This document shows, piece by piece, positions 1-46,888 of a DNA stretch of 46,888 nt (position 1 is its first letter; each line of letters opens with the position of its first letter). This stretch comes from an uncultured Bacteroidales bacterium (GTDB lineage Bacteria; Bacteroidota; Bacteroidia; Bacteroidales; F082), in contig CAJOIS010000012.1 of assembly GCA_905234645.1 (NCBI GenBank), positions 1 to 46,888 of the forward strand. Reading direction: 5' to 3'. The translations under genes and the position numbers were made by a program. A model generated the notes under the pieces. The model made no database searches. It was given only the letters and a program-made list of their open reading frames with translations, and was not told where the DNA came from.

Positions 1-1374
1 GAGTTCCTCGAAGAAGGCCGCATCCGCGAACTTTTAGACAAATACTGCAAGTTCCTGCCCATCCCGATTCAGTTCGGCACGAAGAAAGTGCAGGAGGAAA
101 TCGAGGGCGAGACCGACAAGGACGGCAAACCCAAGACCAAGGAAGTGGAGAAGCCTTGGATCATCAACGACGTGGTGCCGCTTTGGAAGAAGTCGCCCAA
201 CGACATCAAGGACGAGGAATACAACGACTTCTACCACACGCTCTACCCGATGAACTTCGGCGAGCCGCTGTTCCACATCCACCTCAACGTGGACTACCCC
301 TTCAATCTCACGGGCATCCTCTATTTCCCGAAGGTGAAGAACCGTTACGAGTTCCAGCGCAACAAGATACAGCTCTACTGCAACGAGGTCTTCGTCACCG
401 ATTCGGTGGAAGGCATCCTGCCCGAGTTCCTCTCGCTGCTGCACGGCGTCATCGACTCGCCCGACATCCCGCTGAATGTCAGCCGCTCGTTCCTGCAAAG
501 CGACCAGAACGTGAAGAAAATCTCGACCTATATCACCAAGAAGGTGGCCGAGAAACTTGAGGAGCTCTTCAAGAAAGACCGCGAGGCCTACCAGAAGAAC
601 TGGGACGACATCCGCGTGTTCATCGAATACGGCATGATGAGCGACCCGAAGTTTTACGAGCGCGCCGAGAAGTTCTTCCTCTTCAAGGACTCCGACGACA
701 AATACTACACCATCGAGGAATACAAGGCCTTGATTAAGGAAAACCAGACCGACAAGAACAAGGCCCTTGTCTATCTGTACGCCACCGACAAGGACGACCA
801 ATACACCAACATCGAGAACGCCAAGGCCAAGGGTTACAACGTACTGATGATGGACGGCATCCTCGACCCGCATTTCATCAGCGCCTACGAGCAAAAGGAA
901 GGCGAAAAGGGCGACAACAACCGCGCGATGTTCGCCCGTGTGGACTCCAACACCATCGACAAGCTCATCGTGAAGGACGACAAGGAAGCCGCCTCTGGCC
1001 TCGATGACAAGCAGAAGGAAACCCTGAAAGCCGCCTTCGAGAAGGTCATCGACAAGGTGAAGTTCAATGTGGAGTTCAGCAACGAAAGTGCCGAAGCCGC
1101 GCCTGTGGAGGTCACCCAAAACGAGTGGATGCGCCGCATGAAGGAAATGGAGCAGATGGGCGGCGGCCCGATGTCGTTCTACGGCTCGATGCCCGACAGC
1201 TACACGCTAATGCTCAACACCAACAGCCCTGTCATCGTCGGCCTCTTGGACAAGGACGAAGCCGAGCAGGAAGCCACCATCAGGCAGATTTACGACCTCG
1301 CACAACTCTCAAAGAATTTGCTGAAGGGCAAAGATCTGAGTGAGTTTGTGAAGAGGAATTTGGAGAAGCTTTGA
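1..1374 (+). CDS. htpG: Molecular chaperone HtpG (Hsp90), 3' part
   Basis: The reading frame is open from base 1 and gives 457 residues before TGA... the stop at the end of the entry, so the 5' part, including the N-terminal ATPase domain start, lies outside the window. HtpG is the bacterial Hsp90, a cytosolic ATP-dependent dimeric chaperone. The visible part holds the Hsp90 middle domain, with the family signatures PLFHIHLNVDYPFNLTGIL-like around residue 90-105, LPEFLSLLHGVIDSPDIPLN and the SRSFLQ catalytic-loop region around residues 140-168, followed by the C-terminal dimerisation domain. The first in-frame ATG at base 88 is internal and is not the start. Bacteroidota HtpG proteins are around 680 residues, so roughly the first third is missing. 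A strong hairpin follows the stop. Identification is firm. Confidence 0.95.
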   Translation, partial: EFLEEGRIRELLDKYCKFLPIPIQFGTKKVQEEIEGETDKDGKPKTKEVEKPWIINDVVPLWKKSPNDIKDEEYNDFYHTLYPMNFGEPLFHIHLNVDYPFNLTGILYFPKVKNRYEFQRNKIQLYCNEVFVTDSVEGILPEFLSLLHGVIDSPDIPLNVSRSFLQSDQNVKKISTYITKKVAEKLEELFKKDREAYQKNWDDIRVFIEYGMMSDPKFYERAEKFFLFKDSDDKYYTIEEYKALIKENQTDKNKALVYLYATDKDDQYTNIENAKAKGYNVLMMDGILDPHFISAYEQKEGEKGDNNRAMFARVDSNTIDKLIVKDDKEAASGLDDKQKETLKAAFEKVIDKVKFNVEFSNESAEAAPVEVTQNEWMRRMKEMEQMGGGPMSFYGSMPDSYTLMLNTNSPVIVGLLDKDEAEQEATIRQIYDLAQLSKNLLKGKDLSEFVKRNLEKL

Positions 1375-1395
1375 TAGAGAGACTTCGAAAAAGAA

Positions 1396-1435
1396 AAACC
1401 TCCGCAGAGAATCTTCTTTGCGGAGGTTTGTTTTT
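1396..1435. terminator. Bidirectional rho-independent terminator after htpG
   Basis: A perfect 11-bp stem (1396-1406 with 1419-1429, core CCTCCGCA/TGCGGAGG) with a 12-nt loop is followed by a T-run on the plus strand and preceded by an A-run, so it can also end transcription of the convergent lipoprotein gene. Confidence 0.85.
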
Positions 1436-1445
1436 CATAACAAAA

Positions 1446-2171
1446 TCATTCTGCAGAATGCACGGGGCGAATAGTCAGCCCAAGATTTCGAGAATCAAAC
1501 GACATATCGTATTCGTTCCCTTCATTATAAAAGAGCCACGCACTCCCAGAGTCGTCAGGATACTCAGCATACAAAGAGCTTGACCAATAATAGCCATAAT
1601 AGCCTGACACAGTCGTTCCTCCCTTAAATCCAGCGAAAGGCAAAACAAGCCGATTCCCGTTTGGTCCGACAAAAGCCCAATCGTTTGTCCCGTTGACATG
1701 AGGGCCATCAAGCGTACAATTATCGATCAACTCTTTCCATTGCGTATAGGTCGGAATACGCCATCCTCCACCCCATAAGACGGATGCAGCATCATCGCAT
1801 TCCTCCAAAACCTTTAGATTATCTGCAAATCCTTGGTAACCTTCAAACGGACGCATAAAATATTTCGTAAAGCTGCTACCCCATCTGCCATACTGATAGG
1901 TATCCCAAGAATAATCCTCCTTAGGACTAGTTTCACCCCATGCATAATAATCGCCATAATCTTCTGGCGTATCAGCACCCACATTGCAAGTTGCCCAAAG
2001 CGTACCGCTTGGTAAACCTAGGTCAACGTAATCATGGTTTCCAATACTTCCGCTAACACTTGCGCCATGATTTTCCCCATTATTCGGCTCGTCAGATTCA
2101 TTGCATCCAGCAAAAATGATTGCTGCAACGATTAGCATTATAGCTGCTATGGCTTTTGTGAATTTGTTCAT
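1446..2171 (-). CDS. Fib_succ_major-domain (FISUMP) lipoprotein
   Basis: A 241-residue protein with a lipoprotein signal peptide: a charged start, a hydrophobic stretch and the lipobox FAGC with Cys23 as the probable lipidated residue. After a low-complexity linker rich in N, E and P (SDEPNNGENHG) it carries a Fibrobacter succinogenes major paralogous domain from about residue 45. The conserved parts are HDYVDLGLPSGTLWATCNVG and DYGDYYAWGET in the N-terminal half, WGGGWRIPTYTQWKEL in the middle and YYWSSS...RPVHSAE at the end. This fold is related to C-type lectins; family members are surface-exposed in Bacteroidota, and the ligand is unknown. A paralogue with the same conserved half lies at 3664-4401. 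A -7 box stands 23 bp upstream of the start. Family assignment is secure, function is not. Confidence 0.88.
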   Translation of the reverse strand: MNKFTKAIAAIMLIVAAIIFAGCNESDEPNNGENHGASVSGSIGNHDYVDLGLPSGTLWATCNVGADTPEDYGDYYAWGETSPKEDYSWDTYQYGRWGSSFTKYFMRPFEGYQGFADNLKVLEECDDAASVLWGGGWRIPTYTQWKELIDNCTLDGPHVNGTNDWAFVGPNGNRLVLPFAGFKGGTTVSGYYGYYWSSSLYAEYPDDSGSAWLFYNEGNEYDMSFDSRNLGLTIRPVHSAE

Positions 2172-2193
2172 TTTATTATTGTTTTAGACTTTG

Positions 2194-2201
2194 CAAAGAT
2201 A
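2194..2201 (-). promoter_or_regulatory. -7 box TATCTTTG
   Basis: On the minus strand the sequence reads TATCTTTG, a full match to the Bacteroidota consensus TAnnTTTG, 22 nt before the ATG of the lipoprotein gene that starts at 2171. Confidence 0.7.
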
Positions 2202-2273
2202 CAAAAAACAATCCGAACCACACCAAATTAAAACCGTAAAAACCACCTACTTTCAGTATCAAAATTCCATAAT

Positions 2274-2372
2274 CAGTATTTCTAAACATTATTTTTTATC
2301 AAATTTTAGTGTTTTTAAACATTATTTTTTGCAAAAAGTTAGTGTTTTGGAATATTATTTGTATCTTTGCAG
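2274..2372 (+). repeat. Three direct 33-bp repeats upstream of ATPase
   Basis: Three head-to-tail units start at 2274, 2307 and 2340, exactly 33 bp apart. Units 1 and 2 share a 24-base AT-rich core ending AAACATTATTTTTT (units differ at 4 of 24 positions by eye); unit 3 keeps AGTGTTTT and ATTATTT and then runs into the -7 box of the ATPase gene. The spacing is close to three helical turns, as expected for binding sites of a protein reading one face of the DNA. They could be an operator or autoregulatory array; nothing in the sequence identifies the binding protein. Confidence 0.75.
2362..2369 (+). promoter_or_regulatory. -7 box TATCTTTG
   Basis: Full match to TAnnTTTG, 30 nt before the ATG at 2400 and inside the third 33-bp repeat unit, so a protein bound to the repeats would sit directly on the promoter. 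Confidence 0.75.
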
Positions 2373-2399
2373 CCGAAATAACGCCAAAACACAACCGCC

Positions 2400-3602
2400 A
2401 TGAGTGCACCGGAATATTTGCAGCGGACATTGGATAGGAGACTATCGTCCATTTCCACCACCTTCAAAAGATACCTTTATCAGGACATCGATTGGAGGGA
2501 CAACCTTATTGGCATCAAAGGCCCAAAAGGAACAGGCAAATCCACGCTGATGCTCCAGCACATCAAGGAGACCTTCCCCGACACATCGGAAGTGCTCTAT
2601 GCCTCGTTGGACGATTTCTGGTTTACGACAAACTCCTTTACGGAAATCGTGGAGGACTATTATGCCTACGGCGGTCGCTATTTATTTCTAGATGAGATTC
2701 ATTATCTGGACTCGTGGCAGACCATCCTGAAAAACCTCAACGACAACTACCCTGGGTTATTTATCGCTTATACGGGCTCGTCAATGCTCAAGATGGAGAA
2801 AGGCAAAGGCGACCTCTCAAGAAGGCTGATAGAATACAAACTGACAGGTCTTTCCCTCCGTGAGTATTTATCTTTTGAAGGCCTCAAAGACATTCCACGC
2901 ATATCCTTGCAAGATCTGCTCAAAAATCATCGAAGCATCGCCTTGGAGATTGTCAGCGACGGCTTTCAGGTGCTTCCTGCTTTCGCACAATACCTGAAGA
3001 CTGGCTATTATCCCTTCTACAAGCAAGTTTACGAAGGCTACTGCAGCCGTTTGAAGAATGTGGTCAGTCACATCTTGGAAAACGATTATGCCGTCATCGA
3101 GAAAGTCGAGCAATCCACCATCAGGAAAGCCAAGAAGATGTTCATGATTCTGGCCGAACAAGTCCCGCAGAAGCCCAACATGTCTGAACTTTACCGAGAG
3201 TTGGACACCGACCGAAACCAAGGGTTGAAAATGCTGTATGCTTTGGAGCAAGCTGGCTTGTTGTCGCTACTGACCGATACGCCACGAAAGCTTTCCGACT
3301 TGTCGCGACCCGAAAAGATCTATCTCAACAACCCCAACCTCATGAACGCATTTGCAATGCAACCCAATATAGGCACCATTCGGGAAGCATTTTTTTTGAA
3401 CCAATTGAGCCAATCGTATCAGGTGACCTATCCGCCGGCGGGCGATTTCCTTGTGGATGGGAAATATCTTTTCGAAGTCGGTGGACGCAAGAAATCCTTC
3501 GACCAAATCAAGGATATCAAAAACAGCTATTTAGCTATTGACGAAACCGAAGTGGGCTATGGCAACAAAATCCCGCTTTGGATGTTCGGGTTGCTCTATT
3601 AA
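2400..3602 (+). CDS. ATP-binding protein, AAA_14/DUF4143 family
   Basis: A 400-residue cytosolic P-loop ATPase. Walker A is GPKGTGKST at residues 41-49 and Walker B is LFLDE at 95-99, in the sequence YLFLDEIHYLDSW typical of the AAA_14 domain. The C-terminal third (from about residue 180 on) has a winged-helix-like region, then KIYLNNPNLM and FEVGGRKKS near residues 375-382, the pattern of DUF4143, which resembles a restriction-nuclease fold. The family is widespread and often multicopy in Bacteroidota; its biological role is not established. The gene stands alone between two Fib_succ_major lipoprotein genes, with a repeat array covering its promoter, suggesting tight control. The start at 2400 follows the -7 box by 30 nt. 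Not to be confused with the unrelated ATPase at 30457-31524. Confidence 0.85.
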   Translation: MSAPEYLQRTLDRRLSSISTTFKRYLYQDIDWRDNLIGIKGPKGTGKSTLMLQHIKETFPDTSEVLYASLDDFWFTTNSFTEIVEDYYAYGGRYLFLDEIHYLDSWQTILKNLNDNYPGLFIAYTGSSMLKMEKGKGDLSRRLIEYKLTGLSLREYLSFEGLKDIPRISLQDLLKNHRSIALEIVSDGFQVLPAFAQYLKTGYYPFYKQVYEGYCSRLKNVVSHILENDYAVIEKVEQSTIRKAKKMFMILAEQVPQKPNMSELYRELDTDRNQGLKMLYALEQAGLLSLLTDTPRKLSDLSRPEKIYLNNPNLMNAFAMQPNIGTIREAFFLNQLSQSYQVTYPPAGDFLVDGKYLFEVGGRKKSFDQIKDIKNSYLAIDETEVGYGNKIPLWMFGLLY

Positions 3603-3608
3603 ATGCAA

Positions 3609-3655
3609 AAGCCGCAGCAAGGCAAAGATTTGCTTGGCTGCGGCTTCACTTTTTC
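3609..3655. terminator. Rho-independent terminator after the ATPase gene
   Basis: A 10-bp GC-rich stem (3609-3618 with 3637-3646, AAGCCGCAGC/GCTGCGGCTT) with further partial pairing toward the loop is followed by CACTTTTTC. It lies between convergent genes and has a weaker T-run on the other strand. Confidence 0.75.
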
Positions 3656-3663
3656 TTTAGCGC

Positions 3664-4401
3664 TTACTTTTTCGAACATACTGCCCTAACCGATTGCCCA
3701 CGGTTGCGGTCACTGCTGCCGCAAAGATGGCTGCTGTCGCAATTGAAGTGGAAACCCCATGCGCGGTATGGAAATTCAATGTTGAGCGAAGCCGACCAGT
3801 AGAGGCCGAGGTCGGCATTGAACACATCGTCCCACCAATAGCCGGCTGCGGGCAAGAAAAGCTCTTTACCGTTTGAGGCAGTGATGTGCCATCCTTTCAC
3901 GCCGTTCCTCGTAGTCCATACTCCAGTCGTGTTCAGAAACAGTTCCTCCCATTCCTCAATAGTAGGCGTGCGCCAACCACCACCCCAATTGGCTTTGGCG
4001 GCATCGTCGGCAGGCTCCAAGATGGTTTTGCCGTCAACGACCCCGTCAAGGCCATAGCACGAATCAGTGCAGTACTTGTCCAATTCATAATGATCATGAA
4101 GGAAATTACCATATCGGTAGCTTTTCCAGTCATAGAGTTCCTTAGGTGTGGTCTCGCCCCATGCGAAGTAATCTCCATAGCTTTCTGGTGTATCGGCACC
4201 TACATTGCAAGTCGCCCACAAGGTACCGCTCGGCAGTCCGAGGTCGACATACTCGTGGCCGTTGATCTCATTTTCGTGGTCGTTTCCACCATTGTTTGGT
4301 TCATCGTGCTTGTTGCATCCCACAACAAGGATGAATGCCACTGTCAGGAGACAAACGGCCTTGATAAAACCATGCATCGATTTAGTAATCATAAAAACCA
4401 T
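3664..4401 (-). CDS. Fib_succ_major-domain (FISUMP) lipoprotein
   Basis: A 245-residue lipoprotein paralogous to the gene at 1446-2171. The signal peptide ends in the lipobox VVGC (Cys29 counted from the first ATG); internal ATGs at residues 4 and 9 are also possible starts, and residue 9 (MHGFIK) gives the most typical signal peptide length. The mature part begins with a polar linker (NKHDEPNNGGND) and continues with a Fib_succ_major domain: HEYVDLGLPSGTLWATCNVG, ESYGDYFAWGETTP, WGGGWRTPTIEEWEEL and LYWSAS. Against its paralogue the N-terminal half is almost unchanged while the last 60 residues differ strongly. It lies 7 bp downstream of the outer-membrane barrel gene, so the two are probably co-transcribed. 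Surface location is inferred. Confidence 0.86.
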   Translation of the reverse strand: MVFMITKSMHGFIKAVCLLTVAFILVVGCNKHDEPNNGGNDHENEINGHEYVDLGLPSGTLWATCNVGADTPESYGDYFAWGETTPKELYDWKSYRYGNFLHDHYELDKYCTDSCYGLDGVVDGKTILEPADDAAKANWGGGWRTPTIEEWEELFLNTTGVWTTRNGVKGWHITASNGKELFLPAAGYWWDDVFNADLGLYWSASLNIEFPYRAWGFHFNCDSSHLCGSSDRNRGQSVRAVCSKK

Positions 4402-4408
4402 TAATGAA

Positions 4409-5068
4409 TCAAAACAGCATAATCGAAATGCCGGCCATCACCGTATGCATAGTGCGTGAATAGGTCTTATAGGGGATTCCCGCGAGTGCATCTTCAGGAT
4501 ATAATGTTATCTCATAACCGATTTCACGATAGTTATATGACACAAATAAAGCCAAGTTGGAAAAGCGGTAACCCGCTTCAACATCCCAATACAAGCCCTT
4601 CATGGAACGTTCTCGGGTAGCATCGACCAAATCGCCCGACGGCATCTCCTCGACTGTCGGAATAGATTTTTTGCCAGCAAACATATAACCCACCTTTGCC
4701 CCAATAAACAAGCCTTTTTCGTAATCTTTCGAAAAGGAATGCTGGAAGCTCAGGAAAACAGGATAATCAATGGAGCCTTCCATCATGCTGTAATACTCGG
4801 CGCCAGCACCCAGTCCAACATAATTCTTGCCTAGCATCAAGCCATACGACATAGAACCTCCGCCATAAAACAATCTGGCATCGCTGCCTTCTATACCCGT
4901 CAAATCGCCAAGGAATCCTCGCCCCACCTTCAATTCGATATTCAGTTTCTTTGGTTTGTCAGCAAAAAAGCCCTTCTTGGGAGAGGCTTCACCCTGTGCT
5001 TGGGCATAACAGCCCATCAACAATAAGATGGCTATTAAAACAACACGTTTTTGAATACGTATAACCAT
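4409..5068 (-). CDS. Small outer-membrane beta-barrel protein
   Basis: A 219-residue protein with a signal peptide (RIQKRVVLIAILLLMGCYAQAQ). The mature part shows alternating aromatic/hydrophobic strands with glycines, such as LFYGGGSMSYGLMLGKNYVG and LFVSYNYREIGYEITLYP, and ends in ISIMLF with a terminal Phe, the classic outer-membrane insertion signal. I chose the ATG at 5068: a longer frame starts at 5104, but its first codons lie on the -7 box TTTCTTTG, so they cannot be translated from that promoter. The -7 is at 5094-5101. Alternatively it could be classed as a hypothetical OmpW/OmpA-like barrel; I do not recognise a precise family. Probably the first gene of a two-gene unit with the lipoprotein at 3664-4401. 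Confidence 0.72.
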   Translation of the reverse strand: MVIRIQKRVVLIAILLLMGCYAQAQGEASPKKGFFADKPKKLNIELKVGRGFLGDLTGIEGSDARLFYGGGSMSYGLMLGKNYVGLGAGAEYYSMMEGSIDYPVFLSFQHSFSKDYEKGLFIGAKVGYMFAGKKSIPTVEEMPSGDLVDATRERSMKGLYWDVEAGYRFSNLALFVSYNYREIGYEITLYPEDALAGIPYKTYSRTMHTVMAGISIMLF

Positions 5069-5093
5069 AACAATATGTTTTGAATTAGTTTTG

Positions 5094-5101
5094 CAAAGAA
5101 A
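5094..5101 (-). promoter_or_regulatory. -7-like box TTTCTTTG
   Basis: Minus strand TTTCTTTG, one mismatch from TAnnTTTG, 25 nt before the chosen ATG at 5068. Confidence 0.5.
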
Positions 5102-5142
5102 CAAAAATATCGCACTTCAAACGCTTCACGAACTAAAATTAT

Positions 5143-5150
5143 TACTTTTG
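5143..5150 (+). promoter_or_regulatory. -7 box TACTTTTG
   Basis: Full consensus match, 18 nt before the ATG at 5169. It argues against the longer frame that starts at 5091. Confidence 0.65.
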
Positions 5151-5168
5151 CAGTCAAATGAAAACAAA

Positions 5169-5612
5169 ATGCCCAACGCAAGACAGATACTGAACAACGA
5201 CGAAGACCGCCGCATCGTGGAAGCCATCAAGCAGGCCGAGCTCAACACTTCAGGCGAAATCAAGGTGCACATTGAAAACCACTGCCGCGGCAACGTGGAG
5301 GAACGCAGTCTTGTCGTCTTCAATCACCTGAAAATGAACGAGACAAAGCAACGCAACGGTGTGCTCATCTATTTGGCCGTCAAAGACCACAAATTTGCCA
5401 TCCTCGGCGACGAAGGCATCAACAACGTGGTGGAAGCGGACTTCTGGAACGACATCCGCGACCTGATGACAAGCGCCTTCAAGGAAGGACGTTTCACCGA
5501 CGGCCTTGAACAAGGCATCATGCGTTGCGGCGAAAAGCTCAAGACCTACTTCCCCTACCAATCCGATGACGTCAACGAAATCCCCGACGAGATATCCTAT
5601 GAAAACAACTAA
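5169..5612 (+). CDS. TPM-domain protein (YgcG/TPM_phosphatase), cytosolic form
   Basis: A 147-residue protein without signal peptide or membrane segment. It matches the TPM domain: NNDEDRRIVEAIKQAELNTSGEIKVHIE at the start, then RNGVLIYLAVKDHKFAILGDEGIN in the middle and the amphipathic end region around EQGIMRCGEKLKTYFP. TPM domains were named from plant thylakoid proteins with phosphatase-like activity; bacterial function is not settled. It overlaps by 14 bp with the following TPM protein, which is secreted and membrane-anchored, so the two are translationally linked. The usual third partner, a LemA-family protein, is not next to them here. Start chosen at 5169, the first ATG after the -7 box. 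Confidence 0.85.
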   Translation: MPNARQILNNDEDRRIVEAIKQAELNTSGEIKVHIENHCRGNVEERSLVVFNHLKMNETKQRNGVLIYLAVKDHKFAILGDEGINNVVEADFWNDIRDLMTSAFKEGRFTDGLEQGIMRCGEKLKTYFPYQSDDVNEIPDEISYENN

Positions 5613-6369
5613 ACGATATAGCATCCTAATAGTCTTTCTTCTTGTGCTATTTTTTGGCACAGGCTTACATGCCCAATTGCCGAGTCCACCCAACCCGCCT
5701 CGTTTGGTGAACGACTACACGGGTACCTTGACCTCAAGCCAGATCAGCACTTTGGAGCATAAGCTCGTTGCCTACAACGACAGCACCTCCACCCAGATTC
5801 TCGTCCTCTTGGTCGACGACCTGCAAGGTATGAGTATCGAGGAATATGCCACAAGGATTGGACATTCGTGGGGTGTAGGCCAAAAAGAAAAAAGCAACGG
5901 CGTCGTGATTCTGGTCAAGCCGAAGAAAGGCACTGAACGCGGCCAAGCGACCATCAGGACCGGCTATGGCATCGAGGAATATGTCACGGACGCCACGGGC
6001 AAAATCATCGTCGACAAGGAAATGATTCCCGCTTTCAAAGAGAACGACTACTACACGGGCATCGACAATGCCGTGAATGTCATCATGGACCTTTGCGCGG
6101 GCAAGTTCAGCCAAGACGAATACGCCAGCGACGACGGCTTCCCCCTATGGCTCATCATTCTCATCATCATTGCCATTGTGATCATCTTATCCAAGTTCTC
6201 CGACAATAACGGTCAATCATACACTGGTGGTGGCACGCGCACCATTTGGATTCCTATGGGAGGCGGATTCGGCGGCGGAGGCTTTAGTGGTGGCGGCTTT
6301 GGAGGCGGTGGCTTCGGAGGCTTCGGAGGCGGCGGCTTTGGTGGCGGTGGAGCTAGTGGAAGTTGGTAA
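5599..6369 (+). CDS. Membrane-anchored TPM-domain protein with glycine-rich tail
   Basis: A 256-residue protein built as signal peptide (LIVFLLVLFFGTGLHAQ), TPM domain (NDYTGTLTSSQISTLE to IDNAVNVIMDLCAGKF, about residues 40-175), one transmembrane helix (WLIILIIIAIVIIL, about 184-198) and a tail of GGGFGGGGFSGG-type repeats ending in SGSW. This is the standard YgcG-like architecture: the TPM domain faces the periplasm. The glycine-rich tail codes a proline-rich shadow frame on the other strand, which is not a gene. The start at 5599 overlaps the end of the upstream TPM gene by 14 bp. Confidence 0.87.
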   Translation: MKTTKRYSILIVFLLVLFFGTGLHAQLPSPPNPPRLVNDYTGTLTSSQISTLEHKLVAYNDSTSTQILVLLVDDLQGMSIEEYATRIGHSWGVGQKEKSNGVVILVKPKKGTERGQATIRTGYGIEEYVTDATGKIIVDKEMIPAFKENDYYTGIDNAVNVIMDLCAGKFSQDEYASDDGFPLWLIILIIIAIVIILSKFSDNNGQSYTGGGTRTIWIPMGGGFGGGGFSGGGFGGGGFGGFGGGGFGGGGASGSW

Positions 6370-6395
6370 TTATCAATTGAGAATTGAGAATTTGA
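6370..6395. repeat. Short AATTGAG-type tandem repeat
   Basis: Between the TPM and FtsE genes the bases read TCAATTGAGAATTGAGAAT followed by TTGAGAT: an 8-nt unit repeated about three times. Such AATTGAGA runs are common intergenic spacers in Bacteroidota. Confidence 0.45.
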
Positions 6396-6398
6396 GAT

Positions 6399-7076
6399 AT
6401 GTCTGAACCAATTATAGAAATCAAGAACGCATCCATTTTCCAAAGGGAGAATCTCGTCTTGTCGGATGTGAACCTGACCCTCCACAAAGGAGAATTCATC
6501 TACCTCATCGGCCGCACGGGAAGCGGAAAATCCTCGCTGTTGAAGACTTTATATGGCGAGTTGCCCGCCCGTGACGGCATCTTCCGCGTAGCTGGCTACG
6601 ACCTCACCAAGCTAAAGAGAAAGGACATCCCTTACCTGCGCCGCAAAATCGGCATCGTTTTCCAGGACTTCCAGCTCCTCTTCGACCGCACGGTGGAGAA
6701 AAACCTTGAGTTCGTGTTAGGCGCCACAGGATGGAAAGAAAAAGCAGAAATCTCACGCCGCATCGACGAGGTGCTGTCAAAGGTAGGATTGGCCGACAAG
6801 CGCAAGAGCATGCCGCACCGGATGTCGGGCGGCGAGCAGCAAGGCATCGCCATCGCGCGTGCCCTGCTCAACGACCCCGACGTCATCCTTGCCGACGAGC
6901 CCACCGGCAATCTCGACCCCGAGACCACCCTAGAAGTGATGAAACTCCTGCGCAGCATCAGCGAGAACGGTACCGCCGTGCTGATGGCCACACACAACTA
7001 CACGCTCATGCAGAAGTATCCTTCCCGCATTGCCAATTGCAAGAATGGGACGGTGGTGTGTTCTGAAATGGAGTAA
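6399..7076 (+). CDS. ftsE: FtsE-like ABC transporter ATP-binding protein
   Basis: A 225-residue ABC ATPase. Walker A is GRTGSGKSS (about residues 38-46), the Q-loop follows at FQDFQLLFDRTVEKNL, the signature is MSGGEQQGIAIARAL, Walker B is VILADEPTGNLDPE and the switch His is in MATHN. The Q-loop and signature region resemble FtsE, the cytosolic ATPase that works with the membrane protein FtsX to control peptidoglycan hydrolases in division. The Arg that normally follows GEQQ in the signature is Gly here. No ftsX lies next to it; a LolD/MacB-type ATPase is an alternative. The stop codon lies inside a terminator hairpin shared with the convergent gene. Confidence 0.8.
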   Translation: MSEPIIEIKNASIFQRENLVLSDVNLTLHKGEFIYLIGRTGSGKSSLLKTLYGELPARDGIFRVAGYDLTKLKRKDIPYLRRKIGIVFQDFQLLFDRTVEKNLEFVLGATGWKEKAEISRRIDEVLSKVGLADKRKSMPHRMSGGEQQGIAIARALLNDPDVILADEPTGNLDPETTLEVMKLLRSISENGTAVLMATHNYTLMQKYPSRIANCKNGTVVCSEME

Positions 7077-7114
7077 TCAGCGAAAAATCACTTGCGTGAT
7101 TTTTCGCTGATTAC
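7073..7114. terminator. Bidirectional terminator containing both stop codons
   Basis: A perfect 19-bp stem (7073-7091 with 7096-7114) with a 4-nt loop TTGC. The TAA of the FtsE gene (7074-7076) and the TGA of the convergent glycosyltransferase (7079-7077) are adjacent and both lie in the left arm, with no intergenic base between them. Confidence 0.8.
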
Positions 7115-8201
7115 TTCCATTGTCATAGAGTTGGCGCATTTGATTGTCGCGCTCATCAATGTCCTCCTCGGTAAAGTCTTCTTCCATCAGCCGCTTGATT
7201 TCGGCAATCATCTGTTCGGGCTCATCTGCGACCACACAAAGACTTTCCAAGGAAGTGCCGCGCACCATGTCCGAGTTGACCAAACAGAAACGCCCATTAT
7301 ACAGCGCATTCAACAGTTTTAGTTTCAATCCTGTAGGTTGGTTTGTCACTAATATGTTCACCTGAGCCTGTCTCAAAAGGTCGATCATCTCGGCATCGTC
7401 GGGGTTGGCCACCAAGGTCACGTTGGAATGCTTTTCGGCGAGTTTCACCAACTTGTCGGAAGGATTCAATCCGGCCACGACACAATGCAAATCCAACTCG
7501 GAAAACACATTCTCTATCAACCACTTGGCGGCTTCTTCGTTTTCCTTCACCGAGAGGTTGCCATGATACAGCACGAACTCTCCCCTACCCGTCTCCGAGC
7601 ACACCGAATCGGAGGCGTTGAAGCCTGGAACGAGCGTAACCTTACCGTATTTCTTTGCGAAATAGTCCGCATCCTGTTGCGAGATGGCGAAAATGCCCGC
7701 AGCCTTACGTAAAATCGGTTCATAACGCCTTAATTTCCACGCCTCTGCATAATAAAACAGCTTTTTCCAGCACCACTTCTCCGACTCGCCCAAGGCGTGG
7801 TAATAGTCATGCTCCACATTATGGGCGCGGACATAGATCTTCCTGTTTTTCAAGCGTTTGTCGGAAAGGACTGCTGTGGAATGCAAACCTTCGCAGAGAA
7901 TGGGATAATTATCTTGCAACAAATCTTTCACCAATTCCTCGGACTTTCTCGAATTCACAATAAACGGCGTAAGGCTCAACTGCCTGCCAAAAGAGGTGTC
8001 GCGCTTGTAGTTTTTCACCTCGTGGCAACGCTTCAGTATCTCCTGTTCACCGCGACCATACTCAAAACAATGCAGATGCACCTTGACGCCAGCCTCAGAA
8101 AGGGCTTTCACACGATAAAACACATCGATGACACCGCCATAATTGGCGGGATATGGGACGTCAAAGGCAATTATATGTAGGTGATAATCGGTATCATTCA
8201 T
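7077..8201 (-). CDS. Glycosyltransferase, GT-B fold (GT4-like)
   Basis: A 374-residue cytosolic protein. The N-terminal Rossmann part starts HIIAFDVPYPANYGGVIDVF, a start typical for GT4-like enzymes that bind a sugar-nucleotide donor in the C-terminal half. The C-terminal half has VLYHGNLSVKENEEAAKWL and LRQAQVNILVTNQPTGLKLKLL, the equivalents of the donor-binding region. Start chosen at 8201 rather than the longer frame from 8369, because the extra residues overlap the upstream gene and lack family character; the chosen ATG overlaps the end of the upstream glycosyltransferase by 8 bp. The last codons are part of the terminator stem. Substrate unknown; a role in cell-envelope glycan or glycolipid synthesis is inferred. 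Confidence 0.82.
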   Translation of the reverse strand: MNDTDYHLHIIAFDVPYPANYGGVIDVFYRVKALSEAGVKVHLHCFEYGRGEQEILKRCHEVKNYKRDTSFGRQLSLTPFIVNSRKSEELVKDLLQDNYPILCEGLHSTAVLSDKRLKNRKIYVRAHNVEHDYYHALGESEKWCWKKLFYYAEAWKLRRYEPILRKAAGIFAISQQDADYFAKKYGKVTLVPGFNASDSVCSETGRGEFVLYHGNLSVKENEEAAKWLIENVFSELDLHCVVAGLNPSDKLVKLAEKHSNVTLVANPDDAEMIDLLRQAQVNILVTNQPTGLKLKLLNALYNGRFCLVNSDMVRGTSLESLCVVADEPEQMIAEIKRLMEEDFTEEDIDERDNQMRQLYDNGSNQRKITQVIFR

Positions 8202-9309
8202 AATGTCTGTAGATTTCAAGCAGTTTCTGTTCCTCGTTCTCCCAGCACAAATCTTGTGCCGCAACGGCCAAATTTTGCTTCCACTGTTCTCTTCTCGCCA
8301 TGTCCGACAATCCTTCACGGATAGTGGCGGCAATGGTCTCAGGCTCATGGTTCTCGATGAACAAGCCAAGGTCGTATTGACGGATGATTTTTTCTATTTC
8401 TGTCAAATGTGAAGCAATGATAGGCACTCCTGCTTGGATGAAGTCGAAGAGTTTGTTGGGCAAGCTGAAACGGTAGTTAAGGTTAGTGTCCTTGTCGAGG
8501 CAGAAGCCCAACTCGGCCAATTGCGTGTAAGCCATCATCTGTTGGTAAGGCATACGAGGGAAGAAACGTACACGGTCGGTGATTTTTAGGTCTTCTACCA
8601 TTTGCTTTAGGATGGGCAACACATCGCCGCCACCAATAACCATCAGGAAGCAGTCGTCCAAGAGTACCATAGCCTGCACCAGTTCCTCTGCCCCTCGTTG
8701 GATGTTGATGCCCGAGCCTTGTAGCACCAGCAAGTGTTTGTCAGTGGGCAAGCCCAATTCCATTTTATCACCTTTTGGAGGCAATGCCTTTCGAGGTGGA
8801 ATATTTCTAATGACGTGGCATTTGACGCCATATTTCTCGCGGAACAGGTCCGCGATGCTGTCGCACACGGTAATCATCTCGTCCAGTTTGGGCACCACAA
8901 AGCCCTCAATGCGTTTCCACACCCTTTGCACCTTCGGCCTATTGACCAACTCGGGCGTCTCGGTGAAATACTCGTGGCTGTCAAAGACCATCTTGCAGGC
9001 TTTCAGGCGCGAGATGAAATAGTTGGGCAGAATGGTATCCAAGTCGTTGGACAGCAAAAGGTCGGCACGATGAAACAGCAAGAAGAAAAACAAGCGAATA
9101 TTGTATTCGGCATAGAAAAACGGGCCTTTCTCGAAAAGCAGTTTCATCCGTTTCGTATCGTAGGGTCGCTCGTCCATCGGTGGGCTTTTGCGTTGCTTGC
9201 GTCCTACCAAAAGCACCTCATAGCCAGCCTTTTGCAAGGCCAGGCACGACTTGTTGACTCGTTGGTCCGTGACCAAGTCGTTGATTACCGATACGATGGC
9301 GCGTTTCAT
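8194..9309 (-). CDS. Glycosyltransferase family 4-like protein
   Basis: A 371-residue protein of the GT-B fold. Recognisable parts are KRAIVSVINDLVTDQRVNK at the start, the acceptor-side motif MVFDSHEYFTETPEL, LLVLQGSGINIQRGAEELVQAM at the start of the donor domain, and FSLPNKLFDFIQAGVPIIAS, the GT4 E/P-x-K-x-x-E-like region. A frame open to 9747 exists, but the ATG at 9309 follows a -7 box by 5 nt and everything upstream is antisense to murB. It forms a two-gene unit with the glycosyltransferase at 7077-8201, and is divergent from murB with a shared promoter region. Confidence 0.83.
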   Translation of the reverse strand: MKRAIVSVINDLVTDQRVNKSCLALQKAGYEVLLVGRKQRKSPPMDERPYDTKRMKLLFEKGPFFYAEYNIRLFFFLLFHRADLLLSNDLDTILPNYFISRLKACKMVFDSHEYFTETPELVNRPKVQRVWKRIEGFVVPKLDEMITVCDSIADLFREKYGVKCHVIRNIPPRKALPPKGDKMELGLPTDKHLLVLQGSGINIQRGAEELVQAMVLLDDCFLMVIGGGDVLPILKQMVEDLKITDRVRFFPRMPYQQMMAYTQLAELGFCLDKDTNLNYRFSLPNKLFDFIQAGVPIIASHLTEIEKIIRQYDLGLFIENHEPETIAATIREGLSDMARREQWKQNLAVAAQDLCWENEEQKLLEIYRHYE

Positions 9310-9314
9310 CGGGG

Positions 9315-9322
9315 CAAAGGTA
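9315..9322 (-). promoter_or_regulatory. -7 box TACCTTTG
   Basis: Minus strand full match to TAnnTTTG just upstream of the ATG at 9309; the leader would be only a few bases long or absent. Confidence 0.65.
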
Positions 9323-9363
9323 CAAAGTTTTCCGTTAAACGAGGAAAATACACTGGTATTGTG

Positions 9364-9371
9364 TATTTTTG
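9364..9371 (+). promoter_or_regulatory. -7 box TATTTTTG
   Basis: Full consensus match 4 nt before the murB ATG at 9376, implying a very short or absent leader. It is back to back with the minus-strand -7 box at 9315. Confidence 0.65.
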
Positions 9372-9375
9372 CAGC

Positions 9376-10389
9376 ATGAAAACCAATGTCGACCTCCAGC
9401 CCTACAATAGCTTCGGCTTCCACACCGTGGCAAAGCATTTCGTTGAAATCAATGACATTCAAGAGCTTGAAGCATTGATTCGCTCCGATGTGTTCAAGAG
9501 AGAGAAGCATCTGATCCTCAGCGGAGGCAACAATGTGCTCTTCCAAGATGAGTTTTTCGATGGCATCGTCATGCATATCAACACCAAAGGCATTGAAGTC
9601 GTCGAAAATCAGGGAAATGATGTGGTTGTAAAGGCCCAAGGTGGCGAGGATTGGCCCGAGTTCGTCAAGAAGATGGTCGCCATGGGTTTGTATGGTGTGG
9701 AAAACCTTGCCCACATTCCAGGCAAAGTCGGGGCGGCACCTGTGCAAAACATTGGTGCATATGGCATGGAGTTAAAAGACAGCCTTCTGCAATGCGAAGC
9801 TATCGAACTTGCCACGGGCAAAAAGCGGGTTTTCACCAAAGAGGAATGCCAGTTCGGCTACCGCAACAGCATCTTCAAGAATGAGCTGAAAGGGCAATAT
9901 GTCATCATCTCGGTGGACTTCCTGCTGAAAAAAGACGCTCCGCTTCACCTCGAATACGGCAACATCAAGGCGTATTTGGAGCAAAACGGCATTGAAAGCC
10001 CCACCCTACTACAACTCCACGATGCCATTTGTGCCATTCGCGATGCCAAGTTGCCCGACGTGAAGAAGATTGGCAGCGCGGGGAGCTTCTTCAAGAACCC
10101 AGTCATCAGTGCTGAACAATTTGAGGCCCTACAAAAACAACATCCCAACATTCCGCATTATGATGAGCCAAACGACAAAGTGAAAGTTCCCGCTGGCTGG
10201 CTCATCGAGCAAGCCGGCTGGAAAGGCTGGCGCGACGAGCACGTGGGCGTGTACGAGAAACAGGCGCTCGTTTTAGTGCACTATGGCGGCAGCAAAGGCC
10301 AAGACGTTGTGGAACTCGCTCAACGGATTCAACAATCCGTTGAGGAAAAGTTTGGAATTCGGATTAGCCCTGAAGTCAACTTCGTTTAG
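9376..10389 (+). CDS. murB: UDP-N-acetylenolpyruvoylglucosamine reductase MurB
   Basis: A 337-residue flavoenzyme of the cytosol that reduces UDP-GlcNAc-enolpyruvate with NADPH to UDP-MurNAc, the second committed step of peptidoglycan precursor synthesis. FAD-binding motifs are LSGGNNVLF (about residues 49-57) and HIPGKVGAAPVQNIGAYG (about 114-131). The substrate-binding and catalytic stretches YRNSIFK, GSAGSFFKNP (catalytic Ser) and PAGWLIEQAGWKG are all present. These are type I MurB features. The start at 9376 is fixed by the -7 box; the upstream part of the longer frame from 8734 is antisense to the glycosyltransferase. The TAG stop overlaps the end of a small minus-strand frame. Confidence 0.95.
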   Translation: MKTNVDLQPYNSFGFHTVAKHFVEINDIQELEALIRSDVFKREKHLILSGGNNVLFQDEFFDGIVMHINTKGIEVVENQGNDVVVKAQGGEDWPEFVKKMVAMGLYGVENLAHIPGKVGAAPVQNIGAYGMELKDSLLQCEAIELATGKKRVFTKEECQFGYRNSIFKNELKGQYVIISVDFLLKKDAPLHLEYGNIKAYLEQNGIESPTLLQLHDAICAIRDAKLPDVKKIGSAGSFFKNPVISAEQFEALQKQHPNIPHYDEPNDKVKVPAGWLIEQAGWKGWRDEHVGVYEKQALVLVHYGGSKGQDVVELAQRIQQSVEEKFGIRISPEVNFV

Positions 10390-10496
10390 TTGTCATACTC
10401 CAGCACTTCAATATCGCTGCCTGAGTTGAAGACAATGTACTTCTTGCCGTAAACATATATGATTTCGTAATCGGCGCTGCGGGATGTTTTCAACAC
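10386..10496 (-). CDS. Possible small ORF or gene remnant after pyrD
   Basis: Downstream of pyrD, in another frame that already overlaps the last codons of pyrD, the minus strand encodes a 36-residue stretch from a GTG (10496) to TAA (10386): it contains [20 protein letters not shown] and ends EVLEYDN. Its composition (Y, K, V, acidic end) looks like protein rather than random sequence, and the frame stays open further upstream inside pyrD. It may be a tiny gene translated by reinitiation after the pyrD stop, or the tail of a lost gene. No homologue recognised. Confidence 0.3.
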
Positions 10497-11404
10497 TCCA
10501 AGGCTCCAATCAGTTCCGTAATCTCTTGGAAGCCATACCGCTCGCAATACGCCTTCATCCCTTCGGCGACCTTCACAGAAACAGCAGGATCAATGAAATT
10601 GGCCGTTCCGATTTCAATAGCGGAGGCACCGGCGAGCATGAACTCCACGGCATCGGTGGCGTTGGAGATGCCACCCAAGCCCACCACGGGGATTTTCACC
10701 GCCTTGGCCACCTGCCACACCATGCGCAAAGCTACGGGCTTCACGCAGGCACCCGACAAGCCGCCAGTAATCACAGACAGTTTCGGCCTACGCTTCTCCG
10801 CATCGATGGCCATGCCCATCAAGGTGTTGATGAGCGACACCGAATCGGCTCCTGCGGCTTCGGCCGCCAAGGCAATCTCGGCGATGTTGGTCACATTCGG
10901 CGACAACTTGACCATCAGGTGTTTATGATACACCTTGCGTACCTCTGAAACCACCTGCGAGATGCCTGTGGTAGTCACACCAAAGGCCATGCCACCTTGT
11001 TTCACATTGGGGCAAGAGACATTCAATTCAATGGCTGGAATCTTGTCCAAGGCATCCACCATCTCGGCACCTTTCACGTAATCATCCAGGCAAGAACCCG
11101 AAAGGTTCAGCAGTACATTGGTATTAAAGTCCTTGATGCGCGGATAAATCGTGTCAATGAAGTATTGTACGCCTTTGTTTTGCAGTCCGACGCAATTCAG
11201 CATCCCCGAAGCGGTTTCAGCCATACGCGGATAGGGATTGCCTTCGCGCGGATTTAGCGTTGTGCCTTTCACGATGATACCGCCTAACTGAGCCAAATCC
11301 ACAAAATCGGTGTATTCCTCGCCATAGCCGAAGGTACCCGAAGCCGTCATCACGGGGTTGCGCAGCACCAAGCCGCGCCCCAAATCTATCGTCATGTTCA
11401 CCAT
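10490..11404 (-). CDS. pyrD: Dihydroorotate dehydrogenase B, catalytic subunit
   Basis: A 304-residue FMN enzyme that oxidises dihydroorotate to orotate, the fourth step of pyrimidine synthesis. [27 protein letters not shown] with the catalytic Cys of class 1B enzymes, [26 protein letters not shown], and the FMN-phosphate loops [16 protein letters not shown] and [20 protein letters not shown] plus EIGTANF are all present. The class 1B enzyme works as a heterotetramer with PyrK, which is encoded immediately upstream; the 11404 ATG overlaps the pyrK stop by 7 bp. A second ATG at 11395 is equally possible and would leave a 2-bp gap. Confidence 0.95.
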
Positions 11405-12159
11405 TTCAACCTCCTTGTGTTAAAAACAGGTCCTTCCTTGCAGACGCACACGTGGCCGTCGACGGTGTCCTCCACACAGCAGAGACAGGCACCCAAGCCA
11501 CAGGCCATCAGGTTTTCGAGCGACACTTCACAGCAAACGTCCTTTTCGGCAGCCAATTTCGCCACTGCCTTCATCATTGGCTTGGGACCACAGACATAAA
11601 TCTTATCAAAACTCTGTTTTTGCCAAACGGAATGCATCGTCACGAAGCCTTTCTCACCAAGAGAGCCGTCTTCCGTCGTCACAAAGGTCTCGCCCAATCT
11701 TTGGTAATCTTCCAAACGCAACAAGTCCGATTGTGACTTGCCGCCCAAAAGCAAGGTCGGGCGAATGCCTTTGCCGTTCAACACTTTGGCGAAGTAATAC
11801 AAGGGTGCTATGCCGATGCCGCCACCGACGAGCAAGACTTTTTCTCCTTTTCCAGGAAGGCTAAAACCATTGCCCAAGGGTAGCACCATATTTATCGTAT
11901 CACCTTTATTTGCCGAGGCAAGATGCCTTGTCCCCTCGCCCACCTGCTGCACCAACAGGGTGATTTCATTCTGCTTGGCATCCACATCGTGGATGGAAAT
12001 CGGGCGACGAAGATAGGTGGCCGGCGAGCCGGCGACGCGCACCTGAACAAACTGTCCAGGCTGGATGTCGGGCAAAGCCATTTCGGACCGCAATTGCAGC
12101 AGCACCGAGCGACCGAAGTCCTGCTTTTCGACCAGTTTGAAGTCTGCAATTTGTTTCAT
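11398..12159 (-). CDS. pyrK: Dihydroorotate dehydrogenase B, electron transfer subunit
   Basis: A 253-residue iron-sulfur flavoprotein that passes electrons from PyrD to NAD. It has the FAD-binding RRPISIHDV motif (about residue 52), the NAD-domain loop [14 protein letters not shown] (about 110), VCGPKPMM (about 188), and a C-terminal [2Fe-2S] cysteine set in [16 protein letters not shown] and the following [11 protein letters not shown]. It is the first gene of a pyrK-pyrD unit. Start chosen at 12159: the longer frame from 12369 begins inside the upstream gene and crosses its terminator. The -7 box lies 75 nt upstream, leaving a 70-nt leader. Confidence 0.93.
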
Positions 12160-12234
12160 ATACGTTTCCTTTTGCTTGGGAGATTGCGGATCGTGGCTCA
12201 CCAACCGTCCGCAATGACCCCTTGGATTCGGTGA

Positions 12235-12242
12235 CAAATATA
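12235..12242 (-). promoter_or_regulatory. -7 box TATATTTG for pyrK-pyrD
   Basis: Minus strand TATATTTG, full match to TAnnTTTG, directly behind the terminator of the upstream DUF5606 gene and 75 nt before the pyrK ATG. Confidence 0.65.
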
Positions 12243-12267
12243 CAAAAAAAGCTGCCGAAGCAGCTTC
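12243..12267 (-). terminator. Rho-independent terminator of DUF5606 gene
   Basis: On the minus strand a 7-bp stem (12260-12266 with 12249-12255, AAGCTGC/GCAGCTT) with loop TTCG is followed by seven T residues. TTCG is the especially stable tetraloop. Confidence 0.8.
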
Positions 12268-12286
12268 TTTTAATTCATTCACGAGA

Positions 12287-12730
12287 TCATTCCGCTTTCT
12301 CGGCAGGTGCTTCGGGCGTTTCTTCCTTGGCTTCAGGCTCTTCCGTGAAGTCGAGCAGCCCCTTGTCATTCAGCATCTGATACCAGGCGAAGACTTTCTT
12401 CATGTCGGAAGGATAGACGGCATCCTCGTCATAGTCGGGCATGACGAAGGCGAACTTCTCGCGCAGCTCATCATTCGAGGCTTTCTTATAGTCAAAGTCA
12501 ACCTTGTCACCCATCTTCTCGTGGATCATCTTAAAGACTTCCTTCAGCGGACGATCCTCGTCGGTGGAAAAGATGGAAATCTCCTCAAGGGAGCTCATGC
12601 GGTCGTGGGCAAAGGCGGGAATGCACTTGCCGTCGATAACAGATTCAACAATAAGCCTACCAACGGCCTGTGACTTCACAACATAAAGGCCCGGCTTGCC
12701 AGATATCGATACAATTTTACTTAAATCCAT
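12287..12730 (-). CDS. DUF5606 domain protein
   Basis: A 147-residue acidic cytosolic protein conserved across Bacteroidota. It begins MDLSKIVSISGKPGLYVVKS and has the conserved central pieces SLEEISIFSTD and DVDFDY-like and MPDYDEDAVYPSDMKKVFAWYQ, then a disordered Glu/Pro/Ala tail (EEPEAKEETPEAPAEKAE). The N-terminal part looks like a small beta-barrel. No biochemical function is known to me. Single gene with its own -7 box and a strong terminator. Confidence 0.85.
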   Translation of the reverse strand: MDLSKIVSISGKPGLYVVKSQAVGRLIVESVIDGKCIPAFAHDRMSSLEEISIFSTDEDRPLKEVFKMIHEKMGDKVDFDYKKASNDELREKFAFVMPDYDEDAVYPSDMKKVFAWYQMLNDKGLLDFTEEPEAKEETPEAPAEKAE

Positions 12731-12756
12731 GGTTCAATCATTTTTCAAAACGGCTG

Positions 12757-12764
12757 CAAAAATA
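12757..12764 (-). promoter_or_regulatory. -7 box TATTTTTG
   Basis: Minus strand full consensus match, 26 nt before the ATG at 12730. Confidence 0.7.
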
Positions 12765-12795
12765 GGAAAAAAGTTTGGGTTATTGAACTTTTTTA

Positions 12796-12803
12796 TAACT
12801 TTG
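12796..12803 (+). promoter_or_regulatory. -7 box TAACTTTG
   Basis: Full consensus match, 54 nt before the ATG at 12858, divergent from the DUF5606 promoter. Confidence 0.7.
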
Positions 12804-12857
12804 CAATTACTAATTTGGTATGTTTTACATATACATCATTAACTAAGATAAAGACCA

Positions 12858-15287
12858 ATGAAAAGATTCCTCTCAATATCAATTTGTTTGCTCATTGCAA
12901 CACTTTCTTTTGCGCAATCTCAGCAAGGCTTCGTTAAAACCAAAGGCCGTATGGTCAACGGCAAACTAGTCCCTGGACAAGGACTTACGGGTGCCATGGT
13001 ATCGGTGCAAGGCCGCACTCCCGTGCTTGTTAACGCCAACGACGGTGCATTCTCCTTCCCTACGCCCAACACGACATTTCGTCTTGACTCGGTGATGAAA
13101 AAAGGATACCAGCTGGTGGACATGGAAGCCTGCCCGAAAAACTACGAGCGCTCCTCCAACCCACTCTATATCATCATGGAGACACCCGAGCAGCAGTTGC
13201 AAGACAAGCTCAACGCCGAACGCAAGATTCGTCGAAACCTGCAAAAGCAGTTGCAGGCCAAGGAAGACGAGATTGAAGCCCTCAAGGAAGAAAGTGCCAT
13301 CTCGATGGAGGAATACCAAAGACTATTGCAGCAACTGTATGCCGAGCAAGAGAGCAACGAACACCTCATCTCCGACATGGCCAAGCGTTATTCCGAGTTG
13401 GACTATGACCAGTTGGACGATTTCTACCGCCAGGTTTCGTATTGCATTGAGAACGGCGAGCTTGTGAAGGCCGACTCGCTGCTGAACACCAGAGGCGATG
13501 TCAGCAAACAAGTTGAGGAACAGATACAGAAAGGACAAGCCATCCGCGAGCAAGAAGAATTGTTGAGCCAAGCCAAAGCAGTGCATGCTGCCGACAATGA
13601 GGAGTTGGCGAAGCGCTGCTACAGCTACTACGAGACTTTCGCAGCACAACATCTGAACGACACCGCCGCCTATTACCTTGACCTGCGAGCCAGCTTGGAC
13701 ACCACCAACGTCGAATGGCTCATGGATGCCGGATCCTATTTCTTGAATTACGTGGCTGATTTCGACAAGGCCTTGTCTTTGTTCAACATGGCACTACGCC
13801 AATCACAGCTTCAAAAAGACAATGGACCCGATGCCATGGTGGATGTCTATACCAATATTGGACTCGTGTATTTTACCACAGCAGACTACAAAAAGGCCTT
13901 GGACAACCTACAGCTTGCCTTGGACATGGGAAGACAAAACTATGGCAAGGAAAACACCAGAGTGGCAACGGCCTTACACTACATAGGACAGGTGTATTAC
14001 AAACAAGGGGACTTCAAAAGCGCCTTGAACTATTTCTTGGAATCATTGAAAATCGATGAGAAAGCTTTAGGCAAAGAAGACAACAAACTGGCATGCGTTT
14101 ACAATGACATAGGTTTGGTCTATTATGAACAAAGCGATATCGATAAGGCTTTGGAATACTTCGAGGAGGCCTTGAAAATACAAGAAAAAACTGTGGGTTT
14201 GGACCACAAGGACGCCTCTTCGACATACAACAATTTCGGGCTTGCTTATGCCTATAAAGGCGATCATGAAAGCGCATTGAAGTATTACAACAAAGCCTTG
14301 GAAATCCTGGAAACGCTTTTCGGAGACTATTATCCCCGTATCGCGAAGACCTACTCCAATATCGGCTGGGAATACTATTCCCTCGGCAATTACGAGAAGA
14401 CGTTGGAGTATTTCCAAACAAGCCTGGAAAGGGGAGAGAAGATATTCGGGGGAAAGCATCCCGATGTCGCCACCTACAGTTATAATATTGGTTGGGTGTA
14501 TTATATGCAGGGCAAATACACAGAATCCATGGAATATAGCGAAAGGGCCTTGAAAATACGCGAGGAGGTATATGGCAAAGAGCATCCCGACGTCGCCTCA
14601 GTTTACAACACCATGGGAAAGTTGTATTACGAGTTGGGCGACATCGACACATCCATGCAATACTTCCAAGAGGCCTTGGCTATCATGGAAAAAGTGTTTG
14701 GCAAAGACAGTCCGAAACTCTCCAAGGTCTTTGACAATCTTGGGATGGTATACAACAAAAAAGGCAACTACGACAAAGCCTTGGAATACTATCGCAGAGC
14801 CTTGAAAATCAGAGAAGACGCATTAGGAAAAGATCATTCAGAAGTCGCGATTGTCTATAACAACCTCGGCATCGTGTACTCCGACAAGGGCGACTATTCC
14901 AAAGCCGCCGAATGCTATCATAGGGCAATGGAAATCTGGTTGAACCAATACGGAGAAGACCATCCTTATCTTGCGGCAGCCTACAACAACATAGGACGCG
15001 CCTATTTCAGCCAAGGAGATAACGAAACAGCCCTTTTATACTACAATAAATCATTGAATATCCTGAAGACCAAATACGGCGAAGACCATCCTAACACCGC
15101 CAAGGTGTTTGTCTCCATCGGAAAAGTTTATTATAGTCAAGGCGACTACAAGACTGCCTTAGAGTATTATCAGAATGCTTTGGAGATCAGGAGAAACAAG
15201 CTCGGTGAAGACCATCCAGATGTTATCAGCACCATAGAAAGAATCAACGAAGTCAAAGCCAAGATGGGAGAGCAAGGAGAAGAATAG
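12858..15287 (+). CDS. Secreted TPR-repeat protein (kinesin-light-chain type)
   Basis: An 809-residue protein. Signal peptide (FLSISICLLIATLSFAQ), then a carboxypeptidase-regulatory-like beta domain (residues about 25-105: VKTKGRMVNGKLVPGQGLTG), a long coiled coil (about 110-190, QQLQDKLNAERKIRRNLQKQ), a helical region, and eleven consecutive TPRs of exactly 42 residues from about residue 325 to 790. Each repeat follows VYNNIGxVYYxxGDYxxALEYY and ends GEDHPD, the TPR_10/TPR_12 pattern of kinesin light chains. The 126-bp period is well kept at protein level. Bacteroidota proteins of this plan often end in a sensor kinase or HTH domain; this one ends after the last repeat with a short acidic tail. 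Partner unknown. Convergent to the PCMD gene with a 4-bp gap and no visible terminator. Confidence 0.85.
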   Translation: MKRFLSISICLLIATLSFAQSQQGFVKTKGRMVNGKLVPGQGLTGAMVSVQGRTPVLVNANDGAFSFPTPNTTFRLDSVMKKGYQLVDMEACPKNYERSSNPLYIIMETPEQQLQDKLNAERKIRRNLQKQLQAKEDEIEALKEESAISMEEYQRLLQQLYAEQESNEHLISDMAKRYSELDYDQLDDFYRQVSYCIENGELVKADSLLNTRGDVSKQVEEQIQKGQAIREQEELLSQAKAVHAADNEELAKRCYSYYETFAAQHLNDTAAYYLDLRASLDTTNVEWLMDAGSYFLNYVADFDKALSLFNMALRQSQLQKDNGPDAMVDVYTNIGLVYFTTADYKKALDNLQLALDMGRQNYGKENTRVATALHYIGQVYYKQGDFKSALNYFLESLKIDEKALGKEDNKLACVYNDIGLVYYEQSDIDKALEYFEEALKIQEKTVGLDHKDASSTYNNFGLAYAYKGDHESALKYYNKALEILETLFGDYYPRIAKTYSNIGWEYYSLGNYEKTLEYFQTSLERGEKIFGGKHPDVATYSYNIGWVYYMQGKYTESMEYSERALKIREEVYGKEHPDVASVYNTMGKLYYELGDIDTSMQYFQEALAIMEKVFGKDSPKLSKVFDNLGMVYNKKGNYDKALEYYRRALKIREDALGKDHSEVAIVYNNLGIVYSDKGDYSKAAECYHRAMEIWLNQYGEDHPYLAAAYNNIGRAYFSQGDNETALLYYNKSLNILKTKYGEDHPNTAKVFVSIGKVYYSQGDYKTALEYYQNALEIRRNKLGEDHPDVISTIERINEVKAKMGEQGEE

Positions 15288-15291
15288 GTCA

Positions 15292-16239
15292 TTAATACTC
15301 CAGCCTGATTTCATCCACCCAAAGCACATTGTCGAGCGCGCCGACGAAAGCGCCTTGGCTGCCAGATGTTATCGCCATCACTGCATGAGTGACAGGACAA
15401 TCCGCCTCGGCCCAACCCTCTTCGATGATGCGCTTTTTCTTACCTTTGCTATTGAGGGCATACATGGTCTTGTCGCCCGAAATCAAATCCATATAGGGCT
15501 GATAATCCTTTGAGTTTCTGGCATCGCCATATATGACGGGGAGACGGAAATTATTCACCCAACCATCGGAGGTTTTGTCGACATGATACATCGCCGTGCC
15601 GACACGCTTGGCGTGGATGTTGCCTTTGGAGTCTTCCCAACGGTATTGCAGGATGAACAAAATCTCAGCCGGATCATAGCCATCGAATTCTATAGTGCGG
15701 AAAGTGGTGCCTTTCACCAACTTTCCTGTATTTGGAATCTTGGATTTATAATTGAGTACCAATGCCTTAGGACGCTTGGTGAACGGAATGCCCCAGTCCA
15801 TGAAAGCATAGGGATCGTTGACACCCGTGACGGGTTCCAGCATCTTGCCCCAATAAATCGAGCCTCCAGCCAGCACCTTGATGTTCACCATTCCTGCCAC
15901 CTTGCAGTAGGCGAATTGCGTGACAAGCTTGGCGCAGCGTCCCTTAGGACCACGGTCGGGGGTGACATTGGTGCTGGTCTTCACAACGCCCATCACCTTG
16001 GCAAAGGCATTGGAGGTGGCCCAGATGGTATTCGTGTAATCGTAGGGTTCGTTGCCGCTAATCGTGTCTGTCGGACCAGGGATATACAAAGTTTTCCTTT
16101 GGCCGCCAATGATCTGAGACTCGTCGATATAACGCACGGCCCACTGCTCAAAGTCGCCGAAAGGCACCTTCTCGTAGCGTTGGCCGTAGGCCATCACACT
16201 GAATAAAATACTCAATATGATTATTTGTACTTTTGCCAT
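15292..16239 (-). CDS. Secreted PCMD-domain protein
   Basis: A 315-residue protein with a signal peptide (KVQIIILSILFSVMAYGQ). The mature part matches the PCMD family (putative carbohydrate metabolism domain): an FGDFEQW start typical of the family, IWATSNAFAKVMGV, GPKGRCAKLVTQ, NIKVLAGGSIYWGKM, IPFTKRPKALVLNYK and a C-terminal DNVLWVDEIRLEY that closes a jelly-roll-like fold. The function of PCMD is unproven; many members are surface proteins near glycan genes. Start chosen at 16239; it overlaps the end of the short-chain dehydrogenase gene by 19 bp, so it is the last gene of the steroid-reductase operon, an unusual place for a PCMD protein. Confidence 0.8.
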   Translation of the reverse strand: MAKVQIIILSILFSVMAYGQRYEKVPFGDFEQWAVRYIDESQIIGGQRKTLYIPGPTDTISGNEPYDYTNTIWATSNAFAKVMGVVKTSTNVTPDRGPKGRCAKLVTQFAYCKVAGMVNIKVLAGGSIYWGKMLEPVTGVNDPYAFMDWGIPFTKRPKALVLNYKSKIPNTGKLVKGTTFRTIEFDGYDPAEILFILQYRWEDSKGNIHAKRVGTAMYHVDKTSDGWVNNFRLPVIYGDARNSKDYQPYMDLISGDKTMYALNSKGKKKRIIEEGWAEADCPVTHAVMAITSGSQGAFVGALDNVLWVDEIRLEY

Positions 16240-17036
16240 AACTTCGCAACCAAGGCCTTGGGCAGGATAGCGATCAAAGGCGGCAGATAAATGTTCATGA
16301 AGCCCGGCTTCACGACACGTTTCTTGCGCATCATGCCTTTCAAAGCCTTCCTTACCAGCCATTGTGGTGTACCGATTACTCCAATTTTCACGCCAAACTG
16401 TAACAGACTAGGTTTCAACCTGTAAAGCGGCGTGGCGATGGCAGCGGGGCAGACCGTAGTCACACCCACACTATAGGGACGCATCTCAAAATAGAGCGAC
16501 TTGCCGAAGCTCTTCAGATAGGCTTTCGTGGCAGAATAGATGGTAATGCCGGGACAAGGCAACGTAGCCGCCATGGACGACATATTAATAATGTAGCCAT
16601 AGCCGCGTTTCTTCATCTCCTCACCAAACAATATGGCCAGCCGTGTCGGGGTAAACATGTGCAGTTTCAACATCGTCAAGGCCTTGCCTTCGTTTTCACG
16701 GCTCAGTTCCTCAAAGAAAAACATGCCGGCATTGTTGATGAGGATGTCGATTTGCAGATTCTCAGATTGGCAGAAGGCAAGCAGTTCGTCTGCCGCCGTT
16801 TCGGTTGCCAGATCCTGGAAACGCGTCATCACTTGGATGCCGTTTTGCGTCTTCAAATCCTCAGCGGTCTTCTGGAGTTCCAGCTCTTGGTTGCTGACCA
16901 GCAACAGGTTGCAGCCGATTCCAGACAGCTGGCGTGCATATTCCAAGCCCATGCCCGAACTACCGCCCGTAATCAAAGCCCAAGGGTGATGTCCGTGCGT
17001 CTCCTGAAACCTATTCAGCCATTTCTTGGTATTCAT
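16221..17036 (-). CDS. Short-chain dehydrogenase, candidate 3-beta-hydroxysteroid dehydrogenase
   Basis: A 271-residue classical SDR. NAD(P)-binding TGGSSGMG at residues 23-30, NNAG at 101-104, and the catalytic set Ser153/Ser154, Tyr167 and Lys171 in NMSSMAATLPCPGITIYSAT plus K. The C-terminal region PLYRLKPSLLQFGVKIGVIG to KALVAKLWQKYK is hydrophobic and basic, like HSDs that work on membrane-partitioning substrates. It overlaps the OYE-family gene by 4 bp (ATGA). Together with the steroid 5-alpha-reductase and the OYE enzyme this suggests a 3-keto/3-hydroxysteroid dehydrogenase, as found in gut Bacteroidales that make iso- and isoallo-bile acids. The SDR family is certain; the steroid substrate is inferred from context. 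Confidence 0.85.
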   Translation of the reverse strand: MNTKKWLNRFQETHGHHPWALITGGSSGMGLEYARQLSGIGCNLLLVSNQELELQKTAEDLKTQNGIQVMTRFQDLATETAADELLAFCQSENLQIDILINNAGMFFFEELSRENEGKALTMLKLHMFTPTRLAILFGEEMKKRGYGYIINMSSMAATLPCPGITIYSATKAYLKSFGKSLYFEMRPYSVGVTTVCPAAIATPLYRLKPSLLQFGVKIGVIGTPQWLVRKALKGMMRKKRVVKPGFMNIYLPPLIAILPKALVAKLWQKYK

Positions 17037-18268
17037 CCCTTGTTTTCCGCTTTTTTGATTTCTTTCTTGATGCTCCTAGGCAGTTCCTCGTCGACGCAAT
17101 GGTGGCACTTCATCTCAAGCGTGTACATACGTCCAATGCAGTAGTTGGAGTGCTTGCACTCGCTTCGCGTCACCTCGCCACTTTGCAGCTTGTTGACGAA
17201 GTCTGTGTCGTTGATCAAGGCACGTGCCATCTGGAAGGCCACGAAGCCCGAGTCCAGCACCTCTTCCATCTTTTCCTTCGACACCATGCCACCCACATAG
17301 ATCAGAGGCATCTTCAGGTTGGCGCGGAACACTTTGGCATCCTCCAAGAAATAGCCTTCGCTGTAAGGCACCGTGGGAATCACCACACGACCGAACACCG
17401 CCAAGCCCGCCTTGAGCCACCAGAACTTCTTCGGGTCCATATAGTAGCGCAGGGTCTTGAGCGGCATGGCACCACGCATCACCTCCATCGGGGCTTTGCT
17501 GACGAAACCAGCGGTCAACACGAGGGCATGAACGCCAAGCTTTTCCAGTTCCTTCGCCACGATGATGCAGTCGTCTTGGTCCATGCCACGGCGGAAGCCG
17601 TCGTGCATGTTCACCTTGACCACCACGGCCATGTCGTTGCCTGCGGCACGCATCACCTCTTCGATGACGAGTTTCATGAAGCGCATGCGATTGTCAAGCG
17701 TGCCTCCGAACTCGTCGTGACGGTGGTTGGTGTAGGGCGACAGGAACTGGCTGATGAGATAGCCGTGTCCTGCATGGATCTCCACGCAGTCGAAACCTGC
17801 CTTACGGGCTAGGTCGACAGCCTTACCAAAGTCAAGAACGAGAGAATAAATCTCCGCCTTCTTGAGTTTTCTGGCGAAGGTCGGCGAATAGAGGTTGAAG
17901 CCTCCCGAGGCCCCCACAGGCTTGCAGCCGCAGGTGGCACGGTGCGTCATGTTGCCGCAGTGTCCCAACTGGATGGAAGCCTTGGCTCCATAGAAATGCA
18001 CTGCATCGGTGAGACGTTTCAGGTCGGGGACGATTTCCTCACGCATCCACAGTTGTCCGTCGAATGACAGTCCCGACTGGTTGACGGCAGCATAGGCAAC
18101 CGTCGTCATGCCGACGCCGCCACGCGACACTGCGGTATGGTAGTTGATCAAATCATCGGAAGGACGGTTGCCGTAAGCCATATTCTCGAAGGCCGCCGAA
18201 CGTATCACCCTGTTGCGCAAGGTGATAGGACCGATGTTACAAGGGGTAAATATGGGTGAATTTTCCAT
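17033..18268 (-). CDS. NADH:flavin oxidoreductase (OYE family), candidate steroid 5-beta-reductase
   Basis: A 411-residue TIM-barrel flavoprotein. FMN and substrate motifs are visible: TLRNRVIRSAAFENMA, KASIQLGHCGNM, and the family hallmark EIHAGHGYLISQFLSPYTNH followed by RHDEFGGTLDNRMRF, then IYVGGMVSKEKMEEVL near the phosphate site. Unlike BaiCD-type enzymes (about 640 residues) it lacks the extra FAD/NAD domains. Near the C-terminus four cysteines in CKHSNYC...KCHHC are spaced C-x5-C-x10-C-x2-C rather than the usual [4Fe-4S] pattern of that subfamily. It lies 7 bp after the 5-alpha-reductase gene and overlaps the SDR gene by 4 bp. In gut Bacteroidales an OYE enzyme in this setting reduces 3-oxo-delta4 steroids to the 5-beta form; that is the likely role here. 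Confidence 0.85.
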   Translation of the reverse strand: MENSPIFTPCNIGPITLRNRVIRSAAFENMAYGNRPSDDLINYHTAVSRGGVGMTTVAYAAVNQSGLSFDGQLWMREEIVPDLKRLTDAVHFYGAKASIQLGHCGNMTHRATCGCKPVGASGGFNLYSPTFARKLKKAEIYSLVLDFGKAVDLARKAGFDCVEIHAGHGYLISQFLSPYTNHRHDEFGGTLDNRMRFMKLVIEEVMRAAGNDMAVVVKVNMHDGFRRGMDQDDCIIVAKELEKLGVHALVLTAGFVSKAPMEVMRGAMPLKTLRYYMDPKKFWWLKAGLAVFGRVVIPTVPYSEGYFLEDAKVFRANLKMPLIYVGGMVSKEKMEEVLDSGFVAFQMARALINDTDFVNKLQSGEVTRSECKHSNYCIGRMYTLEMKCHHCVDEELPRSIKKEIKKAENKG

Positions 18269-18275
18269 AATAAAA

Positions 18276-19043
18276 TCAATATATAAAGGGGATTATTCTC
18301 TTTACTTTTTTCGTATCCAGTTCATCGCCGAACTCAACCTTGTACTTGTCGTAAATGCGTGAAGCACGGGGACCAAGGTTGGCAAAAGTCCACAAGGCGA
18401 ACACAGCACCAGCCCACGACCAGGTGAGGATGGCAAAGCCGACCCATTCCACAAACTCGCCAAAATAATTGGCCGATGTGACATAACGGAACATGCCTCC
18501 CTTTGGCAGATAATGCCTAGTGTCGCCATCCTTGCGAAGGTTGCGTATGATGTCGTCGGACTGAATGTTGATATACATGCCGATGATGAAAATCAAGAAA
18601 CCGGCGATGAACCTCGGATCAGTAAGCCAGTCGCGGCCATAATAGTCGATGGGCGAAAGGTAGAAGATCCAGCCTCCCTGCATCAGGGCGTTCAGCACAT
18701 TGAATGTAACACCCATCACGATGATGGAAAGGGGCATCACACTGTTGCCACGCAACCGGAAGGGGAACACGAACGAACGCTGAAGGTAATGCAGCTCAAA
18801 CAAAAACAGAAACGCCAGACGCACCATGTCGTCGCGACGGTCTGAAAACAGCCATAGCAAAAGAATGGCGATGAAAACGGGCGATTCCATCAGCACCCAA
18901 CCCAGCTTGTTGTTAACCGCCGGCCCCCATTTCTTGTCATAGAATTTGCCGTAGCCAGCGTCCACAAAAAAGAGGCTTATAAACACTATCAAGGCCACTA
19001 CCGCCATGATAATGAGAAAGATATTAAAAGCATGCAATGTCAT
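18276..19043 (-). CDS. 3-oxo-5-alpha-steroid 4-dehydrogenase (SRD5A family)
   Basis: A 255-residue polytopic membrane protein with about six or seven hydrophobic helices. Its C-terminal half matches steroid 5-alpha-reductases closely: LPKGGMFRYVTSANYFGEFV, EWVGFAILTWSWAGAVFALW, then NLGPRASRIYDKYKVEF and the ending KVKRIIPFIY. The human enzymes carry the parallel pieces P-x-GG-x-F-x-YVT-x-ANYFGE-x-x-EW and KIIIPFLF. The family reduces the delta4 double bond of 3-oxo steroids with NADPH. It is the first gene of a four-gene operon with an OYE reductase, an SDR and a PCMD protein. Alternative: a DUF1295-type relative acting on another lipid, but the match over YVTSANYFGE and IIPF favours a steroid-type substrate. 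Confidence 0.88.
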   Translation of the reverse strand: MTLHAFNIFLIIMAVVALIVFISLFFVDAGYGKFYDKKWGPAVNNKLGWVLMESPVFIAILLLWLFSDRRDDMVRLAFLFLFELHYLQRSFVFPFRLRGNSVMPLSIIVMGVTFNVLNALMQGGWIFYLSPIDYYGRDWLTDPRFIAGFLIFIIGMYINIQSDDIIRNLRKDGDTRHYLPKGGMFRYVTSANYFGEFVEWVGFAILTWSWAGAVFALWTFANLGPRASRIYDKYKVEFGDELDTKKVKRIIPFIY

Positions 19044-19062
19044 CTCTAATTAAATAAGGTGA

Positions 19063-19070
19063 CAAAAATA
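19063..19070 (-). promoter_or_regulatory. -7 box TATTTTTG of the steroid-reductase operon
   Basis: Minus strand full consensus match 19 nt before the ATG at 19043. It is the only good promoter seen for the four genes 19043 to 15292. Confidence 0.7.
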
Positions 19071-19125
19071 GGGAAAAACCGCTTTGGTTGGAGATTTTTT
19101 CAACAAACAATCATAAAAAATCCAT

Positions 19126-19133
19126 TATCTTTG
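19126..19133 (+). promoter_or_regulatory. -7 box TATCTTTG
   Basis: Full consensus match 29 nt before the ATG at 19163, supporting that start over the longer frame from 19088. Confidence 0.7.
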
Positions 19134-19162
19134 CACTTTCAACCCCTAAAAACAAGAGCAAA

Positions 19163-19837
19163 ATGAACGCAAGTTGGATCCTTATCATCGTCATTGGCAT
19201 CGTGGGACTTCTGGTGCAATGGAAACTGAAAAGCGTGTTCGCCAAATACTCAAAAGTGCTCTCGCCCGGTGGACTCACTGGTGCGCAGATTGCACAGAAA
19301 ATGCTGAACGACAACGGCATTTATGACGTGCAGGTTACCTGCATCCAAGGACAACTCACCGACCATTACGACCCTGCGAAGAAGACCGTCAACCTCAGCG
19401 AAGACGTCTATCGGATGAACAGCGTGGCTGCAGCTGCCGTGGCGGCCCACGAATGCGGCCATGCCGTGCAGCACAAGGTGGGTTATGCGCCTTTGAAGCT
19501 GCGTTCCGCTTTGGTGCCTGCTGTCAACATATCCTCGAAGCTGTCAATGGTTGTCATCATCATCGGCTTGCTCATCATCAACACCTTCCCTGCCCTGTTC
19601 TGGATTGGCATCGCCATGTTTGCCATGGTGTTCCTTTTCAGCGTCGTCACCTTGCCCGTTGAGTTCAACGCTTCGCGCCGTGCCTTGGCCTGGTTGCAGT
19701 CGTCCAACTCGTTAGGCGAGCAGGAAGTCGCACAAGCCCGCGAAGCCCTCAAATGGGCCGCCAGCACCTATGTGGTCGCTGCGCTGTCGTCGTTGGCTTC
19801 GCTGCTGTATTATGTTGGGCTGGGGAGCAGGAGATAA
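19163..19837 (+). CDS. Neutral zinc metallopeptidase, YugP family
   Basis: A 224-residue membrane protease-like protein of the Zn_peptidase_2 (YugP) family. An N-terminal membrane helix (WILIIVIGIVGLLVQW) is followed by the conserved SPGGLTGAQIAQKMLNDNGI, YDPAKKTVNLSEDVY and the zinc site AAHECGHAVQH with H96, E97 and H100. Two further membrane helices follow (VVIIIGLLIINTFPALFWIG and the C-terminal ALSSLASLLYYVGLG), with LPVEFNASRRAL between them, where the Glu is the probable third zinc ligand. Physiological substrate unknown. Single gene, divergent from the steroid operon. Confidence 0.88.
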   Translation: MNASWILIIVIGIVGLLVQWKLKSVFAKYSKVLSPGGLTGAQIAQKMLNDNGIYDVQVTCIQGQLTDHYDPAKKTVNLSEDVYRMNSVAAAAVAAHECGHAVQHKVGYAPLKLRSALVPAVNISSKLSMVVIIIGLLIINTFPALFWIGIAMFAMVFLFSVVTLPVEFNASRRALAWLQSSNSLGEQEVAQAREALKWAASTYVVAALSSLASLLYYVGLGSRR

Positions 19838-19876
19838 ATTATTTCCGGCTTTTCCTTATCGTTTGGGAAAAATCCG

Positions 19877-19884
19877 TAATTTAG
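19877..19884 (+). promoter_or_regulatory. -7-like box TAATTTAG
   Basis: TAATTTAG differs from TAnnTTTG at one position and stands 48 nt before the pepD ATG. The identical string CGTAATTTAGC recurs before the DUF4834 gene at 23635. Confidence 0.4.
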
Positions 19885-19932
19885 CCGACCCTTTTTCAAA
19901 AATCAATCATCAAAAACATAAAACAAACACAC

Positions 19933-21402
19933 ATGAGCACTATCAAAGATTTAGAGCCGAATGGCGTGTGGAGAAACTTCTACAGCTTGACGCAGATTCC
20001 GCGCCCTTCGAAGAAAGAAGCCAAGGTCATCGCCTTCATGAAACAATGGGGCGAGGAACACGGCCTTGAAACCATCATCGACGAATGCGGCAACGTCATT
20101 ATGCGCAAGCCCGCCACGCCTGGCATGGAGAACCGCAAGGGCGTCATCCTGCAAGCCCACCTTGACATGGTTCCGCAGAAGAACGCCGACAAGGTACACG
20201 ATTTTGAGAACGACCCTATCGAGACCCACATCGAAGACGGCTGGGTGAAGGCCAACGGCACCACCCTGGGCGCCGACGACGGCCTGGGTGCCGCTGCTGC
20301 CATGGCAGTCCTCGAAGCCACCGACCTGCAACATGGTCCCATCGAAGCCCTCTTCACCATCGACGAAGAGACCGGCATGACAGGTGCCAACCAACTGAAA
20401 CCCGGCGTGCTGCAAGGTGACATCCTGATGAACATGGACTCCGAAACCGAAGGCGAACTCTACGTGGGTTGCGCCGGCGGTGTCGACACCATCGGAACTT
20501 GGGTGCCTACCTTTGAAGCCGTTCCCGCTGGAATGGTGGCCTATCGTCTCTTCGTGAAGGGACTGAAAGGCGGTCACTCGGGCATGGACATCAACCTGGG
20601 CCGCGCCAACGCCAACAAGGTAATGAACGCCATGCTGCTGATGGCAGCCGAGAAATACGGCCTGCGCCTCGCCGAGATCGACGGTGGCAGCCTGCGTAAC
20701 GCCATCCCGAGAGAGTCGGAAGCCATCATCGTGGTGCCTGCTGAAAAGAAAGAAGAATTCGAGAAGTATGCCGCCGAGTATGAAGCCATCTGCAAGGAAG
20801 AATTCGCCGAGACAGAGCCCGACCTCGCCATCCTCTGCGAGCCAACCGAGATGCCGAAGCAGGTCATCGACGTGAAGACGCAAGACAACATGTTCTGCGC
20901 CATCGCCCGCTATCCCAACGGTGTCGTCGCCATGTCGGCTGACTTTGAAGGCACCACCGAGACCTCGAGCAACCTCGCCACGGTGAAGATGGAAGACGGC
21001 AAGATCGTCTGCGCCGCCCTCACCCGCAGCCTCGTCGACGCCGCCAAGGACAAGCTCGCCGAGCAGATCCGCAAGAACCTCACCGACAACGGCGCCGAGG
21101 CCTACTCCACTGGCGACTATCCCGGCTGGAAGCCCAACATCAACTCGACCATCCTCAACTTGATGAAGAAGGTGTATCAGGACAAGTTCGGCAAGGAAGC
21201 CAAGATCATGGTCATCCACGCCGGTCTGGAATGCGGCATCCTCGGCTCCAAGTACCCGAACTGGGACATGGTGAGCTTCGGACCCACGCTGGTGCACCCG
21301 CACTCACCCGACGAAGCCCTGCTCATCGAGAGCGTGCAACCCTTCTGGGACTTCATCGTCGAAACGTTGAAGAATATTCCTGAAAAGGATGTGATTGCAT
21401 AA
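19933..21402 (+). CDS. pepD: Aminoacyl-histidine dipeptidase PepD (M20C)
   Basis: A 489-residue cytosolic zinc dipeptidase. Metal-binding and catalytic motifs: LQAHLDMVPQK (His and catalytic Asp), TTLGADDGLGAAAA (bridging Asp), FTIDEETGMTGAN (catalytic Glu and metal Glu), NMDSETEGELYVGCAGG, and the C-terminal HAGLECGILGSKYP and HSPDEALLIESV. The inserted dimerisation domain begins with LFVKGLKGGHSGMDI. Full length for the family. The long open frame on the opposite strand is a codon-bias shadow. A strong terminator follows. Confidence 0.95.
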   Translation: MSTIKDLEPNGVWRNFYSLTQIPRPSKKEAKVIAFMKQWGEEHGLETIIDECGNVIMRKPATPGMENRKGVILQAHLDMVPQKNADKVHDFENDPIETHIEDGWVKANGTTLGADDGLGAAAAMAVLEATDLQHGPIEALFTIDEETGMTGANQLKPGVLQGDILMNMDSETEGELYVGCAGGVDTIGTWVPTFEAVPAGMVAYRLFVKGLKGGHSGMDINLGRANANKVMNAMLLMAAEKYGLRLAEIDGGSLRNAIPRESEAIIVVPAEKKEEFEKYAAEYEAICKEEFAETEPDLAILCEPTEMPKQVIDVKTQDNMFCAIARYPNGVVAMSADFEGTTETSSNLATVKMEDGKIVCAALTRSLVDAAKDKLAEQIRKNLTDNGAEAYSTGDYPGWKPNINSTILNLMKKVYQDKFGKEAKIMVIHAGLECGILGSKYPNWDMVSFGPTLVHPHSPDEALLIESVQPFWDFIVETLKNIPEKDVIA

Positions 21403-21423
21403 GCAATTCATTATCAATGATTT

Positions 21424-21467
21424 GAAAAAGGCGAAATCGGATTTGTTTTCGCCTTTTTCATTTTTTT
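21424..21467 (+). terminator. Rho-independent terminator after pepD
   Basis: A perfect 13-bp stem (21424-21436 with 21447-21459, GAAAAAGGCGAAA and its complement) with a 10-nt loop, followed by ATTTTTTT. Confidence 0.88.
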
Positions 21468-21500
21468 CAAGAAAAAAGTTGGAGCTAAGGAAATTCTTTG

Positions 21501-21508
21501 TACTTTTG
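21501..21508 (+). promoter_or_regulatory. -7 box TACTTTTG of rpmH
   Basis: Full consensus match, 55 nt before the rpmH ATG, leaving a leader of roughly 50 nt. Confidence 0.7.
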
Positions 21509-21563
21509 CAGCCCCAAACAATGGGATTTTTGCGAAAAAGTAACAAATAAATACGATAGAGAG

Positions 21564-21710
21564 ATGAAGCGCACTTATCAACCTTCAAACAGAAAACGTA
21601 GAAACAAACACGGTTTCAGAGAGAGAATGTCAACGGCTAACGGCCGTAAGGTCTTGGCCCGCAGAAGAGCCAAAGGCAGAAAAAAACTTACAGTTTCTGA
21701 CGAGTATTAA
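21564..21710 (+). CDS. rpmH: 50S ribosomal protein L34
   Basis: A 48-residue, strongly basic protein starting [20 protein letters not shown] and containing [20 protein letters not shown], the universal L34 sequence. The Bacteroidota form has a short C-terminal extension (KLTVSDEY). The frame is open from 21498, but the extra residues cover the promoter leader. It is not next to dnaA or rnpA, so it does not mark an origin here. A terminator follows 37 nt after the stop. Confidence 0.96.
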
Positions 21711-21746
21711 TATTCGGAAGCCGTTATATTTCTCATTTAAGGTAAC

Positions 21747-21785
21747 GAAGGCGAGCCCTCTTGGGTGTCGCCTTTTGTTGTTTTT
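21747..21785 (+). terminator. Rho-independent terminator after rpmH
   Basis: A stem AAGGCGA (21748-21754) with TCGCCTT (21768-21774) and inner CCC/GGG pairing is followed by TTGTTGTTTTT. Confidence 0.75.
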
Positions 21786-21821
21786 GATTGTAGAGGCGTG
21801 CCATGGCGCGTCTCTACAATC
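21786..21821. repeat. Dispersed 36-nt palindrome (GTAGAG...CCATGG...CTCTAC)
   Basis: Two 18-base arms pair with only two G-T wobbles around a central CCATGG. The inner 28 bases (21790-21817) are, in reverse complement, identical to the element at 46424-46451. The right end covers the TGA stop of the methyltransferase gene on the minus strand. The same arms recur with another centre at 46551-46578. Confidence 0.8.
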
Positions 21822-22587
21822 ATTTCTCACAACGATAAATGATTTCCTCTCCCCTACGCGCCAAACGCATGCGTTCACGCTGGTCGTCTGAAATCTCGTA
21901 AAACAGTCTGTCTTCCGTCACTTTAAAGCCTGCCTTTTGCAGCACCTCGGCGTAGTCGCGGCCAAACTGGCGCACATGGTCGTATTGTCCGTAAAGCCGC
22001 TGCCGTTCCTTCGGGTCGGTAACACTTGGATCTTCAAAGGTGTCGACATCAGGGTTGATGGGCACCAAAAGAATCGCCCAACCACCAGGCTTCAGGATAC
22101 GTTTGATTTCTGAGAAAGCCTTGTTCACATCATTGACATGCTCAAGGACATGGTTGCAGATGACCACATCGTAGGTGTCGCTCGGTTGGTCAATGGCGGT
22201 GACATCCAAGTGGAGGTCGGCAATGGGAGAATCCAAGTCAGCGGTGGTATAGTCAAGGTTTTTCAATGCGCGGAAACGCTTCAGGAAAGGCTGTTCGGGT
22301 GCAAAATGCAAGACCTTCAAGGGGGCGGTAAAGAAATCCGTCTTCTCTTTCAGATAAAGCCATAGCAGGCGGTGTCTTTCCAACGACAGGCACTTTGGGC
22401 ACAAACGGTTATCCATCGCCTTCCCGTAGCCGTAGGGCAAAAACTTGCGGAAATGGCCACCGCAGATGGGACACTCCACCTTGTTACCAATATAAAACGG
22501 GCGAATCAACAGGCTGAAAAGATAGCTCAACTTGATGAGCCACTGACGAGGAAATATCTTTGTGAAAAAGGCAATCAGTTTCTTCAT
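21820..22587 (-). CDS. SAM-dependent methyltransferase with zinc ribbon
   Basis: A 255-residue protein. Residues 39-66 hold a zinc-ribbon-like pair, CPICGG and CPKC (Cys39, 42, 63, 66), then a class I methyltransferase domain: VLHFAPEQPF (motif I variant), DYTTADLDSP, YDVVICNHVLEHV (about residue 140) and LKPGGWAILLVPI. The short N-terminus is hydrophobic (WLIKLSYLFSLLIRPFYIG) and may touch the membrane. Such proteins lie in surface-polysaccharide clusters; the acceptor is unknown. Divergent from the GT2 gene. The stop codon overlaps a dispersed palindrome. Confidence 0.84.
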   Translation of the reverse strand: MKKLIAFFTKIFPRQWLIKLSYLFSLLIRPFYIGNKVECPICGGHFRKFLPYGYGKAMDNRLCPKCLSLERHRLLWLYLKEKTDFFTAPLKVLHFAPEQPFLKRFRALKNLDYTTADLDSPIADLHLDVTAIDQPSDTYDVVICNHVLEHVNDVNKAFSEIKRILKPGGWAILLVPINPDVDTFEDPSVTDPKERQRLYGQYDHVRQFGRDYAEVLQKAGFKVTEDRLFYEISDDQRERMRLARRGEEIIYRCEK

Positions 22588-22612
22588 TATCGGATAATCG
22601 CGATTGATAGTG

Positions 22613-22620
22613 CAAAGATA
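22613..22620 (-). promoter_or_regulatory. -7 box TATCTTTG
   Basis: Minus strand full consensus match, 25 nt before the ATG at 22587. Confidence 0.72.
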
Positions 22621-22633
22621 CGCAAAGAATCCT

Positions 22634-22641
22634 TATCTTTG
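22634..22641 (+). promoter_or_regulatory. -7 box TATCTTTG
   Basis: Full consensus match 15 nt before the GT2 ATG at 22657; back to back with the minus-strand box at 22613. Confidence 0.72.
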
Positions 22642-22656
22642 CAAAAATTTAACGAA

Positions 22657-23637
22657 ATGCTGTTTTCCATCATCATACCTGTTTACAACCGGCCACAAGA
22701 AGTCGACGAGCTGCTGGAGAGCCTTTGTCTGCAGACTGTCAAGGACTTCGAGGTCGTCGTGGTGGAGGACGGCTCGTCGGAGAAGTGCGACGCTGTTTGC
22801 GAGAAATACGCCGACCGTTTAGCCTTGAGCTACCACTTCAAGCCCAACAGCGGTCCTGGGCCATCGCGCAACTACGGTGCCGAATGCAGCCAAGGCGAAT
22901 ACCTTATCATCTTGGACTCCGACGTCATCGTGCCGGAAAACTATTTGGAAACCGTCAAGGAAGAACTGGACCGAGAGCCTTGCGACGCCTTCGGAGGCCC
23001 CGACCGCGCCCATCCTTCGTTCACGCCCATACAGAAGGCCATCAACTATTCGATGACTTCATTCTTCACCACGGGTGGCATCCGCGGCGGCAAGCAGAAA
23101 ATGGACAAGTTCTATCCCCGCAGCTTCAATCTCGGCATCAAGAAAAAGGTTTTTGAGGCTTTGGGCGGCTTCGCTCCCATGCGTTACGGCGAGGACATCG
23201 ACCTGAGCACCCGGATTTTCAAGGGCGGCTACAGCTGCCGTCTCTTCCCCGAGGCTTTCGTCTATCACAAAAGGCGCGTCAAGTTCAGCTCATTCTTCCG
23301 ACAAGTGAAGCATAGTGGCGAGGCACGTGTCATCCTGAAAAACAAATACCCAGAGACTTTCAAGCTCGTCCACCTCTTGCCCGCCGCTTTCGTTGTCGGC
23401 AACCTGCTGCTGGTTATGTTAGGCATCTTCCACCATTGGCTGTGGCTCGCGCCCATCGCATTATATGTCTTGATGGTCTTTGTGGACTCGCTCATCAAGA
23501 ACAAGAGTTTGAAGGTCGCCTTGCTCAGCGCCCCTGCGACGTATTGCCAGCTTTTTGGCTACGGCCTCGGATTCCTTGGCGCCGCCTTCCGTGAGATTCT
23601 CGGCAAAAACAGCCATCGCAAGCGGAAAAAAACGTAA
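22657..23637 (+). CDS. Glycosyltransferase family 2, membrane-associated
   Basis: A 326-residue GT-A enzyme. FSIIIPVYNRP at the start and VVVVEDGSS bind the nucleotide sugar; LDSDVIV (about residue 88) is the DXD metal motif, and GEDIDLSTR (about 178) provides the catalytic-base region. Two or three C-terminal membrane helices follow (LLPAAFVVGNLLLVMLGIFH and a second near residue 260-280), then a basic end SHRKRKKT. The longer frame from 22372 is rejected because it runs antisense through the methyltransferase gene. The -7 box and ATG spacing fix the start. Lipid- or polysaccharide-linked sugar transfer is likely. Confidence 0.88.
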   Translation: MLFSIIIPVYNRPQEVDELLESLCLQTVKDFEVVVVEDGSSEKCDAVCEKYADRLALSYHFKPNSGPGPSRNYGAECSQGEYLIILDSDVIVPENYLETVKEELDREPCDAFGGPDRAHPSFTPIQKAINYSMTSFFTTGGIRGGKQKMDKFYPRSFNLGIKKKVFEALGGFAPMRYGEDIDLSTRIFKGGYSCRLFPEAFVYHKRRVKFSSFFRQVKHSGEARVILKNKYPETFKLVHLLPAAFVVGNLLLVMLGIFHHWLWLAPIALYVLMVFVDSLIKNKSLKVALLSAPATYCQLFGYGLGFLGAAFREILGKNSHRKRKKT

Positions 23638-23642
23638 TTTAG
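23635..23642 (+). promoter_or_regulatory. -7-like box TAATTTAG
   Basis: Same variant as before pepD. It begins on the TAA stop codon of the GT2 gene and stands 26 nt before the ATG at 23669. Confidence 0.35.
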
Positions 23643-23668
23643 CAGCACCTTAATAATTTAGAATAAAC

Positions 23669-23884
23669 ATGGGATCCTTTTTCAAAATATTGCTCATCGC
23701 CGTTCTGATATTCTATGCTTTTAACATGATTGTCAGGCTGATATTCAAGCGAAAAATGAAAAAGCTTCAGCAACAGATGGAGCAATTCAATGAGGGTGCT
23801 ACAGAAAGCCAGCCTGAAGAGGAGCAAAAGCCCCATGTCGACCCCAACATTGGAGAATACACTGATTTTGAAGAAATTGAATAG
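23669..23884 (+). CDS. DUF4834 small membrane protein
   Basis: A 71-residue protein: one N-terminal membrane helix (FFKILLIAVLIFYAFNMIV), a basic stretch (KRKMKK), a short amphipathic helix (LQQQMEQF) and an acidic tail ending EYTDFEEIE. This matches the Bacteroidota family DUF4834. Function unknown. Lies 14 bp before the YfhO-like gene and is probably co-transcribed with it. Confidence 0.78.
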   Translation: MGSFFKILLIAVLIFYAFNMIVRLIFKRKMKKLQQQMEQFNEGATESQPEEEQKPHVDPNIGEYTDFEEIE

Positions 23885-23898
23885 AAAAACGAGACAAA

Positions 23899-26439
23899 AT
23901 GAATAATACCACGAAAGAAAACAAGACATGGTCGGCCCTTCGACAGGCTCAGGGGCCGAAGGTTTTAAGCATCGTTGGTGCCATCCTAGCCTTCGCTATC
24001 ATCACCTTGATCTATTTCAACCCTGTGCTGCAAGGCAAACGCATCAAGCAACACGACATTGAAATGCACATCGGCATGTCGCAGGAAATCAACCAATACC
24101 GCGAGGCCACTGGCGAACAGACCCTTTGGACGGACGCCCCTTTTGGAGGCATGCCGGCATGGAACATCTCCGTGCAACCCAAAGGCAACCTTACCAGCCC
24201 TATTTATAAAGCTTTAAGGATTGGTCTGCCACAATCACTTGGTTCCGTATTCATCTGCATGTTAGGCTTTTTCGTCCTGCTTCTGGTGCTCGATTGCGGT
24301 TTCTGGATCAGTTTCATAGGTGCCATCGCCTATGGATTTACGTCATACCTATTCATCGTTATTGGGGCAGGCCACAACGCCAAAGCCATGGCCATGGCAT
24401 ATATGGCACCTGTCATCGCGGGCGTATTGCTATCGTACAAAGGCAAATACTTATGGGGATGGCTTTTGACCGCCTTCGCCCTTGCCTTCGAAATCAAGAC
24501 AGGACATCTACAAATCACTTATTATCTAGCTTTAATCATTGTCATCTTAGTCGTCGCCGAACTCATCAGCGACATCAAGAGCAAGAAGCTAGGGCATTTC
24601 CTTAAGGCTTCAATAGGCCTGGCGGTGGCGGCCATTATAGGAACACTCACCTGTTCGACGACACTCTATGGCAGCTATGAATTCGGCAAGGAAACCACGC
24701 GTGGCAAACCCGTGCTAACCCGCAACGAAGACAACCAAACCAAGGGCCTCGACCGCGACTACATCACGCAATGGAGCTATGGCATGGGCGAGACATGGAG
24801 TCTGCTGATTCCCAACGCCAAAGGCGGCGCATCGGCCTATATCGGAAAACAAAACCCCGCCCTCGAAAAGGCCGACCGCCAATTCAAGGACAACATCGCA
24901 CAAAGCAACGCCTACTGGGGCGACCAGCCTGGCACCAGCGGCCCTGTCTACGTAGGCGCCATCGTTGTGTTTCTCTTCGTTTTAGGAGCGCTTACCGTGA
25001 AAGGCAAGCTGAAATGGGCTTTGCTCATTGCCACCCTGCTGTCCATCCTGCTCAGCTGGGGTAAGAACTTCATGGGCTTCACCAACTTCTTCCTGGACTA
25101 CATCCCCGGCTACGACAAGTTCCGAGCTGTCTCCATGACCTTGGTCATCGCTGAAGTGACGATGCCGTTGTTGGGTTTCCTCGGCTTGGCCGAAATCGCC
25201 AAAGCCCCCGAAGGCTTCAAGAAAAACCAGAAGAAATTCTTCATTGCCTTGGGCATCACAGCGGGAATCTGTCTGTTGTTCCTCGCCGCTCCGAAGCTTT
25301 TCTTCAACTTCCTCAGCCAAGAAGAGGCCAGACAATTTGCGCAGCTGAGTTCAGGTAAAGACGGTGCCGTTTATGCTTCTTTCGCCACACAGCTCGAGAA
25401 CGTACGCATCGCAATCTTCCGCAAAGACGCCCTGCGCAGCCTGCTGTTCATCCTCCTCTCTGCCATTCCGATTTTCCTCTACGGCAAAGGCAAGCTGAAA
25501 GGCCAGATTGCCTTCCCCATCCTTGCCGCACTCGTCTTGGTCGACATGTTCCCTATCGACAAGCGCTATTTGAACAACGACAACTTCATCGACAAGTCAA
25601 GATTCAGCAATCCCTTTACCCCCACTGTAGCCGACCAAGCCATTCTGGCTGACGATGCCCTAGACTTCAGGGTGGCCGACATCACCAAGGACATGTTCAA
25701 CGACGCCAGCACCTGCTACTTCCACAAGTCGTTAGGTGGGTATTGTGGTGCCAAGCTGCGCCGCTATCAAGATGTGATCACGCAATACCTCGGGGGTGAG
25801 CTGAACCAACTCCGTGGCGCCAAGAGCTCGCAAGACATGATGCTGGCCTTGTCACAGTTGAAAGTGGCCAACATGTTGAACACCAAATACATCATCTACA
25901 ACCCCAACGCACAGCCCTTCCCCAACTCCTTTGCCTACGGCAATGCGTGGATCGCGAACGACATCCTATGGGTCGACACGCCCAACGAGGAAATCGACGC
26001 CATTGCCACCACCGACGTACAGCATACTGCTATTTTGAATAAGGAATTTGAGAGCCAGGTGGGCAACTACCAATTCGCTGATAGCATTGCGCCGCAAATC
26101 AGTTTGGTTGATTATAAGCCTAATAAATTGACTTATAGCTTTAGCGGCGTTTCGACAGGCTCAACGACCGCCAACTATTTGGTTGTATTCTCCGAGATAT
26201 GGACCGAGAAAGGCTGGAAGATGACCATCGACGGGCAGGAGCAGCCCCTGTTGCGTGCCGACTACATCTTGCGCGCTGCCATGGTTCCCGCCGGCGAGCA
26301 TGAAATCGTGATGGAATATGCGCCCAAGGCCTATTCGGTTGGCAACACAGTAGCTTTTGTCAGTTCGCTGATCATGATTCTGGGACTGATTGCGGCACTG
26401 GTTTTCACCTTTAAGCCCAAGAAAGAAGAGAAAGCATGA
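23899..26439 (+). CDS. YfhO-like polytopic membrane protein
   Basis: An 846-residue membrane protein with about twelve helices. Its N-terminal loop FNPVLQGKRIKQHDIEMHIG and WTDAPFGGMPAWNIS are typical of YfhO-family proteins, a GT-C-like family in Bacteroidota; YfhO itself is needed for lipoteichoic-acid glycosylation in Bacillus. A large soluble domain (about residues 560-800) precedes two last helices. Two short dispersed repeats with the core TTCGACAGGCTCA lie in frame, at residues about 12-21 (ALRQAQGPK) and about 749-757 (GVSTGSTTA). The end overlaps the next gene by 4 bp. Substrate unknown. Confidence 0.83.
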   Translation: MNNTTKENKTWSALRQAQGPKVLSIVGAILAFAIITLIYFNPVLQGKRIKQHDIEMHIGMSQEINQYREATGEQTLWTDAPFGGMPAWNISVQPKGNLTSPIYKALRIGLPQSLGSVFICMLGFFVLLLVLDCGFWISFIGAIAYGFTSYLFIVIGAGHNAKAMAMAYMAPVIAGVLLSYKGKYLWGWLLTAFALAFEIKTGHLQITYYLALIIVILVVAELISDIKSKKLGHFLKASIGLAVAAIIGTLTCSTTLYGSYEFGKETTRGKPVLTRNEDNQTKGLDRDYITQWSYGMGETWSLLIPNAKGGASAYIGKQNPALEKADRQFKDNIAQSNAYWGDQPGTSGPVYVGAIVVFLFVLGALTVKGKLKWALLIATLLSILLSWGKNFMGFTNFFLDYIPGYDKFRAVSMTLVIAEVTMPLLGFLGLAEIAKAPEGFKKNQKKFFIALGITAGICLLFLAAPKLFFNFLSQEEARQFAQLSSGKDGAVYASFATQLENVRIAIFRKDALRSLLFILLSAIPIFLYGKGKLKGQIAFPILAALVLVDMFPIDKRYLNNDNFIDKSRFSNPFTPTVADQAILADDALDFRVADITKDMFNDASTCYFHKSLGGYCGAKLRRYQDVITQYLGGELNQLRGAKSSQDMMLALSQLKVANMLNTKYIIYNPNAQPFPNSFAYGNAWIANDILWVDTPNEEIDAIATTDVQHTAILNKEFESQVGNYQFADSIAPQISLVDYKPNKLTYSFSGVSTGSTTANYLVVFSEIWTEKGWKMTIDGQEQPLLRADYILRAAMVPAGEHEIVMEYAPKAYSVGNTVAFVSSLIMILGLIAALVFTFKPKKEEKA
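23932..23959. repeat. Dispersed repeat (TTCGACAGGCTCA core), copy 1
   Basis: TCGGCCC (23932-23938) pairs with GGGCCGA (23953-23959) around the loop TTCGACAGGCTCAG. The 13-base core recurs at 26151-26163. It lies in frame at the N-terminus of the YfhO-like protein. Confidence 0.65.
26145..26170. repeat. Dispersed repeat (TTCGACAGGCTCA core), copy 2
   Basis: The 13-base core at 26151-26163 is identical to copy 1; the flanks CGGCGTT and AACGACCG pair with one bulge, so the arms differ in sequence from copy 1 but are again complementary. Confidence 0.6.
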
Positions 26440-27755
26440 AGCGCGTCCTGATCATCACGTACTATTGGCCCCCGTCGGGCGGCAGCGGCGTTCAGCGTTG
26501 GCTGAAGATGTCGAAATACCTGCCCGAAAACGGCTGGCAGCCCGTGATATACACCACTGAAGACGCTGAATACCCTATTGTCGACACCTCGTTGGAGAAG
26601 GATGTCGCACCCGAAGCGGAAGTCATCAGACGACCCATCATCGAGCCTTACACTTTTTATAAAAAGTTTCTTGGCATCAAGAAAGAAGACACCGTAAAAA
26701 TTGGTTTCGCATCGGAGTCGAAGAAAAGCGGATGGAAGGAGAAACTGTCCGTTTGGATTCGCGGCAACCTATTCATCCCTGATGCCCGATGCTGGTGGGT
26801 TAAGCCATCCGTCCGCTACCTTAAGAAGTATCTCATGGAACACCCCGTTGATGCCATCATCAGCACAGGTCCGCCACACTCCATGCATCTCATCGCCATG
26901 AAACTGAAAGCGGCGACAGGGCTCCCATGGATTGCCGACTTCCGTGACCCATGGACCGAGATCGACTTTTACGACGAACTCCACCTCACCCCTTGGGCCG
27001 ACAGAAAGCAGCACCGCTTGGAACGTCAAGTGCTGACCCAAGCCGACAAGATCGTCACCATAGGCTGGGACTGCGCCAAAGGGCTCGGAAGGCTGGGCAA
27101 CCGCAACGTCAAGGTGATCCAAAACGGCTTCGACTGGGACCTTGACCCGATTGAGGAGAAAACGCCTTTGACGGCCGAGTTCACCTTAACCCATCTCGGC
27201 GTAGTCGGTCCGGCGCGCAATGCCCCTGTGCTATGGCAAGCTTTGCAGGAGTTGAAAAAAGAGGTTGAAGGTTTCGGCAAGGCATTAAAAATCAGATTTG
27301 TGGGACAGGTCGACCAATCTGTCACCAAGAATTTGGAAGCTTGCGGCCTGTCGGAGAACGCCGAATTCATCGCCCATGTCCCCCACGACGAAGTAAAACA
27401 GCTTCAAGAGTCCTCGCAGGTGTTATTGCTGCTCATCAATAACACGCCCAACGCCAAGAGCATCATCACGGGAAAACTGTATGAGTATCTGGCCTCGCTT
27501 CGCCCCATCTTGGCCATCGGCCCCGAAGATGGTGATGCAGCACGAATCCTGAAAGAGGCCCAAGCCGGAGTCACTGTCAACTTCGACGACAAGGAGAAGA
27601 TGAAGGAGGTCGTTAGAGGTCTATACCAAAAATATTTGGCGCATGACTTGACTGGCAACACCAGTGCAGTAGTTGAGCGTTATTCGCGTCGGGTTTTGGC
27701 AGGAGAATTTGCAAAGATCATCCATCGTACTGTTGAAGAAGAAGCATTGAAATAA
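26436..27755 (+). CDS. Glycosyltransferase family 4
   Basis: A 439-residue GT-B enzyme. It starts KRVLIITYYWPPSGGSGVQR, the typical GT4 glycine-rich loop, has DAIISTGPPHSMHLIAMKLK and PWIADFRDPW in the acceptor domain, KVIQNGFDWD before the donor domain, and ITGKLYEYLASLRPILAIGP for the donor E-x7-E region. The ATG overlaps the YfhO-like gene by 4 bp, so both are translated together. Likely adds a sugar to a surface glycan made by this region. Confidence 0.87.
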   Translation: MKRVLIITYYWPPSGGSGVQRWLKMSKYLPENGWQPVIYTTEDAEYPIVDTSLEKDVAPEAEVIRRPIIEPYTFYKKFLGIKKEDTVKIGFASESKKSGWKEKLSVWIRGNLFIPDARCWWVKPSVRYLKKYLMEHPVDAIISTGPPHSMHLIAMKLKAATGLPWIADFRDPWTEIDFYDELHLTPWADRKQHRLERQVLTQADKIVTIGWDCAKGLGRLGNRNVKVIQNGFDWDLDPIEEKTPLTAEFTLTHLGVVGPARNAPVLWQALQELKKEVEGFGKALKIRFVGQVDQSVTKNLEACGLSENAEFIAHVPHDEVKQLQESSQVLLLLINNTPNAKSIITGKLYEYLASLRPILAIGPEDGDAARILKEAQAGVTVNFDDKEKMKEVVRGLYQKYLAHDLTGNTSAVVERYSRRVLAGEFAKIIHRTVEEEALK

Positions 27756-27776
27756 TCGTATTAAACCAAGCCGTTT

Positions 27777-28403
27777 ATGGACAAAAACTACTGGAAAAGC
27801 ATATATTCAAAACAAAGCGAAGGAGAAATGCCTTCATTATTCGCAATTTACATCGCAGAGAATTACGACATCAAAGGCAAAAGACTCATCGAACTGGGTT
27901 GCGGCAATGGTCGTGACGCCATTTATTTTTCCAATGCCAATGCCATTGTTGACGCCATCGACCAGTGCGACAACATTATCGAGTTGCTGAATTATCGATT
28001 CCAAAAAGTGGACAACTTGCACTTTAAGTGCCTTGATTTCACTTGCATGAACGACGGTCTGCCATACGATATCGTCTATTCACGTTTTACCTTACATTCC
28101 ATCTCAAAGGTGCAAGAGGAAAACGTGCTTCGTTGGGCCTATCGAAATTTAACTACCAACGGCAAGCTATGCATCGAGGTTAGGGGGCAAAATAATGAGA
28201 TATACCGTGTAGGCACTCCGGTTAATGGTGAGCCAGATGCTTTTATCCTCAACGACCATTACAGAAGATTTATTCATTTTGAATCCATTTGTGACAAACT
28301 AACAAATATCGGATTCCATATCGACTTTGCCAAAGAGCAAAAAGGATTTGCCCCTTACAACGGCACTGATGAGACTTATATTAGAATCATTGCTTCAAAA
28401 TAA
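27777..28403 (+). CDS. Class I SAM-dependent methyltransferase
   Basis: A 208-residue protein with motif I LIELGCGNGRDAIYF (about residues 38-52), motif II DAIDQCDN, and the post-motif VYSRFTLHSI and TNGKLCIEVRG. The N-terminus YWKSIYSKQSEGEMPSLFAI resembles small methyltransferases and phosphocholine-associated proteins in capsule loci. Lies between a GT4 gene and a LicD gene, 5 bp before the latter, so it probably methylates the head group or a sugar of the same product. Confidence 0.82.
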   Translation: MDKNYWKSIYSKQSEGEMPSLFAIYIAENYDIKGKRLIELGCGNGRDAIYFSNANAIVDAIDQCDNIIELLNYRFQKVDNLHFKCLDFTCMNDGLPYDIVYSRFTLHSISKVQEENVLRWAYRNLTTNGKLCIEVRGQNNEIYRVGTPVNGEPDAFILNDHYRRFIHFESICDKLTNIGFHIDFAKEQKGFAPYNGTDETYIRIIASK

Positions 28404-28408
28404 TTGTT

Positions 28409-29206
28409 ATGGAAGATTTCTCAAAATATAACGGAAAAGACAGCATCTTGCGTCAAATGCAGCTTCGGCTGCTGGATATTCTTATAGAAATTGACAAAAT
28501 ATGTCGCAACCATGACATCAAATACTGGATCGACTTTGGATCACTTTTAGGTGCAGTACGTCACAGCGGGTTCATTCCTTGGGATGACGACCTTGACATA
28601 GCAATGCCTAAAGAAGACTTTGAACGTTTCAAAAAAATCGCGCCTCAAGAATTCCCCGACAACTTGTTTTTGCAAACTCCAGAGACAGATCCTTCTTTCC
28701 AAATGCCCATCCTCAAAGTACGTGACAACAATTCCCTCTTCATCACGAGACACGAGGACTTCACCAAAGAATACAACAAAGGGCTATATATCGATATTTT
28801 CATCGTCACCAAGTATCCAAATGTCAACAAAAAAACGAGGAAATTCCTATTAGGATGGATTTCCAAGGTCAACTGGTTTATGGGTACAAAACATAATGTC
28901 ACCCTAAAGAACCATCTGGCAGCTATTTCCTTTCCCGCTATCAAATATTCCTGTCTTTTCGTTTGGAAGCTTTTGTGTCTCAAACCAAAAAAACAACTCG
29001 GATACGACGTGAAACGTTATTGTCCGTACAGCTGCGCCTATCCGAAAGAATGGATTTATCCTTTATCTGAGGTCACTTTTGAACAACATAGATTCTTTGC
29101 GCCCCACCAACCTGACCTATATTTAAATTCCATCTATCCAAACTTCATGCAATTACCACCAGAAGAAAAGCGTGTCACACATATCATCCATGTAGAAATG
29201 CATTAA
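28409..29206 (+). CDS. LicD-family phosphotransferase
   Basis: A 265-residue protein with the full LicD motif at about residues 39-66: YWIDFGSLLGAVRHSGFIPW followed by DDDLDIAM, whose Asp residues bind metal. LicD proteins transfer phosphocholine or a similar phospho group onto surface sugars; relatives also act as ribitol-phosphate or phosphoethanolamine transferases. The HRF, YP and CPYSCAYP pieces in the C-terminal half fit the family. No licA or licC (choline kinase, cytidylyltransferase) is nearby, so the donor cannot be told. Three bp separate it from the next GT4 gene. Confidence 0.85.
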   Translation: MEDFSKYNGKDSILRQMQLRLLDILIEIDKICRNHDIKYWIDFGSLLGAVRHSGFIPWDDDLDIAMPKEDFERFKKIAPQEFPDNLFLQTPETDPSFQMPILKVRDNNSLFITRHEDFTKEYNKGLYIDIFIVTKYPNVNKKTRKFLLGWISKVNWFMGTKHNVTLKNHLAAISFPAIKYSCLFVWKLLCLKPKKQLGYDVKRYCPYSCAYPKEWIYPLSEVTFEQHRFFAPHQPDLYLNSIYPNFMQLPPEEKRVTHIIHVEMH

Positions 29207-29209
29207 TCC

Positions 29210-30346
29210 ATGAAAGTCGCCATCATTTCCAGGGGAACACCCAACGAGAAATATCCGTTATATGGGATTTTCGAGTTCGACCAAGCCAATGCTTTGGTTC
29301 AGAAAGGTGTGGAAGTGGCTTTTGTTGCCATCGATTTCCGTTCATGCGCTTTCAAAAGGAAATATGGCTTGTTGCATTACGAGAAGGAAGGCGTCCAGGT
29401 GTTTGAACTCTCCTTACCCATCAACATTTATCGTAAGGCGATTCCTCTGCTGCAATGGCTGTTGCTCATCCCGTTTAGAGCCATGCTAAAGTCCTTTGGG
29501 AAACCCGACATCGTCCATGCGCATTTTTATTCCATCGCAGCGATTGCCTCTATCATCAAGAAGAAACACCACCTCCCGTTTGTTGTGACCGAACACAGCA
29601 GCAAGCTCAACAAACCCGCCAAAGAAATCAGCGACTTGGACAAACGTTTGGCTATCAAGGCTTACCAAAACTGCGACCAACTCATCTGCGTCTCAGAAGC
29701 GTTAAGAGTCAACATCCTTCAGAACTTCCAACAAGATAGCATCGTCATTCACAACATGGTAGACGACAGTGTTTTCCGATGCCCTGAAACTTCCCCTGAT
29801 ATTTCACCTTTCGTTTTCGTTGCGGTTGGTAACTTGATTCCTATCAAAGCTTTCGATATCCTTATTGAAGCTTTTGCCCAAGTCAAGGAAAACGCCAAAC
29901 TCTATATCATAGGTGACGGTCCTGAAAAAGAACGTCTGCGAAACCAAATTCACGAACTCCAACTGAATGGTCAGGTAGAACTTCTCGGCCAACTTAAGCG
30001 GACTGAAATCAACAAAGTTTATCAAAAAAGCCATGTTTTCGTGTTGCCGTCGCAAAGCGAGACCTTTGGCGTAAGTTACATTGAGGCGATGTATGCAGGT
30101 CTGCCTATCATTGCCACTCGCTGCGGAGGGCCAGAGTCTTTTGTTGATGAAAACAACGGCTTGCTTGTGCCCGTCGACAACACAGACAAACTTGTCAAGG
30201 CAATGCAAGAAATGCGCACCAACTATGCCCATTATAACCACCAGCAAATTTCAGGCCATTGCATCAAGCGCTTCTCGCCTGAAATCATCGCAGACAAAAT
30301 CAATGCAGTTTACTCCAGAATGATTACTTTTGTAGGTGAAACATAG
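29210..30346 (+). CDS. Glycosyltransferase family 4
   Basis: A 378-residue GT-B enzyme. MKVAIISRGTPNEKYPLYGIF starts the acceptor domain; DIVHAHFYSIAAIA, VVTEHSSKLNK and CDQLICVSEALR follow. The donor domain opens with FVFVAVGNLIPIKAFDILIEAF... in two blocks and holds the GT4 retaining motif SETFGVSYIEAMYAGLPII (E-x7-E). Last gene of the 26436-30346 cluster. A perfect -7 box lies within its last codons at 30325-30332. Confidence 0.88.
   Translation: MKVAIISRGTPNEKYPLYGIFEFDQANALVQKGVEVAFVAIDFRSCAFKRKYGLLHYEKEGVQVFELSLPINIYRKAIPLLQWLLLIPFRAMLKSFGKPDIVHAHFYSIAAIASIIKKKHHLPFVVTEHSSKLNKPAKEISDLDKRLAIKAYQNCDQLICVSEALRVNILQNFQQDSIVIHNMVDDSVFRCPETSPDISPFVFVAVGNLIPIKAFDILIEAFAQVKENAKLYIIGDGPEKERLRNQIHELQLNGQVELLGQLKRTEINKVYQKSHVFVLPSQSETFGVSYIEAMYAGLPIIATRCGGPESFVDENNGLLVPVDNTDKLVKAMQEMRTNYAHYNHQQISGHCIKRFSPEIIADKINAVYSRMITFVGET
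30325..30332 (+). promoter_or_regulatory. -7 box TACTTTTG before a dead gene
   Basis: Full consensus match inside the end of the GT4 gene, 20 nt before the remnant signal-peptide frame at 30352. No live gene on this strand follows within 1.3 kb. Confidence 0.5.
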
Positions 30347-30351
30347 TACCA

Positions 30352-30447
30352 AAACATATCTTCATCCTCCTTTGCATGCTCTTCCCTTTGTTCACATGGG
30401 GTCAATCCGTCAACATCGGCATCCTTTGCATTGACTTCTTTTTGTAA
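30352..30447 (+). pseudogene. Remnant of a secreted QSVNIGDILC-family gene
   Basis: The frame reads KHIFILLCMLFPLFTWGQSV then NIGILCIDFFL and stops at TAA (30445-30447). This is a signal peptide plus the mature start seen in the two nearby secreted proteins: GQTVNIGDILCTDG (31678 gene) and SQSVKVGDILCVHE (35265 gene). No ATG remains, the Asp of NIGDILC is missing, and homology ends after a dozen mature residues. It is a decayed or truncated paralogue. A promoter-like -7 box is still present upstream. Confidence 0.65.
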
Positions 30448-30456
30448 CACATTACA

Positions 30457-31524
30457 TTATTCCATCCCTTCCAATATCCACTGCCTAAAGAACGGATCCT
30501 CAATTTCATAACGGTCAGAATAAATCACATACCCGTCTTTCTGTAAACGTTTCAGGGCGCTATATACCGTACTCGTTCGATATTCACCTGACTGCAGCGG
30601 TTTTCCTGACGCCAATCGCTGCAGAATCCATCGGTTTGTACGATTGAACCTCATCCACAACCGCTCGTAATCCAAACCGTGTGATTTCACAATATGGTCA
30701 ATTGCCACGCCTATCGGATCTTGGACATCGCGTTGCATCACCCCTATCTGCCATACATTAGCAGCCAATTGCTGTGAATAGTACGGATGACATCCGGTAT
30801 AATCCAAGATACGGTCAGAGAGTTCGCCACAATTGTCAACGAAGACAGTCTTCAAACGCTCATAAAGATACCTGTAAAAATCTTCCCTCGGAAGTTTCCC
30901 CAAACGCATCAACTCCCCAAAATGATAAAACGGCGATTTCTTGTTCTCAAAAATGTCCGTCATCATGCTTTCCTGACTCCCCAACAAGACATAATTGATA
31001 TGCTTCTGCTCCTGCATAATGGATCGCATTTGCTTGTCCAGTTTGGGTGCAATGTCACAAATCTCCTGAAACTCATCCAGCACCACAATCATACGATCAT
31101 TATCGGAATGGGCTTTTTCTATCAAGGTCAGCACATCTTCAAGCAACACCACACCATCCACATTGGGTTGAAACGACACATCTATCGACCCTGTCATTGG
31201 ATTGGAAGAAACGGTCGGAATAACACGGAAATGCTTTATCAAATGTCTCACACGCCCCATAGGATGCACCTTGAAAAACTCCCTCAACAGCTTTGCCGAC
31301 AAGTCGGACACCGATGTCGTCTGTTGCAAGTTCACCGTGATATGCTTCCGCTTACTTTCCTTTACGGCTTTTGCTACCACACTACTTTTTCCGAACCGCC
31401 GAGGACTGATTAGCACCAAATGGTTTGCACTCTTCAGGAACTGTTTGATATAAGCTACTTCATTCACTCTGTCCGTGAAGTATTCTTCCTCAACTATAGT
31501 GCCGAATTTGAAAGGGTTTTCCAT
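30457..31524 (-). CDS. AAA/STAND-type ATPase (archaeal-ATPase family)
   Basis: A 355-residue P-loop ATPase. It starts NPFKFGTIVEEEYFTDRVNE, the usual lead of this family; Walker A is SPRRFGKSS (about residues 40-48) and Walker B is MIVVLDEFQEI (about 145-155), followed by the sensor LLGSQESMM. The C-terminal half has CHPYYSQQLAANVW and a winged-helix end, STVYSALKRLQKDGYVIYSD. Members are known as ATPase domain predominantly from Archaea; cellular role unknown. Start chosen at 31524, not 31596, because the upstream stretch contains the -7 box and a repeat-rich leader. It sits between the dead paralogue and the live secreted-protein operon, opposite in strand to both. Confidence 0.84.
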   Translation of the reverse strand: MENPFKFGTIVEEEYFTDRVNEVAYIKQFLKSANHLVLISPRRFGKSSVVAKAVKESKRKHITVNLQQTTSVSDLSAKLLREFFKVHPMGRVRHLIKHFRVIPTVSSNPMTGSIDVSFQPNVDGVVLLEDVLTLIEKAHSDNDRMIVVLDEFQEICDIAPKLDKQMRSIMQEQKHINYVLLGSQESMMTDIFENKKSPFYHFGELMRLGKLPREDFYRYLYERLKTVFVDNCGELSDRILDYTGCHPYYSQQLAANVWQIGVMQRDVQDPIGVAIDHIVKSHGLDYERLWMRFNRTNRWILQRLASGKPLQSGEYRTSTVYSALKRLQKDGYVIYSDRYEIEDPFFRQWILEGME

Positions 31525-31559
31525 ATTACGTATTTTTTCGTTACGACTTATTTCGTAAT
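31525..31559. promoter_or_regulatory. Inverted/direct repeats in ATPase leader
   Basis: ATTACG (31525-31530) is repeated inverted as CGTAAT (31554-31559), with a central CGTTACG (31540-31546). The stretch occupies the leader between the -7 box and the ATG and may be an operator; no binding protein can be named. Confidence 0.4.
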
Positions 31560-31566
31560 CACGATG

Positions 31567-31574
31567 CAAACATA
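31567..31574 (-). promoter_or_regulatory. -7 box TATGTTTG
   Basis: Minus strand full consensus match, 42 nt before the ATPase ATG at 31524. Confidence 0.65.
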
Positions 31575-31637
31575 CAGTTTTTCTTCCTAACCGCAATCAC
31601 TTAACACAAAAAAAAACACTATTCGAATTATTGTTTG

Positions 31638-31645
31638 TATTTTTG
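31638..31645 (+). promoter_or_regulatory. -7 box TATTTTTG of secreted-protein operon
   Basis: Full consensus match 32 nt before the ATG at 31678. Confidence 0.7.
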
Positions 31646-31677
31646 CCAAACAAATACCCACAATAGTATTCCCCGCA

Positions 31678-34600
31678 ATGAAAAAAGCCTCACTGCTCTT
31701 CGTCATCATATTGTCCTCCCTACTCGGCATAGGGCAAACCGTCAACATCGGCGACATCCTCTGCACCGACGGCAGCACTGTGAAACCAGAGCAGTTCGTC
31801 TCATCTGGGAAGACCGCTGAAGGCATTGTGTTTTATGTGAACGGAGAAGAAAACCAAGGTTGGGCCGTCAGTCTGGAATGTCAAGCTGTCAACACGAATT
31901 GGGTGACTTCAACGCATTACGGCGATATGTACGATATTCCCACGCTAGACAATTTCGAGTATTCGAGAGAGGCCATGTATGACCTTGACGGTTATAACAA
32001 TACCGACATCATCAGAAGCACTCACGGTGCCGATTGGTATCCTGCAGCTTGGAGTGTCGACTTCGACCACGGTTGGTACATGCCCGCTGCAGGACAAATG
32101 CGCTGGCTGATAGCCTACATCAACGAAATCAATGCCTCGCTCGCTGTCGTTCACGGTTCAACGTTCGTCTATGACCGTCCACGATGGTACTGGACTTCCA
32201 CCGAAAGGACCGAAGCCCATGCTGTCGTCATGAGTCAAACTGGGGCTGTTGGCAACTATCCGAAATGGAACTACATCGGAGAATATGAAATCGGTGTAAG
32301 AGCCGTCAAGACATTTACGATTCAAAACCAAAGCCATCACATTGGCAAAGTGGTCACCACACCAAGCGGACAGAAGGGCGTAGTGTTTTATGTCTCGCCC
32401 GAGGACGGTGCTTATTGGCTGGTCGCCATGAACGACTTGCCCAGCACTTACAGTTGGGGACCTAACACCGATATTCCAGATCTGTACAACTACAACGCAA
32501 ACAACCAATTTGTCATCCTTCACGGCGTGCATTGCGGCTATGATGCCACTTCCTATATGCGAGAAGCTATGGGAACATCCCCACAATATGCCTCATCCCA
32601 TGTCGACCTTGCAAACGATTGGCACATCCCTTCTGTAGGGCAACTCTCCAAACTCTATGCTGCATTGCCTTTCATCGAAGCTGCCCTGATCGACAATGGC
32701 GGCACCACTTTGTCGGGCGACTACTATTGGACTAGCACCGAATGCTCAAGCGACAACTCATGGGCCATCAATTTCGGATCCAATCTTTACACCGAAGGTT
32801 TTTTGAAGGATTTCAGCAAAGATTCACATCTTTCCGTCAGACCCGTCTGGAGCGAGCCATGCAACATTGAGCCTCCAACCCCCGAACCTACTCTTCCCGA
32901 CAACATCCTAGAAACCGATTGCAACACCTCTTTGGAAGGCTTCGAATGGGGCATCCGCGAGGATTGGTCGTCGGGCACCGGCATATATTGCCGCATCATG
33001 CCTCTGGTCGGCGACCTTGACGACGACGGCATCCCCGAGATTGTATGTTTCGATATGCAAGGCAACAGCGCTAGCCAAACCGCAGCGAAAACCATCAACG
33101 TGTATGATGGACGAGACAAGTATCTGAAAGCACAGATTAGCGTGGAAGGCATGGTTTGGGCACACGGCAGCGGCCCATACGGTTTGGTCAAACTGCCCAA
33201 CCGCGAAGGACTGATCGTAACCGCCTGTAAGGATTCCAGATTGTACGCCTATAACATCTCGCTTGCCAATCCCGGCATCCCGGTTTGGGTCTCAAATGAA
33301 AGCTATAACACTGGATACAACGACTTCTCTGTCAGCATCGGTTTCGCCGACTTCAACGGTGACGGCTACCCCGAGATCTATGTCCGTGACAAGATTTTCG
33401 ACGCCAAGACAGGCATACTGCTCGCCACCGCACAAGGCGGCAGCAACCAAGCCGACTCCTACTCGCACGGAAGCCACACCAACCACAACAAACTCTCCTG
33501 CCCTTTTGCCTTCGACATCTGTGGCGATACACGGCAGGAACTCATCCTCGGGAACGAAATCTACGACGTTGTAATCACCAATCGCAACGGCACCGAAGGG
33601 AACCATATCACGCTCACCAAAACCATCACGCCACCTGATGGCATCATCGCAGACGGACATGTGCAAGTCGCCGACTTCAACCTCGACGGCCATCCCGACA
33701 TTCTGGTCAGCAACAGGGACACCGAAGGAGCAACGGGAACGGTATCGTTTTACGTTTGGGATGTCTACAACAACACGACAAGCACACCCATCCGACTGAG
33801 CACCAGCTTCATCGGGAAAAGCGTGCCCTTGATTGCCGACTTTGACGACGACGGATTCCTGGAGATTCTTATCGACTGCTGCCACGAAACTGACCGCGGG
33901 CTTCGTGCCTATCGGTTCAATCCTACGGCAAACAGTTTCAACTATTTATGGTCGTTGCCTATTGACGAAGACTCCTATTCCAACACGGCGACACTCTTCG
34001 ACTTCAACGGCGACGGTAGAAACGAGCTTCTTTTCAAAGACAACTCGAATCTTTACATCTATGACGCCAGCACAGCACCGCCCTCCCTGCTCTCACAGAT
34101 CGACTGCGGCGAAATCACCATCATGCATGTCCCCATCGTGGCTGACGTGGACAACGACGGCAGTGCCGAGATTGTCGTTACAGGAAAACGAGGTGGCTAT
34201 ATGGATGCCGACACGGAATTGAAAGTCTTCAAGTCGTCGACAGAGCCATGGCGTCCCGCCCGCAAGGTCTGGAACCAATACATGTATCACGTCACTAACG
34301 TGAACGAAGACCTCACCATCCCCACCTATTGCTACAATACTGCCACCACCTTCACCGCTCCCGACGGCGCTCTACGCCGGCCTTACAACAACTTCCTGCA
34401 ACAGGCGGGCTATATCACCCAATATGGTGAGCCTTACAACCATGGCGGCTATTTAGAAGCGGAACATTACGGCGTGGGATGTAAAACTTATGTTTTCCAT
34501 GGCGTTACCTACACCGAAAGCGGCATCTTCGACCAACTCGCCGAGTCCGAGGAGGGCTGCGACACACTCTACCACATCGAAGTCAACTTAGGAGAAACGA

Positions 34601-35268
34601 TTACTCACGAATGGTCGCTGCAAGAATGCAGCCATTATACCTGGAACGGCATCGACTACACCGAGCCAGGTGATTATGTCCAGGAATTCACCGCCATCGG
34701 AGGCTGCGACAGCATCGTCACCCTGCACCTCACCTTCGGAGGCCAGCCCGAAGTCGTTCCTCAGATTATCGGCCTGACCGAAGTCAACGTAAGCACCGAC
34801 CTCATTGTGGGACAATACTTCTATCATATCGACTCCGTGCCTTTGGCTACACATTACGAATGGGTTTTCGAAGGCCCCAACTGGATTGTGGATACCACAG
34901 GAACCCATTGTTCCATCATTGTTACCACGCCCGGCACAGCGACGCTGAAAGTCCGCGCTTGGAACGATTGTGGCTTCACTGAGCAGGAGATTGTCATCCA
35001 TGCAGATTTCCACGACGTGGACGATAACCCAACACTTCCCGTGCAGGTCTACCCCAATCCCGCCCGCGACAAGGTTTACGTTGAAGCCGAGGACATAGTG
35101 CGGGTCAGGTTGTTCGACCTGCTTGGGCGATGCCTTACAGAAAAATCAATCGAGCCTTGTGAACACGTGGAACTATCCTTGCAAGGCTATACTGCGTCCC
35201 TTTATCTCATCGAAATACAAACGAAAATCGGAACCATAAGAACGAAACTAAACACCTGCACGCGATGA
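31678..35268 (+). CDS. Large T9SS-secreted protein: lectin-like, FG-GAP and sorting domains
   Basis: A 1196-residue protein. Signal peptide (SLLFVIILSSLLGIGQ), two DUF1566/Fib_succ_major-like domains (about 20-213 and 218-397; HGWYMPAAGQMRWLI and WHIPSVGQLSKLYA, YWTSTE in both), then six FG-GAP/VCBS calcium-binding blades (DLDDDGIPEI, DFNGDGYPEI, DFNLDGHPDI, DFDDDGFLEI, DFNGDGRNEL, DVDNDGSAEI; about 430-850), two C-x-x-Y-x-WNG-x-x-Y...GCDSI repeats (about 925-1022), an Ig/PKD-like domain and a T9SS type A sorting domain (VQVYPNPARDKVYVEAED to the end). It is exported by the type IX system and probably attached to the cell surface as an adhesin. First gene of a three-gene operon; its stop overlaps the next ATG (ATGA). 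Confidence 0.86.
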   Translation: MKKASLLFVIILSSLLGIGQTVNIGDILCTDGSTVKPEQFVSSGKTAEGIVFYVNGEENQGWAVSLECQAVNTNWVTSTHYGDMYDIPTLDNFEYSREAMYDLDGYNNTDIIRSTHGADWYPAAWSVDFDHGWYMPAAGQMRWLIAYINEINASLAVVHGSTFVYDRPRWYWTSTERTEAHAVVMSQTGAVGNYPKWNYIGEYEIGVRAVKTFTIQNQSHHIGKVVTTPSGQKGVVFYVSPEDGAYWLVAMNDLPSTYSWGPNTDIPDLYNYNANNQFVILHGVHCGYDATSYMREAMGTSPQYASSHVDLANDWHIPSVGQLSKLYAALPFIEAALIDNGGTTLSGDYYWTSTECSSDNSWAINFGSNLYTEGFLKDFSKDSHLSVRPVWSEPCNIEPPTPEPTLPDNILETDCNTSLEGFEWGIREDWSSGTGIYCRIMPLVGDLDDDGIPEIVCFDMQGNSASQTAAKTINVYDGRDKYLKAQISVEGMVWAHGSGPYGLVKLPNREGLIVTACKDSRLYAYNISLANPGIPVWVSNESYNTGYNDFSVSIGFADFNGDGYPEIYVRDKIFDAKTGILLATAQGGSNQADSYSHGSHTNHNKLSCPFAFDICGDTRQELILGNEIYDVVITNRNGTEGNHITLTKTITPPDGIIADGHVQVADFNLDGHPDILVSNRDTEGATGTVSFYVWDVYNNTTSTPIRLSTSFIGKSVPLIADFDDDGFLEILIDCCHETDRGLRAYRFNPTANSFNYLWSLPIDEDSYSNTATLFDFNGDGRNELLFKDNSNLYIYDASTAPPSLLSQIDCGEITIMHVPIVADVDNDGSAEIVVTGKRGGYMDADTELKVFKSSTEPWRPARKVWNQYMYHVTNVNEDLTIPTYCYNTATTFTAPDGALRRPYNNFLQQAGYITQYGEPYNHGGYLEAEHYGVGCKTYVFHGVTYTESGIFDQLAESEEGCDTLYHIEVNLGETITHEWSLQECSHYTWNGIDYTEPGDYVQEFTAIGGCDSIVTLHLTFGGQPEVVPQIIGLTEVNVSTDLIVGQYFYHIDSVPLATHYEWVFEGPNWIVDTTGTHCSIIVTTPGTATLKVRAWNDCGFTEQEIVIHADFHDVDDNPTLPVQVYPNPARDKVYVEAEDIVRVRLFDLLGRCLTEKSIEPCEHVELSLQGYTASLYLIEIQTKIGTIRTKLNTCTR

Positions 35269-35900
35269 AAACACGTTTCTATCTCATCATAATGGCCCTT
35301 TGGCCGAGTTTCATGTTCAGCCAAAGCGTAAAAGTCGGCGACATCCTTTGCGTTCATGAGGGTGACACCATCACTGTTCATCCCAGCGACTATACCAGCG
35401 GTGTCATCGGAGTAGTCTTCTATGTCGACGAAACAGGGCAACACGGCTGGGTGCTACATCCTCAAGTACAAGCCCACCAAATCTATTGGTCATACTACGA
35501 AGAACTCCCTTGGGGCTTGACGGGTTGGCAATCCATTCGCGATGCCATATACGACCTCAATGGATACGAGAACACTGGTTTCATCAGGGCCATCTCGCAA
35601 AACGACCACGATGCATACCCTGGCGCATGGGTCGTCGACTATGAGCATGGATGGTATTGGCCTGCACTCGGACAGCTGAACATCTTATACGGCAGTGCTC
35701 CCATCGTCAACCAGTCCTTACAACTGATTGGAGGCACGCTTATGCAAGGGCCCTGGGTCTATTGGTCGTCGTCGGCATTCGGATACGACAACGACTGCGC
35801 CTTGTATTACGCTTCCAGCGGTGCCATGGGCGCCGTAATAAAGTCAAGGGAAATCATGCCACAAGCCCCTATGGATGTGCGCAGCATCAGGAACTTTTAA
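35265..35900 (+). CDS. Secreted DUF1566-like (lectin-fold) protein
   Basis: A 211-residue protein: signal peptide (RFYLIIMALWPSFMFSQ), then one domain like the first domain of the 1196-residue neighbour. Parallel motifs are SVKVGDILCVHEGD, VIGVVFYVDETGQHGWVLHP, SIRDAIYDLNGYENTGFI, VVDYEHGWYWPALGQLNIL and YWSSSAFG...DVRSIRNF. No sorting domain is present, so it may stay periplasmic or associate with its neighbours after export. It overlaps the upstream gene by 4 bp and ends 12 bp before the next one. Confidence 0.8.
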   Translation: MKTRFYLIIMALWPSFMFSQSVKVGDILCVHEGDTITVHPSDYTSGVIGVVFYVDETGQHGWVLHPQVQAHQIYWSYYEELPWGLTGWQSIRDAIYDLNGYENTGFIRAISQNDHDAYPGAWVVDYEHGWYWPALGQLNILYGSAPIVNQSLQLIGGTLMQGPWVYWSSSAFGYDNDCALYYASSGAMGAVIKSREIMPQAPMDVRSIRNF

Positions 35901-35912
35901 AAAGCAAAAGAC

Positions 35913-37646
35913 ATGAAGAAATCGATCATACTGACGCTAACGCTTTTCCTCGCTGCCACATTGGGGATGCAAGCACAAGAGTATCATTTGGGGCAAGTGG
36001 TCACCAATCCCGATGGCAGCCAAGGGGTGGTGTTCTATCTCAACGAGGACGGCACCTCGGGTTGGATGGTGGCCTTACACGACGCATCGACATTTTGTCC
36101 ATGGGGACCAACGGGCCCTATCGAAGGCCTCGACGACCTTGCTCTCATCAACAACGACCATCTGGCTTCCGTTTTCCTTGACAACGATGGCTACAACCAC
36201 ACGCAAAGCATCAGGGCTTATTGCGAGAGCATAGGCTACACCAGTCCATACGCCGCAGGCGTGGTTGATTTCGACAATGGTTGGTATCTGCCCTCGGCGG
36301 GACAATTGAAATGGCTTTATGTCAATGCCATCTTCTACGAGCCATCCTTACAAAGCGTTGGCGACAAGATGGGGTTGAACGCCTATTGGTCAAGTTCTGT
36401 GGAAAACGATGGAAAAGCTTGGATCGTCCATTTTGGCGCACCCTATCCCACGAACAACTGGGCATGGAATGGCCATTTTAAGTCCATGGACAAAGAAAGC
36501 TATTATGATAATTACGGCCACAATTTCGCCGTCCGCGCCATTCGCAATCTAAGTTTCTCTACTCTACCGCACATCGGACAACTTCAAACTCCCGCCGCGA
36601 TTTGTGGCGAAGGGCCTATAGTCTTGGACCTGCCTATACTTCACAATGCCGATAGCTACGGTTGGGAAATCGCCGAGGACGAAACGTTTAGTGCTCCTAT
36701 TGCCTATACTGGACAAGACCTGGATGCTTCATACAACGACTGGTATCTGCGCCTTTGGGCTTCCAACGAAGAAGACACCATTTTCAGCAACGTCGTTCAA
36801 ATAGCGATACACGATTCGAATGCCAATACTCTTATGGTTTCCAGTTGCGAGCCCTACCTATGGAACGGGCAAATCTACAATGAATCCGGAGTTTATCATG
36901 CCGATTTGGTCAACCAATGGGGCTGCGACAGCATTGTCACGCTTTACCTGAACGTAGGCCATAACATGGTCAACAACCTTGCCATCAACACATGTGACAG
37001 CTATAATTGGAACGGCACGACTTATACCGAAAGTGGCCTCTACGTGCAGACCTTCACCTCTGCCCAAGGTTGCGACAGTATCGTCGTCCTCGACCTGACC
37101 ATCAGGGGATCATCCTATGTCAGCCCCATCCGCGGGGACAGTCTCATCTATTATCAAACCACAGGGACCTACACCTACAGCATTGATTCCGTTGCCGGCT
37201 GCTTCGGCTATGAATGGAGCCTCGACGGGCCTTGGCGCATTAATGCCACGTCCGACTCACCGGAATGCACAATCAACATCAACTCCACTGGCACCGGCAT
37301 ACTGAAAGTAAGGGTCTATACCGAATGCGGCTTCATCGAACGCAGCCTTTACATCAACCATGACATCCGTCCCGATGTGGTCATCTATCCCAACCCCACA
37401 CCAGGAGATTTCGAAATCATCCTCAGTGGCATGACAGGCACGGCAAGCATCCTCATCTATGACTATCTGGGGCAATACATCGGTCGTTTCAATGTCGACA
37501 CGGATCTGGAAGGCACCGTGGTGCCCTATTCCTTGACAGGCAAAGCGGCAGGAATGTATCACGTCGTGATCATCAACCACTCCACTACAATCAGCAAGAA
37601 ACTCATCAAGGACAAACCTGCAACCTACGGTGTCAACAATTGGTGA
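35913..37646 (+). CDS. T9SS-secreted DUF1566-like adhesin-type protein
   Basis: A 577-residue protein. Signal peptide (SIILTLTLFLAATLGMQAQ), a DUF1566/Fib_succ_major-like domain (about 24-212: GQVVTNPDGSQGVVFYLNED, FDNGWYLPSAGQLKWLYVNA, YWSSSVEN, FAVRAIRNL), an Ig-like domain, two C-x-x-Y-x-WNG-x-x-Y...GCDSIV repeats (CEPYLWNGQIYNESG and CDSYNWNGTTYTESG, about 311-395), a PKD-like stretch and a T9SS sorting domain (VVIYPNPTPGDFEI to the end, about 488-577). Same module set as the 1196-residue protein but without the FG-GAP blades. Last gene of the operon; it converges with the flippase gene over an 8-bp gap. Confidence 0.85.
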   Translation: MKKSIILTLTLFLAATLGMQAQEYHLGQVVTNPDGSQGVVFYLNEDGTSGWMVALHDASTFCPWGPTGPIEGLDDLALINNDHLASVFLDNDGYNHTQSIRAYCESIGYTSPYAAGVVDFDNGWYLPSAGQLKWLYVNAIFYEPSLQSVGDKMGLNAYWSSSVENDGKAWIVHFGAPYPTNNWAWNGHFKSMDKESYYDNYGHNFAVRAIRNLSFSTLPHIGQLQTPAAICGEGPIVLDLPILHNADSYGWEIAEDETFSAPIAYTGQDLDASYNDWYLRLWASNEEDTIFSNVVQIAIHDSNANTLMVSSCEPYLWNGQIYNESGVYHADLVNQWGCDSIVTLYLNVGHNMVNNLAINTCDSYNWNGTTYTESGLYVQTFTSAQGCDSIVVLDLTIRGSSYVSPIRGDSLIYYQTTGTYTYSIDSVAGCFGYEWSLDGPWRINATSDSPECTININSTGTGILKVRVYTECGFIERSLYINHDIRPDVVIYPNPTPGDFEIILSGMTGTASILIYDYLGQYIGRFNVDTDLEGTVVPYSLTGKAAGMYHVVIINHSTTISKKLIKDKPATYGVNNW

Positions 37647-37654
37647 AAGTAAGG

Positions 37655-39196
37655 TTATCCTTTCTTTCGAATCATATTCATTCCTTTGTCAATCAAATCG
37701 TTGACAGATTGTGAGACTTTCAGCTTGTAGATGGCCGCAAGACCCAAAACAAGGAAAATGGAGGTCTTCAGCACCGCGTCAAGTGCCAAGCCGAAGATGG
37801 GCTTTCCGAAAGGTTTCAGCAACAAGGGTGTCAAGGCACTCGTCCACAGCCAGTTAAGCAGGAACAAGGCAAGGATGACAACCGCCACGGGCAACAGCTT
37901 CTTCGACATAGGTTGTACCCCGATTTTCCAACTGATGAAAACAATGAGCAATACGAAATACACCAGATAGGAGACCATGTTGGCCAAAGCGCCGCCGTTG
38001 ATGTCCCATTTCGGTACGAGCCAGATGTTCAGCCCGATGGACATTCCCGCCAACAAGATGGTGAAAACCAACGAGTAATAATAGTATTTCGAATAGCTTA
38101 ACGCCGTGGTTATCACGCCAAGCGTGGAATAGACAAGTCGGCTCAACATCAAAATCAGCACGGCCCACTTGCCCACGCGATAGATGTCGCCATTGGGCAG
38201 CAGATCGAAGAGGAAATCAATGTTGATCCAAATAAGGAAAAAGACGAAGGTGCCGGCGATAAACTGGTGCAATGCGACGCTCTTGCACAATACGTCTGCC
38301 TGTTTCACATCTTGCTTGGCCATGGCATCTGAGATGTGGGGCCTGGAGATGGCGCCCAAGGAGCGATAGGGCATCTCGACAAGTGCAGCAATGTTGGTGG
38401 CGATGGTGAAGACGCCTGCCAGACGGAAGCCCGCTTCGCCTGCCACGAAGAACTTGCTCAGCATAGGGATTACATTGCCCGCCAAGGCGGCAGTCAACAT
38501 AAACAAGGTATAGAACAAGAAGTCGCGCCTCAGTTGCGGCTTGATATACTTCCACTCTATCTTGAACGACACGCGCTTCAACGAGAGCAAATAAATGACA
38601 TTGATAAGGGTGGCCAAGCCATACAGCACACAGAACGCGATGATGACACCATCAAAGTCGAAGACCTTATAGTAATACAGCAGGTAAATCGCCAACACCC
38701 CTACGCGCAAGCCCACCTCACGGACGAACTTGGGCAGGACGATGCGTAGCAGCAGGTTGCTATTCGTCTCAAAGACTGAGATATACAGCATAAAAAACGC
38801 CAGGGGGATGACGAAGTTGACGTATTTGGGGAAGAGCTCTGCCCCCGCCCCTGCATCCTTGGTGAAGAAATCGACGATGGAACCTTTGAAGAGGGAAAAA
38901 GCCAGCAGGAAGAGCGTGAAGCCGACGAGCGGCACCAGCAGCGTCCAGCCAAAGAAACCATGGTCGCGGTGGTCTTCGTCCTTGAAGAAGGGATAATAGC
39001 GCATCGCCGACGAGTTGGTGCCGAGTTGCGCCAAACCGCCGAACAAAATGGAGCACTGCAACAGGATGTCGATGAGACCGATTTGCTCAGGCTGCAGGGC
39101 TTTCGTCTGGATGAAAAACGTCGTGACGATACCCACGGCCACCCCGATGTAGGTGGCGATGGTTCCCTTGATGCTCTGTCGCGCTACGATGCCCAT
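37655..39196 (-). CDS. Oligosaccharide flippase family protein (Wzx/MOP)
   Basis: A 513-residue membrane protein with about 14 helices, typical of the MOP superfamily that flips lipid-linked glycans across the inner membrane. It starts ARQSIKGTIATYIGVAVGIV, a common start for polysaccharide-export flippases in Bacteroidota, and carries ALQPEQIGLIDILLQCSILF and RLAGVFTIATNIAALVEMPYR. The charged cytosolic ends and the basic C-terminus fit. It ends 8 bp from the secreted-protein operon. Its start (39196) lies 4 bp after the BrkB gene stop, so the two form one minus-strand unit. It may serve the glycan cluster upstream (22-30 kb), but that is inferred. Confidence 0.86.
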   Translation of the reverse strand: MGIVARQSIKGTIATYIGVAVGIVTTFFIQTKALQPEQIGLIDILLQCSILFGGLAQLGTNSSAMRYYPFFKDEDHRDHGFFGWTLLVPLVGFTLFLLAFSLFKGSIVDFFTKDAGAGAELFPKYVNFVIPLAFFMLYISVFETNSNLLLRIVLPKFVREVGLRVGVLAIYLLYYYKVFDFDGVIIAFCVLYGLATLINVIYLLSLKRVSFKIEWKYIKPQLRRDFLFYTLFMLTAALAGNVIPMLSKFFVAGEAGFRLAGVFTIATNIAALVEMPYRSLGAISRPHISDAMAKQDVKQADVLCKSVALHQFIAGTFVFFLIWINIDFLFDLLPNGDIYRVGKWAVLILMLSRLVYSTLGVITTALSYSKYYYYSLVFTILLAGMSIGLNIWLVPKWDINGGALANMVSYLVYFVLLIVFISWKIGVQPMSKKLLPVAVVILALFLLNWLWTSALTPLLLKPFGKPIFGLALDAVLKTSIFLVLGLAAIYKLKVSQSVNDLIDKGMNMIRKKG

Positions 39197-39199
39197 GGT

Positions 39200-40492
39200 T
39201 TATTCTTCTTCTAGTTTCAGGTATTGGTCGTCAGTACTCTTGCGTTCATACTCCACATAATCCTCATACGCCCTGATGAGCAACTCGTTATCCTTGTTCT
39301 GCTCTTCAAGGTCATGGATTATGGCACTCTGCTCGTCAATTTTCTTCTTCAACTCGTTAATACGGGTCATGCGGTATTCGTTGGCAGCTTGATAGGTCTG
39401 GATATGTTTCCTTAGGTCCTCGATGACAATTTCCTTACGACGGGTCTGTGTCTCAGTTTCACTCAGCTTCATCGTGCCACGGCGGATGCCCGAATTCAGG
39501 TCATTGCCAGCCAGTATCAGGATAGACACTACCCATATCCAAAGCAGGAGGATGATGAGCGTTCCGATGGAGCCGTATAGCGCATTATAACGCGAAAAAT
39601 TAGAAATATAGGTATTGAAGGCCACGGTGCCAACCACAAACAAGGTGGTAGCCAGGATGACACCTGGGCTGAAGATGACGAACTCACGGTATTTCTTGCC
39701 TTTACGGTTAGGGTGTTTCAACTCCAGACGGTAATGCTCGTTGTATTTCACATTGCCGAAATAATACAGGATGGCTATGCCGAAACACATAGCAAAGATT
39801 GCCACCACCCAACGTAAGACGTTGAACAGGAAGAAAAAGAAGGTGCGGCCTTGTATGATTTCGTGCGTGACCAGATATTTCAAAACCATGCCACCTGTGG
39901 AAATCAGCAGGACAGAGACAACCAGCAGCAAACCGATGATCACCAACATGACAATGGCGAAAAGACGTTGCTCAATCCATCCCTTAAGGTCGAGGTTCTT
40001 AGCCCTCACATAGTTGGCATAAACATTACGGAAGCCATTGAAGAATGCCACAATGCCGCTGGAACCGAAGACAATGCACAAGATGATACTGATGGATAAC
40101 AAACCGTCATGGGGTTGGTTCATGATGCCATCGATGGTCTCTGTCACAAAATCCAATGTCCCTGACGGGATCAGGAAGTCATTGATGAGCATCATCACAC
40201 GCTCATAAAGATGTGGGATGGGAATGTATGGAATAAGGGTGAAGAAAAACAGGATCAGAGGAAACAGCGCCACGAAAAAGTTGAAAGCCACGCCCGCGGC
40301 GCGGTCAACGGTACGGCCTTTGGTGAACAACTTGACAAAATCGCGGACGACATCCAAAAACGGCAGTTTCGTGCCGGGAAAGCGCACCCGTCGCAAGTAA
40401 TTGTCGTCGCGGTTGTACCACGCCCTGACCGCTTCAACCTTTGCTTTAATCCATAGCTTCAACTTGCTGTCTCTCTTTTCCTTTTTGGCCAT
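39200..40492 (-). CDS. YihY/BrkB family membrane protein with coiled-coil tail
   Basis: A 430-residue protein with about six helices. The family signature is seen in KGRTVDRAAGVAFNFFVALF, FGSSGIVAFFNGFRNVY and the last-helix region YGSIGTLIILLLWIWVVSIL followed by LAGNDLNSGI. After the membrane part, from about residue 350, comes a long charged coiled coil (IEDLRKHIQTYQAANEYRMT, ELKKKIDEQSAIIHDLEEQN) that is not part of the core family. YihY proteins have no secure function. Start chosen at 40492; the longer frame from 40795 runs antisense through rseC and over the -7 box. Confidence 0.86.
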   Translation of the reverse strand: MAKKEKRDSKLKLWIKAKVEAVRAWYNRDDNYLRRVRFPGTKLPFLDVVRDFVKLFTKGRTVDRAAGVAFNFFVALFPLILFFFTLIPYIPIPHLYERVMMLINDFLIPSGTLDFVTETIDGIMNQPHDGLLSISIILCIVFGSSGIVAFFNGFRNVYANYVRAKNLDLKGWIEQRLFAIVMLVIIGLLLVVSVLLISTGGMVLKYLVTHEIIQGRTFFFFLFNVLRWVVAIFAMCFGIAILYYFGNVKYNEHYRLELKHPNRKGKKYREFVIFSPGVILATTLFVVGTVAFNTYISNFSRYNALYGSIGTLIILLLWIWVVSILILAGNDLNSGIRRGTMKLSETETQTRRKEIVIEDLRKHIQTYQAANEYRMTRINELKKKIDEQSAIIHDLEEQNKDNELLIRAYEDYVEYERKSTDDQYLKLEEE

Positions 40493-40513
40493 TTTTTGAA
40501 CTAATTCAATTTG

Positions 40514-40521
40514 CAAAAATA
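40514..40521 (-). promoter_or_regulatory. -7 box TATTTTTG
   Basis: Minus strand full consensus match, 21 nt before the ATG at 40492. Confidence 0.72.
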
Positions 40522-40553
40522 GTGGTTTTGTTGCAACCTGCCCACAAAAATCG

Positions 40554-40561
40554 TATTTTTG
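40554..40561 (+). promoter_or_regulatory. -7 box TATTTTTG
   Basis: Full consensus match 7 nt before the ATG at 40569, implying a nearly leaderless transcript. Confidence 0.7.
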
Positions 40562-40568
40562 CCGCATT

Positions 40569-40982
40569 ATGAACACTGAATCCATCTCCCACGAAGGCAT
40601 CGTCACGAAAATCACCGACGACGAACTGGAAATCAAGATACTGGCGCAGAGTGCCTGTGCCGCCTGCCACGCCAAGAGCGCCTGCGGCATGGGCGAACAA
40701 GCCGAGAAGATCCTCACCGTGCCACGACCCAAAGACAAAGACTTCACACTCAACCAAAAGGTCAACGTGAAGATGTCCATCGGGCAAGGCAACAAGGCTG
40801 CTGTGTTGGCTTATCTCATCCCCATCATGCTGCTGTTGGCCGTGCTGTTCACCTGCCTCGGTCTTGGCTTGGGCGAAGGCCTTTCGGCTCTCCTTGGCAT
40901 CTTGGCGCTTGTACCTTATTATGTCGTGCTTTACCTGCGGCGCGACAAACTCAAGCAGAAGTTCGAGTACAACGTGGAATAA
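40569..40982 (+). CDS. RseC/MucC family protein
   Basis: A 137-residue protein with an N-terminal cysteine-rich domain (SACAACHAKSACGMG; Cys30, 33 and 39) and two membrane helices (AVLAYLIPIMLLLAVLFTCL and LSALLGILALVPYYVVLYL). The family includes RseC of the SoxR-reducing system, where it works with Rsx (Rnf) proteins, and it is regularly found directly upstream of rnf in Bacteroidota, as here. It has its own promoter, and rnfB has another, so they may be expressed separately. Confidence 0.87.
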   Translation: MNTESISHEGIVTKITDDELEIKILAQSACAACHAKSACGMGEQAEKILTVPRPKDKDFTLNQKVNVKMSIGQGNKAAVLAYLIPIMLLLAVLFTCLGLGLGEGLSALLGILALVPYYVVLYLRRDKLKQKFEYNVE

Positions 40983-41021
40983 AAAACGAAATTTTTCCTT
41001 TGTCGAAAAAAGGAGAATCCG

Positions 41022-41029
41022 TATTTTTG
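41022..41029 (+). promoter_or_regulatory. -7 box TATTTTTG of rnf operon
   Basis: Full consensus match 41 nt before the rnfB ATG. Confidence 0.72.
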
Positions 41030-41070
41030 CAGGTTCTAATCATTGAAAACAAACTCAAAATTCTATCCAA

Positions 41071-42015
41071 ATGAGTAATACCTTACTTATTTCCCTTGCG
41101 GTTCTCGGAATCCTGGGCGGCGTGCTCGCCGTGGTTCTGTACTTCGTGGCACAGAAGTTCAAGGTGGAAGAGAACCCATTGATTGATGAAGCGGAGGCCT
41201 GTCTGCCTGGCGCCAACTGTGGTGGCTGTGGTTTTGCTGGCTGCCGCGCCTTGGCAGAAGCCTGCGTGAAACAGGCTGCCGAAAAAGGCAACATCGACGG
41301 CCTAGCCTGCCCTGGCACCGACATGAACAAGGTGGCCGCCGTCCTCGGACTCACCGCTGGCACCTTCGAGCCGAAGATCGCCGTGGTGCGCTGCAACGGC
41401 AGTTGCCAGAACTCACCCTCCAAGGTGCACTACGAAGGCGCCGACATCTGTGCTTTCGCCAACACGCTGTATGCTGGTGAAGGCGGCTGCTCGAAAGGCT
41501 GCCTCGGCCTTGGCGACTGCGTGAAGAAGTGCAACTTCGACGCCTTGCACATCGACAAGGAGACGGGCTTGCCTGTCGTCGACCCCGACAAGTGCGTGGG
41601 TTGCGGCGTCTGCGCCCGCACCTGCCCTCGTGGCATCATTGAAGTGCGTCCGCGTGGCAAGAAAGACCGTCGTGTCTATGTGTGCTGCTCCAACACCGAC
41701 AAGGGTGCCTTGGTTATCAAGAACTGCTCGGTGGGCTGCATCGGCTGCCAGAAGTGCCTGAAGGAATGCCCCTTCGAGGCCATCGAGATGCGTGGCAACC
41801 TCGCCTACATCGACCCGGCCAAGTGCAAAGCCTGCGGCAAGTGCGCTAAGGTGTGTCCACGTGGCAGCATCCACGCCATCAACTTCCCTGCTCCCAAGCC
41901 GGAAGTTCCTGCTTTGCAAGGTGCCGAGCCAGCCGTGAAGCCTCAGCCGAAACCTGAGGCACAGCCTGTGGAAACGAAAACTGAAGTCAAACCCGAAAAC
42001 ACCGTCACAGCATGA
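41071..42015 (+). CDS. rnfB: Rnf complex subunit RnfB
   Basis: A 314-residue ferredoxin-like subunit that takes electrons from ferredoxin. One N-terminal helix (LLISLAVLGILGGVLAVVLY), then the N-terminal cluster set Cys44, 50, 53, 58 in CLPGANCGGCGFAGC, then two ferredoxin-type segments: GCLGLGDCVKKC with CVGCGVCARTCPRG, and CIGCQKCLKECP with CKACGKCAKVCPRG. That allows about five [4Fe-4S] clusters, more than the three of E. coli RsxB. A Pro/Ala/Lys/Glu-rich tail (KPEVPALQGAEPAVKPQPKP) follows. First gene of rnfBCDGEA; the stop overlaps the rnfC start by 4 bp. Confidence 0.94.
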   Translation: MSNTLLISLAVLGILGGVLAVVLYFVAQKFKVEENPLIDEAEACLPGANCGGCGFAGCRALAEACVKQAAEKGNIDGLACPGTDMNKVAAVLGLTAGTFEPKIAVVRCNGSCQNSPSKVHYEGADICAFANTLYAGEGGCSKGCLGLGDCVKKCNFDALHIDKETGLPVVDPDKCVGCGVCARTCPRGIIEVRPRGKKDRRVYVCCSNTDKGALVIKNCSVGCIGCQKCLKECPFEAIEMRGNLAYIDPAKCKACGKCAKVCPRGSIHAINFPAPKPEVPALQGAEPAVKPQPKPEAQPVETKTEVKPENTVTA

Positions 42016-43367
42016 ACCCGATAAAGACTTTCCATAAGGGCGGCGTGCATCCGGAAGAGAACAAGCTTTCGGCCAACCTGCCCATACAAGACTTTCCGAT
42101 GCCCAAGCAGATCATCGTCCCATTGGGACAATGCCTTGGCGCACCGGCTGACTGCATCGTCAACAAAGGCGACCGTGTGCTGACGGGACAACTCATCGGC
42201 ACCGCCAAGGGCTTCATCTCGGCCAATGTCCACTCCCCTGCCACCGGCACCGTTGCCAAGGTCGACGTGGTGATGGACCACACGGGCTACTACAAGCCTG
42301 CCGTCTTCATCGACCGTGAAGAGCAAGACGAATGGGCCGAGGGCATCCTCGTCACCGACAAACTGCTCACCGACATTAAGTTGGATTCCAAACAGATCAT
42401 CGACAAAGTGAAGGAATGCGGTATCGTCGGCATGGGCGGTGCCACCTTCCCCACCCACGTCAAGTTGATGGTGCCCGAAGGCAAAAAAGCCGAGTACGTC
42501 ATCATCAATGCGGCGGAATGCGAGCCTTACCTGACCTGCGACTTCCGCCTCTTGTTGGAGAAGACGCAGGAGTTCCTCGTCGGCGTCAAGATCCTGATGA
42601 AAGCCGTCAACACTGACAAAGGCATCATCGGCATCGAGGCCAACAAGATGGAAGCCATTGAATTGCTCGACAAGACCATCAACGAGCACAAAGACCTGTA
42701 TGCCGGCATCGAGGTGCAACCTCTGAAGACCAAATATCCCCAAGGCGGTGAGAAACAGATCATCAAGGCCATCACAGGCCGCGAGGTGCCGTCGGGCAAG
42801 TTGCCCATCGAGACGGGTTGCGTCGTCGTCAACGTGGCCTCGACCTACGCCGTCTACGAGGCCGTTCAGAAGAACAAGCCCTTGATTGAACGCATCGTCA
42901 CCGTCACGGGCAAGTCGGTCAAGAACCCTGGCAACTTCCGTGTGCGTTTCGGCACCCCCGCCGACCTCCTCATCGAAGCTGCTGGCGGCCTGCCTGAAGA
43001 CATCACCGATGTCATCAACGGCGGCCCCATGATGGGCAAGAGCGTATCGGTCACCAACTTCCCGTGCATCAAAGGCACTTCGGGCATCCTGCTGATGACC
43101 CTCAGGGAAGCCCAAGACCGTCGCCAGACCAACTGCATCCGTTGTGGCCGTTGCGCCATGGCCTGCCCCATGGGCCTGCAGCCTTTCCTGCTCCACAAGG
43201 TGGCCAAGCAGAACGACTTCGACGAGACCGAGAAGAACCACGTCATGGACTGCATCGAATGCGGCTCGTGCGAGTTCACCTGTCCCGCCAACATCCCGCT
43301 GCTGGACTACATCCGCTACGGCAAGGCCAAGACGGGTGCCATCATCAAAGCTAGAAATCAAAAATAA
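42012..43367 (+). CDS. rnfC: Rnf complex subunit RnfC
   Basis: A 451-residue peripheral subunit that binds NADH and FMN. KTFHKGGVHPEENKLSANLP starts the conserved N-terminal domain, GMGGATFPTHVKLMVPEGK is the NADH/FMN glycine-rich loop, NAAECEPYLTCDFRLLLE follows, and the C-terminal clusters are CIRCGRCAMACPMGLQP and CIECGSCEFTCPANIPLLDY. The E. coli-style long repetitive C-terminal tail is absent; the protein ends shortly after the second cluster. Confidence 0.95.
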   Translation: MNPIKTFHKGGVHPEENKLSANLPIQDFPMPKQIIVPLGQCLGAPADCIVNKGDRVLTGQLIGTAKGFISANVHSPATGTVAKVDVVMDHTGYYKPAVFIDREEQDEWAEGILVTDKLLTDIKLDSKQIIDKVKECGIVGMGGATFPTHVKLMVPEGKKAEYVIINAAECEPYLTCDFRLLLEKTQEFLVGVKILMKAVNTDKGIIGIEANKMEAIELLDKTINEHKDLYAGIEVQPLKTKYPQGGEKQIIKAITGREVPSGKLPIETGCVVVNVASTYAVYEAVQKNKPLIERIVTVTGKSVKNPGNFRVRFGTPADLLIEAAGGLPEDITDVINGGPMMGKSVSVTNFPCIKGTSGILLMTLREAQDRRQTNCIRCGRCAMACPMGLQPFLLHKVAKQNDFDETEKNHVMDCIECGSCEFTCPANIPLLDYIRYGKAKTGAIIKARNQK

Positions 43368-43373
43368 AAGACC

Positions 43374-44369
43374 ATGAATAAATATACAATTTCAGGTTCG
43401 CCGCATGTGCATTCGACGGAAAACACGAGGAAGATCATGTATCGTGTGCTCCTCGCCCTGCTTCCCGCATTGCTTGTGGCCATTTACTATTTCGGCTGGT
43501 ATGCCCTCCGCCTGACCCTCGTCACGGTGGCCACCTGCATGCTGACGGAATGGCTTATTCAGAAGTTCCTTATCAAAGGCCCTTTGACCATCAACGACGG
43601 CTCTGCCGCGCTGACGGGTGTGCTGCTGGCCTTCAACGTGCCCGCCAACCTTCCCATTTGGATGGCCATCGTGGGCAGCATCGTCGCCATCGGCATCGGT
43701 AAGATGGCCTTCGGCGGCTTGGGCAAGAACCCCTTCAACCCGGCATTGGTAGGCCGTGTGTTCATGCTCGTGTCGTTCCCGACCGCCATGACCACCTGGC
43801 CCAAGGCCGCACCTGTCTTCGAGGCAGGCTTCTTCACTGACGCCGTCACGGGTCCTACCCCACTTGGTCTCTTGAAAGAAGCTGGTGTCGGTACGCTGGC
43901 CGAAGCTGGTGACATGCAATTCTTAGACATGGTACTTGGTAATCGTGGCGGCGCCTTCGGCGAGGTCTGTGCCATCGCCCTGCTGCTCGGTGCCATCTAC
44001 CTCATCTGCCGCAAGGTCATCGACATCTGGACGCCACTGAGCATCCTGCTCACCGTGTTCGTTTTCACAGGCATCTGCTACCTCGTCGACCCGACGCAGT
44101 ACATCGCCCCGTGGTACCATCTCGTCTATGGCGGTCTCCTCCTCGGTGCCTTCTTCATGGCCACCGACATGGTGACCTCGCCGATGACCACGAAAGGAAA
44201 GCTCCTGTTCGGCTTCGGCATCGGTGTCATCACTGTGGTGATCCGTCTGTGGGGTGCCTACCCCGAAGGCGTGTCGTTCGCCATCCTTATCATGAACGCT
44301 TTCACACCGCTCATCAACAAGGCCTTCAAGCCTCAGGTGTTCGGTGTCGTCAAACCCTCTAAAAAGTAA
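43374..44369 (+). CDS. rnfD: Rnf complex subunit RnfD
   Basis: A 331-residue integral membrane subunit carrying covalent FMN. Pieces of the family: GSPHVHSTENTRKIMYRVLL at the start, NDGSAALTGVLLAFNVPANL, LGKNPFNPALVGRVFMLVSF, the flavinylation region TGPTPLGLL (the Thr before PLG carries FMN in homologues), and FMATDMVTSPMTTKGKLLFG. About nine helices. Six bp after rnfC. Confidence 0.95.
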   Translation: MNKYTISGSPHVHSTENTRKIMYRVLLALLPALLVAIYYFGWYALRLTLVTVATCMLTEWLIQKFLIKGPLTINDGSAALTGVLLAFNVPANLPIWMAIVGSIVAIGIGKMAFGGLGKNPFNPALVGRVFMLVSFPTAMTTWPKAAPVFEAGFFTDAVTGPTPLGLLKEAGVGTLAEAGDMQFLDMVLGNRGGAFGEVCAIALLLGAIYLICRKVIDIWTPLSILLTVFVFTGICYLVDPTQYIAPWYHLVYGGLLLGAFFMATDMVTSPMTTKGKLLFGFGIGVITVVIRLWGAYPEGVSFAILIMNAFTPLINKAFKPQVFGVVKPSKK

Positions 44370-44374
44370 ACGCC

Positions 44375-45052
44375 ATGGCTAACAAGAAACCATCTACATT
44401 GATTAACATGCTCGTGGCACTGCTCGTCATTGCAGCGGTGTCGGGCGGCGTGCTCGGCCTGGTGTATGGCATGACCAAAGACGCCATCGCAGAGGTCGAC
44501 CAGAAGAAGAACGAAGCAGCCATCCAAGCCGTGTTGCCTTTGGAGGGCGAGATTACCTATAAGGCTGATACGTTGAAGTATACTTACGAAGGTGTCGACA
44601 TGACCTTCCCCTGCAACCTCGCCTACGATGCCAACGGCAACTTCCAAGGTGCTGCTGTCAAGACCAGCGAAGGCGGCTTCGGCGGCAAGATCGACATGAT
44701 GGTCGGCTTCCTCGCCGACGGCACCATCAAAGGCACGTCGGTGTTGTCACACGCTGAGACCCCCGGTCTCGGTGCCAACATGACCGGCAAGTTCAAGGAC
44801 CAGTTCGTCGACAAGAACCCCGCTGACTTCCGACTGATCGTCAAGAAAGACGGCGGCGACGTCGACGCCATCACCGCGGCTACCATTACCTCGAGAGCCT
44901 TCTCGAAGGCGGTGGACAAGGCATATCAGGCTTTTGAAGCCAACAAGGCACAATTCATGAACAACGCTCCCGCAAAGGAAGCCGCTCCCGTTACGGAAGC
45001 CGCTCCCGCTGAGGAAATCAATGAAACGGAAGGAGGACAAAGCAATGAGTAA
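44375..45052 (+). CDS. rnfG: Rnf complex subunit RnfG
   Basis: A 225-residue subunit with one N-terminal helix (MLVALLVIAAVSGGVLGLVYG) and a periplasmic FMN-binding domain. The flavinylation stretch is AITAATITSRAF, where the second Thr of TAAT-I-T is the expected FMN attachment residue; TPGLGANMTGKFKDQFVDKN precedes it. The C-terminal tail is Ala/Glu/Pro-rich (APAKEAAPVTEAAPAEE) and, like that of RnfB, is not part of the core fold. Confidence 0.94.
   Translation: MANKKPSTLINMLVALLVIAAVSGGVLGLVYGMTKDAIAEVDQKKNEAAIQAVLPLEGEITYKADTLKYTYEGVDMTFPCNLAYDANGNFQGAAVKTSEGGFGGKIDMMVGFLADGTIKGTSVLSHAETPGLGANMTGKFKDQFVDKNPADFRLIVKKDGGDVDAITAATITSRAFSKAVDKAYQAFEANKAQFMNNAPAKEAAPVTEAAPAEEINETEGGQSNE
45030..45036 (+). 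promoter_or_regulatory. Shine-Dalgarno AAGGAGG before rnfE
   Basis: A strong Shine-Dalgarno, unusual in this window, ends 8 nt before the ATG at 45045 and decides that start over the in-frame ATG at 45021. It lies within the end of rnfG. Confidence 0.6.
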
Positions 45053-45638
45053 CAACCTGCAAACCTTTACCAAAGGCCTCATCAAAGAAAACCCCATCCT
45101 GGTGCTGCTGTTGGGCTGCTGCCCGACCTTGGCCACCACCACCAGTGCCATCAACGGCATGTCGATGGGCTTGGCCACCACCTTCGTGCTGGTGCTGTCA
45201 AACATCTTCATCTCCTTGTTGAAGGGCTTCATCCCCGACAAGGTGCGTATCCCCTGCTTCATCGTCGTCATCGCTTCGTTTGTGACGCTGGTGCAACTGC
45301 TGATGCAGGCCTATGTGCCCGACATCTATGAGACCCTCGGCCTGTTCATCCCTCTCATCGTGGTGAACTGCATCGTGCTGGGTCGTGCTGAGGCTTTCGC
45401 CTCAAAGAACCCTGTGTTCCCGTCCATGCTGGACGGCCTTGGCATGGGCTTGGGCTTCACCCTCGCCCTGACGTTGTTGGGCTGCATCCGTGAGTTCCTC
45501 GGCAGCGGCTCCATCTTCGGCCTCACCATCCTGCCCGAGACGGCCAACATCCTGGTGTTCATCCTGCCTCCCGGCGCCTTCATCTGCCTCGGCTTCGTCA
45601 TCGCTATTGTCAACAAACTCAAAAAAGAAAGTCACTAA
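45045..45638 (+). CDS. rnfE: Rnf complex subunit RnfE
   Basis: A 197-residue integral membrane subunit with six helices. KGLIKENPILVLLLGCCPTL holds the conserved Cys pair region; VNCIVLGRAEAFASKNPVFP holds the second conserved Cys. RnfA and RnfE together bind an iron-sulfur cluster within the membrane. The chosen start overlaps the rnfG stop by 8 bp and has a good Shine-Dalgarno. Confidence 0.94.
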   Translation: MSNNLQTFTKGLIKENPILVLLLGCCPTLATTTSAINGMSMGLATTFVLVLSNIFISLLKGFIPDKVRIPCFIVVIASFVTLVQLLMQAYVPDIYETLGLFIPLIVVNCIVLGRAEAFASKNPVFPSMLDGLGMGLGFTLALTLLGCIREFLGSGSIFGLTILPETANILVFILPPGAFICLGFVIAIVNKLKKESH

Positions 45639-45641
45639 GCC

Positions 45642-46241
45642 ATGAAATACCTCATCATTATCTTATCGACCATCTTGGTCAACAATGTGATCTTCTCCCA
45701 GTTTCTGGGCATCTGCCCCTTCCTGGGCACGTCTAAGAAGACCTCAACCGCAGCAGGTATGAGTGCCGCCGTCATCTTCGTGCTGACCTTGGCCACCTTG
45801 GTGACTTGGCTGACGAACCGGTACATCCTGATTCCCTTGAACCTGACCTTCTTGCAGACCATTGCTTTCATCCTCATCATCGCCGCCTTGGTGCAGATGG
45901 TAGAGATTATCCTAAAGAAGATCAGTCCGTCGTTGTACACCGCCCTGGGCGTGTTCCTGCCGCTGATTACGACCAACTGCGCCGTCCTCGGCGTGTCGCT
46001 GACCGTGGTCACCAAGGAGTTCAACTATGGTGGTGTGGCCCACATGCTGAGCCTCGGCGAGTCCCTCGTCTATGCCGTCGGCATCGCCCTCGGTTTCTCC
46101 ATGGCCTTGATCATCTTTGCCGGCATCCGTGAGCACATCGACCTCATGGAGCCTCCCAAGGGCATGAAAGGCACCCCTATCGCCCTGATTACCGCTGGCA
46201 TCTTGGCCTTGGCATTTATGGGATTTACGGGGATCGTATAA
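45642..46241 (+). CDS. rnfA: Rnf complex subunit RnfA
   Basis: A 199-residue integral membrane subunit homologous to RnfE with inverted topology. FSQFLGICPFLGTSKKTSTA and PLITTNCAVLGVSL contain the conserved cluster cysteines; FAGIREHIDLMEPPKGMKGT and LITAGILALAFMGFTGIV form the C-terminal part. Three bp after rnfE, last gene of the operon; two hairpins follow. Confidence 0.95.
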   Translation: MKYLIIILSTILVNNVIFSQFLGICPFLGTSKKTSTAAGMSAAVIFVLTLATLVTWLTNRYILIPLNLTFLQTIAFILIIAALVQMVEIILKKISPSLYTALGVFLPLITTNCAVLGVSLTVVTKEFNYGGVAHMLSLGESLVYAVGIALGFSMALIIFAGIREHIDLMEPPKGMKGTPIALITAGILALAFMGFTGIV

Positions 46242-46269
46242 GGAGACACATCTCCTGCTTTTTGGAAAC

Positions 46270-46330
46270 AAATCCGACGCAAATCTGGAGCAAATAGCTG
46301 CGCAAGATTTATGTCGGGTTTGTTTTTTTA
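46270..46330 (+). terminator. Rho-independent terminator after the rnf operon
   Basis: AAATCCGAC-GC-AAATCT (46270-46286) pairs with AGATTT-AT-GTCGGGTTT (46305-46321) with one internal mismatch and a G-T wobble, followed by G and seven T. A smaller hairpin AGGAGA/TCTCCT (46241-46256) lies just before. Confidence 0.72.
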
Positions 46331-46332
46331 TG

Positions 46333-46340
46333 TATTTTTG
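46333..46340 (+). promoter_or_regulatory. -7 box TATTTTTG
   Basis: Full consensus match only 5 nt before the ATG at 46346 and immediately after the terminator T-run; transcription would start at or near the start codon. Confidence 0.65.
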
Positions 46341-46345
46341 TTGGC

Positions 46346-46888
46346 ATGAAAACCTGCCATCGCATATTGACAATGGCCTTTTTCCTAATGGTTGCCTGCA
46401 CGCCCAAAGGCGATGACGGCCTTGTAGAGACGCGCCATGGCACGCCTCTACCCACCACGTCATCCCCCGAATTGGCCGTTGTCGACAGCCTGATGTGGCG
46501 GCAGCCCGACAGTGCATTGGCCTGCCTTTTGCCCTATTTCGACACCTGTTGTAGAGACACGGCGCGCCACGTCTCTACCGTCTACAACCGTCATTACGCC
46601 CATCTGTTGTTGGCGGAATTGTTGTACAAGAATTATTACGCCCAGACCAACCGCCTGGAATTGCTGGAGGCGGTGGGATATTTCGACAGCCTATCCCTCA
46701 CCCCGGGCGGCTACACTCATGCTTTTTGGCGTCATTGCGGACTTGATCCGCAATCTCCCACGCAACGCGACATCATCGCCTTTCTCTCCGCCCGCGCCCA
46801 TTATATTAATGGTGTGGGCTATTACGAGCAGGACAGCGTGGTGCCCGCCTGCAAGGAATACCTGAAGGCCGTGGAGGTGATGGAGGAG
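46346..46888 (+). CDS. Lipoprotein with helical repeats, 5' part
   Basis: The frame is open from 46346 to the window end (181 codons), so the 3' part is missing. Signal peptide with lipobox MVAC (Cys18), then a helical region: SLMWRQPDSALACLLPYFDT, YNRHYAHLLLAELLYKNYYA, QTNRLELLEAVGYFDSLSL, and ARAHYINGVGYYEQDSVV with ACKEYLKAVEVMEE, TPR-like pairs. This resembles a large multi-copy Bacteroidota family of TPR lipoproteins. Three dispersed palindromes lie in frame and supply the peptides VETRHGTPL (residues 27-35), CCRDTARHVST (about 68-78) and RHCGLDPQSPT (129-139). A C-terminal membrane helix and regulator domain are often present in such proteins, but cannot be checked here. Confidence 0.75.
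   Translation, partial: MKTCHRILTMAFFLMVACTPKGDDGLVETRHGTPLPTTSSPELAVVDSLMWRQPDSALACLLPYFDTCCRDTARHVSTVYNRHYAHLLLAELLYKNYYAQTNRLELLEAVGYFDSLSLTPGGYTHAFWRHCGLDPQSPTQRDIIAFLSARAHYINGVGYYEQDSVVPACKEYLKAVEVMEE
46424..46451. repeat. Dispersed palindrome, in-frame copy
   Basis: Two 14-base arms with two G-T wobbles around CCATGG; exactly the reverse complement of 21790-21817. Lies in the lipoprotein gene just after the signal peptide. Confidence 0.8.
46551..46578. repeat. Dispersed palindrome, variant centre, in-frame copy
   Basis: Same length (28) and same outer arms GTAGAGAC...GTCTCTAC as the previous copy, but the centre is GGCGCGCC and the reading frame over the arms differs. Confidence 0.72.
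46730..46758. repeat. Second palindrome family (ATTGCGGA...TCCGCAAT), in frame
   Basis: ATTGCGGA (46734-46741) and TCCGCAAT (46747-46754) are perfect 8-bp arms around CTTGA, inside a longer CGTCATTGCGG...CAATCTCC string known as a dispersed repeat in several bacterial groups; it encodes HCGLDPQSP. Confidence 0.6.

Follow-up and report, generated by a model that had tools for sequence, protein, structure and literature searches.

A putative steroid A-ring operon of the gut-Bacteroidota type with variant gene content in an uncultured Bacteroidales bacterium

The window (the whole 46,888-nucleotide stretch that was analysed) carries a four-gene operon on its minus strand, running from 19043 to 15292, that encodes an SRD5A-type membrane reductase (5AR), an Old Yellow Enzyme (OYE), an SDR and a PCMD-family protein. 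Judged from its genes and their order, this operon appears to belong to the A-ring cluster of gut Bacteroidota, with a variant gene content. The 5AR-OYE cluster of these bacteria is already known; what differs here is the dehydrogenase, which is of a subfamily that we call SDR2, and the extra PCMD gene. By a modest measure, we lean towards the reading that the operon would flatten the A/B ring of a steroid or bile acid through a serial relay from the OYE to the 5AR. The genes and features considered are the following:

19070-19063, minus strand: TATTTTTG, match to the TAnnTTTG -7 element (motif match)
18276..19043, minus strand: SRD5A-family membrane 5-alpha-reductase (5AR), 255 aa (Pfam, PDB matches, tree)
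18885..18890, minus strand: M52-E53 of the 5AR, aligned with Q56-E57 of the SRD5A 'QEY' signature (Y = Y86), with Q replaced by M (alignment)
17033..18268, minus strand: short OYE, 411 aa, candidate delta4-3-oxo 5-beta-reductase/dehydrogenase (Pfam, model)
17363..17470, minus strand: OYE insertion at residues about 267-302, whose helix at 283-296 is hydrophobic and positively charged (profile alignment, model)
17096..17158, minus strand: OYE C-terminal Cys motif, C371, C377, C388 and residue 391 (alignment)
16221..17036, minus strand: SDR2-type SDR of 271 aa, a candidate hydroxysteroid dehydrogenase (Pfam)
16524..16577, minus strand: catalytic S154, Y167 and K171 of SDR2, invariant in 21 aligned SDR2 sequences
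15292..16239, minus strand: PCMD-family protein, 315 aa, fourth gene, with a 19 bp overlap with the SDR (Pfam PCMD, 71.8 bits)

The coordinates and Pfam domains bear out a sequence-only reading of this DNA, which had described a minus-strand operon with an SRD5A-type enzyme, an OYE and an SDR. Its spacings were all recovered (7 bp for 5AR/OYE, -4 bp for OYE/SDR and -19 bp for SDR/PCMD), the last being the overlap with the PCMD gene, which had been left undescribed, and the hallmarks it named (YVTSANYFGE and IIPF in the 5AR, S-Y-K in the SDR) are all present. The arrangement is not a product of chance, as the best 120 of 5366 5AR homologues (E <= 0.001) share 82-90% identity and the genes are found in this order repeatedly across Bacteroidales. 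A promoter had also been placed at 19063-19070. The sequence there does match TAnnTTTG, the Bacteroidota -7 consensus, but the motif is common in the window (39 matches against 21.6 expected) and no TTG was seen by eye about 20 bases upstream of this match; consequently, its role as the operon promoter is plausible but unproven.

The assignment of the membrane enzyme to the SRD5A family has held up well. It scores 148.4 bits against Pfam Steroid_dh (gathering score 22.6) and 28.8 bits against DUF1295, and its best PDB matches are PbSRD5A (7c83, E 3e-54) and SRD5A2 (7bw1, E 2.5e-37), with TECR far behind. Phylogeny had been proposed as a check, with a placement among DUF1295 or isoprenoid reductases as the adverse outcome; in a comparison without SRD5A3, the enzyme grouped with the 5ARs of Parabacteroides and Phocaeicola (support 81/98; P. 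merdae is not among the sequences identified by name). Three members of this tree have long branches and are thus placed with little certainty, namely TECR, human SRD5A2 and a DUF1295-like protein of the same genome. A DUF1295-type reductase was ruled out on the two Pfam scores, again in a comparison without SRD5A3.

When compared with PbSRD5A and human SRD5A2, the window 5AR is alike in family, in the catalytic E and Y and in seven of the eight residues listed for NADPH contact in the extract of PMC7815742, but it has M in place of the Q of QEY and I in place of H231. The signature therefore reads M-E-Y. This is the rule among its relatives, as M occupies the Q position in 114/114 gut-type 5AR sequences and 4/4 distant ones, while E and Y are invariant; two named Parabacteroides sequences share the M. 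At position 231, the 114 gut-type sequences carry I, L or V. According to the same extract, Q56A/L abolished the activity of human SRD5A2, and H231A is named as the exception among the reduced-activity variants (PMC7815742). On its aligned residues, the window 5AR is assigned here to an M-E-Y variant clade rather than to the QEY enzymes, and the QEY rule, which was drawn from human and proteobacterial enzymes, fails in the Bacteroidota sequences examined.

The pairing of 5AR and OYE is widely conserved. Among the 35 genomes with a 5AR at >= 50% identity, 34 also have a close OYE, which lies within 1 kb in 29; a close OYE on its own, with no close 5AR, occurs in six genomes. Conserved synteny, which had been proposed as a check, is seen across Bacteroidales, and the cluster is found in Parabacteroides, Phocaeicola, Bacteroides, Odoribacter, Butyricimonas, Alistipes, Barnesiella, Coprobacter and Muribaculaceae. 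A plasmid search gave no match. The closest described system is the 5AR/5BR/3-beta-HSDH cluster of Parabacteroides merdae, Odoribacter laneus and Bacteroides dorei, which is known here through excerpts of reviews; the likeness was drawn with Parabacteroides, Phocaeicola and Bacteroides loci. The P. merdae cluster combines the 5AR gene with genes for an NADH:flavin oxidoreductase and a predicted 3-beta-HSDH, and disruption of the 5AR prevents the formation of alloLCA derivatives (review PMC10382948, in part). The window operon resembles this cluster in its 5AR grouping, adjoining OYE, order, strand and tight spacing, and departs from it in having only SDR2 and, additionally, a PCMD gene. The sequence-only claim of the known gut trio is supported for the 5AR-OYE pair but not for the third member, whose subfamily differs from SDR3, the other SDR found in these clusters.

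The OYE is recognized by Pfam Oxidored_FMN (196 bits), its structure model has a pLDDT of 89.5, and the PDB structures closest to it in fold are those of 2-naphthoyl-CoA reductase and other OYEs. It shares the OYE barrel with BaiCD and the long OYE-type 5-beta-reductases (the ci2350 family), together with HAGHGY at the proton-donor position. By contrast, the second flavin (FAD)/NAD(P) half of the BaiCD type (about 640 aa) is absent, as the protein stops at 411 aa, and the match to NF041087 scores 187 bits where 825 would be required, its best stretch ending at position 257 of 642. The window OYE also has an insertion of its own and an altered Cys motif. By profile alignment, YqjM (1z41) has nothing that corresponds to the insertion, whose helix is seen in a stretch of the model with pLDDT 63-85. 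The length of 21 residues at 283-303 is kept in 94/95 sequences, and the net charge is positive in 94/95. The helix is hydrophobic (about 4% of the protein's 14-residue stretches score as high), and its amphipathic moment is unremarkable (15% of stretches as high); the insertion may serve as a lid or a membrane contact. As for the cysteines, C371, C377 and C388 are invariant in 95/95 sequences and residue 391 is C or H in 69/95, with a spacing that differs from the four-Cys 4Fe-4S motif of long OYEs. The published ci2350 tree left out sequences shorter than 500 aa (PMC12238238, in part). The stereochemistry of the OYE is unreadable from its sequence, and the 5BR role in the cluster is itself termed 'hypothesized' in a passage of review PMC10382948.

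The SDR is recognized by Pfam adh_short (130 bits). The 5AR clusters contain two distinct SDR subfamilies, SDR2 and SDR3, with a median identity of about 24%. SDR2 is found in none of the five Parabacteroides loci, not in the one Phocaeicola locus and in only one of eight Bacteroides-titled loci; the loci lacking it carry SDR3, except for two Parabacteroides loci without an SDR in the stretch covered. Both subfamilies are present in the Odoribacter locus and in three Barnesiella loci, and Butyricimonas loci are a further example. SDR2 alone occurs in the window and in 18 of the 66 named loci that extend far enough downstream. No SDR3 match was obtained in the window genome at E <= 1e-10 with one Phocaeicola query (the assembly is 84% complete). 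The top NCBIfam match of SDR2 is a mycolate reductase, far below the cut-off, and no named hydroxysteroid dehydrogenase appears among the best 60 of its 162 PDB matches or among the six matches of SDR3. Because SDR2 differs from SDR3, the subfamily that Phocaeicola and the majority of the Parabacteroides and Bacteroides loci carry, and no SDR3 copy was seen in the genome, the name 3-beta-HSDH is unsupported here. Accordingly, the product of the window operon may be a 3-oxo-5-alpha or a 3-alpha-hydroxy-5-alpha (allo) compound rather than a 3-beta (isoallo) one.

The N-terminus of the PCMD protein has a signal-like segment without Cys (by eye), and the protein is consequently predicted to be secreted or exported, probably. 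Its model is weak (mean pLDDT 67) and resembles 4jrl and 3s30, the best match having a TM of 0.45. It shares the Pfam family and, going by this weak model, probably the fold of the PCMD structures BACOVA_00087 and BVU_0247, but it differs from them in sitting inside a steroid-type operon. At one of the nearest named loci (L109), a PCMD gene with 81% identity occupies the same position. A relative is present in 28/35 genomes with a close 5AR and in 16/260 others. In four of those 28 (the window included), the distance to the 5AR is at most 2 kb, and in two others it is at most 15 kb; the remaining 22 have the two genes on separate contigs, although fragmented assemblies may hide some neighbours; in the named loci, 8/80 have it within 6 kb. 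An obligate partnership with the 5AR was ruled out, given its presence in the 16 genomes without a close 5AR and its proximity to the 5AR in few.

By analogy, we infer that the window proteins act like those of the cluster. For isoalloLCA, a serial scheme of 5BR, 5AR and 3-beta-HSDH has been described (PMC10672800, PMC9645264), and the reviews, as excerpted, mainly draw 5BR and then 5AR in series, from 5-beta through delta-4 to 5-alpha. Under the relay that we favour, the OYE would most likely interconvert 3-oxo-5-beta and 3-oxo-delta4 steroids, working in the oxidising direction on a bent bile acid; the 5AR would then reduce the delta4 double bond with NADPH to give a flat 3-oxo-5-alpha product; and the SDR would interconvert 3-oxo and 3-hydroxy forms, either as the first step, as the last or as both. 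Overall, the A/B ring would be flattened, with no choice of two products. The M at the Q position of QEY in all relatives examined counts against this relay, given the inactive Q56A/L variants of the human enzyme.

The claim that the organism can choose between flat and bent products is, then, unlikely. It supposes that 5AR and OYE compete as reductases for the same delta4 intermediate, with a 3-beta-HSDH finishing the product, and both enzyme families do lie within one operon. We keep this alternative, at a decidedly low probability, because two review passages also give 5-beta-reduction: Bacteroides and Parabacteroides strains are listed under 5-beta-reductase (PMC12789469), and both enzymes are given as acting on 3-oxo-delta4-DCA (PMC10672800). 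Nevertheless, the isoalloLCA scheme is serial in the excerpts, a single operon offers no obvious switch, and the SDR is outside the subfamily that Phocaeicola and the majority of Parabacteroides loci carry. That the operon serves an endogenous lipid (polyprenoid, quinone or fatty-acyl), the steroid reading being a bias of family names, seems highly improbable to us. SRD5A3 acts on polyprenol (PMC7815742, in part), TECR is, going by the name of the PDB match, a fatty-acyl enzyme, and the M for Q in the 5AR and the mycolate reductase match of the SDR would fit such a role. However, TECR trails SRD5A2 and PbSRD5A by a wide margin in score (SRD5A3 being outside the comparison), the reviewed genetics of P. 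merdae speak against this role, and the 5AR is patchy, being found in 59/99 genus genomes (many incomplete), unlike what a core lipid role would give.

Another possibility, which we regard as rather unlikely but worth weighing, is that the bacterium lives in the foregut, seldom encounters bile acids and uses the same enzymes chiefly on 3-oxo-delta4 sterones, whether from dietary or plant sterols or from steroid hormones. Of the loci compared, the closest with a name come from three MAGs, whose labels give sheep reticulum (L096), roe deer duodenum (L109) and water buffalo abomasum (L124) as the source. The reticulum and abomasum lie upstream of bile entry. The window genome (84% complete) has no match to the CBAH family of bile salt hydrolases, and the 13 5AR-bearing genomes of the genus, this one included, have no strong full-length match. 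Additionally, PbSRD5A is selective for progesterone (PMC7815742, in part). Against this stand the grouping of the 5AR with Parabacteroides and Phocaeicola, partial CBAH-family matches over the Pfam cut-off in four of those 13 genomes, and the co-occurrence of 5AR and bile salt hydrolase across the order (21/35 genomes with 5AR and 26/260 without), an association confounded by relatedness and habitat; moreover, the sampling site of a MAG is not its niche, and there are just three such relatives. Because of the lack of a hydrolase match in the 84%-complete assembly and the origin of these relatives, bile acids are no more than a plausible native substrate. A more elaborate version, to which we give little credence, is a branch of the cluster adapted to the foregut. 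In it, the proton relay of the M-E-Y SRD5A would be altered, the short OYE would dock to the membrane and bind metal through its non-standard Cys motif, and SDR2 would work as a 3-alpha-HSDH on both entering and leaving compounds. Together they would flatten sterones other than bile acids into 3-alpha (allo) products, while the exported PCMD protein would bind or deliver steroids.

These distinctions matter since isoalloLCA inhibits Gram-positive bacteria at low micromolar concentrations (PMC10382948) and such bile acids are studied for their effects on immune cells (PMC10672800), according to the excerpts of both reviews. If SDR2-only operons such as this one stop at 3-oxo-5-alpha compounds or give 3-alpha products, counts of 5AR genes would overestimate the producers of isoallo bile acids and, if so, SDR2 versus SDR3 would be a simple marker separating isoallo producers from the others.

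Four minus-strand genes of the window, which is contig C12 of a 2.59 Mb assembly (84% complete), form a single tight run with gaps of 7, -4 and -19 bp, and from this spacing we infer one transcript:

19043-18276, minus strand, SRD5A-type membrane reductase (5AR; Pfam Steroid_dh)
18268-17033, minus strand, short Old Yellow Enzyme (OYE; Pfam Oxidored_FMN), candidate 5-beta-reductase (5BR)
17036-16221, minus strand, SDR of the SDR2 type (Pfam adh_short)
16239-15292, minus strand, PCMD gene (Pfam PCMD)

The window's gene calls agree with the coordinates and motifs of the sequence-only reading, which had named the 5AR, OYE and SDR and did not describe the PCMD gene. The latter is also fourth in the operon of L109, a near relative (81% identity), and was not found in the other two, L096 and L124. 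Across an order-wide sample of 295 genomes, PCMD relatives occur in 28 of the 35 with a close 5AR (at least 50% identity) versus 16 of the 260 others, mostly not adjacent to the 5AR. Convergent with the operon end is a plus-strand gene (12858-15287) for an 809-aa repeat protein, TPR-like by eye, a relative of which also adjoins the operon in L096.

The family assignments made earlier are upheld by Pfam for the operon's enzymes and, for the 5AR, also by its matches and a tree. PbSRD5A (E 3e-54) and human SRD5A2 (2.5e-37) match the window 5AR, TECR does so far more weakly (6e-9), and the Pfam scores speak against a DUF1295-type membrane enzyme (Steroid_dh 148 bits versus DUF1295 29 bits). In the tree (34 rows, SRD5A3 of the polyprenoid branch not among them), the protein falls inside a 26-row group with Parabacteroides, Phocaeicola, Alistipes, Barnesiella and other gut 5ARs, whose support of 81/98 is not strong by ultrafast bootstrap; four more distant Bacteroidales sequences fall outside it. 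Another, remote Steroid_dh match (25 bits; contig C4, 105669-106007; L002) lies elsewhere in the window's genome and was taken by eye as DUF1295-like in the tree. In a distant Bacteroidales clade (38-43% identity; loci L125, L126, L128 and L131 of genomes G098, G294, G175 and G123), the 5ARs adjoin epimerase-like proteins of one family; the only one scanned (L126, 4177-5157) gave sub-cut-off NCBIfam matches to HpnA and the sterol demethylase protein SdmB, which suggests a sterol or hopanoid context.

The QEY signature of SRD5A2 (Q56, E57 and Y91) is described together with eight NADPH residues, and both Q56A and Q56L are reported to abolish activity (PMC7815742). The window 5AR shares E and Y with SRD5A2 but has M for Q, as do all 114 distinct gut-type sequences aligned, in which the H231 position is I, L or V; the four distant Bacteroidales sequences also carry M. 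Since M is present in two named Parabacteroides 5ARs (the P. merdae sequence itself was not identified by name) and, according to a review, disruption of the P. merdae 5AR prevented alloLCA derivatives (PMC10382948), this residue is probably compatible with activity.

The OYE model is confident (pLDDT 89.5), its nearest folds being 2-naphthoyl-CoA reductase and other OYEs. Unlike BaiCD-type enzymes, the protein has no second half, and this short form lies outside the ci2350 tree, which excluded sequences under 500 aa (PMC12238238). An insertion at residues ~267-302 that contains a hydrophobic, positively charged helix is kept across the family; it is modelled at lower confidence, the helix has an amphipathic moment that is not unusual, and the feature may be a lid or membrane contact. 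The C-terminal motif, likewise kept, with three Cys invariant in 95/95 sequences and C or H at residue 391 in 69/95, could be a metal site.

Conserved synteny, which the sequence-only reading had proposed as a check, is evident. A close OYE (same threshold) occurs in 40 of the 295 genomes, six of them without a close 5AR; among the 34 with both, the 5AR-OYE gap is under 1 kb in 29 and 2.2 kb in one, the genes are on different contigs in three, and the OYE is fragmented in one. The window's genus has a 5AR in 59 of 99 genomes (25 of 46 of good quality), and nearly all sequenced Bacteroidetes isolates of one chicken-caecum study are reported to carry the gene, the exceptions being two Odoribacter isolates and one of Parabacteroides distasonis (PMC6069880). 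An OYE is in the fetched stretch of 71 of 80 named loci, the best 80 of at least 592 ranked by similarity to one Parabacteroides-like sequence, so that their taxon mix is not a census. Three loci (L062, L094, L111) of uncultured Bacteroidetes/Bacteroidales MAGs, whose names suggest non-host sources, lie on short contigs (3.1-6.7 kb) and have a 5AR followed by SDR2-type genes and no detected OYE. In Parabacteroides-type loci (L045, L047, L048, L049, L133), the 5AR is downstream of genes judged by eye to be regulator-, outer-membrane-factor-, MFP- and RND-like (transporter, ~1,040 aa).

ORF clustering separates the SDRs 3′ of the OYE into two subfamilies, SDR2 and SDR3, with a median identity between the two of ~24%. 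In 66 of these best 80 loci the sequence extends 3.8 kb or more downstream; their orders are 5AR-OYE-SDR2-SDR3 (21), 5AR-OYE-SDR2 (18), 5AR-OYE-SDR3 (11), 5AR alone (6), 5AR-OYE (4) and others (6). Still within the best 80, by title, Parabacteroides has SDR3 in 3/5 loci and SDR2 in 0/5; one of the two without SDR3 is truncated and the other (P. gordonii, L047) shows a 5AR only, with no OYE or SDR detected within 16.8 kb. SDR3 alone is found in the single Phocaeicola locus and 7/8 Bacteroides loci (the eighth, MAG L072, has both); both are found in Odoribacter (1), Butyricimonas (1), Sanguibacteroides (1), Barnesiella (3) and Muribaculaceae (2); and the 13 sufficiently long Alistipes loci have SDR2 only (11) or both (2). 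A Phocaeicola SDR3 query found no match at E <= 1e-10 in the window's assembly (84% complete). Two genus members do have matches (G014, with one of 41% identity lying 3.4 kb from the 5AR, and G006, which has no 5AR, with one of 36%), so a loss of SDR3 on the lineage leading to the window is probable. A review table placing P. merdae and Odoribacteraceae under 3-beta-HSD, and an Alistipes under 5-alpha-reductase only (PMC12789469), fits SDR3 being the 3-beta enzyme; the table is weak evidence, as its 3-beta list lacks B. dorei, elsewhere named an isoalloLCA producer (PMC10382948). The name 3-beta-HSDH, given earlier to the window's SDR, is unsupported.

Having both reductases had been taken as a choice between flat (5-alpha) and bent (5-beta) products. 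Reviews derive flat from bent bile acids via a 3-oxo-delta4 intermediate (PMC10672800, PMC9645264, PMC10382948), and two of them give an explicit series in which 5BR yields 3-oxo-delta4, 5AR 3-oxo-5-alpha and 3-beta-HSDH isoallo products (PMC10672800, PMC9645264); a putative flattening relay through 3-oxo-delta4 is accordingly the preferred reading of the operon, and a choice is less likely. Against the relay, both reductases are also described as acting on 3-oxo-delta4-DCA (PMC10672800), Bacteroides and Parabacteroides strains are listed under 5-beta-reductase (PMC12789469), and one review speaks of an equilibrium and terms the 5BR role hypothesized (PMC10382948). A reversible OYE would be consistent with every one of these reports.

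In this host the substrate may differ. Bile salt hydrolase (PF02275, E <= 1e-30) occurs in 21/35 order genomes with a close 5AR versus 26/260 others. For the order at large this favors a bile setting, but shared habitat and relatedness confound the association. The window's genome has no PF02275 match, and none of the 13 5AR-bearing genus members examined (this one included) has a strong full-length one; four have partial matches (42-62 bits, above Pfam's cut-off), and the genus's sole strong match is in G009, a genome without 5AR. Among the best 80 of at least 592 loci, the nearest named relatives have 5ARs of 84-87% identity and come from MAGs whose labels read sheep reticulum, roe deer duodenum and water buffalo abomasum. 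Given this hydrolase pattern and these labels, a non-bile sterone is a serious rival as substrate. The operon itself is real and belongs to an already known type, from which it differs in gene content.
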